Below, one piece after another: positions 1 to 64,000 of a DNA stretch of 64,000 nt; position 1 is the stretch's first letter, and the number at the start of each line of letters is the position of its first letter. The position numbers were made by a program, and so were the translations under genes. Source of the stretch: Arhodomonas aquaeolei DSM 8974 (GTDB lineage Bacteria; Pseudomonadota; Gammaproteobacteria; Nitrococcales; Nitrococcaceae); the NCBI RefSeq assembly GCF_000374645.1, contig NZ_KB894810.1, positions 1-64,000 of the forward strand, given 5' to 3'. Under the pieces are notes generated by a model that did no database searches, was not told the DNA's origin, and saw only the letters and a program-made list of their open reading frames with translations.

Positions 1-451
<451 letters not shown>

Positions 452-610
452 AAAAGAGCTAGTCGGTTGAGCCGACAAATCTTGGCTCGGCGCACAAGGC
501 ACACATTGACGGATAGCTTCCGTAATGGGTGCTCTACGCCGATTTTTCATCGGCCAGCCGCCGGTCAACACCAGCGACGCAAGCACCCACACAAGCCATC
601 TGATCCGTAT

Positions 611-622
611 TGTTAAAGAGCT
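611..622 (-). promoter_or_regulatory. rrn leader boxA antitermination element
   Basis: The minus strand reads AGCTCTTTAACA, one base from the E. coli rrn boxA TGCTCTTTAACA. It sits about 160 nt upstream of the 16S 5' end and just after the third promoter-like element, where NusB/S10 antitermination complexes load in known rrn leaders. Confidence 0.85.
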
Positions 623-654
623 TCAGGGCCGCCTTGAAGCGGCGAAGAGCGCGT

Positions 655-682
655 ATTCTACAGCGCCTGAATGCCGCGTCAA
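655..682 (-). promoter_or_regulatory. rrn promoter-like element P3 (nearest 16S)
   Basis: Minus-strand -35 TTGACG (682-677) and -10 TAGAAT (660-655) are separated by 16 bp, followed by a GC-rich discriminator ACGCGCTC. The 16-bp spacer and GC-rich discriminator are typical of stringently controlled rRNA promoters. Transcription would start about 26 nt before boxA. Confidence 0.65.
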
Positions 683-743
683 CCCCTTTGTTCCGCCCCG
701 TCAGGGCCTCGGCTCGCCGCCTTCGCCCCAACCGGGAACAGGC

Positions 744-771
744 ATTCTAGTGCATCCTGAATACCTGTCAA
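744..771 (-). promoter_or_regulatory. rrn promoter-like element P2 (middle)
   Basis: Minus-strand -35 TTGACA (771-766, full consensus) and -10 TAGAAT (749-744) have a 16-bp spacer. The following sequence GCCTGTT is a less GC-rich discriminator than those of P1 and P3. Confidence 0.7.
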
Positions 772-847
772 CGCCCCGTAACTTCCAGTCCGAAAACCGC
801 CTCCGGGGCATCCCTCACCGAGCCCTTCGCCCGACAAGAGAGCGCGC

Positions 848-875
848 ATTATAGCCATATCTGACGAGCGGTCAA
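848..875 (-). promoter_or_regulatory. rrn promoter-like element P1 (farthest upstream)
   Basis: Minus-strand -35 TTGACC (875-870) and -10 TATAAT (853-848, full consensus) have a 16-bp spacer and a GCGCGCT discriminator. The sequence upstream of the -35 is the GC-rich 3' end of the epimerase gene, so no AT-rich UP element is visible. The epimerase stop codon is only 16 bp upstream of the -35. Confidence 0.7.
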
Positions 876-891
876 CAACCCGTAACGCGGC

Positions 892-1896
892 TCACACGCG
901 ATAGTAATCCCGATACCAGTCCACGAAGCGCGCCACCCCCTCTTCAACGCTCGTCGAGGGGCGGTAGCCGACGGCCTGATCCAGCAGCGAGGAGTCCGCG
1001 TAGGTATCCGGCACGTCTCCCGGCTGCATCGGGAGCATGCGCTTCTCCGCACTCCGGCCCAGGCACGACTCCAGCACCTCGATGTAGCGCATCAGCTCCA
1101 CGGGCTGGTTGTTGCCGATGTTGTAGACGCGGTACGGCGCGGCGCTGCTCGCCGGGTCCGGGCGGTCGCTGTCCCAGTCCGGGTTGGCGGCGGCGACGTG
1201 ATCGCAGGCACGGACCACCCCCTCGGCGATGTCGTCGACGAAGGTGAAGTCGCGCTGGTGGTGACCATGGTTGAACACATCGATGGGCTCGCCGGCGAGT
1301 ATCGCCCGCGTGAACTTGAACAGCGCCATGTCCGGCCTCCCCCACGGTCCATAGACGGTGAAGAAGCGCAGCCCGGTGGTGGGCAGCCCGAACAGGTGGC
1401 TGTAGCTGTGGGCCATCAGCTCGTTGGCCTTCTTCGTGGCCGCGTAGATGGCAAGGGGATGATCGGCGGGGTCGTGCTCGGAGAACGGCATGCTCGTGTG
1501 CGAGCCGTAGACCGAGCTGGTGGAGGCGTAGACGAGGTGGCCGACGTCGTTGTACCGGCACCCCTCCAGGATGTTCATGAACCCGACCACGTTGGAATCC
1601 ACGTAGGCATGGGGGTCCTCCAGCGAGTGGCGCACCCCCGCCTGGGCGGCCAGGTGGACGACCCGGTCGAAGCCCTCGCGGAAGACCGCGGCCATGCCGT
1701 CGCGGTCGGCGACGTCGAGACGCACGAACCGGAAGCCCTCCGCCCCCTCCAGGCGGGCCAGGCGCGCCTGCTTGAGCGTGACGTCGTAGTAGTCGTTGAG
1801 GTTGTCGAGGCCGACCACCTCGTCGCCGCGGGCGAGCAGCCGCTCGGCGACGTGATAGCCAATGAACCCGGCCGCGCCGGTGACGAGTACCTTCAT
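892..1896 (-). CDS. NAD-dependent epimerase, UDP-glucuronate 4-epimerase type
   Basis: A 334-residue extended short-chain dehydrogenase. It opens with the Rossmann motif GAAGFIG (residues 7-13) and carries the catalytic STSSVYG and YAATKK (YxxxK) segments. The [13 protein letters not shown] stretch after the nucleotide-binding motif is characteristic of UDP-glucuronate epimerases (LspL/Cap1J group), which make UDP-galacturonate for surface polysaccharides. It lies 47 bp downstream of a nucleotide-sugar dehydrogenase on the same strand, so the two probably form an operon. The exact substrate is inferred; UDP-GlcNAc or UDP-glucose 4-epimerase is possible. No terminator separates it from the rrn promoters. 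Confidence 0.88.
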
Positions 1897-1943
1897 GGTC
1901 TTCCCGTTGCTGTCTCAGAGAATGGCGTTGCGCCGGCGGCCGC

Positions 1944-3221
1944 TCAGAGGCGGCCGTCGACGCAGTCACGGGGCAGCGCCCCCTTGATGTCGTAGAGCAC
2001 CCCGCCCGGGCGGAGCAGGCCGCGCAGATCCGCACCGAGCTCGCGGAAGCGGTCATGGGCGACCGCGAGGACCACGGCGTCGTAACCGCCCTGCTCCGGC
2101 TCGCCGACCAGACGGATGCCGTACTCCGCCTCGGCCTCCGCGGCGACGACCTCCGGGTCGTGTACGCTCACGTGGGCGTGATAGTCCTCGAGCTCGGCGA
2201 TGATATCCACCACCCGGGTGTTGCGCAGGTCCGGACAGTTCTCCTTGAACGCCAGCCCCAGCACTAGGACGCGGGCGTCAACCACCGGCTGCTTGCGCTT
2301 GGTCAGCAGCTTGACCACCTGGGCCGCCACGTAGCCGCCCATGCCGTCGTTGATGCGCCGCCCGGCCAGGATCATCTCCGGGTGATGCCCCATCTGCTGG
2401 GCCTTGAACGTCAGGTAGTAGGGGTCGACACCGATGCAGTGCCCCCCCACCAGGCCGGGGCGGAACGGCAGGAAGTTCCACTTGGTCCCCGCCGCCGCCA
2501 GCACCTCCTGGGTGTCGATGCCCATGCGCTCGAACAGGATGGCCAGCTCGTTGACCAGCGCGATGTTGACGTCGCGCTGGGTGTTCTCGATGACCTTGGC
2601 CGCCTCCGCGACCCGGATGCTGCTCGCCCGGTGGGTACCGGCGGTGATCACCCGCGCGTAGAGGGCGTCCACGAAATCGGCGATCTCCGGTGTGGAGCCG
2701 GAGGTGACCTTGACGATATCGGTAACACGGTGGGCGCGGTCGCCGGGGTTGATCCGCTCCGGGCTGTAGCCCGCGTGGAAGTCGCGGTTGAACGCCAGCC
2801 CCGAGGTGCGCTCGATCACCGGCACGCACACCTCCTCGGTGGCGCCCGGATAAACGGTCGACTCGTAGATCACCACATCCCCCGGCGAGACCACCCGGCC
2901 CACGGTCTCGCTGGCCGCGCGCAGCGGGGACAGATCCGGCTGGCGGCCGCTGTCGATGGGGGTGGGCACGGTCACGATATAGACGTTGCAGTCGCGCAGC
3001 GCCTCGAGGTCATCGGTGATCGTGAGCCCATCGGCCTCCGCCAGCTCCGCCGGCGAGACCTCGCGGGTATCGTCCCGGCCTTCATGCAGCGCCTCGACCC
3101 GGGCGCGCTTCACGTCGAAGCCCACGACCGGATAGTGGCGCGCAAAGGCCACGGCCAGCGGCAGACCCACGTAGCCGAGACCGAGGACGGCGACGCGGGG
3201 ACTGACGGTTTCATCGCTCAT
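1944..3221 (-). CDS. tviB: nucleotide-sugar 6-dehydrogenase, Vi polysaccharide TviB/VipA type
   Basis: A 425-residue UDP-sugar dehydrogenase. The N-terminal dinucleotide motif [11 protein letters not shown] follows the start. The active-site Cys is in [11 protein letters not shown], and the C-terminal UDP-binding domain contains [15 protein letters not shown]. TviB-like enzymes oxidise UDP-GlcNAc or UDP-GalNAc to the uronate in capsule or O-antigen pathways. The ATG at 3221 was chosen because the family N-terminus begins there; an open frame continues upstream but is not family-like. The epimerase downstream could act on its product. No glycosyltransferases are near, so the final polysaccharide is unknown. 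Confidence 0.88.
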
Positions 3222-3344
3222 CGGTGTAATTCCATCCCTGTCCGGAAAATACTTCGGGCGATGCAACGATACCGCGCCGCACCAGCGCACAGCCATCCCC
3301 GCGGCGGGGCATTCATCCGGCTTTCCCCGGCCTTCATCGGGCCA

Positions 3345-3388
3345 CCGGTGACGTCCCGCCGGGCGCTGCCCCGGCGGGACGTCACCGG
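3345..3388. repeat. perfect 19-bp inverted repeat between divergent genes
   Basis: The arms at 3345-3363 and 3370-3388 are perfect reverse complements around the 6-base loop CGCTGC. The hairpin contains GTGACGTCCCGCC and its complement. It sits in the 331-bp gap between tviB (leftward) and a diguanylate cyclase (rightward), so it is not at the 3' end of either gene and has no T-run. It could be an operator, a 5' leader hairpin or a dispersed palindromic element. The rest of the gap (3222-3552) shows no other clear feature. Confidence 0.8.
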
Positions 3389-3552
3389 GCACGGCACCCG
3401 CACGGTGGGCGACGGACGGCCCTGAACCTCGCGCAGGCGGAGGCGCGGAAACTGTCGCCGGGAGGCTACACTGGCGATGTAGACCAGAAACGGGGGACGC
3501 TCCGGTGCATTCGGGTGCATGGCAAAGCTGCGACAGGGAAGAAGGGGCACAG

Positions 3553-4524
3553 ATGGACGCGACCTCGCGGCGGAACCGCCAGCTGGAGGCGGTGCTCGGC
3601 GCGTTTCCCGACATCTCCTTCGTCATCGACCGCCGCGGCCGCTATCTGGAGGTGATCGGCGGGGTCGACGAACGCCTCTATGAGGACGGCCGCGGCCTCA
3701 CCGGTCACACCCTCCATGAGGTACTGCCGGCCGAGACGGCCGACCACTTCCTCGACGTGGTACACCGTGCGCTCGGCAGCGGCGAGCTGCAGCGCGTGGA
3801 GTACACGCTGAGCGCCCGTCAGGTACGCAGTCTCGACAACGAGCGCCGGCGCTCGCCTCGGGCCGGCACGCCGCAGTGGTTCGACGGCCGGGTGCTGCCG
3901 CTGCCCGGTTACGAGGCGGACGAACCCGTGGTCCTGTGGGTGGCCTTCAACGTCACCGAGCGCAAGGCCCTGGAAGAAGAGCTCCGGCGGCTCGCCACCA
4001 CCGATGATCTCACCGGCCTGTGCAACCGGCGCACGGCACTGCTGCAGCTCGGGCGACTCCACCAGCGGGCCCGGCAGGGACACAGCCGGCTGTCGGTGCT
4101 GCTGCTCGACGTGGACCAGTTCAAGCAGATCAACGACGGCTTCGGCCATACCGCCGGCGACCGGGTGCTCAGCTGGGTCGCGCGGCAGATCGAGGGGGTT
4201 ATCCGGCCCGGCGACCTGATCGCACGGGTGGGTGGGGATGAGTTCCTGATTGGCCTGCCGGATGCCGGCAGCGGCGCCGCCGAGGAGATCGCGGCACGGC
4301 TGACCCAGCGCATTCGCGGAGAGGCACTGCCCTTCGAGGGCATGGACATCCCGGTGACGATCAGCGTGGGCGTGGCCACGGCCGGCGTGGAAGACGTGGA
4401 GCTGGAGAGCGTGATCATGCGCGCCGACTCCGCGCTCTACCAGGCGAAGGCCGCGGGACGCGACTGCCACCGGGGGGCGGCGCCCCCCGGGGATATCCGA
4501 CCGCGCCCGGCTAGCGCAGGCTGA
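3553..4524 (+). CDS. PAS-GGDEF diguanylate cyclase
   Basis: A 323-residue cytosolic protein with an N-terminal PAS-like sensor (roughly 10-140) and a GGDEF domain (about 150-310). The active-site motif is intact ([10 protein letters not shown]). RPGD lies exactly five residues before it, the RxxD inhibitory site that binds c-di-GMP. It should therefore make c-di-GMP from two GTP under product feedback. ATG 3553 is preferred over ATG 3505 because an AAGGGG ribosome-binding site precedes it by 7 nt. A 9-bp hairpin (4470-4490) lies inside the end of the coding region. The last 14 bp overlap the convergent sat-cysC gene. Confidence 0.9.
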
Positions 4525-6235
4525 TGTAGCCGAGCTGCTCGAGCTTGAGGATGACCTCCTGGGCCGCCTCGTCCGGCGTCGAGTCCGTGGTGTCCAGCAC
4601 CAGTTCCGGGGACTCCGGGGCCTCATAGGGGTCGTCGATACCGGTGAAGTTCTTGATGATACCGGCACGCGCCTTGGCATAGAGTCCCTTTCGGTCCCGC
4701 GCCTCGCAGACCTCCAGCGGGGTCGCCACGTGCACCTCGACGAAGCCGCCGTTGGCCTCCTCCACCATCCCGCGGACCTGACGCCGGGTCGCCGCGTACG
4801 GCGCGATCGGCGCACAGATGGCGATGCCGCCATTCTTGGCGATCTCGCTGGCGACGAAGCCGATACGCTGGATGTTGAGGTCGCGGTGCTCCTTGGAGAA
4901 ACCGAGCTCGCTGGAGAGGTTCTTGCGCACCAGGTCGCCGTCGAGCAGGGTCACCCGGCGACCGCCCAGCTCCATGAGCTTGGCCATCACCGCGTTGGCG
5001 ACGGTGGACTTGCCCGAACCGGAGAGCCCCGTGAAGAAGAGGGTCACACCCTGCAGGTGCTTGGGCGGGAACGTCCGGCGCAGCTCCTCGACCACCTCCG
5101 GATAGCCGAACCAGTCCGGGATATCCAGCCCCTCGCGCATGCGCCGGCGGAACTCCGTGCCCGATATCTGGAGCATCGTCTCGCGGGACTCGTCGACCTC
5201 GTCGATGGGCGCGTACTCCGCGCGCTCCTTGACGTAGACCATCATCTGGAACGGCACCATGGTGATGCCGAGCTCCTCGCCGTGGCGCGTAACCAGCTCC
5301 TGGGCGTCGTATTCGCCGTAGAATGGCTGGCCGTCACTGCCCTTGCCCGGACCCGCATGGTCGCGCCCGACGATGAAGTGGGTGCAGCCGTAATTGCGCC
5401 GGATGATCGCGTGCCAGACCGCCTCGCGGGGCCCACCCATGCGCATGGCCAGCGGCAGCAGCGACAGCGCGGTGGTCTGCTCCGGGTACTTCTTGAGCAC
5501 GTGCTCGTAGCAGCGCACGCGGGAGTAATGATCCACGTCTCCCGGCTTGGTCATGCCCACCACCGGCTGGATGAGCAGGTTGGCCTCGGCCTGCTTGGCC
5601 GCGCGGAAGGTCAGCTCGACGTGGGCCCGGTGCATCGGGTTGCGGGTCTGGAACGCCACCACCCGCCGCCAGCCGCTGCGCGCGAAGCGCTCGCGCAGCT
5701 GACGCGGCGTCGCACGCAGGTGGTTGAAGTCGTAGTGGGCGGGTTCGTCGACACCGTAAACACGGCCGCCGAGGTAGACCGGGTTGCTGCGGTTGAGGAG
5801 GTAATCCACGCCAGCGTGGGCGGTGTCCGTGGTGGCGAACACGCCCTGCGCCTCGCGTTCGCGGTCCGGCCGCCACAGCGCCTCGACGCCCATCACCGCC
5901 AGCAGCACGCCCTCCGGGTCGCGGAGCGCGATGCGCTGCCCCTCCTCGATGTCCGCGGCAAATGCCTCGGAGACGTCGAGGGTCACCGGGATGGGCCACA
6001 GCGTGCCGTCGGCGAGACGCATCTCATCGATCACCCGGTCGTAGTCGGCGGGCACGAGGAACCCCTCCAGCGGCGAGAAACCGCCGTTGAGCAGCAGCTC
6101 CAGGTCGCAGAGCTGGCGCTGGGTGAGGTCCCAGCTCGGGTAGTCGCGGGCCCGTTCCTTCTCGGCCGCGGCTGCCGCCTCGTCAAGGTAGAGTTCCTTG
6201 AGCGCCCCGCCGTGGGGCTCGATGAGATTGGTCAT
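4511..6235 (-). CDS. bifunctional ATP sulfurylase / APS kinase
   Basis: A 574-residue fusion. The N-terminal part is a homo-oligomeric-type ATP sulfurylase with the nucleotide-binding motif QTRNPMHRAH (near residue 195) and GRDHAGPG (near 290). The C-terminal ~175 residues are APS kinase with P-loop GLSGSGKS (near 400) and the DGDLVRKNL segment. Together they convert sulfate plus ATP to APS and then PAPS. Channelling between domains is plausible but not visible here. ATG 6235 has GGAAAGGAG just upstream, so it is preferred over an upstream in-frame ATG. Separate CysDN or Sat plus CysC is the commoner enterobacterial arrangement. Confidence 0.93.
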   Translation of the reverse strand: MTNLIEPHGGALKELYLDEAAAAAEKERARDYPSWDLTQRQLCDLELLLNGGFSPLEGFLVPADYDRVIDEMRLADGTLWPIPVTLDVSEAFAADIEEGQRIALRDPEGVLLAVMGVEALWRPDREREAQGVFATTDTAHAGVDYLLNRSNPVYLGGRVYGVDEPAHYDFNHLRATPRQLRERFARSGWRRVVAFQTRNPMHRAHVELTFRAAKQAEANLLIQPVVGMTKPGDVDHYSRVRCYEHVLKKYPEQTTALSLLPLAMRMGGPREAVWHAIIRRNYGCTHFIVGRDHAGPGKGSDGQPFYGEYDAQELVTRHGEELGITMVPFQMMVYVKERAEYAPIDEVDESRETMLQISGTEFRRRMREGLDIPDWFGYPEVVEELRRTFPPKHLQGVTLFFTGLSGSGKSTVANAVMAKLMELGGRRVTLLDGDLVRKNLSSELGFSKEHRDLNIQRIGFVASEIAKNGGIAICAPIAPYAATRRQVRGMVEEANGGFVEVHVATPLEVCEARDRKGLYAKARAGIIKNFTGIDDPYEAPESPELVLDTTDSTPDEAAQEVILKLEQLGYISLR

Positions 6236-6289
6236 GTCACTCCTTTCCTGCTGCACCGTAGAGGATTCGTTCACCGCCCGCCGACCCGG

Positions 6290-7483
6290 CTACACGCCCT
6301 GGGAGGCCCCCGCGCCAGCGGTTACCGGCGCCGACAGCCCGCTGACCAGCACGAGCCAGACCGCAGCCAGCACCGCCCCGCCGATGAACACGCCGGTCGG
6401 GCCGAAGCGCCCGTAGGCCGCCCCGCCGAGGACGCCGCCGAGGAACGCGCCCGTGAACTGGGAGGTCGAGAACACGCCGAGCGCCGCCCCGCGCGCCGCC
6501 TGCGGGGCGAAGCGCGTGACCAGCGACGGCAGGCTGGCCTCCAGCACATTGAAGGCCGTGAAATACACCACCAGCGCCCCAGCCAGTGCCCACGGCCCAA
6601 TGGCAGACGCATCGGCCAGCGCCACCTCGCCGACGATGAGCACCACTACCGCGGCGGCGATCAGGCGGTGCATGACCCGCTTCGCCTCGCCGACACCGAT
6701 GGCCGGGAACATCAGTAGCGCCGATATCGCCATCACCGGGACATACATCTTCCAGTGATCCGCCGGTGCCAGCCCCGCCACATCGGCGATCACCACGGGC
6801 AGGACCACGAACTGCGCGGTCATGATCGAGTGGAGCACCATGACGCTCGCGTCCAGGCGCAGCAGATCGGGGTTGCGCAGCACCTCACCGAAGGTCCCGG
6901 CGCGGATGTCGCGATCGTGACTGCGGGTGGTCGGCACCGGCACCAGCCAGACCAGCAAGGCCATTGCCACCAAGGCCAGCGCACCGGTCAGCCAGAAGAT
7001 GCCCGACAGCCCCATCGCCGCGGCCGCCTCCGGGGCAATGACCAGTGCCAGCATGAACGCAAGGCCCACGCTGATACCGATCAGCGCCATCGCCTTGGTG
7101 CGCTGCTGTTCCCGGGTGGTGTCGGCGGCGAGCGCCATCACCGCGGCCGCGATCGCCCCCGCACCCTGCAGCGCGCGCCCGGCGATCACGCCCCAGATCG
7201 TGCCCGACATCGCCGCCACCGCCGAGCCCAGGGCGAAGACCACGAGCCCGCCAACGATCACCGGCCGCCGGCCGACGCGGTCCGAGAGCACCCCCATGGG
7301 GATCTGCAGCAACGCCTGGGTGAGCCCGTAGGCGCCAATCGCGACGCCGATAAGCGTGGGCGTCGCCCCGCCGAGGGCGTCCGCGTAGAGCGTGAAAACC
7401 GGCATGATGAGGAACAACCCCAGCATGCGCATACCGAAGATAGTGGCGAGCCCCGCCGTCGCCCGGCGCTCGGCGCCGTTCAT
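6290..7483 (-). CDS. MFS transporter, YajR-like
   Basis: A 397-residue inner-membrane protein with about 12 hydrophobic segments. The typical MFS A-loop is present (GVLSDRVGRRPVIVG), as is a second half-repeat. The N-terminus ERRATAGLATIFGMRML resembles YajR-type drug/proton antiporters, which commonly neighbour uvrA. A TTG at 7516 could extend it by 11 residues, but the ATG at 7483 fits the family start better. The substrate cannot be read from the sequence. It is divergent from uvrA with a 131-bp gap between starts. Confidence 0.85.
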   Translation of the reverse strand: MNGAERRATAGLATIFGMRMLGLFLIMPVFTLYADALGGATPTLIGVAIGAYGLTQALLQIPMGVLSDRVGRRPVIVGGLVVFALGSAVAAMSGTIWGVIAGRALQGAGAIAAAVMALAADTTREQQRTKAMALIGISVGLAFMLALVIAPEAAAAMGLSGIFWLTGALALVAMALLVWLVPVPTTRSHDRDIRAGTFGEVLRNPDLLRLDASVMVLHSIMTAQFVVLPVVIADVAGLAPADHWKMYVPVMAISALLMFPAIGVGEAKRVMHRLIAAAVVVLIVGEVALADASAIGPWALAGALVVYFTAFNVLEASLPSLVTRFAPQAARGAALGVFSTSQFTGAFLGGVLGGAAYGRFGPTGVFIGGAVLAAVWLVLVSGLSAPVTAGAGASQGV

Positions 7484-7614
7484 GGGGCCGCTGGAGTGGC
7501 GTTTGCTGTTACCCAAGATCCTGACTGCCCTGATCGCTGGTGAGTGGATTCGAGGACGCAGCCGAATTGACAGAGCCGGTATACTATCAGGTTGGCTACG
7601 CCGGTCCTAATTCA

Positions 7615-10458
<2,844 letters not shown>

Positions 10459-10482
10459 GCCCGCAGGCGATGACCCGCGGGC
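10459..10482. terminator. short hairpin between convergent uvrA and metY
   Basis: GCCCGC (10459-10464) pairs with GCGGGC (10477-10482) in the 34-bp gap between two convergent genes. There is no T-run on either strand, so it is a weak or Rho-assisted terminator candidate only. Confidence 0.35.
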
Positions 10483-10492
10483 CCGGAGCCGG

Positions 10493-11776
10493 TCACCCCT
10501 TGGCCGCGGCCAGGGCCTGGTCGATGTCGGCGATGATGTCCTCGGCGTGCTCGATGCCCACCGACAGCCGCACCATGTCCCGGCTCACCCCTGCGGACGC
10601 CAGCTCCTCATCGTTGAGCTGGCGGTGTGTCGTGGTCGCCGGGTGGCAGGCGAGCGTGCGGGCGTCGCCGATGTTTACCAGCCGCACGACGAGCTGTAGC
10701 GCGTCGATGAAGCGCGCCCCCGCGGCCTCCCCGCCCTCGATGCCGAAGCTCAGGATACTCGCCGCACGGCCGTCCATGTACTTCTGCGCCAGGGCATGGT
10801 GCGGACTGTCCTCCAGCCCGGCGAACTTCACCCAGCTCACCTGGGGATGCGCCTGCAGGTGGCGGGCCACCGCCAGGGCGTTCTCGCAGTGGCGGTCCAT
10901 GCGCAGCGGCAGTGTCTCGATGCCCTGCAGGAGCTGGAAGGCGTTGAACGGCGACAGCGCCGCACCCATGTTGCGCAGCGGCGCCACCCGGCAGCGCCCG
11001 ATGTAGGCGGCCGCCCCGAGGGCCTCGGTGTAGACGACACCGTGGTAGGAGGGGTCCGGCTCGTTGAGCATGGGGTAACGCGCCGCCTGCTCGGCCCAGG
11101 GGAAGTTTCCGGAGTCCACGATCACCCCGCCCACCGTGGTGCCATGGCCACCCATGTACTTGGTCAGCGAGTGGATTACGATGTCGGCGCCGTGCTCGAT
11201 TGGCCGCCAGAGACAGGGGGTCGGCACGGTGTTGTCCACCATCAGGGGTACGCCGGCCTCGTGGGCGATGGCGGCGAAGCGCGCCACGTCCACGATGTTG
11301 CCGTTGGGGTTGCCCACCGTCTCGCAGAACACCGCCTTGGTCCGATCATCGATGAGCTCCGCGAGCCGCTCGGGGTCGTCGGCATCGACGAAGCGCACCT
11401 CGATGCCCTGGTTCGGCAGCCCGTGGGCGAAGAGATTGTAGGTGCCACCATGGAGCTGGCTGGTGGCGACGATGTTGTCCCCCGCGCGGCTGATGCACTG
11501 GATGGCGTAGGTGATCGCCGCCATCCCCGAGGCCACCGCCAGGGCACCGATGCCACCTTCCATCGCGGCGACGCGCTGCTCGAGCACGGCGTTGGTGGGG
11601 TTCATGATACGGGTGTAGATATTGCCCTCGACCTTGAGGTCGAACAGATCGGCCCCGTGCTGAGTGTCGTCGAAGGCGTAGGACGTCGTCTGGTAGATCG
11701 GCACCGCCACCGCCTTGGTGGTGGGCTCCGGGTCATAACCGGCATGCACGGCAAGGGTTTCGAGCTTCACGGCCAC
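10493..11776 (-). CDS. metY: O-acetylhomoserine aminocarboxypropyltransferase (sulfhydrylase)
   Basis: A 427-residue Cys/Met-metabolism PLP enzyme. The N-terminus is typical of MetY (TLAVHAGYDPEPTT, VPIYQTTSYAFDD), with YTRIMNPTN near 60. The PLP lysine is in HSLTKYMGGHG near residue 205. It makes homocysteine from O-acetylhomoserine and sulfide, the direct-sulfhydrylation route. The divergent neighbour metH methylates homocysteine, giving a two-gene methionine module. O-succinylhomoserine use is a less likely alternative. Confidence 0.93.
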   Translation of the reverse strand: MAVKLETLAVHAGYDPEPTTKAVAVPIYQTTSYAFDDTQHGADLFDLKVEGNIYTRIMNPTNAVLEQRVAAMEGGIGALAVASGMAAITYAIQCISRAGDNIVATSQLHGGTYNLFAHGLPNQGIEVRFVDADDPERLAELIDDRTKAVFCETVGNPNGNIVDVARFAAIAHEAGVPLMVDNTVPTPCLWRPIEHGADIVIHSLTKYMGGHGTTVGGVIVDSGNFPWAEQAARYPMLNEPDPSYHGVVYTEALGAAAYIGRCRVAPLRNMGAALSPFNAFQLLQGIETLPLRMDRHCENALAVARHLQAHPQVSWVKFAGLEDSPHHALAQKYMDGRAASILSFGIEGGEAAGARFIDALQLVVRLVNIGDARTLACHPATTTHRQLNDEELASAGVSRDMVRLSVGIEHAEDIIADIDQALAAAKG

Positions 11777-12182
11777 TCTCCTCCACGGTTCGGACTACGA
11801 CCGCCGATGGTAACCGCTCCGTCACCCGTAGACACGCGTGAACGGGAATATGCATATACCGCGGCGCCACAGTCCTACTCATCGCGGACATGCCCTCGCT
11901 CTTGGCCCCGGACTCATACTCACTATTACACAGATTGATGGAAATGCGCTGATACTTGAAACGAGCGCAAAGCATGAGAAGATGGTCTATTGATTCCAGG
12001 AGGTACCCCAGTCGCGGCCTATCGACGTGACGCCCGGCCTGCCGTACGGACATCGCCACCGGGCGAGCGATAGCGCAACGCACCAACCTGGCGGACCCCA
12101 CCGGCGGCGCACAACGCCACTGAAAGGCGCGGACCGTGCACTGCCCGCAGAGAAGCATTCGCAGCAACAGACAGGTTTCTAC
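11777..12182. other. 406-bp divergent regulatory region between metY and metH
   Basis: This gap serves as promoter and leader for both methionine genes. The part from about 11860 to 12000 is clearly more AT-rich than its surroundings, as expected for promoters. A small hairpin TGCGCT...AGCGCA lies around 11945-11968. An AGGAGG at about 12000 has no well-placed ATG after it. I compared both strands with the conserved cores of SAH and SAM riboswitches and of the cobalamin riboswitch and found no convincing match. The long metH leader is therefore unexplained. Confidence 0.6.
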
Positions 12183-15869
<3,687 letters not shown>

Positions 15870-15882
15870 CCCGGGGCCCGGG

Positions 15883-15909
15883 GAGTCCGCCGGCGTGCCC
15901 GGCGGGCTC
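15883..15909 (+). terminator. hairpin downstream of metH
   Basis: GAGTCCGCCGG (15883-15893) pairs with CCGGCGGGCTC (15899-15909), with one G-T pair and a 5-base loop, 13 bp after the metH stop. Only a CCCTTT follows, so the U-tract is poor. Position and stability suggest a transcript-end hairpin. Confidence 0.55.
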
Positions 15910-15996
15910 CACCGCCCTTTCCACCCGGCCGTCATGTCAGATCACGGCGGACGCGGCCCGATGCCCGCCGCGTACCAGTACTCGCTCTGACCCCTG

Positions 15997-16680
15997 CTAT
16001 AGCGCCGCGAGGTCGTACGGCCCGCCACGCTCCCGGGCGCGCTGATAGGCGGCCCGCCCGCGGATACGCTCGACGAACGCGTTCAGCCGGGGACGCTCCG
16101 GTCCCGCCAGACCCCGCGCCACCGCAGCCTCCACCGGGAAGCTCATCTGGATGTCGGCGGCGGTGAACGCCTCACCGGCGAACCACGTCCGGCGCTGCAG
16201 CACGTCCTCCAGGTAGTCCAGGTGCGCGCGCACCTCGGGCCCCACGAAGGCCGACTGCACCCCGGCGGCGATCCGCCGCAGCAGCGGGCGCATCAGCCAA
16301 GGTGCCGCCGGCCCGCCAAGCCGGTCGAAGACCAGGCTCAGCAGCAGCGGCGGCATCGCCGAGCCCTCGGCGTAGTGCAGCCAGTAACGGTAATCGAGGA
16401 AGGCCTCCGTACCCGGGGCGGGGCGGAAGCGGTGGTCCGGGTCATGACCGTCGAGGAGATACTCGATGATCGCCCCGGACTCCGCCACCACCCGCTCGCC
16501 GTCGGTGATCACCGGCGAGCGGCCCAGCGGGTGGACCGCGCGCAGCGCGGCCGGCGCACGGCCGGTCGCCGGGTCGCGCTCGTAGCACTGGATGCGGTAG
16601 TCCGCGTCCAGCTCCTCGAGCAGCCAGAGCACGCGCTGGGAGCGGGAGTGGGCGAGGTGATGGACCGTGAGCGCGGTCAT
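15997..16680 (-). CDS. glutathione S-transferase family protein
   Basis: A 227-residue two-domain GST. The thioredoxin-like N-domain begins TVHHLAHSRSQRVLWLLEEL, with a Ser near residue 11 in the usual catalytic region and the glutathione gamma-glutamyl contact ESGAIIEYLL near 65. The all-alpha C-domain has AFTAADIQMSFPVEA. It resembles bacterial YfcG/beta-like GSTs; the substrate is unknown. Its ATG overlaps the TGA of the upstream gamma-glutamyltranspeptidase (ATGA), which points to translational coupling and a shared role in glutathione or glutathione-conjugate metabolism. Confidence 0.88.
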   Translation of the reverse strand: MTALTVHHLAHSRSQRVLWLLEELDADYRIQCYERDPATGRAPAALRAVHPLGRSPVITDGERVVAESGAIIEYLLDGHDPDHRFRPAPGTEAFLDYRYWLHYAEGSAMPPLLLSLVFDRLGGPAAPWLMRPLLRRIAAGVQSAFVGPEVRAHLDYLEDVLQRRTWFAGEAFTAADIQMSFPVEAAVARGLAGPERPRLNAFVERIRGRAAYQRARERGGPYDLAAL

Positions 16681-18407
16681 CGGCTCACCCCCATGGCCGA
16701 GCTCGTCTGACGGCGCGGGTCGGCGGCCCCGTGGAAGCCGTCCGCATCGATGAGGATGGACTGGATCGCCCCCATCGAGCGCTCCTGCTTCACGCGGTGG
16801 CCCATGGCCTCCAGTCCGGCGATGGTGTCCGGGCTGATGCCCTGCTCGATGCGGATATAGTCGGGCCGCCACTGGTGGTGCACCCGCGGCGCGTTGACCG
16901 CGGTCTGGATGTTCATGTCGTGATCGATGACGTTCATGATCACCTGCAGCGTCGTGGTGATGATCCGCGAGCCGCCGGGGCTGCCGGTGACGAGGCGGTT
17001 CCGGCCGTCCTTCTTCACGATGGTCGGCGACATGGACGAGAGCATGCGCTTGCCAGGCTCGATCCGGTTGGCCTCGCCGCCGATGAGCCCGTAGGCGTTG
17101 GGCACGCCCGGCTTGGCGGAGAAGTCGTCCATCTCGTTGTTCATGAGAAAGCCCGCGCCGTCGACCACCAGCCCCGAGCCGTAGCTGAAGTTCAGGGTGT
17201 AGGTGTTCGCCACCACCAGGCCGTCGCCGTCGGCGATGGAGAAGTGCGTGGTCTCGTTGGACTCGTACGGCCAGGGATCGCCGGCGGCAACCGCGTCCGC
17301 CGGCGTCGCCCGTTCCGGGTCGATCTCCCCGCGCAGCGCCCCGGCGTAGGCCTTGCTGGTGAGCCCCGCCACCGGCACGTCGACGAAGTCGCTGTCGCCG
17401 AGGTAACGCGCCCGGTCGGCGTAGGCACGCTTCATTGCCTCGGCCATCAGGTGGATGGTGCGTGCCGAGTTGTGTCCGGCCGCGGCGATGTCGTAACCCT
17501 CGAGGATGTTGAGGATCTCCACGATGTGCGTGCCGCCGGAGGACGGCGGCCCCATGGAGTAGACGTCGTAGCCGCGGTAGCGGCCATGGACCGGTTCGCG
17601 CACCACCGGCCGGTAGCCGGCGAGGTCGTCCAGGGTCATGATCCCGCCGTGGCGCTGCAGGGTCGAGACGATGCGCTCGGCGGTCACGCCCTCGTAGAAC
17701 CCCTTCGGCCCCTGCTCGGCGATCCGCCGCAGGGTCCGCGCCAGCGCCGGCTGACGGAAGACCTGGCCGGCACGGTAGGGCGTGCCGTCGTCATGGAAGA
17801 ACTTGGCCCGGCTGGACGGCCAGCGCCCGAGCCGGTCCCGCGCCGAGGTCAGCCCCTCGGCGAAACGCGGCGGGACCTCGAAGCCCTCCTCCGCCAGGCG
17901 GATCGCCGGTGCCAGGGCCTCGGCCAGCGAACGCGTGCCGTAGCGGCGCAGGGCGAGCGCCAGGCCCGCGACGGTGCCGGGCACACCGGAGGCGTTCGCA
18001 CTGAAACGCGAGCGCTCCGGCACGACCTCGCCCTCGGCGTTCTGAAACATGGTCTCGGTGGCCGCCGCGGGGGCGGTCTCGCGGTAGTCGATGGCGACCA
18101 CCTCGCCGCTGCGCTCGTCGGAGACGAGCATGAACCCGCCGCCGCCGATGTTGCCCGAGCGCGGCTGGGTCACCGCCAGGGCGAAGCCCGCGGTCACCGC
18201 CGCGTCCACGGCGTTACCGCCGTCACGCAGCACGTCCCGCGCCACCCGGGAGGCGATGTAATGACTCGTCGCCACCATGCCGCCGTCCGCGGTCACCGGC
18301 CGGAAGCGCTCCCCCGCGAGGATAGCCTCCGCCGCGTGGCCCGCCGGCCCCCACACCAGCGCCACCGCTGCCAGCGCCAGCACCCGCCGTCGAATCCCCT
18401 CGATCAT
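16677..18407 (-). CDS. ggt: gamma-glutamyltranspeptidase precursor
   Basis: A 576-residue periplasmic Ntn-hydrolase. It has a signal peptide at 1-26 ending around GHAAEA, the glutathione-binding segment QPRSGNIGGGGFM near 80, and the autoprocessing site ETTHFSIAD near 387, where the Thr becomes the N-terminal nucleophile of the small subunit. The GSPGGSRIITT segment near 490 is also canonical. It cleaves the gamma-glutamyl bond of glutathione and its conjugates. ATG 18407 has GGGAGAG upstream and starts directly at the signal peptide. The gene overlaps the downstream GST by 4 bp. Confidence 0.95.
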   Translation of the reverse strand: MIEGIRRRVLALAAVALVWGPAGHAAEAILAGERFRPVTADGGMVATSHYIASRVARDVLRDGGNAVDAAVTAGFALAVTQPRSGNIGGGGFMLVSDERSGEVVAIDYRETAPAAATETMFQNAEGEVVPERSRFSANASGVPGTVAGLALALRRYGTRSLAEALAPAIRLAEEGFEVPPRFAEGLTSARDRLGRWPSSRAKFFHDDGTPYRAGQVFRQPALARTLRRIAEQGPKGFYEGVTAERIVSTLQRHGGIMTLDDLAGYRPVVREPVHGRYRGYDVYSMGPPSSGGTHIVEILNILEGYDIAAAGHNSARTIHLMAEAMKRAYADRARYLGDSDFVDVPVAGLTSKAYAGALRGEIDPERATPADAVAAGDPWPYESNETTHFSIADGDGLVVANTYTLNFSYGSGLVVDGAGFLMNNEMDDFSAKPGVPNAYGLIGGEANRIEPGKRMLSSMSPTIVKKDGRNRLVTGSPGGSRIITTTLQVIMNVIDHDMNIQTAVNAPRVHHQWRPDYIRIEQGISPDTIAGLEAMGHRVKQERSMGAIQSILIDADGFHGAADPRRQTSSAMGVSR

Positions 18408-18612
18408 GCCGCTCTCCCGCTGTCCGTATCTGCCCTGCCCGGCACCCGGCTCAACCGCCGGGCGCCGGCACACCATTAGTCCGGCCACCAGTATGGTCAC
18501 CGCCCCGGACACCTGCACCCCTGCCGGCGAGTTCCGGAACGCCGAAGCGGCCGGACACACGGCCTCGGGGACGGGGCGCGCCGGGGCACGTCAACGTAGT
18601 AGGCTGTGATCG

Positions 18613-19056
18613 ATGAGTATCGACCCGGACAATGACAAGGTACTGCGCATCTCGCGCAACGTGGCGACCGGGCTGGACGAGATCGAGCTCTCGGCGGTGC
18701 GCGCCCCCGGCCCCGGCGGGCAGAACGTGAACAAGGTCGCCACCGCCGTGCACCTGCGCTTCGACAGCCAGTCGTCGTCGCTGCCGGCCTTCTACAAGGA
18801 GCGCCTGCTGGCGTGCAGCGATCACCGCGTGACCGCGGACGGCGTGGTCGTGATCCGCGCCCGCCGCCACCGCAGCCAGGCCCTCAACCGCCAGGACGCC
18901 CTGGAGCGCCTGCGCGCCCTGCTGCGCGGGCTCACCGAGACGCCGGCGACACGGGTACCCACCCGCCCGAGCCGCAACGCACGCCGCCGGCGCACGGACC
19001 GCAAGGTCCGCCACGGGCGCAAGAAGGCGATGCGCCGTACACCGCCGACGGAGTGA
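18613..19056 (+). CDS. arfB: alternative ribosome-rescue factor, peptidyl-tRNA hydrolase
   Basis: A 147-residue RF1/RF2-type catalytic domain with the GGQ motif in RAPGPGGQNVNKV near residue 36. It ends in a strongly basic tail (many Arg and Lys after residue 115) that in ArfB enters the empty mRNA channel. It hydrolyses peptidyl-tRNA on ribosomes stalled on non-stop mRNA. Length matches ArfB/YaeJ (about 140). It is divergent from ggt and ends 15 bp before the convergent YedE-like gene. Confidence 0.95.
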   Translation: MSIDPDNDKVLRISRNVATGLDEIELSAVRAPGPGGQNVNKVATAVHLRFDSQSSSLPAFYKERLLACSDHRVTADGVVVIRARRHRSQALNRQDALERLRALLRGLTETPATRVPTRPSRNARRRRTDRKVRHGRKKAMRRTPPTE

Positions 19057-19071
19057 CGGCAGCGGACCGCT

Positions 19072-19482
19072 TCAGGGGCGGGCCGTGAACCGGTAGAGGA
19101 TCATGCCGCCGGCGAGCCCGACGACGAAGGTCAGGGGCACCACACTGCCCAGCGCCAGTGCCGCGATCCCCGGCCCGGGACAGAAGCCCGCCACACCCCA
19201 GCCGACCCCGAACACCACGGCACCGCCGATCAGCCGCGCGTCGATGTCCCTGCGGGTCGGCAGCTGGAAGGCCGGTGCGAACACCGGCCGGGGACGGCGC
19301 AGCACGAAGCGGAAGCTGATCAGCGTGGTGGCCACCGCCCCGGCAAGAACGAACACCAGGGTCGGGTCCCAGCGGCCGGTGAGATCAAGGAAACCGAGCA
19401 CCCGCGCCGGGTCCGTCATCTGCGCAAGGGCCAGGCCGGCGCCGAACAGCAGCCCGGCGACAATGCTCACGAGATGGATCAT
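19072..19482 (-). CDS. YeeE/YedE-family membrane protein, second half (DUF6691-like)
   Basis: A 136-residue protein with four hydrophobic segments and the motif GWGVAGFCPGPGIAAL, whose Cys lies in a membrane-entrance position typical of YeeE/YedE sulfur transporters. In TsuA-like proteins such halves move thiosulfate-type ions through Cys relays. Here the two halves are separate genes that overlap by ATGA (19479-19482). It is the last gene of a leftward operon with the metallo-beta-lactamase protein. The exact substrate is inferred. Confidence 0.88.
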   Translation of the reverse strand: MIHLVSIVAGLLFGAGLALAQMTDPARVLGFLDLTGRWDPTLVFVLAGAVATTLISFRFVLRRPRPVFAPAFQLPTRRDIDARLIGGAVVFGVGWGVAGFCPGPGIAALALGSVVPLTFVVGLAGGMILYRFTARP

Positions 19483-19916
19483 GACGCCACCCCCAGTACG
19501 TGCCGGACGACGAACACGGTGACGATGCTGGTCGCCATGAACGTGATCACGGCGATCAGCGAGCGCGGCGACAGCCGCCCGAGCCCGCAGACACCGTGGC
19601 CGCTGGTGCAGCCGCTGCCCAGGCGGGTACCGAAGCCGACGAGGACACCGGCGGCCAGCACCGCCCACAGCGGCAGCCCGCTGTGGAGCACCGCCCCCGC
19701 CGGCCAGAGCACGTAGACGGCCCCCGCACCGGCGATCATGCCGGCGAGGAAGAGCAGCCGCCACAGCCGCTCGCCACCGTGCTCCTCCATGGCCCCGGCC
19801 GCGATGCCGCTGATGCCCGCGATCCGCCCGTTCAGCCACAACAGGATGGTGGCGGCGAGCCCGATGAGGATCCCCCCTGCCAGGGCGGGAACCGGCTCGA
19901 AGGGCACGATCGTCAT
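19479..19916 (-). CDS. YeeE/YedE-family membrane protein, first half
   Basis: A 145-residue protein with about four membrane segments and the conserved cysteine motif GSGCTSGHGVCGLGRLSPRS near residues 100-120, the family hallmark. It overlaps both neighbours by 4 bp (ATGA at 19913-19916 and 19479-19482), so the three genes are very likely translated as a unit. In characterised bigR/blh-type operons, similar YedE halves accompany a persulfide dioxygenase-like enzyme. Transport of a reduced sulfur species is inferred. Confidence 0.9.
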   Translation of the reverse strand: MTIVPFEPVPALAGGILIGLAATILLWLNGRIAGISGIAAGAMEEHGGERLWRLLFLAGMIAGAGAVYVLWPAGAVLHSGLPLWAVLAAGVLVGFGTRLGSGCTSGHGVCGLGRLSPRSLIAVITFMATSIVTVFVVRHVLGVAS

Positions 19917-20815
19917 GCGGATTCCCCCGAATAGCTCTGGCTGAAATCCCCGGGCCGGTCAATGGGGATCTTCACGTAGGCGACCCCGTTGTCCTCCGCC
20001 GGCGGCAGCCGCCCGGCACGGATGTTCACCTGCACCGCGGGGATGATCAGCCGCGGCAGGTCCAGGGTCCGGTCACGCCCCTCTCGGCGTTCGACGAATT
20101 CCGCCTCGGTGACGCCGTCGCGCACGTGGATGTTGCCGCCACGCTGCTCGCCGATCGTGGTCTCGTTGCGATACTCGCGGCCGTTGGGACGGTAGTCGTG
20201 GAGCACGAACAGCCGGGTCTCGTCCGGCAGCTCGTAGAGCCGCATGATCGAGTGATAGAGCACCGATGCGCTGCCGCCGGGGAAGTCGCAGCGCGCGGTT
20301 CCCCCGTCCGGCATGAACAGGGTGTCCCCGCAGAAGGCCGCGTCACCGATCACGTACGTGAGGCTGTCCGAGGTGTGCCCCGGCGTGGGAATGGCCCGGG
20401 CCTCGATGTTGCCGACGTGGAAGGTCTCGTAGTCCGCGAACAGGTGATCGAACTGCGAGCCGTCCGGCAGGAAGCCCCGCTCCAGGTTGTAGACGTCGCG
20501 GAAGTGGCGCTGCACCGTGCGGATCCCCTCGCCGATGCCGGTGGTGCCACCGAGGCGGTCACGGATGTGCGCACCGGCGGCCAGGTGGTCCGCATGGGCG
20601 TGGGTCTCCAGCACCCATTCCACCTCCAGGCCCTCGCGGCGCACGAACTCGATGATCCCGTCGGCGCTGTCGGTGCCCGTGCGCCCCGCGTTCTCGGCGT
20701 AGTCGAGCACCGAGTCGATCACCGCGGCACGCCGGGTCTGCGGGTCCCAGACCACGTAGGAGAACGTGGACGTGGGTTCGTGCAGGAACTGCCTGACTTC
20801 GGGACGTGCACTCAT
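19913..20815 (-). CDS. metallo-beta-lactamase-fold hydrolase, Blh/persulfide dioxygenase-like
   Basis: A 300-residue MBL-fold protein with the metal motif ETHAHADHL (near 60) and PTPGHTSDSLTY. It also has FCGDTLFMPDGGTARCDFPGG and the HDYRPNGREYRNETTIGEQR segment found in Blh/ETHE1-like proteins. These oxidise or handle glutathione persulfide during sulfide detoxification. ATG 20815 has GGAGGTG upstream; longer in-frame starts run into the promoter region. It heads an operon with two YedE halves and is divergent from a SulP transporter. Glyoxalase II function is the alternative but the C-terminal signature argues against it. Confidence 0.88.
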   Translation of the reverse strand: MSARPEVRQFLHEPTSTFSYVVWDPQTRRAAVIDSVLDYAENAGRTGTDSADGIIEFVRREGLEVEWVLETHAHADHLAAGAHIRDRLGGTTGIGEGIRTVQRHFRDVYNLERGFLPDGSQFDHLFADYETFHVGNIEARAIPTPGHTSDSLTYVIGDAAFCGDTLFMPDGGTARCDFPGGSASVLYHSIMRLYELPDETRLFVLHDYRPNGREYRNETTIGEQRGGNIHVRDGVTEAEFVERREGRDRTLDLPRLIIPAVQVNIRAGRLPPAEDNGVAYVKIPIDRPGDFSQSYSGESA

Positions 20816-20849
20816 CGCGGCACCTCCTTCGACTGATATCCCGAATAAT

Positions 20850-20880
20850 GTAATAAGCATATTACTGAAACATATATTAC
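20850..20880. promoter_or_regulatory. AT-rich operator between Blh-like and SulP genes (BigR/SqrR-like)
   Basis: The perfect inverted repeat GTAATA-AGCA-TATTAC spans 20850-20865. A further TATTAC half-site at 20875-20880 is 15 bp from the second arm. The stretch is a sharply AT-rich island in GC-rich DNA and sits in the 112-bp gap between divergent genes. Persulfide-sensing ArsR-family repressors (BigR, SqrR) bind AT-rich palindromes over the promoters of this type of operon. No ArsR regulator is encoded within the window. Confidence 0.6.
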
Positions 20881-20927
20881 ACTGCGAATGGTACCGCTCG
20901 ATCATCACCATAGACGCAACGGCGCCG

Positions 20928-22703
20928 ATGAAGCTGCAACCGCCCCTGTTGACCAGCCTCCGCGGCTATGACCGCCAGGCCTTCTCCGACGACCTGACGG
21001 CGGGGATCATCACCGCCATTCTGCTCGTCCCCCAGGGCATGGCGTACGCGCTGCTCGCGGGACTGCCGGCGGAGACCGGGCTGTACGCCAGTATCATACC
21101 GCCGGCGGTCTATGCGGTGTTCGGCACCAGCCGCACCCTTGCCGTGGGCCCGGTGGCCGTCGCCGCACTCATGGTCGCCGACGCCCTGTCCCGCTTCGCC
21201 GGCGCCGATCCCCAGCAGTGGATCACCGGCGCCTCCATCCTGGCCGCGGAGGTGGGCGTGATACTGGCCGTCGGTGGGGCCCTGCGCCTGGGCCGGCTGG
21301 TCAACCTGATCGGCCACCCGGTGCTGTCCGGTTTCACCAGCGCGGCGGCGGCGCTGATCATGCTGAGCCAGGTGGGCCACCTGCTGGGCGTCGATGCCCC
21401 CCGGGGGGACGCGGTCACCATGATCACCGGCCTGTACACCCACATCGGCGCCGTCTCCACCGCCACCACGGTGACCTCCGTGCTCGCCATCGCCGCGCTG
21501 GTGCTCGCGCGCCGGCCGCTGCAACGGCTGCTCACCGGGCTCGGCGCCAGCCCGAACGCCGCCGCCCTCGCCTCCCGGACGGCCCCGCTGGCGGTGGTGA
21601 TCGCGGCCTCCCTGGCGATGGCCGCGCTCGCCGGCAACGGCGGTGCGCCGGTGCGCGTGGTAGGCGACATCCCCGCCGGCCTGCCGGCCCCGGGTCTCGA
21701 TTTCCTCGCCAGCGCCGGCTGGGCCGAGCTCGCCCCGTCCGCGGTGCTCATCGCGCTGATCGGCTACGTGGAGAGCGTCACCGTCGCCAAGGTCCTGGGC
21801 GGGCGCCGGCGCGAGCGCGTCGACGCCAATCAGGAGCTCCTCGCCCTGGGGGCGGCCAACTTCGGCTCCGCGCTGGTGGGCACCATGCCCGCCGCCGGCG
21901 GCTTCTCGCGCTCGGTGGTGAACTTCGACGCCGGGGCCCGAACCCAGGTCGCCGCGCTGATCACCGCCGGCCTCGTCGGGGTGGTCGCCGCCTTCTTCAC
22001 CGGCTGGTTCGCGTTCCTGCCGAAAGCGGTGCTCGCCGCGATCATCGTGGTCGCCATCTGGCAGCTCATCGACTTCCGCGGCGCGATAGAGACCACCCGG
22101 TACGACCGGGGCGACGGCGCGACCCTCATCGCCACGGTGGCCGGCGTGCTGGGCTTCGGCCTGGAGCCCGGGCTGGTGGCCGGCATCGCGCTGTCGCTGT
22201 TCCTCTACGTCTGGCGCAGCAGCCGGCCGCACATGGCCGTGATCGGGCGCATCCCGGGCACCGAGCATTTCCGCAACGTCGAGCGCCACGAGGTGGTCTG
22301 CGACCCCCGGCGGGTGCTCCTGCGCATCGACGAGAACATCTACTTCGCCAACGCCGAGCCGGTCCGCGACTTCGTGCTCGCGGCCCTCGACCGCCATCCC
22401 GATGCCGAAGCCGCGGTGCTGGTGATGAGCTCGGTGAGCTACATCGACAGCAGCGGGCTGGAGATGCTGGAGGCGCTGCACGCCGATCTGCAGGCGCAGT
22501 CAGTCGCCCTGCACCTCGCAGAGGTGAAGGGGCCGGTGGCGGACCGGCTCGCGCAGACACACCTCTGGCACGGGCTGCCGGAGAGCCATCACCACCTCAG
22601 CGTCGCCGCGGCGGTGGACGCCCTGGGGGGCGACGGCGGGAACGAGACGACCGCGGCCGCAACACGACGCCGCATCCACGGCCCGGACCGCCCTGCGGGA
22701 TGA
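20928..22703 (+). CDS. SulP-family anion transporter with STAS domain
   Basis: A 591-residue permease. The SLC26/SulP core has 10-14 hydrophobic segments with signatures LVPQGMAYALLAGLP and PAAGGFSRSVVNFDAGART. A cytosolic STAS domain follows after about 460, with VMSSVSYIDSSGLEMLEAL. Family members carry sulfate, bicarbonate or related anions. Its start is taken as ATG 20928; the Shine-Dalgarno is poor. Divergence from the Blh/YedE operon around a shared operator suggests movement of an oxidised sulfur product such as sulfite or sulfate, but direction and substrate are inferred. Confidence 0.9.
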   Translation: MKLQPPLLTSLRGYDRQAFSDDLTAGIITAILLVPQGMAYALLAGLPAETGLYASIIPPAVYAVFGTSRTLAVGPVAVAALMVADALSRFAGADPQQWITGASILAAEVGVILAVGGALRLGRLVNLIGHPVLSGFTSAAAALIMLSQVGHLLGVDAPRGDAVTMITGLYTHIGAVSTATTVTSVLAIAALVLARRPLQRLLTGLGASPNAAALASRTAPLAVVIAASLAMAALAGNGGAPVRVVGDIPAGLPAPGLDFLASAGWAELAPSAVLIALIGYVESVTVAKVLGGRRRERVDANQELLALGAANFGSALVGTMPAAGGFSRSVVNFDAGARTQVAALITAGLVGVVAAFFTGWFAFLPKAVLAAIIVVAIWQLIDFRGAIETTRYDRGDGATLIATVAGVLGFGLEPGLVAGIALSLFLYVWRSSRPHMAVIGRIPGTEHFRNVERHEVVCDPRRVLLRIDENIYFANAEPVRDFVLAALDRHPDAEAAVLVMSSVSYIDSSGLEMLEALHADLQAQSVALHLAEVKGPVADRLAQTHLWHGLPESHHHLSVAAAVDALGGDGGNETTAAATRRRIHGPDRPAG

Positions 22704-22719
22704 CCCGGGCCTGCGGCTC

Positions 22720-23457
22720 CTAGCGGATGCCCCGCACGAAATAGGCGTTGGGGTCGTCGGTAATCACGGCCGTGAGCCCCGCCGACCACAGCGGGTCCAC
22801 CGCCTCGGGACGGTTGGCGGTCCATGCCACCACCGCGATTCCCGCCGCGCACAGCCGCCGCACCCCGGCGGGGTCCAGATGACGCCAGTCCACGTGCAGG
22901 CTCACACCGCCGAACGCCTGCAGCACAGCGCCGGCACGCTCGGGCACGCGCTCGCAGATCAGGCCCAGGCGGATCCCGGGATCCCGTCGCCGGCATTCGG
23001 CGAGCACCGGCACGTCGAAGGACGAGAGCAGCAACGCCTCCCGTGGGAACCCGGTCGTCTGCAGGCTATCGAGGACCGTGGCCGCCAGGGCCGTCCGCCT
23101 GCCCTCCTCCCCCGTCGGCTTGAGCTCAAGGTTGAGCCCCAGCCCGCGCTGGCGACACAGGGCGAGGGCCTGCTCGAGACGCGGCATCCGGGTGCCGGCG
23201 TAGCGGGGTGAGAACCACCCGCCGGCATCGAGGGCGGCAACCGCTGCCCAGTCCGCATCGGCGATCCGTCCGGCCCCGTCGGTGCAGCGATCCAGACGCT
23301 CGTCGTGGAAGATGACCGGCGTGCCGTCGCCGAGCAGCTGGACATCCAGCTCCACCCAGCCCACACCCAGGGCCGCCGCCAGCTCGATCGCCGGGAGTGT
23401 ATTCTCCGGCGCGGCCAGCGATGCCCCGCGATGGGCGAAAACCCGTGTCCCGAACAT
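22720..23457 (-). CDS. ugpQ: glycerophosphodiester phosphodiesterase
   Basis: A 245-residue GDPD-family TIM barrel. It begins VFAHRGASLAAPENTLPA (His 9-Arg 10 and the Glu of PENT), followed by ELDVQLLGDGTPVIFHDERLDRCTDG in two parts and ELKPTGEE, all active-site segments. It hydrolyses deacylated phospholipids to glycerol-3-phosphate and an alcohol. No signal peptide is seen, so it is cytosolic like UgpQ. ATG 23457 has GGGAG upstream. It ends 16 bp from the convergent sulP gene and is followed upstream by the liv operon without an obvious functional link. Confidence 0.93.
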   Translation of the reverse strand: MFGTRVFAHRGASLAAPENTLPAIELAAALGVGWVELDVQLLGDGTPVIFHDERLDRCTDGAGRIADADWAAVAALDAGGWFSPRYAGTRMPRLEQALALCRQRGLGLNLELKPTGEEGRRTALAATVLDSLQTTGFPREALLLSSFDVPVLAECRRRDPGIRLGLICERVPERAGAVLQAFGGVSLHVDWRHLDPAGVRRLCAAGIAVVAWTANRPEAVDPLWSAGLTAVITDDPNAYFVRGIR

Positions 23458-23570
23458 GCATGACTCCCTCGGCCCGGACCGCGGCACGGCGACAACGACC
23501 CATCCCGCCACGTGGCAGGACGGCATACGGCCAAGGCTGACGCGGGAATATTACACGGGTGTTGCAGGCG

Positions 23571-23604
23571 GGCCCGGCCCGGGGCAACGCCCCGGGGCCC
23601 GGCC
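23571..23604 (-). terminator. GC-rich hairpin after livF
   Basis: CCCGGGGC (23578-23585) and GCCCCGGG (23589-23596) form a stem with loop AAC, extended by flanking GGCCCGG and GCCCGGCC with a slight offset. It lies just 3' of livF on the minus strand. No U-tract follows. Confidence 0.5.
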
Positions 23605-23608
23605 ATGC

Positions 23609-24364
23609 CTAGATCGCCAGGTACTGGTCGCGGAGCTCCTGGTTGTCGAGCACGTGGTTGGCCTCACCCTCGTAGGCGACCTCGCCCATGTCCAGGATCA
23701 CCGCCCGGTCCGCGAGCTCCAGCGCGGCGATCGCGTTCTGCTCGACGATGATGGTGGTGATACCCAGGGACTTCACCTCCCTGAGGATGGACTCGATCTC
23801 CTGAACGATCTGAGGTGCCAGCCCCTCGTAGGGCTCGTCGAGGAGCAGCAGCTTGACATCCCGCGCCAGTGCCCGGGCCACGGCCAGCATCTGCTGCTCG
23901 CCGCCGGACATGGTGATCGCCTCCTGCTTGCGGCGCTCGGCGAGCCGCGGGAAGTGCTCGTAGATCTGCTCGATCGACCACCCCCGGGGCTCGGCGATCT
24001 GCGCCACCACCAGGTTCTCCTCGACCGTGATGCCGGGGATGATCCGCCGGTCCTCGGGCACCAGCTGCACCCCCGACTGCGCCGCCCGGTGGGTGGGCAT
24101 GCGATGCAGTGGCTGACCGGCGAGCCAGATCTCGCCGCTGCGCAGCTGCGGATCGTGGGCCCGGGCGATGGTACGCAGGGTCGAGGTCTTGCCGGCACCG
24201 TTGCGCCCGAGCAGGGCGACGATCTCACCCTCCCGGACCTCGAAGCTCACACCCTGGACGATGTAGCTCTCGCCGTAGTAGGCGTGAATGTCCCGGCACG
24301 CGAAGTACGCCTCCTGTCCGCCCGCATCGGTCTGTGCCGGCTGCGCATGAGTACTGGCGCTCAT
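23609..24364 (-). CDS. livF: branched-chain amino acid type ABC transporter ATPase
   Basis: A 251-residue ABC ATPase with Walker A GRNGAGKTS (near 53), Q-loop VPEDRRIIPG, signature MSGGEQQM and Walker B LLLLDEPYEGLAP. VPEDRRIIPGITVEENL is typical of LivF. The first ~18 residues form an unusual polar extension. Its start overlaps the livG stop (ATGA at 24361-24364). It energises the LivHM channel with LivG. Confidence 0.93.
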   Translation of the reverse strand: MSASTHAQPAQTDAGGQEAYFACRDIHAYYGESYIVQGVSFEVREGEIVALLGRNGAGKTSTLRTIARAHDPQLRSGEIWLAGQPLHRMPTHRAAQSGVQLVPEDRRIIPGITVEENLVVAQIAEPRGWSIEQIYEHFPRLAERRKQEAITMSGGEQQMLAVARALARDVKLLLLDEPYEGLAPQIVQEIESILREVKSLGITTIIVEQNAIAALELADRAVILDMGEVAYEGEANHVLDNQELRDQYLAI

Positions 24365-25125
24365 TCCTGTGCCCCTCCCAGATAGGCCTCTTTCACTCGC
24401 GGATCGCCACGGACCTCGTCCGGCGCGCCGCCGGCGATGATGCGCCCCTGCGCAAGCACGCTGATCCGCTCGGCAAGGCTGAAGACCACGTGCATGTCGT
24501 GCTCGATCACCACCTTGGTCATACCCGTCTCGGAGATCTCCTTGAGCAGGTCGATGGTGCGGTTGGTGTCATGCCGGGACATGCCGGCGGTCGGCTCGTC
24601 GAGGAGCAGCAGCTTGGGTCGCGCGGCAAGGCAGACCGCGAGCTCCAGCCGGCGCTTGTCGCCCCGGGCCAGATGCTGGGCCTGCTCCTCCAGGTGATCG
24701 CCGAGACCGACCCGCTCCAGGGTCGCCGCGGCCTCCTCATAGATGGCGTGTCCCCGGCGCAGCGTCTCCGCGGCCTTGATGGAGAACTGGCCATCGCGGC
24801 GGGCAAGCGCTGCAATGGCCACGTTCTGCAGGAGATTCATCGCCGGAAAGACCTGCGGGGTCTGGAACACCCGCGCGATCCCCCGCTGGATGATGCTGTG
24901 GGGCTTGACCCCGCGCAGCTCGCGCCCGTCGAAGAGCACGTGACCCTGATCGGCCTCGATCAGACCGATGAGGACGTTGAGCAGGGTCGACTTGCCCGCC
25001 CCGTTGGGGCCGATGATGGCGTGGATGCTGCCGGTCCGGACCTGCAGGCTCACGTCCGTGAGCGCCTGCAGTCCGCCGAAGCTCTTGGACACCCCCTGAA
25101 CGTCGAGCAGTGCCTGTTCACTCAT
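24361..25125 (-). CDS. livG: branched-chain amino acid type ABC transporter ATPase
   Basis: A 254-residue ABC ATPase with Walker A GPNGAGKST (near 39), signature LARGDKRRLEL (a LivG-type variant of LSGGQ) and Walker B LLLLDEPTAGM. The ATG at 25125 matches the family start (SEQALLDVQGVSKSFGG); an upstream in-frame extension into the livM gap is not family-like. Partner of LivF in the same operon. Confidence 0.93.
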   Translation of the reverse strand: MSEQALLDVQGVSKSFGGLQALTDVSLQVRTGSIHAIIGPNGAGKSTLLNVLIGLIEADQGHVLFDGRELRGVKPHSIIQRGIARVFQTPQVFPAMNLLQNVAIAALARRDGQFSIKAAETLRRGHAIYEEAAATLERVGLGDHLEEQAQHLARGDKRRLELAVCLAARPKLLLLDEPTAGMSRHDTNRTIDLLKEISETGMTKVVIEHDMHVVFSLAERISVLAQGRIIAGGAPDEVRGDPRVKEAYLGGAQE

Positions 25126-25156
25126 GATCCGTCTTCCTCCCGTGTTCGTCACCGGC

Positions 25157-26224
25157 CTAGCGGCCGCCCAGCTGGGCATCCGCGCGGCGGCCCTTCTGGC
25201 GGTCCTCACGCATGGAGCCGGGGGCGTCCGGCACGTTATCCCGGCGCGACGGCACCATATGGCCCATCGCCTTGCGCACGCGACGCGCGAGGTCGATGAA
25301 GCCGCCGGGGAGGAAGATCACCACCAGGACGAAGATGGCACCAAGGATCAGCTTCCACTGCTCACCGATAAACGCCTGCACGACGTTCTCGAAGAACAGC
25401 ATGAACGCGGCACCGATCATCGGCCCGAGCAGCGTGTTCACGCCGCCGATCACGGACATGATCACGATCTCGCCGGAGGTGGTCCAGTGCATGAACTCGG
25501 TGGCGACATAGGGCTCGTAGACGACCATCAGCGATCCGGCGACGGCCGCGTAGAGCCCGCTGATGGTAAACGCCATCATCTTGTAGGCCATCACGTTGAC
25601 GCCGGTGTACTCGAGCCGCATCGGGTTCTCCTTGATGGACATCAGCATCAGCCCGAACGGCGAGCGCTTGATCTGGCGTGCCAGCGCGAAGCCGCCTATG
25701 AGCAGCACGGCGCAGACGTAGAACACGTTCAGCCCCTGCATCGGCAGCCCGAGCAGCGTCGGCTTGGTGCTCATCGTCAGGCCGTTATCGCCCCCGGTCC
25801 AGCCCTGGAAAATCGACAGCACCGCCGCATACAGCATTTCGCCGAAGGCCAGCGTGAGAATGGAGAAGTAGATGCCGCTGCGCCGCAGCGTGAGAAAGCC
25901 GAGCACGATGGCGAGCACCAGGGTCAGCGACACGCTCACTGCGAGCGCCGGTATGATGTCGGCGCTGACGTGCTTGAGCATCAGACCCGTGGTGTAGGCC
26001 GCGGTACCGAAGAAGGCCGCGTGGCCGAACGACAGAAACCCGGTGAACCCGAGCAGGATATCGAAGCCCAGGGCGAACAGCGCCCAGATCACGATCTTCG
26101 TCGCCAGGGCCTCGTAGCCGCCGAGCAGCGGCAGCCAGAAGGGCAGCAGCAGGACGATGGCGGCAAACACGCCGATCACCAGCAGCTCGCGCCCGCCACC
26201 GCTGGTCTTGGACATGGCACTCAT
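25157..26224 (-). CDS. livM: branched-chain amino acid type ABC transporter permease
   Basis: A 355-residue inner-membrane permease with about 9-10 hydrophobic segments and LivM signatures (GFTGFLSFGHAAFFG near 60, YFSILTLAFGEM near 115, LMSIKENPMRLEYTGVNV). The last ~35 residues form a polar cytosolic tail longer than usual, rich in Arg and Asp. Its ATG overlaps the livH stop by one base (TAATG). Confidence 0.93.
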   Translation of the reverse strand: MSAMSKTSGGGRELLVIGVFAAIVLLLPFWLPLLGGYEALATKIVIWALFALGFDILLGFTGFLSFGHAAFFGTAAYTTGLMLKHVSADIIPALAVSVSLTLVLAIVLGFLTLRRSGIYFSILTLAFGEMLYAAVLSIFQGWTGGDNGLTMSTKPTLLGLPMQGLNVFYVCAVLLIGGFALARQIKRSPFGLMLMSIKENPMRLEYTGVNVMAYKMMAFTISGLYAAVAGSLMVVYEPYVATEFMHWTTSGEIVIMSVIGGVNTLLGPMIGAAFMLFFENVVQAFIGEQWKLILGAIFVLVVIFLPGGFIDLARRVRKAMGHMVPSRRDNVPDAPGSMREDRQKGRRADAQLGGR

Positions 26225-27126
26225 TATTCGAACACCCCCTTCTTGCCCATCAGGCCGCGCGGACGGGTCAGCAGCACCACCACCGCCACCAGATAGATGA
26301 TGATCTGCTGGATCGACGAATACTCGGCGGTGAAGCTCAGCGCCATGCCGAGCACCACCGCGGCGATCAGCGCACCGGCCACGGAGCCCATGCCACCGAT
26401 GACCACCACCAGGAAGGAGGGCACGAGCATCTTCATGCCCACGGCCGGACTGACCTGGGTGATGGGCCCGCCGAACACGCCGGCGATACCCGCGATCAGC
26501 GCGCCGAGGCCGAACACCGCAGCGAAGCGGCGGGTGATGTTGATGCCGAGGAAGCGCACCATCTCCGCATCACGCATGCCCGAGCGGATGACCAGCCCGA
26601 AGCGCGTGAACTGCAGCAGGAAGAACAGCGCCCCGATCACCACGAGGGAAACCAGGATCAGGATCAACCGCCACTTGGGGAAGACCACAAAGCCGCTCAG
26701 GAACGGCACGTATTCGTGGAGCATGACGATCCCCTGACCCCAGGAGGGCACTGGATAGGGGATGTTGTTGGCGCCGAAGATCCACTTGAGGGCCTCCTCG
26801 GCGACGATCGCCAGCCCGAACGTGACCAGGATCTGGTCCGTGTGGGGGCGGTCGTAGAAATACTGGATCAGGCCGCGCTCGAGGATGATCCCGATCACGA
26901 ACAGGATCAGCGGCACCAGGATCACCGCATACAGGAATCCCAGCTTGCCCGCGATGATCACGGCGCAGTAGGCGCCGATGAGATAGAGCGCACCATGGGC
27001 GAAATTGACCACGCCGAGGGTGCCGAAGATGAGCGTGAGCCCCAGCGCGATCATGGCGTAGATCATGCCGAGCTGCAGGCCCGTGAGAATCTGAAGGAAT
27101 AGCGCGTTAATCAGGTCACCGGACAT
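26224..27126 (-). CDS. livH: branched-chain amino acid type ABC transporter permease
   Basis: A 300-residue permease with eight or so membrane segments and the LivH motif GLTLIFGTLGVVNFAHGALY near 30. It forms the heterodimeric channel with LivM. It follows the binding-protein gene after a 142-bp gap holding two hairpins, which could lower transporter expression relative to the binding protein. Confidence 0.94.
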   Translation of the reverse strand: MSGDLINALFLQILTGLQLGMIYAMIALGLTLIFGTLGVVNFAHGALYLIGAYCAVIIAGKLGFLYAVILVPLILFVIGIILERGLIQYFYDRPHTDQILVTFGLAIVAEEALKWIFGANNIPYPVPSWGQGIVMLHEYVPFLSGFVVFPKWRLILILVSLVVIGALFFLLQFTRFGLVIRSGMRDAEMVRFLGINITRRFAAVFGLGALIAGIAGVFGGPITQVSPAVGMKMLVPSFLVVVIGGMGSVAGALIAAVVLGMALSFTAEYSSIQQIIIYLVAVVVLLTRPRGLMGKKGVFE

Positions 27127-27195
27127 TGAACGACTCCACCCGCCGGGATGCGCCGCAGCCCCCGTCCGCGCGACGGGGCGCGGCCGGTCCCGCGA

Positions 27196-27221
27196 TTATC
27201 AGTTTGCGACTGCGCTGATAA
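27196..27221. repeat. inverted repeat TTATCAG-N12-CTGATAA in the liv intergenic gap
   Basis: The arms at 27196-27202 and 27215-27221 are perfect 7-base complements with a 12-base interior. Nearly the same element occurs upstream of metN at 60944-60969. Read on the minus strand it lies just after the livK-end hairpin and before livH. Confidence 0.7.
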
Positions 27222-27224
27222 ACG

Positions 27225-27249
27225 GTGCCACGGCCGTCGGCCGTGGCAC
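27225..27249 (-). terminator. hairpin after the substrate-binding protein gene
   Basis: GTGCCACGGCC (27225-27235) and GGCCGTGGCAC (27239-27249) form a perfect 11-bp stem with a 3-base loop. On the minus strand it follows the binding-protein stop by 19 bp and is followed by CGTTTATC, a weak U-tract. A partial terminator or mRNA-stabilising hairpin that sets the ratio of binding protein to permease is likely. Confidence 0.6.
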
Positions 27250-27268
27250 TGTCGGCCGGAAGCCGCCG

Positions 27269-28636
27269 TCAGGCCGGCTTGTACGGACCCAGCTCCCCGG
27301 AGAAGGTATCCACCGGGTAGATCACGTCGTCACGCTTGACGTGCTGGACGATGTTGAGCAGGTCGTACTCGCCCTGCTTCTGGTCAGGGCCCTTGCCCTG
27401 CACCACCAGGATGTCCTTGAAGCACTGGTGGTCCGCACCACGGTAGTAGGCCTCGCCCGGGCCGGCACCGGTGAAGCGGAAGTCCTCGAGGGCCTTGATG
27501 ACCTCCGGCGGGTAGAACGTCCCGGCCCGCTCGCAGGCGTTGGCATAGAGCAGGGTCTGCACGTAGCAGGTCTGTGCCGCCTGGGAGGGGGGGAAGCCGT
27601 ACTCGTCCTCGAAGGACTTCACGAAGGCCTGCGAGCCCGCATCCTCGAGGGTCCAGTTCCAGTTGGTGGAGCCGAACACGCCGTCGATGTTGCTCGCACC
27701 GGCACCCTGGGCCATGAGACGGCTGTACAGCGGAACGACGATCTGGAAGTCCTTGCCGTTCTTCTGCATGTCCTTCATGCCGAACTGCACCGCCTGGGTG
27801 AGCGAGTTCACCATGTCCTTGCCGTAGTGGTTGAGCACCAGCACGTCGGCGTCGGAGTTGAGCACCGCGGTCAGGAACTGCGAGTAATCGCTGGTGCCGA
27901 GCGGGGTCATGATGTTGTTGACCGTCGTCCAGCCTTCCTTCTCGGTGAACTCCTTGATGGACTGATACTGGGTGTGGCCCCAGGTGTAGTCGGCGGTGAG
28001 GTGGAAGGCCCGGCGATCGGTGCCGTAGGCATCCGCGAGCACCGGCCCGAGGGCCTTGCCGGACATGTAGGCGTTGAAGAAGTGGCGGAAACCGTAACGC
28101 CGCTTGTCCTTGCCGGTGGTGTCGTTGGAATGGGTGAGGCCGCACATGAAGATGACACCCATCTCCTGTGCGAGGTACTGCTGGGCGATGGCCACCGAGC
28201 TCGAGGAGCCGCCGCCGTACATGATCACCTTGTCGCGTTCGATCATGCGGCGGGCGCTGGTGCGCGCGGCATCCGGGCTGGTCTGGGTGTCACCGCTGAC
28301 GTAGCCGACCTTCTTGCCAAGCACCCCCTGACCGGTGAGCGAGCTGGGCTTGAGGGTCTCGAGCATGCCGCCGCCGTTGTTGAGATGCTTGACGGCGAGC
28401 TTGTAGGCGCGCAGCTCGTCCGCCCCCTCGTCGGCATACGCACCGGTCTGCGGCACGTTGAAGCCGAACATCACGGTGTCGCCCTTGACCGGGAAGTTGC
28501 CGATGGCGTCCTGTGCCCAGCTGTTGCGCGTGAAGATCATCGGCCCGGTGCCGGCGATCACCGCCGATGCGGCACCCGCCTTGAGCACGTTACGCCGGGA
28601 CCAACCGCGATTGCTGTCGTCTTTCCTGTCGGTCAT
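27269..28636 (-). CDS. ABC transporter substrate-binding protein, Tat-exported, UrtA/LivK-like
   Basis: A 455-residue periplasmic binding protein. A twin-arginine signal (SRRNVLKAGAASAVIAG, near 14-30) indicates folded export. The mature part has the type I fold with GFNVPQTGAYADEG, MYGGGSSSSVAIA and DYTWGHTQYQSIKEF. It is longer than LivJ (about 345) and resembles the large amide/urea-like subfamily. ATG 28636 has AGGAGGAG upstream. The ligand is unknown: branched-chain amino acids, amides or urea are all possible. Confidence 0.9.
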   Translation of the reverse strand: MTDRKDDSNRGWSRRNVLKAGAASAVIAGTGPMIFTRNSWAQDAIGNFPVKGDTVMFGFNVPQTGAYADEGADELRAYKLAVKHLNNGGGMLETLKPSSLTGQGVLGKKVGYVSGDTQTSPDAARTSARRMIERDKVIMYGGGSSSSVAIAQQYLAQEMGVIFMCGLTHSNDTTGKDKRRYGFRHFFNAYMSGKALGPVLADAYGTDRRAFHLTADYTWGHTQYQSIKEFTEKEGWTTVNNIMTPLGTSDYSQFLTAVLNSDADVLVLNHYGKDMVNSLTQAVQFGMKDMQKNGKDFQIVVPLYSRLMAQGAGASNIDGVFGSTNWNWTLEDAGSQAFVKSFEDEYGFPPSQAAQTCYVQTLLYANACERAGTFYPPEVIKALEDFRFTGAGPGEAYYRGADHQCFKDILVVQGKGPDQKQGEYDLLNIVQHVKRDDVIYPVDTFSGELGPYKPA

Positions 28637-28846
28637 CACTCTCCTCCTCATTGTTGGCCGTTGCCGCGTTGCGCGGCGGCCATGGCTCACTGCTTCTTGT
28701 TCTGGCAGCTATTCATTTTCGTTATAGCCTAGCTACGATATCGGAGAACAGCAATGTCCGTGAACCATCCCACAGTTTTCCGGCGGGAGAGCACGGCGGC
28801 AGGCACCGAGGCGGGCGGGGAACAGAAGGGCGTGAGGGCGGGCGAC

Positions 28847-29911
28847 TCACTCAGCCCCGGGGCAGGCCCCCTTGCCGCGGCGGCAGCGGATATCGGCAAG
28901 GGTGTCGCGGAACTGCTCGACGTGGGGACCACCGGCGGCCACGGCGGACTCCGCCGCCGCCTCGGCCTCGGCCAGGTCGCCCTGCTCGGCCTCGATATTG
29001 GCGAGATTGTTCCAGACCACCCCCTTGCCCTCGGCGACCCGTGGCAATGCGTCGATGAGCACCTTGCGGGCCGCGTCCGCATCGCCGGCGGCGTAGACGG
29101 CATTGGCCAGCCCGACGGCATACGGGCCACTCTCCGGCCAGCGCCCGGCCGCGGCACGCCAGTAGGGGATCGCCGGCTCCACGCCCGCGGTCCCCTCCAG
29201 GGAGGCCAGCGCCTGGAACAGCGGCCCGGGCTCGGCGGTGGCCGGCAGGCCCCCTGGCGCCGGGGTGACCATGGCCCAGTATTCCGCCCGCGCCCAGGTG
29301 TGCAGGAATGTCTTGAAGCTGATGCGGTGACGGCGGCGCTCGCCGGAACGCAGCACCACGGTGCCGTCGTCCGGATACAGCCCCACGACCACAGCATAGT
29401 GCCACCGCGGCCACCATCCGAACGCCAGGTTCTGGAGGACGATCACCGGGTGCCCGGCACGGAGCTCGCGCTGAACGGCGGCGAGGCGGCCGTCGATCTG
29501 GTAGGCCAGACGTCCCGCGCGGCGCGCCGTCGCCAGCATCTCGGGCTGAAGACTGCCGTTGCGTTCCGGGATGAACAGGGACCCGCCGAGCGCGTCCGGC
29601 GAGGTCTCGTAACCGCTCCACTCCAGCGTGCTCGCCAGCGAGGCGGGCCCGCAGTAGTAGGCGGTGTCGGGGAAGAAGGGCACGGCATCCAGCTCCGTGG
29701 CCGTCGTCCCCTCGGCAAGCTCGGCACGCTGCTCCGGTATCCCGGCGCAGGCGCTGAGGAGGATGGCGGCGAGCAGGGCCACCGCCATCGCCACGGGGCT
29801 TCGGCGGCGCCCGCCCGCGGGGGCCGGGGGATGCATCCTCCCCGGCCCCCCGGGCACTGCAGGGCTCAGTCCGGGCCCGACGGGCCTCGCATGCCTGCCG
29901 TTACGCCGCAT
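28847..29911 (-). CDS. PA2778-family lipoprotein, C39-like cysteine peptidase domain with TPR tail
   Basis: A 354-residue predicted lipoprotein. After a 40-residue basic leader comes a hydrophobic stretch ending in the lipobox LLSAC. The peptidase-like domain contains YYCGPASLASTL, with the probable nucleophile Cys, and HYAVVVGLYPDDGTV with the His. The C-terminal third (after about 230) is helical with TPR-like repeats. It follows the PA2779-like gene in the same orientation, as in Pseudomonas. ATG 29911 has AGGAAGGGG upstream. Its biological substrate is not established. Confidence 0.85.
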   Translation of the reverse strand: MRRNGRHARPVGPGLSPAVPGGPGRMHPPAPAGGRRRSPVAMAVALLAAILLSACAGIPEQRAELAEGTTATELDAVPFFPDTAYYCGPASLASTLEWSGYETSPDALGGSLFIPERNGSLQPEMLATARRAGRLAYQIDGRLAAVQRELRAGHPVIVLQNLAFGWWPRWHYAVVVGLYPDDGTVVLRSGERRRHRISFKTFLHTWARAEYWAMVTPAPGGLPATAEPGPLFQALASLEGTAGVEPAIPYWRAAAGRWPESGPYAVGLANAVYAAGDADAARKVLIDALPRVAEGKGVVWNNLANIEAEQGDLAEAEAAAESAVAAGGPHVEQFRDTLADIRCRRGKGACPGAE

Positions 29912-29929
29912 GACCCCTTCCTGGACCGC

Positions 29930-30337
29930 CTAGCGGGCGGTGTTGTTGACGAACGGGAACACGTCGGTGAAGCCGAGGATGTCGGTGATCAGCAACACCA
30001 CGAAGATAAACACCGCGGCCCCCAGAATGCTGGTGCCACCCGCGGGCATCTCGTCCATGCGCTGCGCCATCTGGCGGGCCTCCTGGTCGGAGAGCGCGGC
30101 GACACGCTGCTGCGCCTCGGCCGGATCGACCCCGTAGGATACGAGCTGGTCACGAACGTCCTCGCGCTGGAGCAGCGCCTGGACCCGCTCACGGGCGGCA
30201 TCCGCGGACTGCTGGGCCGCCAGCGTCTGGGTACCGACCATGCTGGCCTGCGCGGCCGGCACGAACAGCGTCGCCCACAGGAACAGGGCGGCGAGCAGCG
30301 GGACGAGGCGGCGGTTTGTTGCGATAAAGCGGTCCAT
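29930..30337 (-). CDS. PA2779-family small secreted/membrane protein
   Basis: A 135-residue protein with an N-terminal signal peptide (cleavage likely after VPAAQAS) and a middle region rich in Gln, Ala, Asp and Arg predicted helical. A C-terminal membrane helix (GAAVFIFVVLLITDILGF) follows, then VNNTAR. This layout matches the PA2779 family that always neighbours PA2778. The start is ATG 30337 with GAGGGAAGAAG upstream. Function unknown; a substrate or partner of the adjacent peptidase is a reasonable inference. Confidence 0.82.
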   Translation of the reverse strand: MDRFIATNRRLVPLLAALFLWATLFVPAAQASMVGTQTLAAQQSADAARERVQALLQREDVRDQLVSYGVDPAEAQQRVAALSDQEARQMAQRMDEMPAGGTSILGAAVFIFVVLLITDILGFTDVFPFVNNTAR

Positions 30338-30513
30338 TTCTTCTTCCCTCCTGTGTGTTTGACGGCTACCGGCACCCATCATAGCCGACCGGGCCGGCCC
30401 CCGTAGAGCCGCTCCGCTGCCGCTCAGGCCGTCGGTCGGGACCGTCCCCGGACAGCGACATATGATGGCCGGCCATCGCGTGGCGTGCCCGGAGGGATAC
30501 GGCAGGCGGAACG

Positions 30514-31479
30514 CTAACGCCCCTGCGGCGGGAGATCGAGCCAGCGCGCGCGCCAGCCGGTTCCGGCGAGGAAGACCGCGCCCGCCGTCGCGGTCACGGC
30601 CTCGCCACCACCACGGGGCACGAGGCGGAGACGGTAGCGCCGGCCCCGGTCCGCGGCCAGCACCTCCTCCACGCCGGCGAGCCGGTATCGATGCTGCAAC
30701 GCACTATCGCGGCCTCGCCAGGCCGCGCGTATCGCCGCCGCGGCATAGTCGGGTGACGGCGCGGAGGCAGCCGCGGTGGAGCGGACGGTCAGGGCCTCGC
30801 GGTGAACGCCAGCGCCTCCCCCGACACGCAGACGCACCGCCAGCAGCGACCCCGGCACCACCTCGAGACGGCGGGCGGTGAGGATCGCGCCGGTGGTGCG
30901 TGCCCGCACATCGTAACGCCCTCCCGGCAGGGCGAAGACCGTTGGCCGGTCGGCCCCACCGGACTCGATGGCGGACCCGTCAACGGCGGCACCGTCGCGG
31001 CTCCGGTTCACCTGCACGCCCGCCGGCACGATTCCCTGCGCCCCGGCGACCGTGACCGACAGCCGCCCCTGCGCGAACCCGACCTGCAGACGATGCCAGC
31101 CCTGGGTAATCCAGATGTCCCGGACGGCATGAACAGCCGCGCCAACGACATCGCGCGGCACCACGTACACGTCGTACGCACCCGGCGCCAATACAAGCCG
31201 GACCGGCGCGCCGGCACCGCGCCGCGGGGATGCGGGCGTGACGGCATAACCGGTCTGCTGCCCGGAACGGGCGTCATGCACGACGACACACACCGGGACC
31301 CGCGCACCGCCGGGCTCGGAGGCGACGACCTCCACCCCCGTCCCCCGGCCATCCCGGAGAGCCACGGAGCCCGGCCGTCCGTTCGCCCCGGCCGCCCGTG
31401 GCAACACCATCACCGCCAGCAGGAGCGACACCGCCCATCGCCACGGCACCCCACTTGTCCGTCTTCGGACCACGCCCAC
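30514..31479 (-). CDS. secreted protein of unknown function, possible cystatin-like C-terminal domain
   Basis: A 321-residue protein starting at GTG 31479 with GAGGGGG upstream. A signal peptide covers about residues 1-32. Three beta-rich repeats follow with similar phrases (APGAYDVYVVPRDV, LPGGRYDVRARTT, VVPGSLLAVRLRV), like carboxypeptidase regulatory or prealbumin-like folds. The last ~85 residues contain YRLAGVEEVLAADRGRRYRL, reminiscent of cystatin-type domains. I do not recognise a named family. It is 176 bp upstream of the PA2779/PA2778 pair on the same strand. Confidence 0.65.
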   Translation of the reverse strand: MGVVRRRTSGVPWRWAVSLLLAVMVLPRAAGANGRPGSVALRDGRGTGVEVVASEPGGARVPVCVVVHDARSGQQTGYAVTPASPRRGAGAPVRLVLAPGAYDVYVVPRDVVGAAVHAVRDIWITQGWHRLQVGFAQGRLSVTVAGAQGIVPAGVQVNRSRDGAAVDGSAIESGGADRPTVFALPGGRYDVRARTTGAILTARRLEVVPGSLLAVRLRVGGGAGVHREALTVRSTAAASAPSPDYAAAAIRAAWRGRDSALQHRYRLAGVEEVLAADRGRRYRLRLVPRGGGEAVTATAGAVFLAGTGWRARWLDLPPQGR

Positions 31480-31703
31480 CCCACCCCCTCATTCCGGTCC
31501 CTGCCCTTCAGGCAAGCAGTCGCACCGGACACTGTCCAGCCGGCAGCCCCGACACGCCGGCGGCCGGAAAGGCGTTGGCCCCATCGGACAACTCGATTAT
31601 CGTGAGGATTGTGAGCAACCGCACAACACGCGTGAGCAGTCGGTCACCGCATCCCAACGGATGCACGCCGGGCAACATCCCTCGGGGAGGTCGAAGAGGC
31701 GCC

Positions 31704-33260
31704 ATGCAGCGGCCATACCGTTCCGGGCCACCGCTACGCCAGGCCGCGAGACTCGCCCTGCTGTATGCCGTGGCCGCAACCGCCTGGATCACCCTCTCGG
31801 ATAGCCTCCTCGAGCTGTGGTTCCGTGATCCCGACGCCCTCTCCTGGCTGCAGACGATCAAGGGCACCGCCTTCGTGCTCGTCACCGCCGCGGCACTCTG
31901 GCTCCTCGTCTACCGCCAGCTCCACAAGGCCGACGACCTCGTCCAGCGCCTGGAGAGACAGCGTTCCGAGCTGGACGAGCTCAACCAGTTCCGCCGCAGC
32001 ATCATCGACAACGCCAGCATCTGGCTGAATGTCATCGACCCGGACGGACAGATACAGGTCTGGAACCAGGCTGCGGAGTCGATCAGCGGCTACGACCGCG
32101 AGTCCGTCCTCCATAGCGACCGCATCTGGGCCAATCTCTACCCGGATCCGGATTACCGCACCCGGGTCATCGAGGCGGTACGCGGGATGCACGAGCGCGG
32201 CACCGAGCTATCGGGCTTCGAGACCACGATTCGCTGCCGCGACGGCGACGAGAAGGTGATCTCCTGGGACGCCCGGCGCTTCTTCGACGAGAACGGCCGT
32301 CTTATGGGCTCCATCGCCATCGGCCAGGACGTCACCGAGCGTCGCCGTGCCGAAACCGCGCTCAGGGCCCGTGAGCGCCAGCTGGCCACGCTCCTCAGCA
32401 ACCTGCCGGGCATGGCGTACCGATGCCTCAACGACGGCTACTGGACGATGAAATTCGCCTCCAGCCACTGTCTCACGCTTACCGGCTATCCCCCGGAGGC
32501 GCTGATCGACAACCGCGATGTGGCCTTCGTCGACCTCATCCACTCCGACGACCGCGCCACCGTCGACGAGGAGGTAAGCACTGCGGTCGCCAACCAGCGC
32601 CAGTTCGCCGTGGAATACCGCCTGTGCCGGCGTGACGGCACGGAGCTGTGGGTATGGGAACAGGGCCAGGAGGTGAGCCTCGACGGCGAGACCGTTCTGG
32701 AAGGCATCATCATGGACATCACCCAGCGCAAGCGCATGGAGCAGGAGTTCGCCCGCCAGGCGGCGAAGGACCCGCTCACCGGCCTGCCCAACCGCCGCGA
32801 GCTGGAGCATCGTCTCGATACCGAGATCTCCCGGGCGGACCGCTTCGACCATACCCTCGCGGTGCTCTGGGTGGACATCGACCACTTCAAGACGGTCAAC
32901 GACCGCTTCGGCCACCTGGTCGGCGACGACGTCCTGCGCACGCTCAGCCACGTGCTCGAGGCCAACGTGCGCACGGTGGACAGCGTCACCCGATTCGGCG
33001 GCGAGGAACTGGTGATCCTGCTGCCGGAGGTGGAGCTGGCGGAGGCAGTGGAGACGGCAGAACGGCTGCGACGGCTCGTCGCCGATACCGCATTCCCGCT
33101 GCCCGTGCCGGAGACCGTGACGATCAGCATCGGCGTGGCAATATACCCGCACCACGGACGCAGTGCGGAAACCCTGTGCAATGCCGCCGACCGCGCCATG
33201 TACGACGCCAAGGCCGCCGGCCGGAACCGGGTGAGCGCGGCACCGATGTTCTGGGGGTAA
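31704..33260 (+). CDS. membrane PAS-PAS-GGDEF diguanylate cyclase
   Basis: A 518-residue protein. Two N-terminal membrane helices (about 15-35 and 50-70) flank a short periplasmic loop. Then come a coiled linker, two PAS domains (about 90-210 and 220-335; each ends in a PAC-like segment) and a GGDEF domain (about 350-510). The catalytic motif is RFGGEELVILL; RTVD lies five residues before it as an inhibitory c-di-GMP site. ATG 31704 is chosen because AAGAGG precedes it and the membrane helices follow; a longer open frame upstream is Ser/Pro/Arg-rich and unlikely. The signal sensed is unknown. Confidence 0.9.
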   Translation: MQRPYRSGPPLRQAARLALLYAVAATAWITLSDSLLELWFRDPDALSWLQTIKGTAFVLVTAAALWLLVYRQLHKADDLVQRLERQRSELDELNQFRRSIIDNASIWLNVIDPDGQIQVWNQAAESISGYDRESVLHSDRIWANLYPDPDYRTRVIEAVRGMHERGTELSGFETTIRCRDGDEKVISWDARRFFDENGRLMGSIAIGQDVTERRRAETALRARERQLATLLSNLPGMAYRCLNDGYWTMKFASSHCLTLTGYPPEALIDNRDVAFVDLIHSDDRATVDEEVSTAVANQRQFAVEYRLCRRDGTELWVWEQGQEVSLDGETVLEGIIMDITQRKRMEQEFARQAAKDPLTGLPNRRELEHRLDTEISRADRFDHTLAVLWVDIDHFKTVNDRFGHLVGDDVLRTLSHVLEANVRTVDSVTRFGGEELVILLPEVELAEAVETAERLRRLVADTAFPLPVPETVTISIGVAIYPHHGRSAETLCNAADRAMYDAKAAGRNRVSAAPMFWG

Positions 33261-33317
33261 GCTCGCGGAGTGAAACGGCCACCCGAGGGTCCCCGCCCGG
33301 CATGATCCCGCAGCACG

Positions 33318-33339
33318 TTTTGAGAACAGTTTGAGAACA
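33318..33339. repeat. two tandem 11-bp repeats (TTTGAGAACA core) beside tRNA-Pro
   Basis: TTTTGAGAACA (33318-33328) is followed directly by GTTTGAGAACA (33329-33339). They lie just beyond the tRNA-Pro terminator. tRNA flanks are frequent integration sites and short repeats there may be integrase arm or core sites, but no integrase or tRNA fragment duplicate is visible. Confidence 0.5.
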
Positions 33340-33341
33340 CG

Positions 33342-33383
33342 AAAAAGGCGGGCCGGGAAGCTCTCGCAACCCATTGGCCCGCC
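33342..33383 (-). terminator. intrinsic terminator of the tRNA-Pro transcript
   Basis: On the minus strand GGCGGGCC (33383-33376) pairs with GGCCCGCC (33354-33347) across a 21-base loop and is followed by five U residues (33346-33342). It begins 11 bp after the tRNA-Pro CCA end. Confidence 0.85.
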
Positions 33384-33393
33384 TCGTGTTTTT

Positions 33394-33470
<77 letters not shown>

Positions 33471-33482
33471 AATACGCGCGAG

Positions 33483-33510
33483 ATGATACCCCATCACCGC
33501 GTTCAGTGAA
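33483..33510 (-). promoter_or_regulatory. tRNA-Pro promoter candidate
   Basis: Minus-strand -35 TTCACT (33510-33505), 16-bp spacer, -10 TATCAT (33488-33483), then CTCGCGCG before the tRNA. The GC-rich discriminator fits stable-RNA promoters. Confidence 0.5.
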
Positions 33511-33524
33511 AGGCGCTGCGGCGC

Positions 33525-33881
33525 TCAGCGCCGCAGCGCGGAGAGCACGTCCTCCAGCTCCGAGCGGATCTGGCGGATCACCTGCTGCCCCTGGTTGAGG
33601 TCCTGGCGGGCGTCGTCGCCGGCAAGCTTCTGCCGGGCGCCGCCGATGGTGAACCCCTCCTGGTAGAGCAGCGTGCGGATCTGGCGGATCAGCATCACGT
33701 CCTGGCGCTGGTAGTAGCGGCGGTTCCCCCGGCGCTTGACCGGCTTGAGCTGGGGGAACTCCTGCTCCCAGTAGCGCAGCACGTGCGGCTTGACCGCGCA
33801 GAGCTCGCTCACCTCACCGATGGCGAAGTAACGCTTCGCCGGGATCGGCGGCAGCTCGTCATTGCTTGTCGTGTCCAGCAT
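33525..33881 (-). CDS. MerR-family transcriptional regulator (ihfA-linked)
   Basis: A 118-residue protein with a winged-helix MerR DNA-binding domain ([25 protein letters not shown], residues ~18-42, [13 protein letters not shown] near 52). A short C-terminal coiled coil carries no metal-binding cysteines. It overlaps ihfA by 23 bp and is the usual last protein gene of the pheST-ihfA cluster in Gammaproteobacteria. Its target is not established. Confidence 0.92.
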
Positions 33882-34161
33882 AGGCCTCGACCCGCGACTT
33901 CAGTTTCTGTCCCGGCCGGAAGGTCACCACGCGACGCGCGGAGATCGGGATCTCCTCGCCCGTCTTGGGGTTGCGCCCCGGCCGCTGGTTCTTGTCCCGC
34001 AGATCAAAATTGCCGAATCCGGAGAGCTTGACCGGCACGCCGCGCTCCAGGGCGGAGCGGATCTCCTCGAAGAAGCTCTCCACGAGCTCCTTCGCCTCGC
34101 GCTTGTTCAGTCCCACCTCCTCGAACAGGCGCTCGGCCATGTCGGCCTTGGTCAGTGCCAT
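33859..34161 (-). CDS. ihfA: integration host factor alpha subunit
   Basis: A 100-residue HU/IHF-fold protein with the beta-arm segment [21 protein letters not shown] and the conserved [13 protein letters not shown]. It binds and bends DNA as a heterodimer with IhfB. It follows pheT by 7 bp, the standard gammaproteobacterial order, so it is probably cotranscribed with pheST. Confidence 0.97.
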
Positions 34162-34168
34162 CGTCGAT

Positions 34169-36547
34169 TCACTCCCTAAGCGATGCGTTGAGTTCGGTAC
34201 GCAGCCGTTCGATCACGCCCGCGATGCAGCCCTCCACGTCAGCATCGGTTAGCGTGCGCCCGGAATCCTGCAAAATCAAGCCGATAGCCAGGCTCTTGCG
34301 CCCCTCGGGGACACCCCGGCCGCGGTAGACGTCGAAGACGGCGAGATCGCGCAGCCACTCGCCGGCGCTCTCGGCGATCAGCCGCCGCAGTGTGCCCGCG
34401 GCGACATCGTCGTCGACCACGACGGCGAGGTCGCGGCGGATGGAGGGATAGCGCGACAGCGGCTCGAAGGCCGGTACCCGAGCTGCATCCAGCGCGGCGA
34501 GCTCGATCTCGAAGACGTAGCTACGACCGGCGAGCTCCAGGCGCCCTTCGAGGTCCGGATGTATCGCGCCGATCCAACCCGCCGGCCGGCCGTCACGCAG
34601 CACACGAGCACTCTGCCCCGGGTGCAGCGCCGGGTGCTCGGCCGGCTCGAAGGTGAAGGAGTCCGGCACCCCCGTAAGCGCCATCAGGGCCTCGACGTCG
34701 CCCTTGATGTCGAAGAAGTCCAGGGGCCGGGACCCGCCATCCCAGTGCTCGCCGGCGGCGTTGCCCGTGGCGATGCCGGCGAGCACCGGCGTCTGCTCCA
34801 GGGTCGCGCCGTCGCTGCCGCGGAAACGCAGGCCGGACTCGAACAGCCGCACCCGCGGGCTCTGCCGGTTCTGGTTATACACGGCCGCGCGTACCAGCCC
34901 GGGCCAGAGGCTCGTGCGCATCACCGCCAGCTCCTCGGACAGGGGGTTGGCGAGCGCCAGGGCCTCGGAGTCCGGGTCCAGGGACTCGTCGAGCTCCCGG
35001 GCGACGAAGCTGTAGGTGATCGCCTCCTGGTAGTCCCGGTCCACCAGTGCCCGGCGCAGGCGCCGCAGACCGAGCCGCGTCTCCGGCTGCGGGCTCATCG
35101 CCAGCGGGGCCGGCGTGCGCTTGACCGGGATGCTGTCATAGCCGCGGATACGCGCGATCTCCTCGACCAGGTCCTCCTCTCTGGCGATGTCGAAGCGCCA
35201 GGTCGGCGGGGTGACGGACCACTCGTGCGCCTCACCGGCCACTGCCATCCCGAGACGCTCGAGGATGTCGCGCATCTCGGCCTCCGGCGTATCCGTGCCC
35301 AGCAGCCGGTTGACCCGGCCCGGACGCAGGCGGACCGGCGGCCGTACCGGCAGCGCCCCCTCGTCCACCGCCTCGCCCGCGGGCCCCGCCTCGCCGCCGG
35401 CGATGGCGGTGAGCAGCGCCGTCGCGCGCTCCATGGCCCGGGCCGGCAGCGCCGGGTCGACACCACGCTCGAACCGGTGCGAGGAATCGGTGTGCAGACC
35501 GTGGGCACGGGCCCGTCCTGCGATCGCGTCGGGGGCGAAGAATGCGGCCTCCAGGAACACGTCCCGGGTGCCCTCGCCGACGGCGGTGTCGGCCCCGCCC
35601 ATGATCCCCGCCATGGCCACCGCGCGCTCGTCGTCGGCGATGACCAGCGTCTCCGGGTCCAGGGTGACGGTGTCACCGTTGAGCAGCGCCAGGCGCTCGC
35701 CGGACGCCGCCATGCGCACATGAATGCCGCCCCTGAGCGTCGCCAGATCGAAGGCGTGCATCGGCTGCCCGAGCTCGAGCATGACGTAGTTGGTGACGTC
35801 CACGGCCACGGACAGCGGGCGCACACCGGCACGGCGCAGGCGCTCGCGCATCCATACCGGCGTCTCCGCGGCCGTGTCCACGCCGCGCACGATCCGCCCG
35901 AGATAACGCGGGCAGGCGGCGGGGGCGTCCAGCCGCACGGGGAAGGAATCGGTCAGCGCGGGACTGACGGTGCCGGCAGCCGGGTCGGTAACCTCGCAAC
36001 GGCCGATCACGCCCACTTCACGGGCGACACCGGCCATGCCGAGGCAGTCGCTGCGGTTCGGTGTGAGGTCGACCTCGATGACGGTGTCGTCGAGGCCGAG
36101 ATACTCGCGCAGGTCGGCACCTGTCGGCGCCGAGCCGGGCAACTCCATCAGGCCGGCCGCGTCCTCGGAGAGGCCGAGCTCGCGGGCCGAGCAGAGCATG
36201 CCGTGGGATGCCACGCCCCTGAGCTTGGTACGCCGGATGCGGAAGTCGCCGGGCAGCACCGCGCCGATTCGTGCGAACGGCGCCTTCAGGCCGACACGGA
36301 CGTTGGGTGCGCCGCAGACCACCGTCTGCTCGTCCTCGCCGTCGGCAACGGTGCATACGCTGAGCCGGTCGGCATCGGGGTGCGGCTCGCAGGCGACGAC
36401 CTCACCGACGACCAGCCCGGTGAACGGCGGAGCCGCCGGCTCGACGGCGTCCACCTCCAGGCCGGCCATGGTCAGGCGGTGCCCCAATTCGGCCGTGGTC
36501 TCGGGGAGTGTTACCCACTCGCGCAGCCACTGCTCACTGATCCTCAT
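34169..36547 (-). CDS. pheT: phenylalanine--tRNA ligase beta subunit
   Basis: A 792-residue subunit of normal length. Domains in order: N-terminal ([12 protein letters not shown]), EMAP/OB tRNA-binding domain (about 40-150), B3/B4 editing domain, B5 domain, catalytic-like core and the C-terminal FDX-ACB anticodon-binding domain ([15 protein letters not shown] near 700). It forms alpha2-beta2 PheRS with PheS and edits mischarged Tyr. It lies 36 bp after pheS. Confidence 0.97.
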
Positions 36548-36583
36548 GCGATGCCCCTGGTGTGTTGATCGAGTGCCCGCCGC

Positions 36584-38063
<1,480 letters not shown>

Positions 38064-38093
38064 CGTGTTGTCTCCCGAATGATTCCCTCTGGT

Positions 38094-38291
38094 TTACGAG
38101 TACGGCAGCATGCGACGGATCATGGCGGTATCCTGTTCCGCCACGAGGGTCGGCGCACGCAGGCCGCGCTTACGCTTCATATCCTTCTTGGTCAGGATAT
38201 GGTTGTGGAAGGCCTGGGCGCGCTTGAAACGGCCCGAACCGGTCTTCCGGAAGCGCTTCGCGGCGCCGCGGTTGGTCTTGATCTTCGGCAT
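38094..38291 (-). CDS. rpmI: 50S ribosomal protein L35
   Basis: A 65-residue protein of standard length ([19 protein letters not shown], then [13 protein letters not shown]). GCGGAGA precedes the ATG. A strong terminator ends only about 20 bp upstream of the start codon, so rpmI-rplT expression depends on read-through or on an upstream internal promoter. Confidence 0.99.
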
Positions 38292-38310
38292 TGCCTGATC
38301 TCCGCTTTCT

Positions 38311-38341
38311 CAAACAAAAACCCCTGGCGGAACCGCCAGGG
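38311..38341 (-). terminator. intrinsic terminator between infC and rpmI (possible L20-linked attenuator)
   Basis: On the minus strand CCCTGGCGG (38341-38333) pairs with CCGCCAGGG (38330-38322) around two bases and is followed by GTTTTTGTTT. It is a strong intrinsic terminator inside the translation operon, 20 bp before the rpmI start. In Firmicutes, L20 controls this operon by attenuation; in E. coli control is translational. The position here suggests regulated termination. Confidence 0.85.
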
Positions 38342-38373
38342 ATTCTCGGTGCTCGCCCGCCGGCGTTACGGGG

Positions 38374-38934
38374 CTACTTGCCCTTGCGCGGCGAGAGCAT
38401 CATCACCATCAGCCGCCCTTCCATCTTGGGCCGCTGATCGACGGTGGCCTCTTCCTCGAGGTCCTGCTCGACACGCTGGAGCAGCTGCAGGCCCAGTTCC
38501 TGGTGGGCCATCTCCCGGCCCCGGAAACGCAGCGTGATCTTCACCTTGTCCCCCTCTTCGAGGAACCGGCGCACGTTGCGCAGCTTGACGTCATAGTCCC
38601 CCTGGTCGGTACCCGGGCGGAACTTGACCTCCTTGACCTGGATCTGCTTTTGCTTCTTGCGCGCAGCCTGCTGTTTTTTCTGCTGTTCGAACTTCCACTT
38701 GCCATGATCCATGATCCGGCAGACGGGCGGATCGGCATTGGCGTCGAGCTCGACCAGGTCCAGCTCCGCTTCCTCTGCCCTGGCAAGGGCGTCCCGGGTG
38801 TCCATGACCCCGACCTGCTCGCCGTTCTCGTCGATCAGGCGGACATTGGGGACACGGATATCACGATTGACCCTGCGATTGTCGCCCGCACTCGGCTGCT
38901 GCCGACGGGCCCCCGGTTTTCTACGGATAGCGAT
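38374..38934 (-). CDS. infC: translation initiation factor IF-3, ATC start codon
   Basis: A 186-residue IF3 with N-domain [18 protein letters not shown] and C-domain [18 protein letters not shown]. No ATG, GTG or TTG precedes the conserved N-terminus in frame: a TGA lies just upstream at 38940-38938 (the thrS stop). The first usable codon is ATC at 38934, seven bases after GGAGGG. Infrequent initiation codons (ATT in E. coli) are typical of infC and allow IF3 to repress its own translation. An ATG at 38805 would delete conserved residues. Three bases separate it from thrS. Confidence 0.93.
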
Positions 38935-38937
38935 GCT

Positions 38938-40863
38938 TCAACCCTCCGAAGCCGTTCGACCGAGCCGCGCACGCTCCATTTCGAGGCGCTCGATGAACGC
39001 ATCGAGCGACATCCCGCCTAGGTCCTTGCCCTCGCGGGTGCGCACGGCAACGGTGCTGGATTCCACTTCTTTATCGCCCACTACCAACAGGTAGGGCACA
39101 CGATGAATCGTGTGCTCGCGAATTTTAAAGCCGATCTTCTCGTTCCTCAAGTCGACGCCGGCGCGAAACCCCCGGCCGATCAGCTGTTTCTCGACTTCGC
39201 GGGCGTAGGCGGCCTGGCGGTCGGTGATATTGAGCACCACCGCCTGGGAGGGAGCGAGCCACACCGGCCAGTCACCGCCGTAATGCTCGGTGAGCACGCC
39301 GATGAAGCGCTCGAAGGAGCCGAAGATCGCGCGATGGAGCATCACCGGCACGTGGCGGGTGCCGTCCTCGCCGACATAGTCCGCACCGAGACGCCCGGGC
39401 ATGGAGAAGTCCACCTGCATGGTGCCGCACTGCCAGACGCGGTTGAGGCAGTCGCGCATGGACAGCTCGATCTTGGGGCCGTAGAACGCCCCTTCGCCCG
39501 GGTTGACGGTCCAGTCGTAGCCCTTGGCATCCAGGGCGTCGGCCAGGGCCTTTTCCGCCTTGTCCCAGGCCTCGTCCGAGCCCACACGCTGCTCCGGGCG
39601 GGTGGACAGCGCCACCGCCACGTCGTCGAAGCCGAAGTCGCGGTAGACCTCGAAGGCGAGGTCGAGGAACGCCGAGACCTCGTCCTGGATCTGGCCCTCG
39701 GTGCAGAAGATGTGCGCGTCGTCCTGGGTGAAGTTACGCACCCGCATGAGTCCGTGGAGCGTACCCGAGGGCTCGTTGCGGTGGCAGGAGCCGAACTCCG
39801 AGAGGCGCAGCGGCAGGTCCCGGTAGCTCTTCAGCCCCTGGTTGTAGACCTGGATGTGGGCCGGGCAGTTCATCGGCTTGACCGCGTAGTCCCGGCTCTC
39901 GGACTCCGTGGTGAACATGTCGTCGCGGAACTTCTCCCAGTGCCCGGAACGCTCCCAGAGGCTGCGGTCAAGCAGCTGGGGCGTGCGGATCTCCTGGTAG
40001 CCGTGGGCGTCCAGGCGGCGGCGCAGATAGTCCTGCAGGACCTGGTAGACGCGCCAGCCGTTGGGGTGCCAGAACACCATTCCAGGGGCCTCCTCCTGGA
40101 GGTGGAACAGCCCCTGGTTGCGCGCGATGCGCCGGTGGTCGCGCTTCTTGGCCTCCTCGAGGAAGGTCAGGTAGCGCTTGAGCGCCTTGCGCTCGGCCCA
40201 GGCCGTGCCGTAAACGCGGTTGAGCATCTCGTTGTCGGCGTCGCCGCGCCAGTACGCCCCGGCCAGCTTGGTGAGCTTGAACGCCTTGCAGAAGCGCGTA
40301 TTCGGCACGTGCGGACCGATGCACATGTCGATGTACTCCTGGTGGTAGTACAGCGCCATGGACTCGACGTCCGGCATGTCCTCCACCAGGGCGACCTTGT
40401 AGGACTCGCCGCGCTCGCGGAAGATGCGCAGCACCTCGTCCCGCGGGGTGACGCGCTTGACGACGTCGTACTCCTGGTCGATGAGCTCGGCCATGCGCTG
40501 CTCGATGGCCTCGACGTCCTCCGGCGTGAAGCCCGGCTCGTAGTGGACGTCGTAGTAGAAGCCGTCCTCGATGACCGGGCCGATGGCCATCTGCGCCTCG
40601 GGATAGAGCTGCTTGACCGCCTGCCCGAGCATGTGCGCGCAGGAATGGCGGATGATCTCCAGGCCGGCCTCGTCCTTCGGAGTGACGATCTCCAGCGACG
40701 CGTCCGCCTCGATGAGGTCGCAGGCGTCGCGGAGCTCGCCGTCGACGCGCCCGGCGAGGGTCGACTTCGCCAGTCCCGGGCCGATGTCCCGCGCCACGTC
40801 CATGACGCTCACCGGCCGGTCGTAACGGCGCTCACTGCCATCGGGGAGGGTGATTACGGGCAT
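38938..40863 (-). CDS. thrS: threonine--tRNA ligase
   Basis: A 641-residue ThrRS: TGS domain (1-60, [18 protein letters not shown]), editing domain with [11 protein letters not shown] near 77, catalytic core with zinc ligand Cys in [11 protein letters not shown] and motif 2 [15 protein letters not shown], and a C-terminal anticodon domain (ITDRQAAYA near 550). ATG 40863 has GGAG upstream; an in-frame extension reaches into the tRNA-Val gene and is rejected. The leader contains a hairpin resembling the E. coli thrS operator, implying autoregulation. Confidence 0.98.
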
Positions 40864-40880
40864 GCGTTCGCTCCACAGTG

Positions 40881-40901
40881 GTGGCCTATACGAGGGGCCA
40901 C
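40881..40901 (-). promoter_or_regulatory. thrS leader hairpin mimicking the tRNA-Thr anticodon arm
   Basis: On the minus strand GTGGCC (40901-40896), loop CCTCGTATA, GGCCAC (40886-40881) form a perfect 6-bp stem whose 9-base loop displays CGT, a threonine anticodon. The stem ends 17 nt before the ATG, with GTGGAG in the single-stranded linker. In E. coli, ThrRS binds an operator hairpin with a CGU loop directly upstream of the Shine-Dalgarno. A second weaker stem CCGGC...GCCGG lies upstream, around 40908-40932. Confidence 0.7.
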
Positions 40902-40932
40902 ATGCATTTCCCGGCGGATCAGGGGTGCCGGC

Positions 40933-40967
40933 ATAAACAAAGAAAGCATCGCCGAATGGCGATGCTT
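40933..40967 (-). terminator. intrinsic terminator of the tRNA-Val transcript
   Basis: On the minus strand AAGCATCGCC (40967-40958) pairs with GGCGATGCTT (40953-40944) around ATTC, followed by TCTTTGTTTA. It begins 9 bp after the tRNA-Val end and separates it from thrS. Confidence 0.85.
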
Positions 40968-40976
40968 CCGGAATGC

Positions 40977-41052
40977 TGGTAGGCGCGAGTGGACTCGAAC
41001 CACCGACCCCCACCATGTCAAGGTGGTGCTCTAACCAGCTGAGCTACGCGCC
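40977..41052 (-). tRNA. tRNA-Val (anticodon GAC)
   Basis: A 76-nt cloverleaf on the minus strand. The acceptor is GGCGCGT/ACTCGCGCC region, the D arm AGCTCAGCTGGTTAGAGC, the anticodon stem-loop CCACC-TTGACAT-GGTGG with GAC, and the T loop GGTTCGAGTCC. CCA is encoded (40979-40977). It sits directly upstream of thrS, as in Pseudomonas. Confidence 0.96.
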
Positions 41053-41103
41053 TGTCTCGATGCAGGGCGGTATTCTACAGTCTTGCCGCCCGGTGTCAAA
41101 GCC

Positions 41104-42537
41104 TCAGGATCGCAGTGTGCCGGCGGTTTCCACCGCCAGGCGTCCCAGGGCCGCGATCGCCGTCTCCACCGCCTCGTCCCAGGGCACGGCGGCGTTGAGC
41201 CGAATGAACTGGCGAAACCCGCCGGCGGCGGAGAACAGGTGACCGGGCATCACGCCGATCCCCTCGGCCAGCGCCCGTTCGTGAAACACCGCCGCGTCCA
41301 CCCCGCCCGGCAATCCGACCCACAGCACGTAGCCGCCGCGCGGGCGGGTCACCGTCGTGCCCCGGGGGAAGGCACGGCTGATGGCCGCGATGAAGCGCTG
41401 CACCTGCTCGGCGTAGGCGCTCTGCAGCCGGCGGATGTGGCGCTCGTAGCCGCCGCTCGCCATGAACTCGGCCACCGCCATCTGGCAGATTGGGGGGCTG
41501 CTCACGCTGCTGAACGACTTGAGGAACTCGACGTCGTTCTCGAACCGCCCCGGCGCACACCAGCCCACCCGCAGCCCGGAACCGATGGACTTCGACGCCG
41601 AGGAGCAGTACAGCACCAGGCCATGCTCGTCGAAGGCCTTCGCCGCCCGCGGCCGGGTACGGTTGTAGTTGAGGTCGCCGAACTCGTCGTCCTCCACCAG
41701 GGGGATGCCGCGTGCGGCGAGCATCGCCACCAGCCGCTGCTTGGCCTCGTCGGGCATGGATGCGCCCACCGGGTTGCTGTTGGTGGTCACGAAGGCACAG
41801 GCGCGCACGTCCCACTGCTCCAGGGCGAGGGCCAGCGCCTCCAGGCTGACGCCGTCACGGGGGTCGGTGGGGATCTCCAGCGCCTTCATCCCCAGGGACT
41901 CGATCGCCTGGAGCAGGCCCACGTAGGCCGGCCCCTCGATGGCGATGGTGTCCCCCGGACGAGCCACGGTGCGAAGACAGAGATTGAGCGCCTCCTGGCA
42001 GCCGTTGGTGATCACCACCTCCCGCGGCGAGACGTGACAGCCGGCGTCGGCCAGCCGTTTCACCACCTCCTGGCGCAGGGCGTCGAGCCCGGGGGCGAAC
42101 CGCGCCATCACGATCTCGTCGATGTGGTGACGCGCCAGCCGCGAGAGGATCCGCTGGAGCTGGCGGCGGGGCAGGAACTCCGGCGCCGGCAGCGCCGCCC
42201 CCAGGTTGAGCACCCCGTCGGCCTCACAGCGCTGGAGCGCCGCAGTGGCCTCGTTGCGCACGGACACGGTGGTGGGCAGCACCGGCCCGTCGCCCATGGG
42301 GGGCTCGCCGGTGGCGGCCGCGACGGGATGACGGACATAGAAGCCCGACTGCGGGCGCGACTCCACCAGGCGCCGCGATTCCAGCAGCTCATAGGCGGCC
42401 TGCACCGTGGCGATGCTGACGCCACGCTGCCCCGCGAGCCCGCGGATGGAGGGCAGGCGCTCGCCCGGGCGGTACACGCCCTCGTCGATGCGCCGAGCCA
42501 CCTCGTCCGCGAGCTGGCGATAGAGGACCTCCGTCAT
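41104..42537 (-). CDS. MocR-type GntR regulator with aminotransferase domain
   Basis: A 477-residue fusion. The N-terminal winged helix (about 1-70, with LPSIRGLAGQRGVSIATVQAAYELL) is joined to a fold-type I aminotransferase domain. The PLP lysine is in CSSASKSIGSGLRVGW near 320, and the AspC-like VVITNGCQEAL and TTNSNPVGASM segments are present. MocR proteins sense PLP or amino compounds and regulate the adjacent gene. ATG 42537 has GGGAGGAG upstream. It is divergent from the indolepyruvate oxidoreductase gene, its probable target. Confidence 0.92.
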   Translation of the reverse strand: MTEVLYRQLADEVARRIDEGVYRPGERLPSIRGLAGQRGVSIATVQAAYELLESRRLVESRPQSGFYVRHPVAAATGEPPMGDGPVLPTTVSVRNEATAALQRCEADGVLNLGAALPAPEFLPRRQLQRILSRLARHHIDEIVMARFAPGLDALRQEVVKRLADAGCHVSPREVVITNGCQEALNLCLRTVARPGDTIAIEGPAYVGLLQAIESLGMKALEIPTDPRDGVSLEALALALEQWDVRACAFVTTNSNPVGASMPDEAKQRLVAMLAARGIPLVEDDEFGDLNYNRTRPRAAKAFDEHGLVLYCSSASKSIGSGLRVGWCAPGRFENDVEFLKSFSSVSSPPICQMAVAEFMASGGYERHIRRLQSAYAEQVQRFIAAISRAFPRGTTVTRPRGGYVLWVGLPGGVDAAVFHERALAEGIGVMPGHLFSAAGGFRQFIRLNAAVPWDEAVETAIAALGRLAVETAGTLRS

Positions 42538-42694
42538 GCCACTCCTCCCGGACCATGCAGTTGCCACCAAAAAGACCATTACAGCCGTCGGATTCGGAAA
42601 CTGTCATGGTTCAATTCACATTTTTTACATCTGCAAGGCCACACTACCCCAGCCTAGACTTCCGGTGAACTGGCGCGATCACGCGGAGGCAGCC
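42538..42694. promoter_or_regulatory. divergent promoter region of mocR-like gene and ior fusion
   Basis: A 157-bp gap. Its centre (about 42560-42640) is AT-rich, with TTTTTTACAT and CAATTCACAT stretches, in contrast to the flanking GC-rich genes. MocR-type repressors bind direct repeats in such gaps, but I could not define a convincing repeat or a full -35/-10 pair. Confidence 0.45.
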
Positions 42695-45600
42695 ATGTCC
42701 CGGCACATCCTCAACGGCAATGAGCTGGTCATCCAGGGCGGGCTGGAGGCCGGTTTCTCCCTGTACACGGGCTACCCCGGCTCGCCGCTGGCCGACTTCT
42801 TCACCGTCCTCCACGGTCACCGGGACGCGCTGGCCGAGCGAGGCATCCGGGTGACCCTGGCCAACAGCGAGGGCAACGCCGCCGCCATGGCCGCCGGCGC
42901 CAAGCAGGCGGGCCGCAGCACCCTGGTGGCCATGAAGTCCATGGGCCTGCAGGTCGCCGCGGACGCCCTGTCCGTGGGCAACTTCGCCAGCCCCGGCGAC
43001 ACCGAGCCCGACCCGGTCACCGGCGAGCCGCGCTGGCCGGGGGTGGTCGTGGTGGTGGGCGACGACCCGTGGTCCATGTCCACGGCCGCCCCGGTCGACT
43101 CCCGCTACCTCTACAAGCACCTGCACATGCCCTTCCTGGAGCCGGCCACCCCGCAGGAGCTCAAGGACTGGATCGGCCACGCGCTCACGCTCTCGCGGCG
43201 GACCTCTCTGTATGCCGGGGTGCTGCTCACCACGTTCATGGCAGAGGGCGGCGGACGCGTGGCGACCGGGGACTGGGCTGAGGTCCCCGGCGCCGCCACG
43301 GCCCTCGACCCGCGGGCGTTCGACCCGGCCCAGTGCGTGATGGTCCCGCCCCACTCCCACGGCGCCGACGTCCGCATGACCGAGGAGCGATTCCCCCGCG
43401 TGGTCCCCGCCCTGGAGACACTGGACCTGGACCGTGTCACCGGCGCGGCGGACGCCCGCATCGGCTTCATCAGCGCCGGCTCGGTGTACGAGACCCTGCA
43501 CCAGGTCATGGCGGACGGCGGCCACCTGGAGCACGTCTCGCTCTACAAGCTCGCCAGCTCCTGGCCGCTCACCCCGGCGCGGCTGCTGCCCTGGCTCCGG
43601 GGACTGGACACCGTGGTCGTGGTCGAGGAGAAACGCGGCTTCCTGGAGACCGAGCTCATCGAGTTCTGCCACGACCACGGCGTGTCCGTGCGCGTGCACG
43701 GCAAGACGTTCGCGGACGGTGAGCGCGGAGTGCCGGGCTTTCCGGCCCACGGTGGCCTGTCCTACGAGATCATCCGCGACAGGCTCAACGAGCTGACCGG
43801 TCTGCTCGGCATGCACGCCTGCCGGCTCGAGCCCGCCGGGACCACCCGGGTCGCCGGCACACTGCCGCCGCGGCTGCCCACGTTCTGCCCCGGCTGCCCA
43901 CACCGGGAGACCCTGTCACTGATGAAGGAGCTGCGCCGGAGCCTGGAGCGCGAGGGCGTGCGACTGCTCTCCCACGGCGACGTGGGCTGCTACTCGCTGT
44001 CCTTTCTGCCGCCTTTCGGGGAGATGCACGACATCAGCGCCATGGGTCAGGGCGGCGCGCTGGCCGCGGGCATGGACAGCTTCGCCGACAACCCCTCGGT
44101 GGTCCTGCTGGGGGACTCCACCTTCTTCCACACGGGGATGACGGCGATCTCCAGCTCCGTGCAGATGGGCCACGACATCACCTACATCGTGCTCGACAAC
44201 GACGTCACCGCGATGACCGGCCACCAGATGGACCCGCGCACGGGCCGCTCCGTCGAGGGCCGGCCCCGTCCGCGCCAGGACCTTAAAACGATCATCCGGG
44301 GCATGGGCCCGGCGGAGGTGCTGGAGGTCAACCCCAGCGACCGCTATTTCTACCGCAACGTGCTCGCGGAGACCGTCCGCCGGCCGGGCACCAAGGTGAT
44401 CATCTCCACCAAGGAGTGTGCGCTCACCTATCACGCCCGCCTGAAGGCCGCCGACCGCAAGCGTTTCGCCGACGGCGAGACCAAGCCCGAGCAGACGTTC
44501 TTCCGGATCAACACCTCCGCCTGCGAGGACTGCCGCGCCTGCATTGATGCCACCGGCTGTCCGGGGCTGTCCCAGACGGAGGACGCCTACGGCACGAAGA
44601 TGACGATCGACCCCCAGATCTGCGTCTCGGACGGTTACTGCACGCAGATCATGGCCTGCCCGAGCTTCGAGCGGGTGCGGGTGATCGACTACCACCCGAC
44701 GAAGTACTCGGCCCTCCCGGAGGTCGACACGGACAGCGCCCTGCCGGAACCCGCGGTGCGCAAGACCTTCGAGGATGTCATCGCCGGCAACGACTGGCGG
44801 GTGGTGGTGACCGGCGTCGGCGGTTCCGGCGTGACCACCATCTCGCGCGTGCTCGCCGAGGCGGCCACGGACATGAACGGCCACGACGGGCTGGGTTTCC
44901 GGTTCATGGACCAGAAGGGCCTGGCCCAGCGCAACGGCCGGGTCACCGGCCATCTCACGGTCCACCGCGAGGACCGCGCCGCCGGCCCGATCACCCCCAT
45001 GGGGACGGGGGACCTGGTCCTCTCGCCGGACCTCCTGGACGGCAGCGAGGCCGTCGGCTTCCTCGCCCCGCACGGTATCGCCGTGGTGGACGAGACCTTC
45101 CAGCTGCCGCTGTCGGTCATGCTCGACCGCGGCGAGGACGCGCCCGCGCCGACCGCCGCCGACATCCGCGGCCGGCTTCGTGAGGCGCTCGGCGAGCGCG
45201 CCCACCTCGCCGGCGCCCGTGCACTGACCCACCGCCTGCTCGGCCGCAACGTCTATGCCTCGGCCATGCTGCTGGGCGTTGCCTACCAGCAGGGGGGCAT
45301 GCCGTTCACCCTGCACAACCTCCGCGAGGCCTTCGCCCGCGCGGTGCCGGCAAGCGAGTTCGACGCGAACTGGCGGGCGTTCACCCTGGGCCGGCGATTC
45401 GTCGTCGAGGGTGCGGAGGCGATCGCCCGGACCTTCGGCGAGACGGCGGCACACGAGGACCCGCTGGCCCCCCTTCACGCGAGCCTGCGCGACGGCACCG
45501 CGCCCTGGGAGCGCAGCGGACGGCTCGCGAACGCCCTCGAGCGGGCGACCGACAGCCTCGCCGCACGCCTGCCGGAGATCGAGCGCGAACACCTCGGCCA

Positions 45601-46204
45601 GTATGTCCACGATCTGCTGGTCTACGACCGCGGTGCCCGCCTCGACGACTTCCTCGCCGACGCCGCGCGACTGCCCGGGCTGTACCCGGACGCGGCACAC
45701 CAGCGTATCGCGCTGCGGGCCCTCGCCAGGACCTACTTCATCAAGGACGAGGTGTTCGTCTCGCACCTGCTGGTCTCGCCGCTGGAGCGCGAGCGCGCCC
45801 GCCGGCGCTACGGCCACCTCGGCCGCAGCGTGGAGGTGGGGCACATCAACCGTCCGAGCTTCGACGTCGCCGGCCGCAGGATCGAATTCGATCTGAACCC
45901 GCGGGACTGGATGCTGCGCACCATGCGTCACCTGCGCGTGCTGCGCCGCGTCCTGCCCCGGTGGCACCGGCGCGAGAACGCCATCGCCCGGCAAATCCGG
46001 GAGGAACTGCTGGAGGCCGTGCCCCGCCTGGCCGTGGACGAGCGCCGCCGGCGGCTCATGCAGCTGGACAACGTCAAGGGCTACCGGGAGACCCGTTACG
46101 AGCAGGCCGAGGCCGTACTGGGCGCCGGCGCGGCAACCTCCGAGTTCCCCGAGCGGGCGCCGCGCACGGCCGGGGTGCACCGGCCCGGGGCCACCGCCCG
46201 CTGA
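42695..46204 (+). CDS. fused indolepyruvate ferredoxin oxidoreductase (alpha/beta type, DUF6537)
   Basis: A 1169-residue single-chain 2-oxoacid oxidoreductase. In order: pyrimidine-binding domain (YTGYPGSPLADFF near 30); TPP domain (FCPGCPHRETLSLMK near 400, GDSTFFHTGM near 472); iron-sulfur region with CEDCRACIDATGCPG near 610 and further Cys near 650; gamma/beta domain GVGGSGVTTISRVL near 705; and C-terminal DUF6537 (HINRPSFDVAGRRIEF). It oxidatively decarboxylates aryl pyruvates to acyl-CoA in aromatic amino acid catabolism. ATG 42695 has GCGGAGG upstream. The natural substrate is inferred. Confidence 0.93.
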   Translation: MSRHILNGNELVIQGGLEAGFSLYTGYPGSPLADFFTVLHGHRDALAERGIRVTLANSEGNAAAMAAGAKQAGRSTLVAMKSMGLQVAADALSVGNFASPGDTEPDPVTGEPRWPGVVVVVGDDPWSMSTAAPVDSRYLYKHLHMPFLEPATPQELKDWIGHALTLSRRTSLYAGVLLTTFMAEGGGRVATGDWAEVPGAATALDPRAFDPAQCVMVPPHSHGADVRMTEERFPRVVPALETLDLDRVTGAADARIGFISAGSVYETLHQVMADGGHLEHVSLYKLASSWPLTPARLLPWLRGLDTVVVVEEKRGFLETELIEFCHDHGVSVRVHGKTFADGERGVPGFPAHGGLSYEIIRDRLNELTGLLGMHACRLEPAGTTRVAGTLPPRLPTFCPGCPHRETLSLMKELRRSLEREGVRLLSHGDVGCYSLSFLPPFGEMHDISAMGQGGALAAGMDSFADNPSVVLLGDSTFFHTGMTAISSSVQMGHDITYIVLDNDVTAMTGHQMDPRTGRSVEGRPRPRQDLKTIIRGMGPAEVLEVNPSDRYFYRNVLAETVRRPGTKVIISTKECALTYHARLKAADRKRFADGETKPEQTFFRINTSACEDCRACIDATGCPGLSQTEDAYGTKMTIDPQICVSDGYCTQIMACPSFERVRVIDYHPTKYSALPEVDTDSALPEPAVRKTFEDVIAGNDWRVVVTGVGGSGVTTISRVLAEAATDMNGHDGLGFRFMDQKGLAQRNGRVTGHLTVHREDRAAGPITPMGTGDLVLSPDLLDGSEAVGFLAPHGIAVVDETFQLPLSVMLDRGEDAPAPTAADIRGRLREALGERAHLAGARALTHRLLGRNVYASAMLLGVAYQQGGMPFTLHNLREAFARAVPASEFDANWRAFTLGRRFVVEGAEAIARTFGETAAHEDPLAPLHASLRDGTAPWERSGRLANALERATDSLAARLPEIEREHLGQYVHDLLVYDRGARLDDFLADAARLPGLYPDAAHQRIALRALARTYFIKDEVFVSHLLVSPLERERARRRYGHLGRSVEVGHINRPSFDVAGRRIEFDLNPRDWMLRTMRHLRVLRRVLPRWHRRENAIARQIREELLEAVPRLAVDERRRRLMQLDNVKGYRETRYEQAEAVLGAGAATSEFPERAPRTAGVHRPGATAR

Positions 46205-46206
46205 CG

Positions 46207-46221
46207 CCGGCCCTCGGCCGG
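46207..46221 (+). terminator. short hairpin after the ior fusion
   Basis: CCGGCC (46207-46212), CTC, GGCCGG (46216-46221), 2 bp after the stop codon. It is small and lacks a T-run, so its terminator activity is uncertain. Confidence 0.35.
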
Positions 46222-46294
46222 GGCATGAGGCGGGCAGGCCGCGCCCCAGTGGCCCGCCACCGCGGCGACGGAGCGCGTACAGCGTGGCGGTGGC

Positions 46295-46330
46295 GCACGG
46301 CCACCCGGACCCCGGCAGGGCCGGCCGTGC
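46295..46330 (-). terminator. hairpin directly after the chemoreceptor gene
   Basis: GCACGGCC (46295-46302) pairs with GGCCGTGC (46323-46330) across a 20-base loop, abutting the minus-strand stop codon at 46331. No U-tract follows. Confidence 0.4.
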
Positions 46331-48292
46331 TCAGACCCTGAAGCGCCCGACGACCTCGCGCAGCGTCTCGCCGAGTCGCGCGAGCTCGTCGCTGGCGGTA
46401 CGCGTCTGATCCATGCCTTCGGAGCTGCTTCCGGCGGCCTCGACGATCTGGGCGATATTGCGGTTGATCTCCTCGGCCACCTGGCTCTGCTCCTCCGCCG
46501 CCGTGGCGACCTGGGTGATCTGGCCGTGGATCCCGGCGACCGCCTCCTCGATGGCCCGCAGGGCTTCACCCGCCTCGTTTGCCCGTTCCTGATTGCGCAC
46601 CGAGCGTTCCCGGGAACGGTCCATGATCTCCACGGCGGCCGCCGTGTCCGTGGTCAAGCCATCGATGATCTCGCGGATCTGCACGGCGGACTCGTTGCTG
46701 CGTTTGGCCAGCGCCCGCACCTCCTCGGCGACCACCGCAAAGCCGCGCCCCTGCTCGCCCGCCCGGGCCGCCTCGATCGCAGCATTCAGCGCCAGGAGAT
46801 TGGTCTGTTCGGTCACCTCGTAGATGACATCGAGCACAGTACGGATCTCCTGGCTGCGGGCCTCGACCTTCGCCACTGCCTCGCTGGTACGCTGGATATC
46901 GGTGGCGAGCGTATCCATCGAATCCCGGTTCTCGGCGACGATGCGGTTGCCGTCACGCGCCCTTTCGTCCGCCTGGGAGGCAGACGTCTCGACCTCGCCG
47001 GAGTTGCGGGATATCTCCTGCACGGTCGCCGTCATCTCGTTGATCGCCGAGGCGATCTGGTCCGTTTCGTTGCTCTGCTGTCGTACCACGTCCTGGGTCT
47101 GGGCAGCGACCTGGTTGAGCTCTTCGGCAGACGAGGCAAGCTGCTGGGTAGTACCGCTGACCTCGGAGATGGCACGCCGGACCTTGTCGACGAAGGCATT
47201 GAACTGCTCGGCGAGGTCCGTCATCTCGTCCCTGCCATGCACAGGAAGACGCTGCGTGAGATCCCCCTCACCCTCCGCAATATCACGCATTTTCTCGGTA
47301 ACGCTGACGATCGGGCGCGTGAGATAACGGGCGATCAGCAATGCCACGAATATGGCGACGACAATCACGGCAACACCGACGGCCGCCATCTGAATGGTCA
47401 CCCGGTTGGCCGCCGCCATCATCTCCGAGCGCGGGATCAGGCCGATGAACTTCCAGCCGAGCCCGGGCGACGTATAAATACTGGCCTGGTACGCCTTGCC
47501 CCCGATCTGCAAGGCCACGGACCCTTCATCGCGTTCCGCCAGCCGGGCGTAATCACCGCCTTCGAGCTCACCGAGGTTGTGGAAGTTGTGATCGGGATTA
47601 CTGGGGTCGACCAGCACGGTGCCGGTATCCTCGACCAGCATCAGGTAGCCTTCGTCACCGAACTCGATATCCGCGACGCGCTCGGTCAGCGTCTCCAGCG
47701 ACACGTCCATGCCCTGCACGCCTATCACCTCGCCCCGCCCGTCGCGGATCGTGTGCTCAAAACTCACGATGGCAACGTCGTCGGTGCTGAAATAGTACGC
47801 GTCGGTCATGACCGTCTCATTCGGCGACGCCTTTGCCGCGCCGTACCAGGGACGTTCACGCGGATCGTACCCCGCCCCGATCCGACCCTTCGGCCACTGA
47901 ACGTAACCACCTTCCTCGGTCGCCATGTAGACGTAGGCCAGCTCCGGATGGGCGGAAGCGAAACGATCGTATGCGCCGAATATCTCGGCCTCCACGTCCC
48001 CGTTGTCTTCCGGCGTCATCGACATCTCCCGGGACGTGTCGAGATAGGAGGTCACCCCGGAATCCGCCCTGCGTACTGCCGGGTGGCTGGCCATATACGC
48101 CGTATTCCGGGAAATCTGGTCGAAAAACCCGGTTATCACACCGTCGACCTGGCGGATCTCACGCAGGCTCCCTTCGGTGAAGCCCGAGACGGCATTGTCA
48201 CGCGCGGCCTCGACCGCGATGAAGACCATCGCCACGACGGCGACGATGATCGTGCCACCAAAGGCGAGCATCAGCTTACGTGCGATGGACAT
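46331..48292 (-). CDS. methyl-accepting chemotaxis protein with dCache sensor
   Basis: A 653-residue chemoreceptor. TM1 is at about 7-28; a periplasmic dCache-type sensor (about 35-290) contains [19 protein letters not shown] and [12 protein letters not shown], signatures seen in amino-acid-binding receptors. TM2 lies near 300-325, followed by HAMP and a long signalling coiled coil with [20 protein letters not shown] at the hairpin tip. No C-terminal CheR-tether pentapeptide is present. ATG 48292 (GGGG upstream) is preferred over a TTG at 48313. The ligand is unknown; no chemotaxis operon is in the window. Confidence 0.93.
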
Positions 48293-48442
48293 GCATTTCC
48301 CCGTCTGTTTCAAACCTGCTCCCCGGCCGCCCGCGCACAGCCCCTCGCGGGTGGGAGGCTGGTAAAGTAATCGTCCAGATCCTCCAAATCTTTACCATTC
48401 GTCGACTCCTGCTTCGGGGTCGACAACAGACAGGGATGCCGT

Positions 48443-49387
48443 TCAGTGGTCCCCCGGCCGGGCAGGCGCCAGGGCCTGGCGCAGGTAGGCCCGGAAGGCA
48501 CGCACCCGCGCCGGCGCCTCGCTGCCGCGCAGGCTGACCGCGTACAGCGTGCCGCTGGCACACTGCCATTCGGGCAGCACCCGGACCAGGTGCCCCTCCT
48601 CCAGCGACCGCCGGGCGACTGGCTCGGGCAGCGGTGCGATCCCTCCCCCGGCAGCAGCGATGCGGTGGACACTGGCGTAGTCCGTCGTGCGGACCCCGGG
48701 CCGGACAATCACCGTTACCGGGCGGTTGCGCCGGTCGGTGAGCGTGAGCCTGGCCGCCCCCGTGAGCTCCCGGGATACCACCCACTCGTGATCCGCAAGC
48801 GCGGCGGGCGTGTCCGGCACCCCATGGGCGTCCAGGTACGCGGGCGAGGCATAGAGCGCGATGGCGAAAGACAGCAGGGTGGACGCCCGGTAGCCGGAGT
48901 CCGGCAAAGCCCCGGGGGTCGCCCGCAGGGCGAGGTCGATGCGGTTGGCGGCGAGGTCCAGCGCCGTGTCGGTGAGCACCAGCTCCACGGTGATCTGGGG
49001 ATAGGCCGCGCGAAACCCGGTCACCAGCGGCGGCAGCACATCCATGCCCAGATCCACCGGCGCGGTCACGCGCAGGTGGCCGTCCGGTACCGAACGCGAG
49101 GCCCGTGCCGTCTCCGCGGCATCGTCCAGCAGTCCCAGGGCCTCCCGGGTACGCGCGAAGAACGCCCGCCCCTCCTCGGTGAGCGACACCGCGCGGGGCG
49201 TACGCGCCAGCAGCGCGACGCCCAGGCGCCGTTCCAGGCGCGACAGCCGCCGGCTCACACCCCCCTTGGTCTCGCCGAGCCGCTGCGCCGCGGCGGAGAC
49301 GGTGCCGAGATCCGCAACGGCGCAGAACGCCCTCAGGTCCTCGACGGCCCCGCCAATGGTTTCTGATTCTTCAACCATAAGTTCCAT
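48443..49387 (-). CDS. LysR-family transcriptional regulator
   Basis: A 314-residue LTTR. The N-terminal winged helix-turn-helix covers about 15-75 (DLGTVSAAAQRLGETKGGVS, RLGVALLARTPRAVSLTEEG) and the effector domain has two substrate-binding lobes. It is divergent from a DODA-type dioxygenase, whose promoter it probably controls. The KGGVSRR recognition helix departs slightly from the usual xPSVSR. The effector is unknown; an aromatic compound is inferred from the neighbours. Confidence 0.92.
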   Translation of the reverse strand: MELMVEESETIGGAVEDLRAFCAVADLGTVSAAAQRLGETKGGVSRRLSRLERRLGVALLARTPRAVSLTEEGRAFFARTREALGLLDDAAETARASRSVPDGHLRVTAPVDLGMDVLPPLVTGFRAAYPQITVELVLTDTALDLAANRIDLALRATPGALPDSGYRASTLLSFAIALYASPAYLDAHGVPDTPAALADHEWVVSRELTGAARLTLTDRRNRPVTVIVRPGVRTTDYASVHRIAAAGGGIAPLPEPVARRSLEEGHLVRVLPEWQCASGTLYAVSLRGSEAPARVRAFRAYLRQALAPARPGDH

Positions 49388-49390
49388 TAA

Positions 49391-49422
49391 TGCCGTCTTA
49401 CCAAAATATGGAAACTACGGCA
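49391..49422. promoter_or_regulatory. possible LysR operator between divergent genes
   Basis: TGCCGT (49391-49396) and ACGGCA (49417-49422) are inverted with a 20-base interior, CTTACCAAAATATGGAAACT, that is AT-rich. It lies immediately upstream of the LysR start, in the 150-bp gap to the dioxygenase, where LTTRs usually bind. Confidence 0.4.
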
Positions 49423-49537
49423 TGCTGCCTCCCGAATCCAGCGCACTGCACGCGCAATCGAACCGGAGCCCCCGTGCCCCCCGGACCGACACCGTCCCCG
49501 CTCCGGCCCGCCCCCCTGAGACTGCGGAGTGACAACC

Positions 49538-50365
49538 ATGAGCGCACCGACACTACCGACACTGTTCATCCCCCACGGGGCGGGCCCGTGCTTCTTCATG
49601 GACTGGGACCCCGCCGACACCTGGCACCGCATGGCCGACTGGCTTCGCGCCGTACCCCGGCACGTCGGCCCGCGCCCCCAGGCGGTGGTGGTCGTCTCGG
49701 CACACTGGGAGGCACCGGCGTTCACCGTGAACGGGCAGGCCGACCCGCCGTTGCTCTACGACTACGGCGGCTTTCCCCCGCACACCTACGAGCTCACCTA
49801 CCCGGTGGCGGGCGCGCCGGCCGTCGCCGCCCGCGTGCGCGCACTCCTCGAGGCGGCCGGGCTGGAGACCGCCGAGGAATCCCGGCGCGGTCTGGATCAC
49901 GGGGTCTTCATCCCCTTCCGGCTCATCCATCCCGATGCCGACGTGCCCATCGTCCAGCTCTCCCTGCGTCGCGGCCTGGACCCGGCGGAGCACCTGGCCG
50001 CCGGCCGGGCGCTGGCGCCGCTGCGGCGGGAGGGCGTGCTGATCGTGGGCAGCGGCATGAGCTATCACAACATGCGCCGCTTCCGCTTCGACAGCGCCGG
50101 GCTGGACCCGGACTCGGTGCGCTTCGACGACTGGCTCACCGCGGCGGTGACGGGCCCGGCGACGGCCCGCGAGACGGCGCTCGCACACTGGGACGATGCA
50201 CCGTCGGCCCGTGCCGCCCACCCGCGGGAGGAGCACCTGCTGCCGCTGCACGTGGCGGCGGGCGCCGCCGGCGACGATCCCGGGCGGCGGGTGTTCACCG
50301 ACGAGGTGCTCGCCAGCCGCCAGTCGGCCTACCTCTTCGGCACCGACGCCCTCGCGGCGGAGTGA
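49538..50365 (+). CDS. DODA-type extradiol aromatic ring-opening dioxygenase (LigB-like)
   Basis: A 275-residue class III extradiol dioxygenase fold. Likely metal/catalytic His residues are in FIPHGAGPCFF (near 10), VVSAHWEAP (near 50), RRGLDHGVFIPF (near 118) and GSGMSYHNM (near 170). These match the YgiD/DODA group acting on catechol-type or DOPA-like substrates. ATG 49538 has GCGGAG upstream; a GTG three codons earlier is possible. It is followed by a glutathionyl-hydroquinone reductase after 52 bp, probably the same operon. Confidence 0.92.
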   Translation: MSAPTLPTLFIPHGAGPCFFMDWDPADTWHRMADWLRAVPRHVGPRPQAVVVVSAHWEAPAFTVNGQADPPLLYDYGGFPPHTYELTYPVAGAPAVAARVRALLEAAGLETAEESRRGLDHGVFIPFRLIHPDADVPIVQLSLRRGLDPAEHLAAGRALAPLRREGVLIVGSGMSYHNMRRFRFDSAGLDPDSVRFDDWLTAAVTGPATARETALAHWDDAPSARAAHPREEHLLPLHVAAGAAGDDPGRRVFTDEVLASRQSAYLFGTDALAAE

Positions 50366-50417
50366 CCCGGTAACGACGCCCCGCGCGCGGGGCGGCCCGA
50401 CGGACACGGAGGACATC

Positions 50418-51428
50418 ATGCCCGGACTGGTCGATGGACAGTGGGTGCGCGGCGACATCGCCGAGAGCGAGATCCACGGCGGCGCCTTCGAGCGCGAGCC
50501 GACGCGGTTCCGCCGCTGGATCACCCCGCACGGCACGCCCGCACCCGCGGACGACACCCCCCTCGCCGCCGAGGCGGGACGGTTCCAGCTCTTCGTCGCC
50601 TATCTATGCCCCTGGGCGTCACGCACGCTCATCGCCCGCCGCCTCAAGGGACTGGAGTCGCTGATCCCCGTGTCCGTGGCGGACGCGGTGCTCGGCGAGG
50701 ACGGCTGGACATACAGCGAGCCCCAGGATGCGGGGCCGGCCATCGCACCGGTCACCCGTCACCACCAGCTCTACACCGCCACGGAGCCGCGGTACACAGG
50801 CAAGGTCTCGGTACCGGTGCTCTGGGACCGTCAGGCGGGCCGGATCGTGAACAACGAATCCGCGGACATCCTGCGCATGCTCAACACCGCCTTCGATCAC
50901 CTCACCGGCAACCGCCTGGACCTCTATCCGGTCCCCCTGCGCGGGGAGATCGACGCCTGGAACGCCCTCATCTACGAGCGCGTGAACAACGGCGTCTACC
51001 GGGCCGGCTTCGCGCGGAGCCAGGCAAGCCACGAGACGGCGGTGCGCGCGCTGTTCGACACCCTGGCGCGGATCGAGCGCCACCTGGACGTCCACCGCTA
51101 CCTCGCCGGGCGCCACCTCACCGAGGCCGACTGGCGACTGTTCGTGACCCTCGTGCGTTTCGACGTCGCCTACCACGGGGCCTTCAAGTGCAACGTCCGC
51201 CGTATCGAGGACTACCCCAACCTCGCCGCCTACCTCCGCGAGCTCTACCAGTGGCCTGGCATCCGCGAAACCGTGAACCTCGAGCACATCCGCGTGGGCT
51301 ACTACACCAACGCCGCCATCAACCCGTCGCTGGTCGTGCCCCTCGGCCCGGACGTGGATCTCGACCGGCCCCACGACCGGGAACATCTGCCCGGAGAAGG
51401 CATCCTCGAACGTCCGCCTGCCCACTGA
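50418..51428 (+). CDS. glutathionyl-hydroquinone reductase (Xi-class GST)
   Basis: A 336-residue Xi-class GST. The catalytic Cys is in YLCPWASRTLIARRLKGL near residue 63. Family segments RFRRWITPHG, VPVLWDRQAGRIVNNESADILRML and YNQ/YERVNNGVYRAGFA-like motif follow. Such enzymes (YqjG, PcpF) remove glutathione from quinone conjugates and return hydroquinones. ACGGAGG precedes the ATG. The link to the upstream ring-cleaving dioxygenase and LysR gene suggests handling of quinone by-products of aromatic metabolism. Confidence 0.94.
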   Translation: MPGLVDGQWVRGDIAESEIHGGAFEREPTRFRRWITPHGTPAPADDTPLAAEAGRFQLFVAYLCPWASRTLIARRLKGLESLIPVSVADAVLGEDGWTYSEPQDAGPAIAPVTRHHQLYTATEPRYTGKVSVPVLWDRQAGRIVNNESADILRMLNTAFDHLTGNRLDLYPVPLRGEIDAWNALIYERVNNGVYRAGFARSQASHETAVRALFDTLARIERHLDVHRYLAGRHLTEADWRLFVTLVRFDVAYHGAFKCNVRRIEDYPNLAAYLRELYQWPGIRETVNLEHIRVGYYTNAAINPSLVVPLGPDVDLDRPHDREHLPGEGILERPPAH

Positions 51429-51445
51429 CGGGGGCGCGGGCGTTT

Positions 51446-51482
51446 CATATTGGGGACAGAAACTGTTCCATATTGTATACAG
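51446..51482. promoter_or_regulatory. GntR operator region: 14-bp direct repeats and TGTATACA palindrome
   Basis: CATATTGNNNACAG occurs twice, at 51446-51459 and 51469-51482, 23 bp apart (about two helical turns). The second copy contains the palindrome TGTATACA (51474-51481), a common GntR/FadR-type operator core. ACAG-AAA-CTGT (51456-51466) links the copies as a further inverted repeat. It is an AT-rich island in the 108-bp gap before the GntR gene and probably autoregulates it with the allantoin operon. Confidence 0.6.
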
Positions 51483-51536
51483 TCCCTATATCCTGCAGCC
51501 CAGAAGCCACCATCGAGCCGGCGGTGAAGGGGCGCC

Positions 51537-52277
51537 ATGGCCATGGAGAGCAACGCCGCGACCCGGGCGGAGCGGACACCGCGCAACCGGGACGACACGA
51601 TCCACCGCGCACTCAGCGAGGCGATTGTCGATCACCGCCTCGCGCCGGGAGCACGCCTGCCCGAGGACGCGCTGGCGGAGGCCTTCGAGGTCAGCCGCAC
51701 GAGCATCCGCAAGGCCCTCCAGCGCCTGGCGCTGGAACACCTGGTCACCCTCCGCACGAACCGCGGCGCGCAGGTCGCCAAGCCCTCCCCGGACGAGGCC
51801 CGGGAGGTCTTCGCCGCCCGGCGCCTTGCCGAGTGCGCCCTCGTCGACTGGGTCGTGGACGCCCTGGGCGACGATGACCTCACCGCCCTCCACGAACTCG
51901 TCGACCGCGAGCGCCGTGCCCAGGCGGACGGCGCGCAGCACGAGGCCATCCAGCTCTCCGCGGCATTCCACATCCGCCTGGCCCGCGTGGCGCACAATGC
52001 CCCGTTCGCCACGTTCATCGAACAGCTCGCCCGGCGCTCGTCGCTGGTGATCGCGGTCTACGGCTCGGCGAGCAGCGTCGGCTGCGAGTGTGGCGACCAT
52101 GGCGAGATACTGGCGCTGCTCGCCGGTGGCGAGCGGGAACGGGCCCGGCAGTGGATGACCCGTCACCTCGAGGGGATTGAGCGCTCCCTGAACTTCGACG
52201 GCGAGCGCCGCGAGACCCCGGATTTCAACGCCCTGTTCGGCCGGCACGGCCCGACACAGACAGCCAGCGAGGAGTAA
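51537..52277 (+). CDS. GntR-family regulator, FadR/FCD type
   Basis: A 246-residue regulator with a winged helix at about 18-80 (LPEDALAEAFEVSRTSIRKA) and an all-helical FCD ligand domain. Likely metal-binding residues are in FHIRLARVAHN and CGDHGEILALL. AAGGGG precedes the ATG by 5 nt. It is 7 bp upstream of the allantoinase gene on the same strand and therefore probably the local repressor of allantoin catabolism. The ligand (allantoin, ureidoglycolate or glyoxylate) is inferred. Confidence 0.93.
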   Translation: MAMESNAATRAERTPRNRDDTIHRALSEAIVDHRLAPGARLPEDALAEAFEVSRTSIRKALQRLALEHLVTLRTNRGAQVAKPSPDEAREVFAARRLAECALVDWVVDALGDDDLTALHELVDRERRAQADGAQHEAIQLSAAFHIRLARVAHNAPFATFIEQLARRSSLVIAVYGSASSVGCECGDHGEILALLAGGERERARQWMTRHLEGIERSLNFDGERRETPDFNALFGRHGPTQTASEE

Positions 52278-52284
52278 CCGCGCC

Positions 52285-53217
52285 ATGGACACCGCACAGG
52301 AGACCGCCTACCCACGGGACATGGTGGGCTACGGCCGCCGGCCGCCGCAGGCGGACTGGCCCGGCAGGGCCCGCGTGGCCGTGCAGTTCGTCCTCAACTA
52401 CGAGGAGGGCGGCGAAAACAACGTCCTCCACGGCGACCCCCACGCGGAGACGTTCATCTCCGAGATCCCCGGCGCCGAGCCCTACGCGGCCCGGCACATG
52501 AGCATGGAGTCGATCTACGAGTACGGCTCCCGCGTCGGCGTCTGGCGGGTGCTCGACGAGTTCACCCGCCGGGGCCTGCCGCTGACCGTATTCGGCGTGG
52601 CGATGGCCCTGCAGCGCAATCCCGAGGCCGTCGCCGCGTTCCGCGAGGCCGGCCACGAGATCGCCTGCCACGGCCTGCGCTGGATCCACTACCAGGACGT
52701 CCCCGAGGCGGTGGAGCGCGAGCACATGGCACGCGCCGTCGACATCCTCACCGAGCTCACCGGCGAGCGCCCGCTCGGCTGGTATACGGGCCGGGACAGT
52801 CCCAACACCCGCCGGCTGGTGGCCGAGGACGGCGGCTTTGTCTACGACTCGGACTACTACGGTGACGACCTGCCGTTCTGGCAGCGCGTCACCGTCAGCG
52901 ACGGGCGCGAGGTGCCCCAGCTCATCGTGCCCTACACCCTGGACAACAACGACATGCGCTTCGCCTCGCCCACCGGCTTCGGCGACGGCGAGCCCTTCTT
53001 CCGCCACCTCCGCGATGCCTTCGACGTCCTCTACGCCGAAGGGGCGGAGACGCCGCGGATGATGAACATCGGCCTGCACTGCCGGATGGTCGGCCGGCCC
53101 GGGCGATTCCGGGCCCTGCAGCGCTTCCTCGATCACATCGAGGCCCATGACCACGTGTGGGTGGCGCGCCGCATCGACATCGCGCGCCACTGGCGCGAGC
53201 ATCACCCGTACGCATAG
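52285..53217 (+). CDS. puuE: allantoinase, polysaccharide-deacetylase-fold (PuuE)
   Basis: A 310-residue cofactor-independent allantoinase. It has the PuuE start ([19 protein letters not shown]), [17 protein letters not shown] near 35, [17 protein letters not shown] near 70, [16 protein letters not shown] and [13 protein letters not shown]. It hydrolyses allantoin to allantoate. It is the first enzyme of the gntR-puuE-alc-allA series; the spacing to the regulator is only 7 bp. No upstream purine steps (uricase, HIU hydrolase) are in the window. Confidence 0.95.
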
Positions 53218-53401
53218 ACGGGGCATCGCAGAAATGCCGGTCGCGGGGATGGCGAAAAGAGCCCCCCGTGTCATCGACGGTCATCCACGGCCGCCGTCGG
53301 ACTACCGCCGGCATGCCCTGCCCGGCAGCACCGCTGCGATCACACCGCCAGGCGGGGAACGGGAAACCGTCCCCGACGGCGAGAGACAACGGAGACCCGC
53401 G

Positions 53402-54433
53402 ATGAGCACAGAGCCGAGAATCGAGGCCCCGCCGGTCGAGCTGCCCGCATTTGCCCGCGGGCGCATCAACCTCGCCGACGCCGGCGCCGGTGCCGCCGCG
53501 GTGGCGGCCAGCGACGAGTTCTTCGCCCCTCTTGAGCGCATGCTCGCCACCGACGCGCCGGTGTTCTACCCGGAGCGCTTCGACGACCACGGCAAGTGGA
53601 TGGATGGCTGGGAGACCCGCCGCCGGCGCAACGGCGGCCATGACTGGGCCGTCATCCGCCTGGCCGCACCCGGCGTGATCCACGGCCTCGACCTGGACAC
53701 CAGCTTCTTCACGGGCAACTTTCCGCCCGCCGCCACCGTCGAGGCCTGCCACTGCCCGGACGGCGACCCGGACGACGCCGCGGCCTGGACCACGCTGCTG
53801 CCCACACTGAGCCTGGCCGGCGACCGGCATCACTTTCACGCCGTCGACGACGGGCGCACCTGGACCCACCTGCGTGTGCGCATCTTCCCCGACGGCGGCA
53901 TCGCCAGGCTGCGCGCCTACGGCGAGGTCCGGCGGGACTGGTCCGACACGGCCATGCAGACAGACGCGGACCTGGCGGCGCTGATGAACGGCGGCCGCGT
54001 CGTCGCCTGGAACGACGCCCACTACGGCACCCCGCGCATCCTCCATCCGGGCCGCGGGGTCAACATGGGCGACGGCTGGGAGACCCGGCGGCGGCGCGAG
54101 CCCGGCAACGACTGGTGCATCGTCGCCCTCGCCCACCCCGGCGTGATCGAGCGGGCCGTCGTCGACACCGCCCACTTCAAGGGCAACTACCCGGACCGCT
54201 GCAGCATCCAGGCGGCATACGTCCCGGAGGCGACCGACGAATCGCTGGTCACCCAGAGCATGTTCTGGCCCACGCTGCTCGACGAGCAGCCCCTGTCGGC
54301 GGACAGTATCCACGAGTTCACTGCGCTCGCGGATGACATCGGCGTGGTGACCCACGTGCGCTTCAACATCATCCCGGACGGCGGGGTCAGCCGCCTGCGC
54401 CTGTTCGGCCGTCCGTATCGCAACGGGGAGTGA
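53402..54433 (+). CDS. alc: allantoicase
   Basis: A 343-residue protein of two similar beta-sandwich halves with repeated segments (DGWETRRRR near 70 and 225, [15 protein letters not shown] and [15 protein letters not shown]). This duplicated layout is diagnostic of allantoicase, which splits allantoate into urea and (S)-ureidoglycolate. The ATG at 53402 has CGGAG upstream. The 184-bp gap after puuE shows no convincing gene. It ends 5 bp before allA. Confidence 0.95.
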
Positions 54434-54438
54434 CCGCC

Positions 54439-54933
54439 ATGCGCACCCTCACCGCCGAGCCCCTGACCCGCGAGGCGTTCGCCCCGTTCGGCGACGTCAT
54501 CGCCGCCGATGAGACGGCGGAGTCGTTCCCCATCAACAACGGCACCACGCAGCGCTTCCACGACCTCGCGGCAGTCCAGCTCGGGGGCGACGCGCCCCGG
54601 GCGCTGATCAGCATCTTCCGCGGCCAGTCGTTCTCGCCGCCGCTGACCGTGTCCATGCTGGAGCGCCACCCGCTGGGCAGCCAGGCGTTCGTGCCGCTGA
54701 ACGGCCGGCCCTACCTGGTGGTGGTGGCCCCGCCGGGCGAGCAGGTCGACCCCGCAACGGTGCGGGCCTTCCTCGCCCGCGGCGATCAGGGTGTGAACTA
54801 TCACGCCGGCGTCTGGCATCACCCGCTGCTGGCACTGGAGTCCACCAGCGACTTCCTAGTGGTCGACCGCGGCGGCCCCGGGGACAACTGCGACGAGCTC
54901 ACGCTGGCGCAGCCGCTGCAGCTCACCGCCTGA
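54439..54933 (+). CDS. allA: ureidoglycolate lyase
   Basis: A 164-residue cupin-like AllA. Signatures include [13 protein letters not shown] near 10, [12 protein letters not shown] near 32, [15 protein letters not shown] and the metal-site region [16 protein letters not shown] near 118. It cleaves ureidoglycolate to glyoxylate and urea, completing the pathway encoded here. GGGGAG lies 8 bp upstream of ATG 54439; a GTG three codons earlier overlaps the alc stop and is less likely. Confidence 0.94.
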
Positions 54934-55021
54934 GGGGCCGTCCGCAAACCAGCCAGTGGCCGCGCGCCGGCGGTTCGCGGTATGGTCAGCGGTCATCCAT
55001 TCGGGAACGAACTGTCTGCCC

Positions 55022-56062
55022 ATGGCCTATCGCATCGCCATCAACGGATACGGCCGCATCGGCCGCTGCGTGCTGCGCGCCCTGGTCGAGCGGGCACGCA
55101 GCGGCGGCACGCCGGCGCTGGAGGTGGTCGCCATCAACGAGCTGGGTGACCTGGACACCATCGCCTATCTCACCCGCTTCGACACCACCCACGGGCGCTT
55201 TCCCGGCGAGGTGACCGCCCGCGACGGCGAGCTCGTCGTCGACGGCCGGCCGATCCGCGTGTTCAGCGAACCAGAGGCGTCACGGCTACCCTGGCGCGAG
55301 CTGGACGTGGACCTGGTACTGGAATGCTCCGGCCAGCCGGGCGAGCGCGACAGCGCCGGCGCCCACCTCGATGCCGGCGCCCGCCGGCTGCTGTTCTCCC
55401 ACCCGGCGGGCAGCGACATCGATGCCACCATCATCCGCGGCATCAACGACGACACCCTCGCCCCGGCGCACCGGATCGTCTCCGCGGCCTCGTGCACCAC
55501 GAACTGCGTGGTACCGATCCTCACGGTCCTCGACGAGGCCCTGGGGGTGGAGCACGGGGTCACCACCACGCTGCACTCGGCGATGAACGACCAGCCGGTG
55601 ATCGACGCCTACCACCGCACCAACCTGCGCCTCACCCGCTCGGCGATGCAGTCGATGGTACCGGTGGACACCGGCCTGGCCCGGGGCATCGGCCGTCTCA
55701 TGCCCCACCTCGCCGGGCGCTTCGAGTCGCTGCACGTACGCGTGCCCACCATCAACGTCTCGGCGATGGACATGGCCGTTCAGGTGCGTGACGAGACCAC
55801 CGCGGAGGCGGTCAACGAGCTGCTGGCCTCGGCCGCGGGGGAGCGGCTCAAGGGGTTGATCGGAATCAACCGCGAGCCCGTCGCCTCTATGGATTTCAAC
55901 CACGATCCCCGCTCCGGGATCGTCGACGCCACCCAGACCCGGGTCGCCAACGGCCGGATGATCAAGCTGCTGGCGTGGTTCGACAACGAGTGGGGTTTTG
56001 CCAGCCGGATGCTCGATATCGCCGAGGCCCTGGCCCGGCTGGACACTCCGGACCGGGGCTGA
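55022..56062 (+). CDS. epd: erythrose-4-phosphate dehydrogenase (GAPDH family)
   Basis: A 346-residue GAPDH-fold enzyme: NAD motif INGYGRIGRCVLRAL at the start, catalytic Cys in AASCTTNC near 157. The Epd-like region TTLHSAMNDQPVIDAYHRTN differs from glycolytic GAPDH. It oxidises erythrose-4-phosphate in the deoxyxylulose-phosphate-dependent PLP route. In many relatives it precedes pgk, which is absent here. A secondary GAPDH role cannot be excluded. Confidence 0.85.
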   Translation: MAYRIAINGYGRIGRCVLRALVERARSGGTPALEVVAINELGDLDTIAYLTRFDTTHGRFPGEVTARDGELVVDGRPIRVFSEPEASRLPWRELDVDLVLECSGQPGERDSAGAHLDAGARRLLFSHPAGSDIDATIIRGINDDTLAPAHRIVSAASCTTNCVVPILTVLDEALGVEHGVTTTLHSAMNDQPVIDAYHRTNLRLTRSAMQSMVPVDTGLARGIGRLMPHLAGRFESLHVRVPTINVSAMDMAVQVRDETTAEAVNELLASAAGERLKGLIGINREPVASMDFNHDPRSGIVDATQTRVANGRMIKLLAWFDNEWGFASRMLDIAEALARLDTPDRG

Positions 56063-56068
56063 CCGGCG

Positions 56069-56788
56069 TCAGGAGACGCTGCCGGCGGCCGGCCGGGGCG
56101 GCACCGGCGCGGTGAAGAACGGCGCCGGCACCGCCTCGCGCTCACAGGCCCGCGCCACGGCGGGACGCGCCTCCAGCGTGGCGAGCAGCCGCGCCAGGTG
56201 TGGATGGCTCGCCGGCGGCGGCGTGATGGCGGCTGCCCCCCGCGGGTAGATCATGGCCCAGCGTGCACATACCGCGAGATAGAAATCGCACACCGACAGC
56301 CCGCCGGGCAGCAGCCAGTCGCCCCCGTGCGCGGCAATGGCGTCCTCCAGCAGGGCGAAATGGCCGGCGACGCGCTCCGCCGTCGCCGCCCGGATCCCGG
56401 CAACGGCGTCGGGATCGCCGGTATAGCGATGGGCGTAGAAGCGCACCCGCAGATCCGCATGCAGGGTGTTGGAGAGATAGAACAGCCACTTGTAGCACTC
56501 ACCGCGTGCCGGCGTGGCCACCGCCGGGGCGAGCGCGGCATGCCGGTCGGCGAGCTGCAGGACGATCGCGGCGGTCTCGAAGAGTACCTCGTCCTCCCCG
56601 GCCACGAGGACCGGTAGCAGCCCCTGGGGGTTGAGCCGTCGGTACGCCTCGCTGCGCTGCTCGTCACGTCCGCGGTCGACGAGCACGTCGCGGTAGTCCA
56701 CGCCGAGCTCCTCCAGCACCAGGCGGACGATCAGATTGGCGCTGTCCGGCGAATAGTACAGGCAGTAGCCCCGGGCCTGTTCAGTCAT
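56069..56788 (-). CDS. glutathione S-transferase family protein
   Basis: A 239-residue GST. The thioredoxin-like N-domain has YCLYYSPDSANLIVRLVLEEL with a Ser near residue 14 and FETAAIVLQLADRH in place of the usual ESxAI. A helical C-domain contains GGLSVCDFYLAVCARW. GAGGTACAGAG precedes ATG 56788. It lies 6 bp from the convergent epd stop and 23 bp downstream of a metallophosphatase on the same strand. Substrate unknown. Confidence 0.85.
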   Translation of the reverse strand: MTEQARGYCLYYSPDSANLIVRLVLEELGVDYRDVLVDRGRDEQRSEAYRRLNPQGLLPVLVAGEDEVLFETAAIVLQLADRHAALAPAVATPARGECYKWLFYLSNTLHADLRVRFYAHRYTGDPDAVAGIRAATAERVAGHFALLEDAIAAHGGDWLLPGGLSVCDFYLAVCARWAMIYPRGAAAITPPPASHPHLARLLATLEARPAVARACEREAVPAPFFTAPVPPRPAAGSVS

Positions 56789-56811
56789 CTCTGTACCTCG
56801 GGATTGGCGCG

Positions 56812-57558
56812 TCACCCGATCCCGGGCGCGCGGATGTCGACGATGGAGAAGCGCGGGCTGTCGCCCATATGCCGCGCGCCCGCCTCCGGCAGCCAGCCCC
56901 CGGTCTCTATCCAGTACCGGTTGGCGATACGGCAGGGCGACAGCCCGGGCATCAGCGTATGACCATGGAAGACCCGGCAGACGTCCGGCAACGGTCCCGG
57001 CGGTTCGCCCCCCGCCGCCCGGCCGCGGCAATGGCCGGCCGCCTCCCGGGACCAGATCGCCTGGTAGCGCACGCGCTCGCCGGTGTCCGGCGCCGACAGG
57101 GCGGCGGCGAAAGCGCCCCAGTCCGGGAATGCCGGCGGCACCTCCGCGTGCACGATCCCCACCCGCCCCTCGGGGGTCTCCACCTCCAGCGCCCAGGGCA
57201 TGCGGGCCAGCGCGTCGACCAGCGCCCGCGCCTGTGTCGCCGTCAGCCCCCCGAGCCAGTCGTGGTCCTCGCAGCGGTACGGCAGCCCCTCGGGTGAACC
57301 CTCCTCGCCGACGGCATGCAGAACGCTGACATCGTGATTGCCGCGCACCGCGTGGAACCAGGGCTCGGCGAGCAGGTCGGGGACGAGCTCCGGTTCCGGC
57401 CCCCGGTCGACGAGGTCGCCGACACAGATCAGCCGGTCCCGTTCCGGGTCGAAACCGCAGGCCCGCAGCCGGCGGTACACCGCGGAGACCGCGGCGTGGA
57501 TATCACCGATCACGTAGTCACGTCCCCGGCGGTTGGCGGGAAGCCGCTCGACGATCAT
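56812..57558 (-). CDS. PrpA/PphA-like serine/threonine metallophosphatase
   Basis: A 248-residue calcineurin-type phosphatase. The metal motifs are in order: DYVIGDIHAAVSAV (GDIH, though the usual following Gly is Ala), CVGDLVDRGPEP, VRGNHDVSVL, then HAEVPP and FHGHTLMPG. These match lambda-phosphatase/PrpA proteins. CGAGGAGG precedes ATG 57558. It probably shares a transcript with the downstream GST gene. The protein substrate is unknown. Confidence 0.9.
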   Translation of the reverse strand: MIVERLPANRRGRDYVIGDIHAAVSAVYRRLRACGFDPERDRLICVGDLVDRGPEPELVPDLLAEPWFHAVRGNHDVSVLHAVGEEGSPEGLPYRCEDHDWLGGLTATQARALVDALARMPWALEVETPEGRVGIVHAEVPPAFPDWGAFAAALSAPDTGERVRYQAIWSREAAGHCRGRAAGGEPPGPLPDVCRVFHGHTLMPGLSPCRIANRYWIETGGWLPEAGARHMGDSPRFSIVDIRAPGIG

Positions 57559-57771
57559 GCCGCCTCCTCGGCGCTGCCGAGCGACGATGGTAGCGCCCGG
57601 CGCACGGTGCCGGCCAGCCACAGCGACACGGTGTAAGCCCGGTGCAAGTCGCACTCCATAGGCTGCAACAAGGGCAGGTGCCGGCCCATTGCACCAGTGG
57701 CGACGACTGTCGGTATCCACGCCCGCAACGAAGAAAGAACAACCGTCATTACAGGAAGGGAAGCGACAGCA
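57559..57771. other. 213-bp divergent leader between metallophosphatase and surface protein
   Basis: This region holds both promoters. A GTGC-AAGTC-GCAC hairpin lies at about 57642-57654 and GGAAGGG at about 57754 is a distant Shine-Dalgarno for the surface protein. I looked for a c-di-GMP riboswitch because two cyclases are in the window, but its conserved core is absent. Confidence 0.4.
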
Positions 57772-60738
57772 ATGAACCAGAAGCGACTCCTGGGGCACAC
57801 CGCTCTGGTCGGCACCGCGCTCGCCGTGAGTCTTGCCACCACCGCCGCGGCAGCGGGCAAGTGGACAGGGCGCAGCCGACTCATTCTCAAGTCCGGGGAC
57901 AGCCGAACCCTCGGGCGCATTGAATTCATGGTGCCGCTCTACCAGACCGGCGACTCGATGCTGTTCACGGATCTGCGCGCACAGCGCAGCAGCGACAACT
58001 CCGAAGAGGGCAACGCTGGTCTCGGTTACCGGCGCATCGTCTCCGACGATCTGCTGCTCGGCGGCTACGGTTTCTTCGATCGCCGCCGCTCGGAGACAGG
58101 GCACTACTTCAATCAGGGCACATTCGGCGCCGAGGCGATGACCCCGGACTGGGACCTGCGCGCCAATGTCTACGTCGCCGAGGATGACACCACGACGCTG
58201 TCGGCCACGAGCACGAACCCGCGCTTCTCCGGCACGAATATCGTGGTCGATGAGGACCGTCGCTACGAGACGGCGCTGTCCGGCTTCGACGCGGAGGTCG
58301 GCTACCGCATTATCAACGGTGACGGCTATGACGTGCGCGCCTATGCCGGCGGCTTCCGCTTCGATGCCGACGGTGTCGATCCGGTGACCGGCCCGCGTGG
58401 CCGCCTGGAGCTGTCCCTGGACAACGCCTTCGGCATCGAGGGCGGCCGCGTGACGTTCGGCGGCGAGGTCCGTGACGATGACATGCGCGGAACGGACGGC
58501 TTCGCGGAGGTCCGCCTGGAGATCCCGCTGGGCACGCCCGCCGAACGGCCGAGCCTGTCGCCCATCGAGCGCCGCATGACCGAACGCGTGCGCCGCGACC
58601 CGGACGTCGTGCTCGCCAGCGGCCATGACCGCTCCGCCGAGCCGCTGCGCTCCCCGGATGGTGAGCGGATCCGGGTCCTGCACGTGGACAGCAACGCCGG
58701 CACCAACGGCGACGGCGGCGTGGACTCGCCCTACCAGCTGCTCACGAGCGCCGACGGCGACACCTCCGGGGCGGACATCGTCCTGCTCTGGTCCGGCAGC
58801 ACCTTCAACGGCGAATCGATCACGCTCGAACCCGGCCAGCGCCTCCTCGCCGACGACACCGACCTGACCTACCGAGTGACCACCCAGGACGGGACGGTCA
58901 CCCTGCCCTCCCCCACCGGCGGCGACCAGGGCGCGGAGATCGCGGGTGCCACGGACGCGGCCGTCACCCTGACCGGCGACAACGAGGTCCGGGGCCTGAC
59001 GATCAGCGCCACCCAGTCGGACACGTTCCCCGGGCATGCGGTCTTCGGTGAACCGACCCTGTCCGGTGACGTCGCCATCCGCGACAACCGCTTCGTGGAC
59101 AATGACGGCTCCGGCGTCTTCCTGGAGGGCAGCGACGCGGACCTGCACCTGAGCGTCACCGGCAACACCGTCGAGAACGGCAACGGCAACAGCGAGCCCG
59201 GCCTCGCCCTGACCGACATGAACGGCCGCCTGACGTTCTCCGGCAACCATGTCGCGGACAACCCCATCGGCACGCGCTCGATCCGCATCACCGGCGACAG
59301 CGCACTGACCATCACGGGATTCGCGGACAACAGCGTCGCCGGCGGCTCCGGGCGCTTCTCCGTGCGCAATGCCACCTTCGACGCCGACCCGGATGCCAGC
59401 GGTATCCAGGCCGTGAGCGGCGGTGCCACGCAGCTCGGCACCTCCGGCAATCGTGTCTTCGCCGGTGGAACGAGCTCCGGCGCCCTGGCGCTCGACAACG
59501 TCTCCGGCCGCATCGACTACGACAGCCTCGCCGTCTTCTCCGACGGTGACGCCGTGCACGTGCGTGGCGGCAACGACTTCACCGTCACCGCGGACGCCGG
59601 GCACGTGACCGCCCACACCGGCACGGCACTCGACATGCGCGAGACCGCCATCGACCTGGAGCTGGCCTCGGTCGCCTCGATCAACCAGTCGGGGGACGAC
59701 ATCAGCCACGGCGTCGATCTGCAGGATGTAAACGGTCCGCTGACCGTCGGTGAGACGACCGTGCAGAACACCTCCGCCGCCGGCGTGAACCTCTCGGACG
59801 CCGACTCCCGCATCGACCTCGGCCAGGTGGACATCAGCAGCACCGGCGGGGAAGGCATATCCCTGTCCAATGCGAACCAGGTCGGCAGCTTTCACATCAG
59901 TGGCGGCACGATCACAGACACCGATTCGACGGGGATCCATATCGGCAACGCCGCTTCCGGGACCATCACCGGCGTGACCATAGACACGGTGCTCAACGGT
60001 GACGGAATCATGCTGTCCAATGTCGGCGACTTCTCCGACGATGCCGGTGCGACCAAGGACTTCGTCATCGACGGCGTGACCATCGACAACGTGGGCAGCG
60101 GCGCCGGCGACGAAGGCATCTCCATCATCAACGGCGAGGCCATCCGGATCGTGGATGCCACCGTGTCCGGCACCGGCGGCAATGCCCTCGGTCTCGGCGG
60201 CCAGGGCATAGACGTCGACAACGCCACCATCAGCGACTTCGGCGGCAACGGGATCCGTATCGCCGACAGCAACGGTTCCAGCGGGGACACCTGGGGCGGC
60301 ATCAACGTCAATGGCGGCACCATCGACACCACCGGCGGCGGGTTCGGTATCGTCTTCGACGACGGCCCGGGCAGCGCCTCCGGTGTAACCATCACCGGCG
60401 ACGGATACGGCGTGATGGTCTATGGCAGCGGTTCACCCGCGTTCACACGGGTGACGCTCGACAACCTCGATATCGACGTGAACCACGTGGGCGTCTCACT
60501 CAATCAGAACGGCACGGTCGGCCCGTCCTCCAACGTCACGCTCGATGACAGCACCATTGCTTCCGGCACTGCCAGCGTCAACGGCACCGGCATCCTCATC
60601 GAGGGCGACGTCACCGTGGATGGCGCGGGCAACACCGTTTCCCTCCAGGGCACCGGCGGCGAGACCGCCTGCGACACCACGAACGCCGGCACCGTCACCG
60701 GCAGCATCGCCTACAACGGCGGCAACTCCTGTCCGTAA
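57772..60738 (+). CDS. inverse-autotransporter barrel fused to a right-handed beta-helix passenger
   Basis: A 988-residue outer-membrane surface protein. A signal peptide (about 1-28, ending TTAAAAG) is followed by an intimin/invasin-like inverse-autotransporter barrel (about 30-265). It contains ATLGYRRI-like, LLGGYGFFDRRRSETGHYFNQ, GFDAEVGYRI and GGRVTFGGEVRDDD strands. After a linker (about 280-330) comes a long passenger of short repeats rich in Gly, Asp, Thr and Ile (NNGIRI, GITL-type rungs), a right-handed beta-helix of pectate-lyase style. Two Cys flank the C-terminal end (ETACDTT and GGNSCP). Intimins usually carry Ig-like domains, so this passenger is unusual. Target unknown. Confidence 0.85.
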   Translation: MNQKRLLGHTALVGTALAVSLATTAAAAGKWTGRSRLILKSGDSRTLGRIEFMVPLYQTGDSMLFTDLRAQRSSDNSEEGNAGLGYRRIVSDDLLLGGYGFFDRRRSETGHYFNQGTFGAEAMTPDWDLRANVYVAEDDTTTLSATSTNPRFSGTNIVVDEDRRYETALSGFDAEVGYRIINGDGYDVRAYAGGFRFDADGVDPVTGPRGRLELSLDNAFGIEGGRVTFGGEVRDDDMRGTDGFAEVRLEIPLGTPAERPSLSPIERRMTERVRRDPDVVLASGHDRSAEPLRSPDGERIRVLHVDSNAGTNGDGGVDSPYQLLTSADGDTSGADIVLLWSGSTFNGESITLEPGQRLLADDTDLTYRVTTQDGTVTLPSPTGGDQGAEIAGATDAAVTLTGDNEVRGLTISATQSDTFPGHAVFGEPTLSGDVAIRDNRFVDNDGSGVFLEGSDADLHLSVTGNTVENGNGNSEPGLALTDMNGRLTFSGNHVADNPIGTRSIRITGDSALTITGFADNSVAGGSGRFSVRNATFDADPDASGIQAVSGGATQLGTSGNRVFAGGTSSGALALDNVSGRIDYDSLAVFSDGDAVHVRGGNDFTVTADAGHVTAHTGTALDMRETAIDLELASVASINQSGDDISHGVDLQDVNGPLTVGETTVQNTSAAGVNLSDADSRIDLGQVDISSTGGEGISLSNANQVGSFHISGGTITDTDSTGIHIGNAASGTITGVTIDTVLNGDGIMLSNVGDFSDDAGATKDFVIDGVTIDNVGSGAGDEGISIINGEAIRIVDATVSGTGGNALGLGGQGIDVDNATISDFGGNGIRIADSNGSSGDTWGGINVNGGTIDTTGGGFGIVFDDGPGSASGVTITGDGYGVMVYGSGSPAFTRVTLDNLDIDVNHVGVSLNQNGTVGPSSNVTLDDSTIASGTASVNGTGILIEGDVTVDGAGNTVSLQGTGGETACDTTNAGTVTGSIAYNGGNSCP

Positions 60739-60748
60739 CGGCGGCAAA

Positions 60749-60775
60749 CCGGGCCCCGGCCACGCCGGGGCCCGG
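60749..60775 (+). terminator. 12-bp perfect hairpin after the surface protein gene
   Basis: CCGGGCCCCGGC (60749-60760), loop CAC, GCCGGGGCCCGG (60764-60775), 10 bp after the stop. Very stable but without a T-run. Confidence 0.6.
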
Positions 60776-60790
60776 CCCTGACGCCTCCCC

Positions 60791-60810
60791 CGCCGTGACG
60801 TCCCACGGCG
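60791..60810. repeat. 7-bp inverted repeat CGCCGTG-N6-CACGGCG
   Basis: The arms at 60791-60797 and 60804-60810 flank ACGTCC. It contains GTGACGTCCC, the same ten bases found in the 19-bp palindrome at 3345-3388. It lies between the surface-protein terminator and the metN promoter region. Confidence 0.5.
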
Positions 60811-60943
60811 TTGCCACCGTGCCCGCCCATCGCTACCCTGTCGCCCCGGCCGCGCGACACAGCGCCGCACCGGGTGTACCGGCATCCCTGTCTGCCTGCA
60901 TCCGCACTCAGTACCAGCCGCTATTTGCAAAGCATGAATCGCG

Positions 60944-60969
60944 TTATCAGCGGTCGGCGTCGCTGATTT
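60944..60969. repeat. inverted repeat TTATCAG-N12-CTGATTT upstream of metN
   Basis: TTATCAG at 60944-60950 and CTGATTT at 60963-60969, with an inner perfect stem ATCAGCG/CGCTGAT and 12-base arm spacing. It is the same layout as the liv-gap element at 27196-27221. A TATAAT follows directly (60969-60974) and TTTTT after it. The element may be an operator, a promoter-overlapping site or a terminator for upstream read-through. The rest of 60776-61034 shows no gene and no MetJ box or SAM riboswitch that I could recognise. Confidence 0.65.
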
Positions 60970-61034
60970 ATAATTTTTCGGTTGCGGTGATACCGTTTTT
61001 ATAACCCATCAACATTCAGCCCATCGATGACGCA

Positions 61035-62045
61035 GTGATCGAATTCCAGGGTATCGACAAGACATACGAGATCGAGGACCGCCGCATCGAGGCACTCCGG
61101 GACGTCTCCCTGGACATCCGCCCCGGCGAGGTCTTCGGCATCATCGGCCACTCCGGTGCGGGCAAGTCGACGCTGCTACGGATGATCAATCTCATCGAGC
61201 GGCCGAGCAGCGGGCGGGTGCGGGTCAACGACCGCGACGTCACCGACTACCGCAACGAGCGCCTGCGCACCCTGCGCCGCGAGACGGGGATGATCTTCCA
61301 GCACTTCAACCTGCTCTCCTCGAAGAGCGTGCGCGCGAACGTCGCCTTCCCCATGAAGCTCGCGGGCGGCTACAGTCGCGGGCAGATCCGCGAGCGCGTC
61401 GACTCCCTGCTCGAGCGCGTCGGGCTCGCCGGCCAGGCAGACAAGTACCCCGCGCAGCTCTCCGGCGGCCAGAAGCAGCGCGTGGGCATCGCCCGCGCGC
61501 TGGCCTGCCGACCGGGCATCCTCCTCTGCGACGAGGCCACCAGCGCGCTGGACCCGCAGACCACGCAGTCCGTGCTGCAGCTGCTCGCCGACCTCAACGA
61601 GGAGCTCGGCATCACCGTGGTGCTGGTCACCCACGAGATGGACGCGATCCGCCGGATCTGCCACCGCGTCGCGGTGATGGACGACGGCGCCGTGGTGGAG
61701 AGCGGCGACACCGCCGAGGTCTTCCTCCACCCGCGGCACCCGACGAGCCGCCGGTTCGTCTTCGAGCGCGAGCACGTGGACGAGGACGAGCGGCGGGACG
61801 ACTTCCACAACGTCGAGGGGCGCATCATCAAGCTCACGCTCCGCGGCGAGGCCACCTACACCCCGATCCTCGGCGAGCTCGCCCGGGAGACGGGCGTGGA
61901 CTTCAGCATCCTCTCCGGCCGGGTGGACCACATCCGCAACACCCCCTACGGCCAGCTCACGCTCTCCATGGTCGGCGGTGACGTGGACGAGGCGCTGCGC
62001 CGGCTCGACGCCGAGGACGTGCACGTGGAGGTGGTCCGGCGATGA
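61035..62045 (+). CDS. metN: methionine ABC transporter ATPase
   Basis: A 336-residue ABC ATPase with Walker A GHSGAGKST (near 38), signature LSGGQKQRVGIARAL and Walker B ILLCDEATSALDP, which is the MetN form. A C-terminal NIL/C2 domain (after about 260, PILGELARETGVDFSILSG) senses methionine and inhibits transport. It starts at GTG 61035 with no clear Shine-Dalgarno. metI starts inside its last codons (ATGA, 62042-62045). Confidence 0.95.
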   Translation: MIEFQGIDKTYEIEDRRIEALRDVSLDIRPGEVFGIIGHSGAGKSTLLRMINLIERPSSGRVRVNDRDVTDYRNERLRTLRRETGMIFQHFNLLSSKSVRANVAFPMKLAGGYSRGQIRERVDSLLERVGLAGQADKYPAQLSGGQKQRVGIARALACRPGILLCDEATSALDPQTTQSVLQLLADLNEELGITVVLVTHEMDAIRRICHRVAVMDDGAVVESGDTAEVFLHPRHPTSRRFVFEREHVDEDERRDDFHNVEGRIIKLTLRGEATYTPILGELARETGVDFSILSGRVDHIRNTPYGQLTLSMVGGDVDEALRRLDAEDVHVEVVRR

Positions 62046-62719
62046 GCGGGCTGATGAACGAGCTGTTGCCCAACGTCCAGTGGTGGGAGCTCGGCAGCGC
62101 CACCTGGGACACGGCGCTGATGGTGGGCGGCTCACTGCTGTTCATCGTCGCCTTCGGCCTGCCCCTGGGCGTGCTGCTGTTCCTCACCGGCAAGCGCCAG
62201 CCGCTGGCGCAGCCGGCGGTCTACGGCGTCGTCTCCTTCGTGGTGAACGTGCTGCGCTCGGTGCCGTTCATCATCCTGCTGATCGTGATGATCCCGGTGA
62301 CGGTGCTCATCGTCGGCACCTCGCTGGGCGTGGCCGGCGTGATCCCGCCGCTGGTGGCGGCGGGCACACCGTTCTTCGCCCGCCTGGTGGAGACCTCGCT
62401 GCGCGAGGTCGACCGCGGGGTGATCGAAGCGGCGGAGGCCATGGGCGCGACCACGCCCCAGATCGTCTTCGGCGCGCTGCTCCCGGAGGCCCTGCCCGGG
62501 ATCATCGCCGGGGTCACCGTCACCGCCATTACCCTGGTCTCCTACGCCGCGATGGCCGGCGTGGTCGGTGGAGGCGGCCTCGGCGACCTGGCCATCCGCT
62601 ACGGCTACCAGCGCTTCCAGACCGACGTGATGATCGTCACCGTCATCCTGCTGGTGGTGCTCGTGCAGCTGCTGCAGATGCTCGGCGACCGGCTGGTGCT
62701 GTACTTCAGCCGCCGCTGA
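62042..62719 (+). CDS. metI: methionine ABC transporter permease
   Basis: A 225-residue inner-membrane permease with five hydrophobic segments and the EAA-type motif EAAEAMGATTPQIVFGALLPEA near 140, plus the MetI phrase VNVLRSVPFIILLIVMIP near 65. Translationally coupled to metN by a 4-bp overlap. It forms the dimeric channel of MetNIQ. Confidence 0.95.
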   Translation: MSGLMNELLPNVQWWELGSATWDTALMVGGSLLFIVAFGLPLGVLLFLTGKRQPLAQPAVYGVVSFVVNVLRSVPFIILLIVMIPVTVLIVGTSLGVAGVIPPLVAAGTPFFARLVETSLREVDRGVIEAAEAMGATTPQIVFGALLPEALPGIIAGVTVTAITLVSYAAMAGVVGGGGLGDLAIRYGYQRFQTDVMIVTVILLVVLVQLLQMLGDRLVLYFSRR

Positions 62720-62758
62720 GCCATCCCCTATCCGGATACACCGACACGGAGGACCCCC

Positions 62759-63538
62759 ATGAAACGTCTGCTCCTGATCGCCCTCGTGGCCCTCGCGACC
62801 CCGTTCGCCAGCGCCGGTGCCGAGACCCTCAGCGTCGCGGCAACACCGGTGCCCCACGCCGAGATCCTGAAGTTCATCAAGCCCCGCCTCGCGAAGGAGG
62901 GTGTGGACCTCGAGATCCGTGTGTTCACCGACTATGTGCAGCCCAACGTGCAGGTCGCGGAGGGACGCATCGACGCCAACTACTTCCAGCACACGCCCTA
63001 TCTCAAGGAATTCAACAAGGGCCGCGGCACCTCGCTCGTGCCGGTGACCGGCGTGCACATCGAGCCCTTCGGCGCCTACTCCAGCGAGGTCGACTCCCTG
63101 GACGCCCTCCCGGACGGCGCGACCGTTGCCATCCCCAACGATCCGACCAACGGCGGGCGGGCGCTGCTGCTGCTGGAGAAGGCGGGCGTGATCGGGCTCT
63201 CCGACGAGGCGGGCATCCTGGCCACGCCGCAGGACATCACCGCCAACCCGAAGGACCTGACGTTCCAGGCGCTGGAGGCGGCCATGCTGCCCCGCGTGCT
63301 CAACCAGGTGGACCTGGCGCTGATCAACACCAACTACGCGCTGGAGGCGGACCTCAACCCGACGGAGGACGCGCTGGCGATCGAGGGCGCGGACTCCCCC
63401 TACGTCAACGTGCTGGTGACCCGCGAGGACAACCGCGACAGCGAGGCGGTGCAGAAGCTCGCCGACGCGCTCACCAGCCAGGCGGTGGCGGACTTCATCG
63501 AGCGCAAGTACGACGGCGCGGTCGTGCCGGCGTTCTGA
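62759..63538 (+). CDS. metQ: methionine-binding protein, NlpA/MetQ family
   Basis: A 259-residue periplasmic binding protein. A signal peptide (about 1-20) ends ATPFASAGA. The mature part has VAATPVPHAEILKFIKP, RIDANYFQHTPYL and PNDPTNGGRALLLL, all canonical for MetQ. Unlike E. coli MetQ it has no lipobox Cys, so it is probably a soluble or signal-retained protein. ACGGAGG precedes the ATG. It follows metI by 39 bp. Confidence 0.94.
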   Translation: MKRLLLIALVALATPFASAGAETLSVAATPVPHAEILKFIKPRLAKEGVDLEIRVFTDYVQPNVQVAEGRIDANYFQHTPYLKEFNKGRGTSLVPVTGVHIEPFGAYSSEVDSLDALPDGATVAIPNDPTNGGRALLLLEKAGVIGLSDEAGILATPQDITANPKDLTFQALEAAMLPRVLNQVDLALINTNYALEADLNPTEDALAIEGADSPYVNVLVTREDNRDSEAVQKLADALTSQAVADFIERKYDGAVVPAF

Positions 63539-63553
63539 CCCGCCCCGCCGCAT

Positions 63554-63586
63554 GCGGGCCATCGGGGCCATACCCCGGCGGCCCGC
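63554..63586 (+). terminator. compound hairpin after metQ
   Basis: GCGGGCC (63554-63560) pairs with GGCCCGC (63580-63586), and inside it CGGGG (63563-63567) pairs with CCCCG (63573-63577) around CCATA. It begins 15 bp after the metQ stop and lacks a T-run. Confidence 0.55.
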
Positions 63587-63845
63587 TCGTCACGGGACCG
63601 CCATGCCCTCGCACCGGCGGCCCCGACACCCGCCCGGGTGGCACCCCCTGAACGGCATACGCTCCCCGATCCGCACCGGGGTCGTCGCTCGACCTGCAAA
63701 AGGATCCGTGACGCACCTGCACGGGAAGCTGCCCCCGCCCCGCGCTCGCACGGCGGACATCGCGCCACGGTCTCGTGAATGACGCAGCCCGACGCGTGCC
63801 CCGGGGGACCCGCGGGGCGCACGGACGCGGCGGCAGCGCGCCGGC
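63587..63845. other. intergenic region after the metQ hairpin; no gene recognised
   Basis: Together with the hairpin this makes a 307-bp gap between metQ and the next minus-strand gene. Short open frames here have no family resemblance, Shine-Dalgarno or biased composition. It is probably the convergent 3' flank of both genes. Confidence 0.5.
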
Positions 63846-64000
63846 TCAGTCGCCGGCGCTGCAGCTCGCGCCGCCGAGCACGCAGAACTGCGCGCAGAAG
63901 GGATGGTTCAGCGCCACCTCGCCGGCCGCCTCGGCCAGGGTGCCGCCGAGCTCGAAACCGGGGTCGTAGGGCAGCAACGTGCAGGCGACCACCGACGGGC
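63846..64000 (-). CDS. 3' end of an unidentified Cys-rich protein
   Basis: The minus strand, entered at the window edge, reads about 51 codons to a TGA at 63848-63846. It includes ACTLLPYDPGFELG, ALNHPFCAQFCVLGGASCS and a final AGD. Four closely spaced Cys in HPFCAQFCVLGGASC resemble the C-terminal cluster of radical-SAM/SPASM-type or other iron-sulfur proteins, but I cannot name the family. The codon pattern fits a real gene that continues outside the window. Confidence 0.6.
   Translation of the reverse strand, partial: PSVVACTLLPYDPGFELGGTLAEAAGEVALNHPFCAQFCVLGGASCSAGD

Follow-up and report, generated by a model that had tools for sequence, protein, structure and literature searches.

The window, that is the whole 64,000-nucleotide stretch of Arhodomonas aquaeolei DSM 8974 that was analysed, contains at 19072–22703 a three-gene minus-strand unit, in which a persulfide dioxygenase gene is followed by two split YeeE/YedE halves, divergent from a plus-strand gene for a SulP/STAS anion transporter (Table 1). 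The reading frames agree with the layout described by an earlier sequence-only reading: the dioxygenase gene and the first YedE half have four bases in common (19913–19916), as do the two YedE halves (19479–19482), and the two units are separated by an intergenic gap of 112 bp (20816–20927). The start of the SulP gene was placed at an ATG, with an alternative GTG at 20766 falling within the dioxygenase gene. The palindrome GTAATA-N4-TATTAC and the additional half-site that had been noted in the gap are also present, and an Rfam scan of 18000–24000 gave no match at the gathering threshold.

Table 1. Features of the dioxygenase/SulP locus (window coordinates).
Feature	Positions	Strand	Basis
Second split YeeE/YedE half (DUF6691), 136 aa, GFCPGPG	19072..19482	-	PF20398 146.8 bits
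Split YeeE/YedE half (PmpA/PmpB type), 145 aa, GCTSGHGVCG	19479..19916	-	PF04143 25.7 bits; weak TsuA match
Persulfide dioxygenase (SdoA/PDO type), stand-alone, 300 aa	19913..20815	-	PF00753; PDB 9g8t, 4ysk; NF040641 below cut-off
Dyad GTAATAAGCATATTAC, probable shared operator	20850..20865		AATA-N4-TATT kept in four same-family genomes
Third half-site TATTAC, SulP side	20875..20880		Corresponding stretch in relatives GAATAT or AAATAT
SulP/STAS anion transporter, 591 aa	20928..22703	+	PF00916, PF01740, TIGR00815

The dioxygenase matches PDB entries 9g8t and 4ysk, the latter of which we take to be a sulfur dioxygenase, over nearly its full length (349 and 338 bits), and with its metallo-beta-lactamase fold and these close relatives it falls into the SdoA/ETHE1 group. 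The motifs THAHADH, TPGHT and GDTLF, identified by eye and shared with 4ysk, presumably supply the ligands of a 2-His-1-Asp iron site. The protein had previously been called Blh-like: the assignment as a persulfide dioxygenase holds, whilst the Blh label, which implies a DUF442 domain joined to the dioxygenase, does not, as the profile search returned the metallo-beta-lactamase domain PF00753 as its sole domain, with no DUF442, and the NF040641 match reached 382.8 bits against a cut-off of 625 bits, spanning model positions 139–421 of 423. Elsewhere in the genome a BLH_phosphatase (DUF442) domain is found fused to an SQR-like protein.

The two YedE halves fit a PmpA/PmpB pair, in which two four-helix halves of about 130–145 aa lie side by side, in being adjacent, 145 and 136 aa long and each equipped with a Cys motif; the PF20398 profile is matched by one half, and the other lies just below the PF04143 cut-off of 27 bits. 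Neither half matched any PDB sequence at E up to 1. The transporter belongs to the SulP/SLC26 family: PF00916 (Sulfate_transp) and PF01740 (STAS) lie above their cut-offs, as does TIGR00815 (410.7 bits), and by sequence it matches SLC26/SULTR structures.

Together, the profile matches and the matches to sequences of solved structures bear out a persulfide-oxidation module, and the module is of a known kind, the BigR-controlled yeeE-yedE-pdo2 type. The yeeE-yedE-pdo2 operon of Acinetobacter baumannii, which is regulated by BigR, likewise encodes a persulfide dioxygenase together with a pair of YeeE/YedE halves, and PmpA/PmpB are described from Serratia (PMC7315123, PMC11582611); by comparison, the present locus has a SulP gene divergent from the dioxygenase, a different control site and no BigR gene detected. 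In the bigR operon of Xylella and Agrobacterium, too, a gene for an anion transporter accompanies that for a persulfide dioxygenase, but the operon encodes a Blh enzyme, in which DUF442 and ETHE1 are fused, and a TauE-type exporter, instead of a single-domain enzyme and SulP (PMC5823870). Closest with respect to SulP is the pdo-sqrB-sulP cluster of Methylophaga thiooxydans, in which SulP is also clustered with a persulfide dioxygenase; that cluster includes SQR, and the part of its description consulted mentions no YedE pair, in contrast to the pair found here (PMC6548844).

The connection of SulP with persulfide oxidation, which the sequence-only reading had suggested, is strengthened by its recurrence: of 31 SulP orthologues from relatives, 21 have such genes or regulators no more than 5 kb away, namely sulfide/persulfide genes in 16 cases and a CstR/BigR gene only in five. 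At the best 80 of 589 dioxygenase loci (68 of these 80 being listed), the YedE pair occurs at 42 and SulP at 19. The comparison thereby backs SulP as a regular companion of persulfide oxidation and turns the transported anion into a testable question.

Within the window, the dyad GTAATAAGCATATTAC is the only match to its own pattern at up to 2 mismatches (mean expected by chance 0.04). Further copies in the genome, for which the sequence-only reading had proposed a search, did not appear at fewer than 2 mismatches; three other places match with 2 mismatches each, and the reversed control pattern matches 19 places. As sole evidence for an operator the palindrome was rejected, since a perfect inverted repeat of equal length (spacer up to 8) turns up in 209 of 1000 dinucleotide-shuffled versions of the gap and in 157 of 1000 of its AT-rich core. 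Such numbers favour an explanation without any operator, in which the AT-rich block serves as a promoter in both directions, its -10-like elements mimic a palindrome and the likeness to related gaps is shared promoter sequence; hexamers resembling -10 elements can indeed be seen by eye on both strands of the dyad. We regard this explanation as rather improbable: no sigma-70-like promoter was found in the gap at 9 of 12 matches, and the pattern of conservation described below also argues against it. A -24/-12 element, as would mark a sigma-54 (FisR) regulon, was not seen in the gap by eye.

In a genus of the same family (g3; genomes G002, G007, G009 and G013), a matching dyad and a third half-site lie before a dioxygenase-SulP operon. 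The window and all four of these gaps carry the core AATA-N4-TATT, which occurs in 3 of the 105 further dioxygenase upstream regions compared. In G007 and G009 the outer pair has changed symmetrically from GT..AC to GG..CC, a change in two of the four gaps that speaks against promoter sequence alone; G002 and G013 have lost the pairing of these outer bases. Local alignment of the present gap with those of G002, G007, G009 and G013 gave scores reached by 6, 12, 0 and 2 of 2000 shuffles, respectively. It is thus conservation in a related genus, and not composition, that lifts the dyad above chance, although the four genomes form one genus and hence only two lineages contribute in all. Two other footprint partners were rejected: the gap of G003, which has the nearest dioxygenase (74%), with an alignment reached by 715 of 2000 shuffles, and that of the C14 paralogue, reached by 178 of 2000.

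Genome-scale pattern counts did not add to this. The strict dyad pattern, which was written from three of its own 7 sites, showed no enrichment over 54 genomes, where the reversed control gave 8 sites; of the 7, 3 lie in the gaps, 3 within reading frames and one (G008) between genes. The relaxed pattern GNAATA-N4-TATTNC gave 13 sites in 11 genomes; eight of these, outside the gaps, were read, and most fall within reading frames. Taken together, a conserved operator in the gap is moderately supported by these comparisons; the claim of one operator shared by both units probably stands through the dyad kept in the related genus, whilst the palindrome by itself does not carry it.

The sequence-only reading had assigned control to an ArsR-type persulfide sensor encoded in trans and had named the absence of any such sensor from the genome as refuting. 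Searches of the genome (reported 100% complete, 48 contigs) with PF01022, PF12840 and NF040642 detected no BigR/SqrR gene; the frames read were the PF01022 matches and all PF12840 matches except two on small contigs (C35 and C36). Only an arsenic-type ArsR was found: the best ArsR match carries the arsenic-type CVC motif and adjoins arsenic genes, as named by eye, and the best NF040642 match, within an arsenic operon, reaches 46.3 bits, as opposed to about 86–120 for BigR genes beside the module in relatives. The profile's own cut-off of 155 is reached in none of 115 genomes. The outcome is thus the one that the sequence-only reading had named as refuting, and a BigR/SqrR sensor acting in trans is very improbable, even though the same genes are BigR-controlled in Acinetobacter (PMC7315123) and inspection of the G007 and G009 gaps by eye shows an ATTC-N7-GAAT element that comes near the SqrR site ATTC-N8-GAAT (PMC9774250).

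CstR in trans was rejected as well: the one CsoR-family protein of the genome reads C-H-H by eye, and of CstR-type boxes the genome has three 1-mismatch copies, none of them in the 112-bp gap. In six clusters (L137, L143, L184, L188, L234 and L235) members of these YedE, dioxygenase or SulP families adjoin a CstR-like gene, named from its family and two cysteines by eye, and several of the clusters carry an ATACCC-N4-GGGTAT-type box; the present gap has no such box and the genome no detected CstR-like gene. Neither of the two sulfur sensors that commonly accompany such genes was thus detected in this genome. The locus does not qualify for a CstR regulon, defined by the gene together with this box; of a BigR/SqrR regulon it lacks a detected gene in the genome, and its gap has the weak BigR-type match described next.

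A serious rival to the operator is a decayed BigR site: BigR would have been lost from between dioxygenase and SulP, leaving expression constitutive or otherwise controlled. At L023, SulP and BigR are still divergent from the dioxygenase, and BigR is present at 39 of the 42 loci with a YedE pair among the best 80 of 589. We built a BigR model (ATTATAT-N6-ATATAAT) from the 140 bp before the dioxygenase at 52 loci where a BigR-like gene lies on the opposite strand, one near-identical locus being dropped; in a few of these the stretch is no genuine divergent gap, and six have negative scores. Its best match in the window, at 20858–20879, overlaps the dyad and scores 9.6 bits, a value reached by 4 of 300 shuffles but weak beside the median of 19.8 bits over the 51 BigR-linked gaps. 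The side of the third half-site also resembles BigR-type gaps, and three Achromobacter loci have BigR-linked gaps that align with ours at scores of 15–16. For the 105 control upstream regions, with both strands tried, the alignment score is at least 13 in 5, at least 15 in 3 and at least 16 in one, compared with scores of 17, 13, 13 and 14 for the g3 gaps, and the best-aligning controls (L092, L063 and L072) are BigR-linked. Strong BigR-type sites with no BigR seen nearby occur at L135 and L098. Against decay stand the perfect dyad, which is off the BigR register and common to g3, and the lack of any match to NF040642 (E up to 1e-12) in the g3 genomes that share it; we consider such a relic unlikely.

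The reading that we tentatively adopt, at somewhat less than even confidence, is a known persulfide-clearing module under altered control, with a probable shared dyad operator and a regulator presumably encoded elsewhere. The two YedE halves, putatively as a heterodimer, would import a sulfur species, the dioxygenase would oxidise persulfide to sulfite, and SulP may move the resulting or an exchanged anion, with sulfite, sulfate and thiosulfate as putative substrates. Both transcription units would start within the gap and probably share the dyad together with the extra half-site, where a putative dimeric factor, neither BigR/SqrR nor CstR, probably represses both promoters until sulfane sulfur rises. 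A bolder version, that a third class of sulfane-sulfur regulator in this family recognises a GKAATA-N4-TATTMC-like dyad plus extra half-site and replaces BigR/CstR, the module having been rewired at least three times, appears doubtful, since BigR-linked gaps align nearly as well. If true, the same sulfur-detoxification genes would occur with three kinds of site, namely BigR-type sites, CstR-type boxes and the third dyad of this locus and one related genus; this would offer a clean test case of how one regulator takes the place of another while the module stays the same, and a starting point in the search for a new sulfane-sulfur sensor. RegB/RegA-like genes, named by eye, adjoin SQR in G002, G007 and G009; the RegA motif is GC-rich, and for this reason they are not put forward as the regulator.

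The sequence-only reading had placed the reading frames, gene overlaps and palindrome of this cluster correctly, and all of its coordinates were borne out in the sequence (see table). Its label of the dioxygenase as 'Blh-like' is inexact, as the protein is single-domain and scores below the cut-off of the Blh profile (NF040641), Blh being defined as a two-domain enzyme in the available part of PMC5823870. Judged by sequence, the small membrane proteins are a pair of the PmpA/PmpB type, halves for which a heterodimer has been proposed (PMC11582611, in excerpt).

Features of the divergent dioxygenase/SulP region
Feature	Position	Strand	Description
Second YedE half	19072-19482	-	small membrane protein; YeeE/YedE half by profile match
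First YedE half	19479-19916	-	small membrane protein; YeeE/YedE half by profile match
Dioxygenase	19913-20815	-	one metallo-beta-lactamase-fold domain; 9g8t and 4ysk matched across almost full length
Gap	20816-20927		112 bp between the divergent genes
Palindrome (dyad)	20850-20865		
Best BigR-model match	20858-20879		
Third half-site	20875-20880		
SulP	20928-22703	+	transport domain and STAS domain both present

The cluster is a known module under variant control. A BigR-controlled yeeE-yedE-pdo2 operon is described for Acinetobacter, having been found earlier in Serratia (PMC7315123, part of the text), and among the best 80 of 589 dioxygenase loci in named genomes the YedE pair was present at 42, 39 of them with a BigR-like gene, and SulP at 19. 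A search of 115 relatives located the second YedE half 28 times, in 27 genomes, the window's copy included; the retrieved neighbourhoods contain BigR in 11 cases, a CstR-like gene in 4 and neither in 13, several of the last lying near contig ends. The partnership of SulP with a persulfide dioxygenase has already been published for Methylophaga (PMC6548844, as far as the accessible sections go). SulP orthologues were found at 31 places elsewhere (E <=1e-100), and neighbourhoods were retrieved for all of them: counting these orthologues only, dioxygenase, SQR, YedE or rhodanese genes lay within 5 kb of 16, only a CstR- or BigR-like gene was near 5, and 10 had neither. CstR-type boxes were located upstream of SulP at L143, L233, L234, L235 and L263 (L233 being among those 10) and upstream of a dioxygenase-SulP operon at L188 and L231. 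Locus L188 (G078:C3) holds a CstR-like gene, YedE pair, SQR, dioxygenase, SulP and rhodanese in a single cluster; its SulP is the closest to that of the window (59%), and its YedE pair shows an in-frame TGA within the second-half match. At four Microbulbifer loci (L026, L035, L036, L041) the BigR/YedE/dioxygenase cluster is flanked on both sides by SulP genes.

An ArsR-type persulfide sensor acting in trans, as had been expected, did not emerge from profile searches of the genome, which gave one strong ArsR only (60 bits to PF01022): this is arsenic-type, carries a CVC motif and precedes reading frames that look by eye like ArsC, ArsH and ACR3. Against the BigR/SqrR profile NF040642 it scores 46.3 bits, compared with ~86-120 for BigR genes adjoining the module in relatives, the cut-off of 155 being reached in none of the 115 genomes. 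CstR was likewise not found in the genome, where the sole CsoR-family protein reads C-H-H. The gap may be a decayed BigR site: with a palindromic model built from 51 BigR-linked regions (TATTATAT-N6-ATATAATA), the best match in the window reaches 9.6 bits, a score reached in 4 of 300 shuffles, against a median of 19.8 for the BigR-linked regions. Upstream of a paralogous dioxygenase in the same genome the model gives 10.1 bits (3 of 300 shuffles). This second SdoA-type enzyme is 61% identical and belongs to a gene group at 5499-9450 of L132 (G000:C14:92000-106000). The protein encoded downstream of it, 579 aa long, joins a BLH_phosphatase (DUF442) domain to one of SQR-like Pyr_redox_2 type, and upstream lies a gene for a membrane protein that resembles a TDT/TehA-type exporter by eye, with no Pfam match. 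Strong BigR-type sites precede dioxygenase genes at L135 and L098 (19.3 and 22.3 bits, scores that none of 300 shuffles reached), and the sequence available around them shows no BigR-like gene; for L135 this sequence is an entire 4.8-kb contig.

The gap, a low-GC stretch within 18-24 kb (0.55 versus ~0.65-0.81 around it, 200-base windows), may alternatively be a plain bidirectional promoter. A perfect inverted repeat of equal length arose in 209 of 1000 gap shuffles, and the palindrome is thus unremarkable by composition. Its single occurrence in the window is also the only one in the 3.96-Mb genome; a search for further GTAATA-N4-TATTAC sites yielded three places with 2 mismatches each, the reversed control pattern giving 19 matches. 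The core dyad AATA-N4-TATT is shared with one same-family genus, being present in the gaps of all four genomes compared (G002, G007, G009, G013) and, among 105 regions upstream of other dioxygenase genes, in 3. These gaps precede a dioxygenase-SulP operon (SulP 57-58% identical to the window's); where the contig extends far enough, SQR is its divergent neighbour. After each dyad (AGAATAAATATATTCC, GGAATATAGTTATTCC, GGAATAAGCATATTCC and GGAATAAGCTTATTGC, respectively) come an A-rich spacer and a third half-site resembling GAATAT or AAATAT. In G007 and G009 the outer pair of the dyad shows a symmetric change, and in G002 and G013 it is broken. In the same genome order, alignment to the window's gap scored 17, 13, 13 and 14, values reached by 6, 12, 0 and 2 of 2000 shuffles; when the 39-base core was tested without gaps, 22, 4, 1 and 6 of 2000 did so. 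Alignment alone is less telling than the core dyad, since the 105 control regions, compared with both strands of the window's gap, also reached at least 13 in 5 cases, at least 15 in 3 and at least 16 in 1; the top-scoring ones are BigR-linked, from Achromobacter, and match chiefly on the third-half-site side. As the four genomes form one lineage, the dyad comparison rests on two lineages. Across the order (54 genomes) the strict pattern GKAATA-N4-TATTMC was not enriched, with 7 sites versus 8 for the reversed control, 3 of the 7 being gaps used to write the pattern. One GGAATATCCATATTCC site (L261, G008:C1:186540) lies between substrate-binding-protein-like and trpG-like genes (by eye).

We consider it most likely that the YedE pair would import sulfur, the dioxygenase would oxidise persulfide and SulP would move an anion, with a putative dimeric factor controlling both units jointly, in trans, from the dyad; the data show the gene identities, their layout, the gene association and the shared dyad, and from there we infer the chemistry, transport direction, repression and signal of this scheme. 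In titles and abstract beginnings of the open-access papers searched, an operator of this kind was not found described for such sulfur genes. In three genomes of the related genus (L227, L228 and L230, from G002, G009 and G007) a two-component pair adjoins SQR, RegB/RegA-like by eye and composed of a HisKA/HATPase protein and a receiver with a Fis-type HTH.
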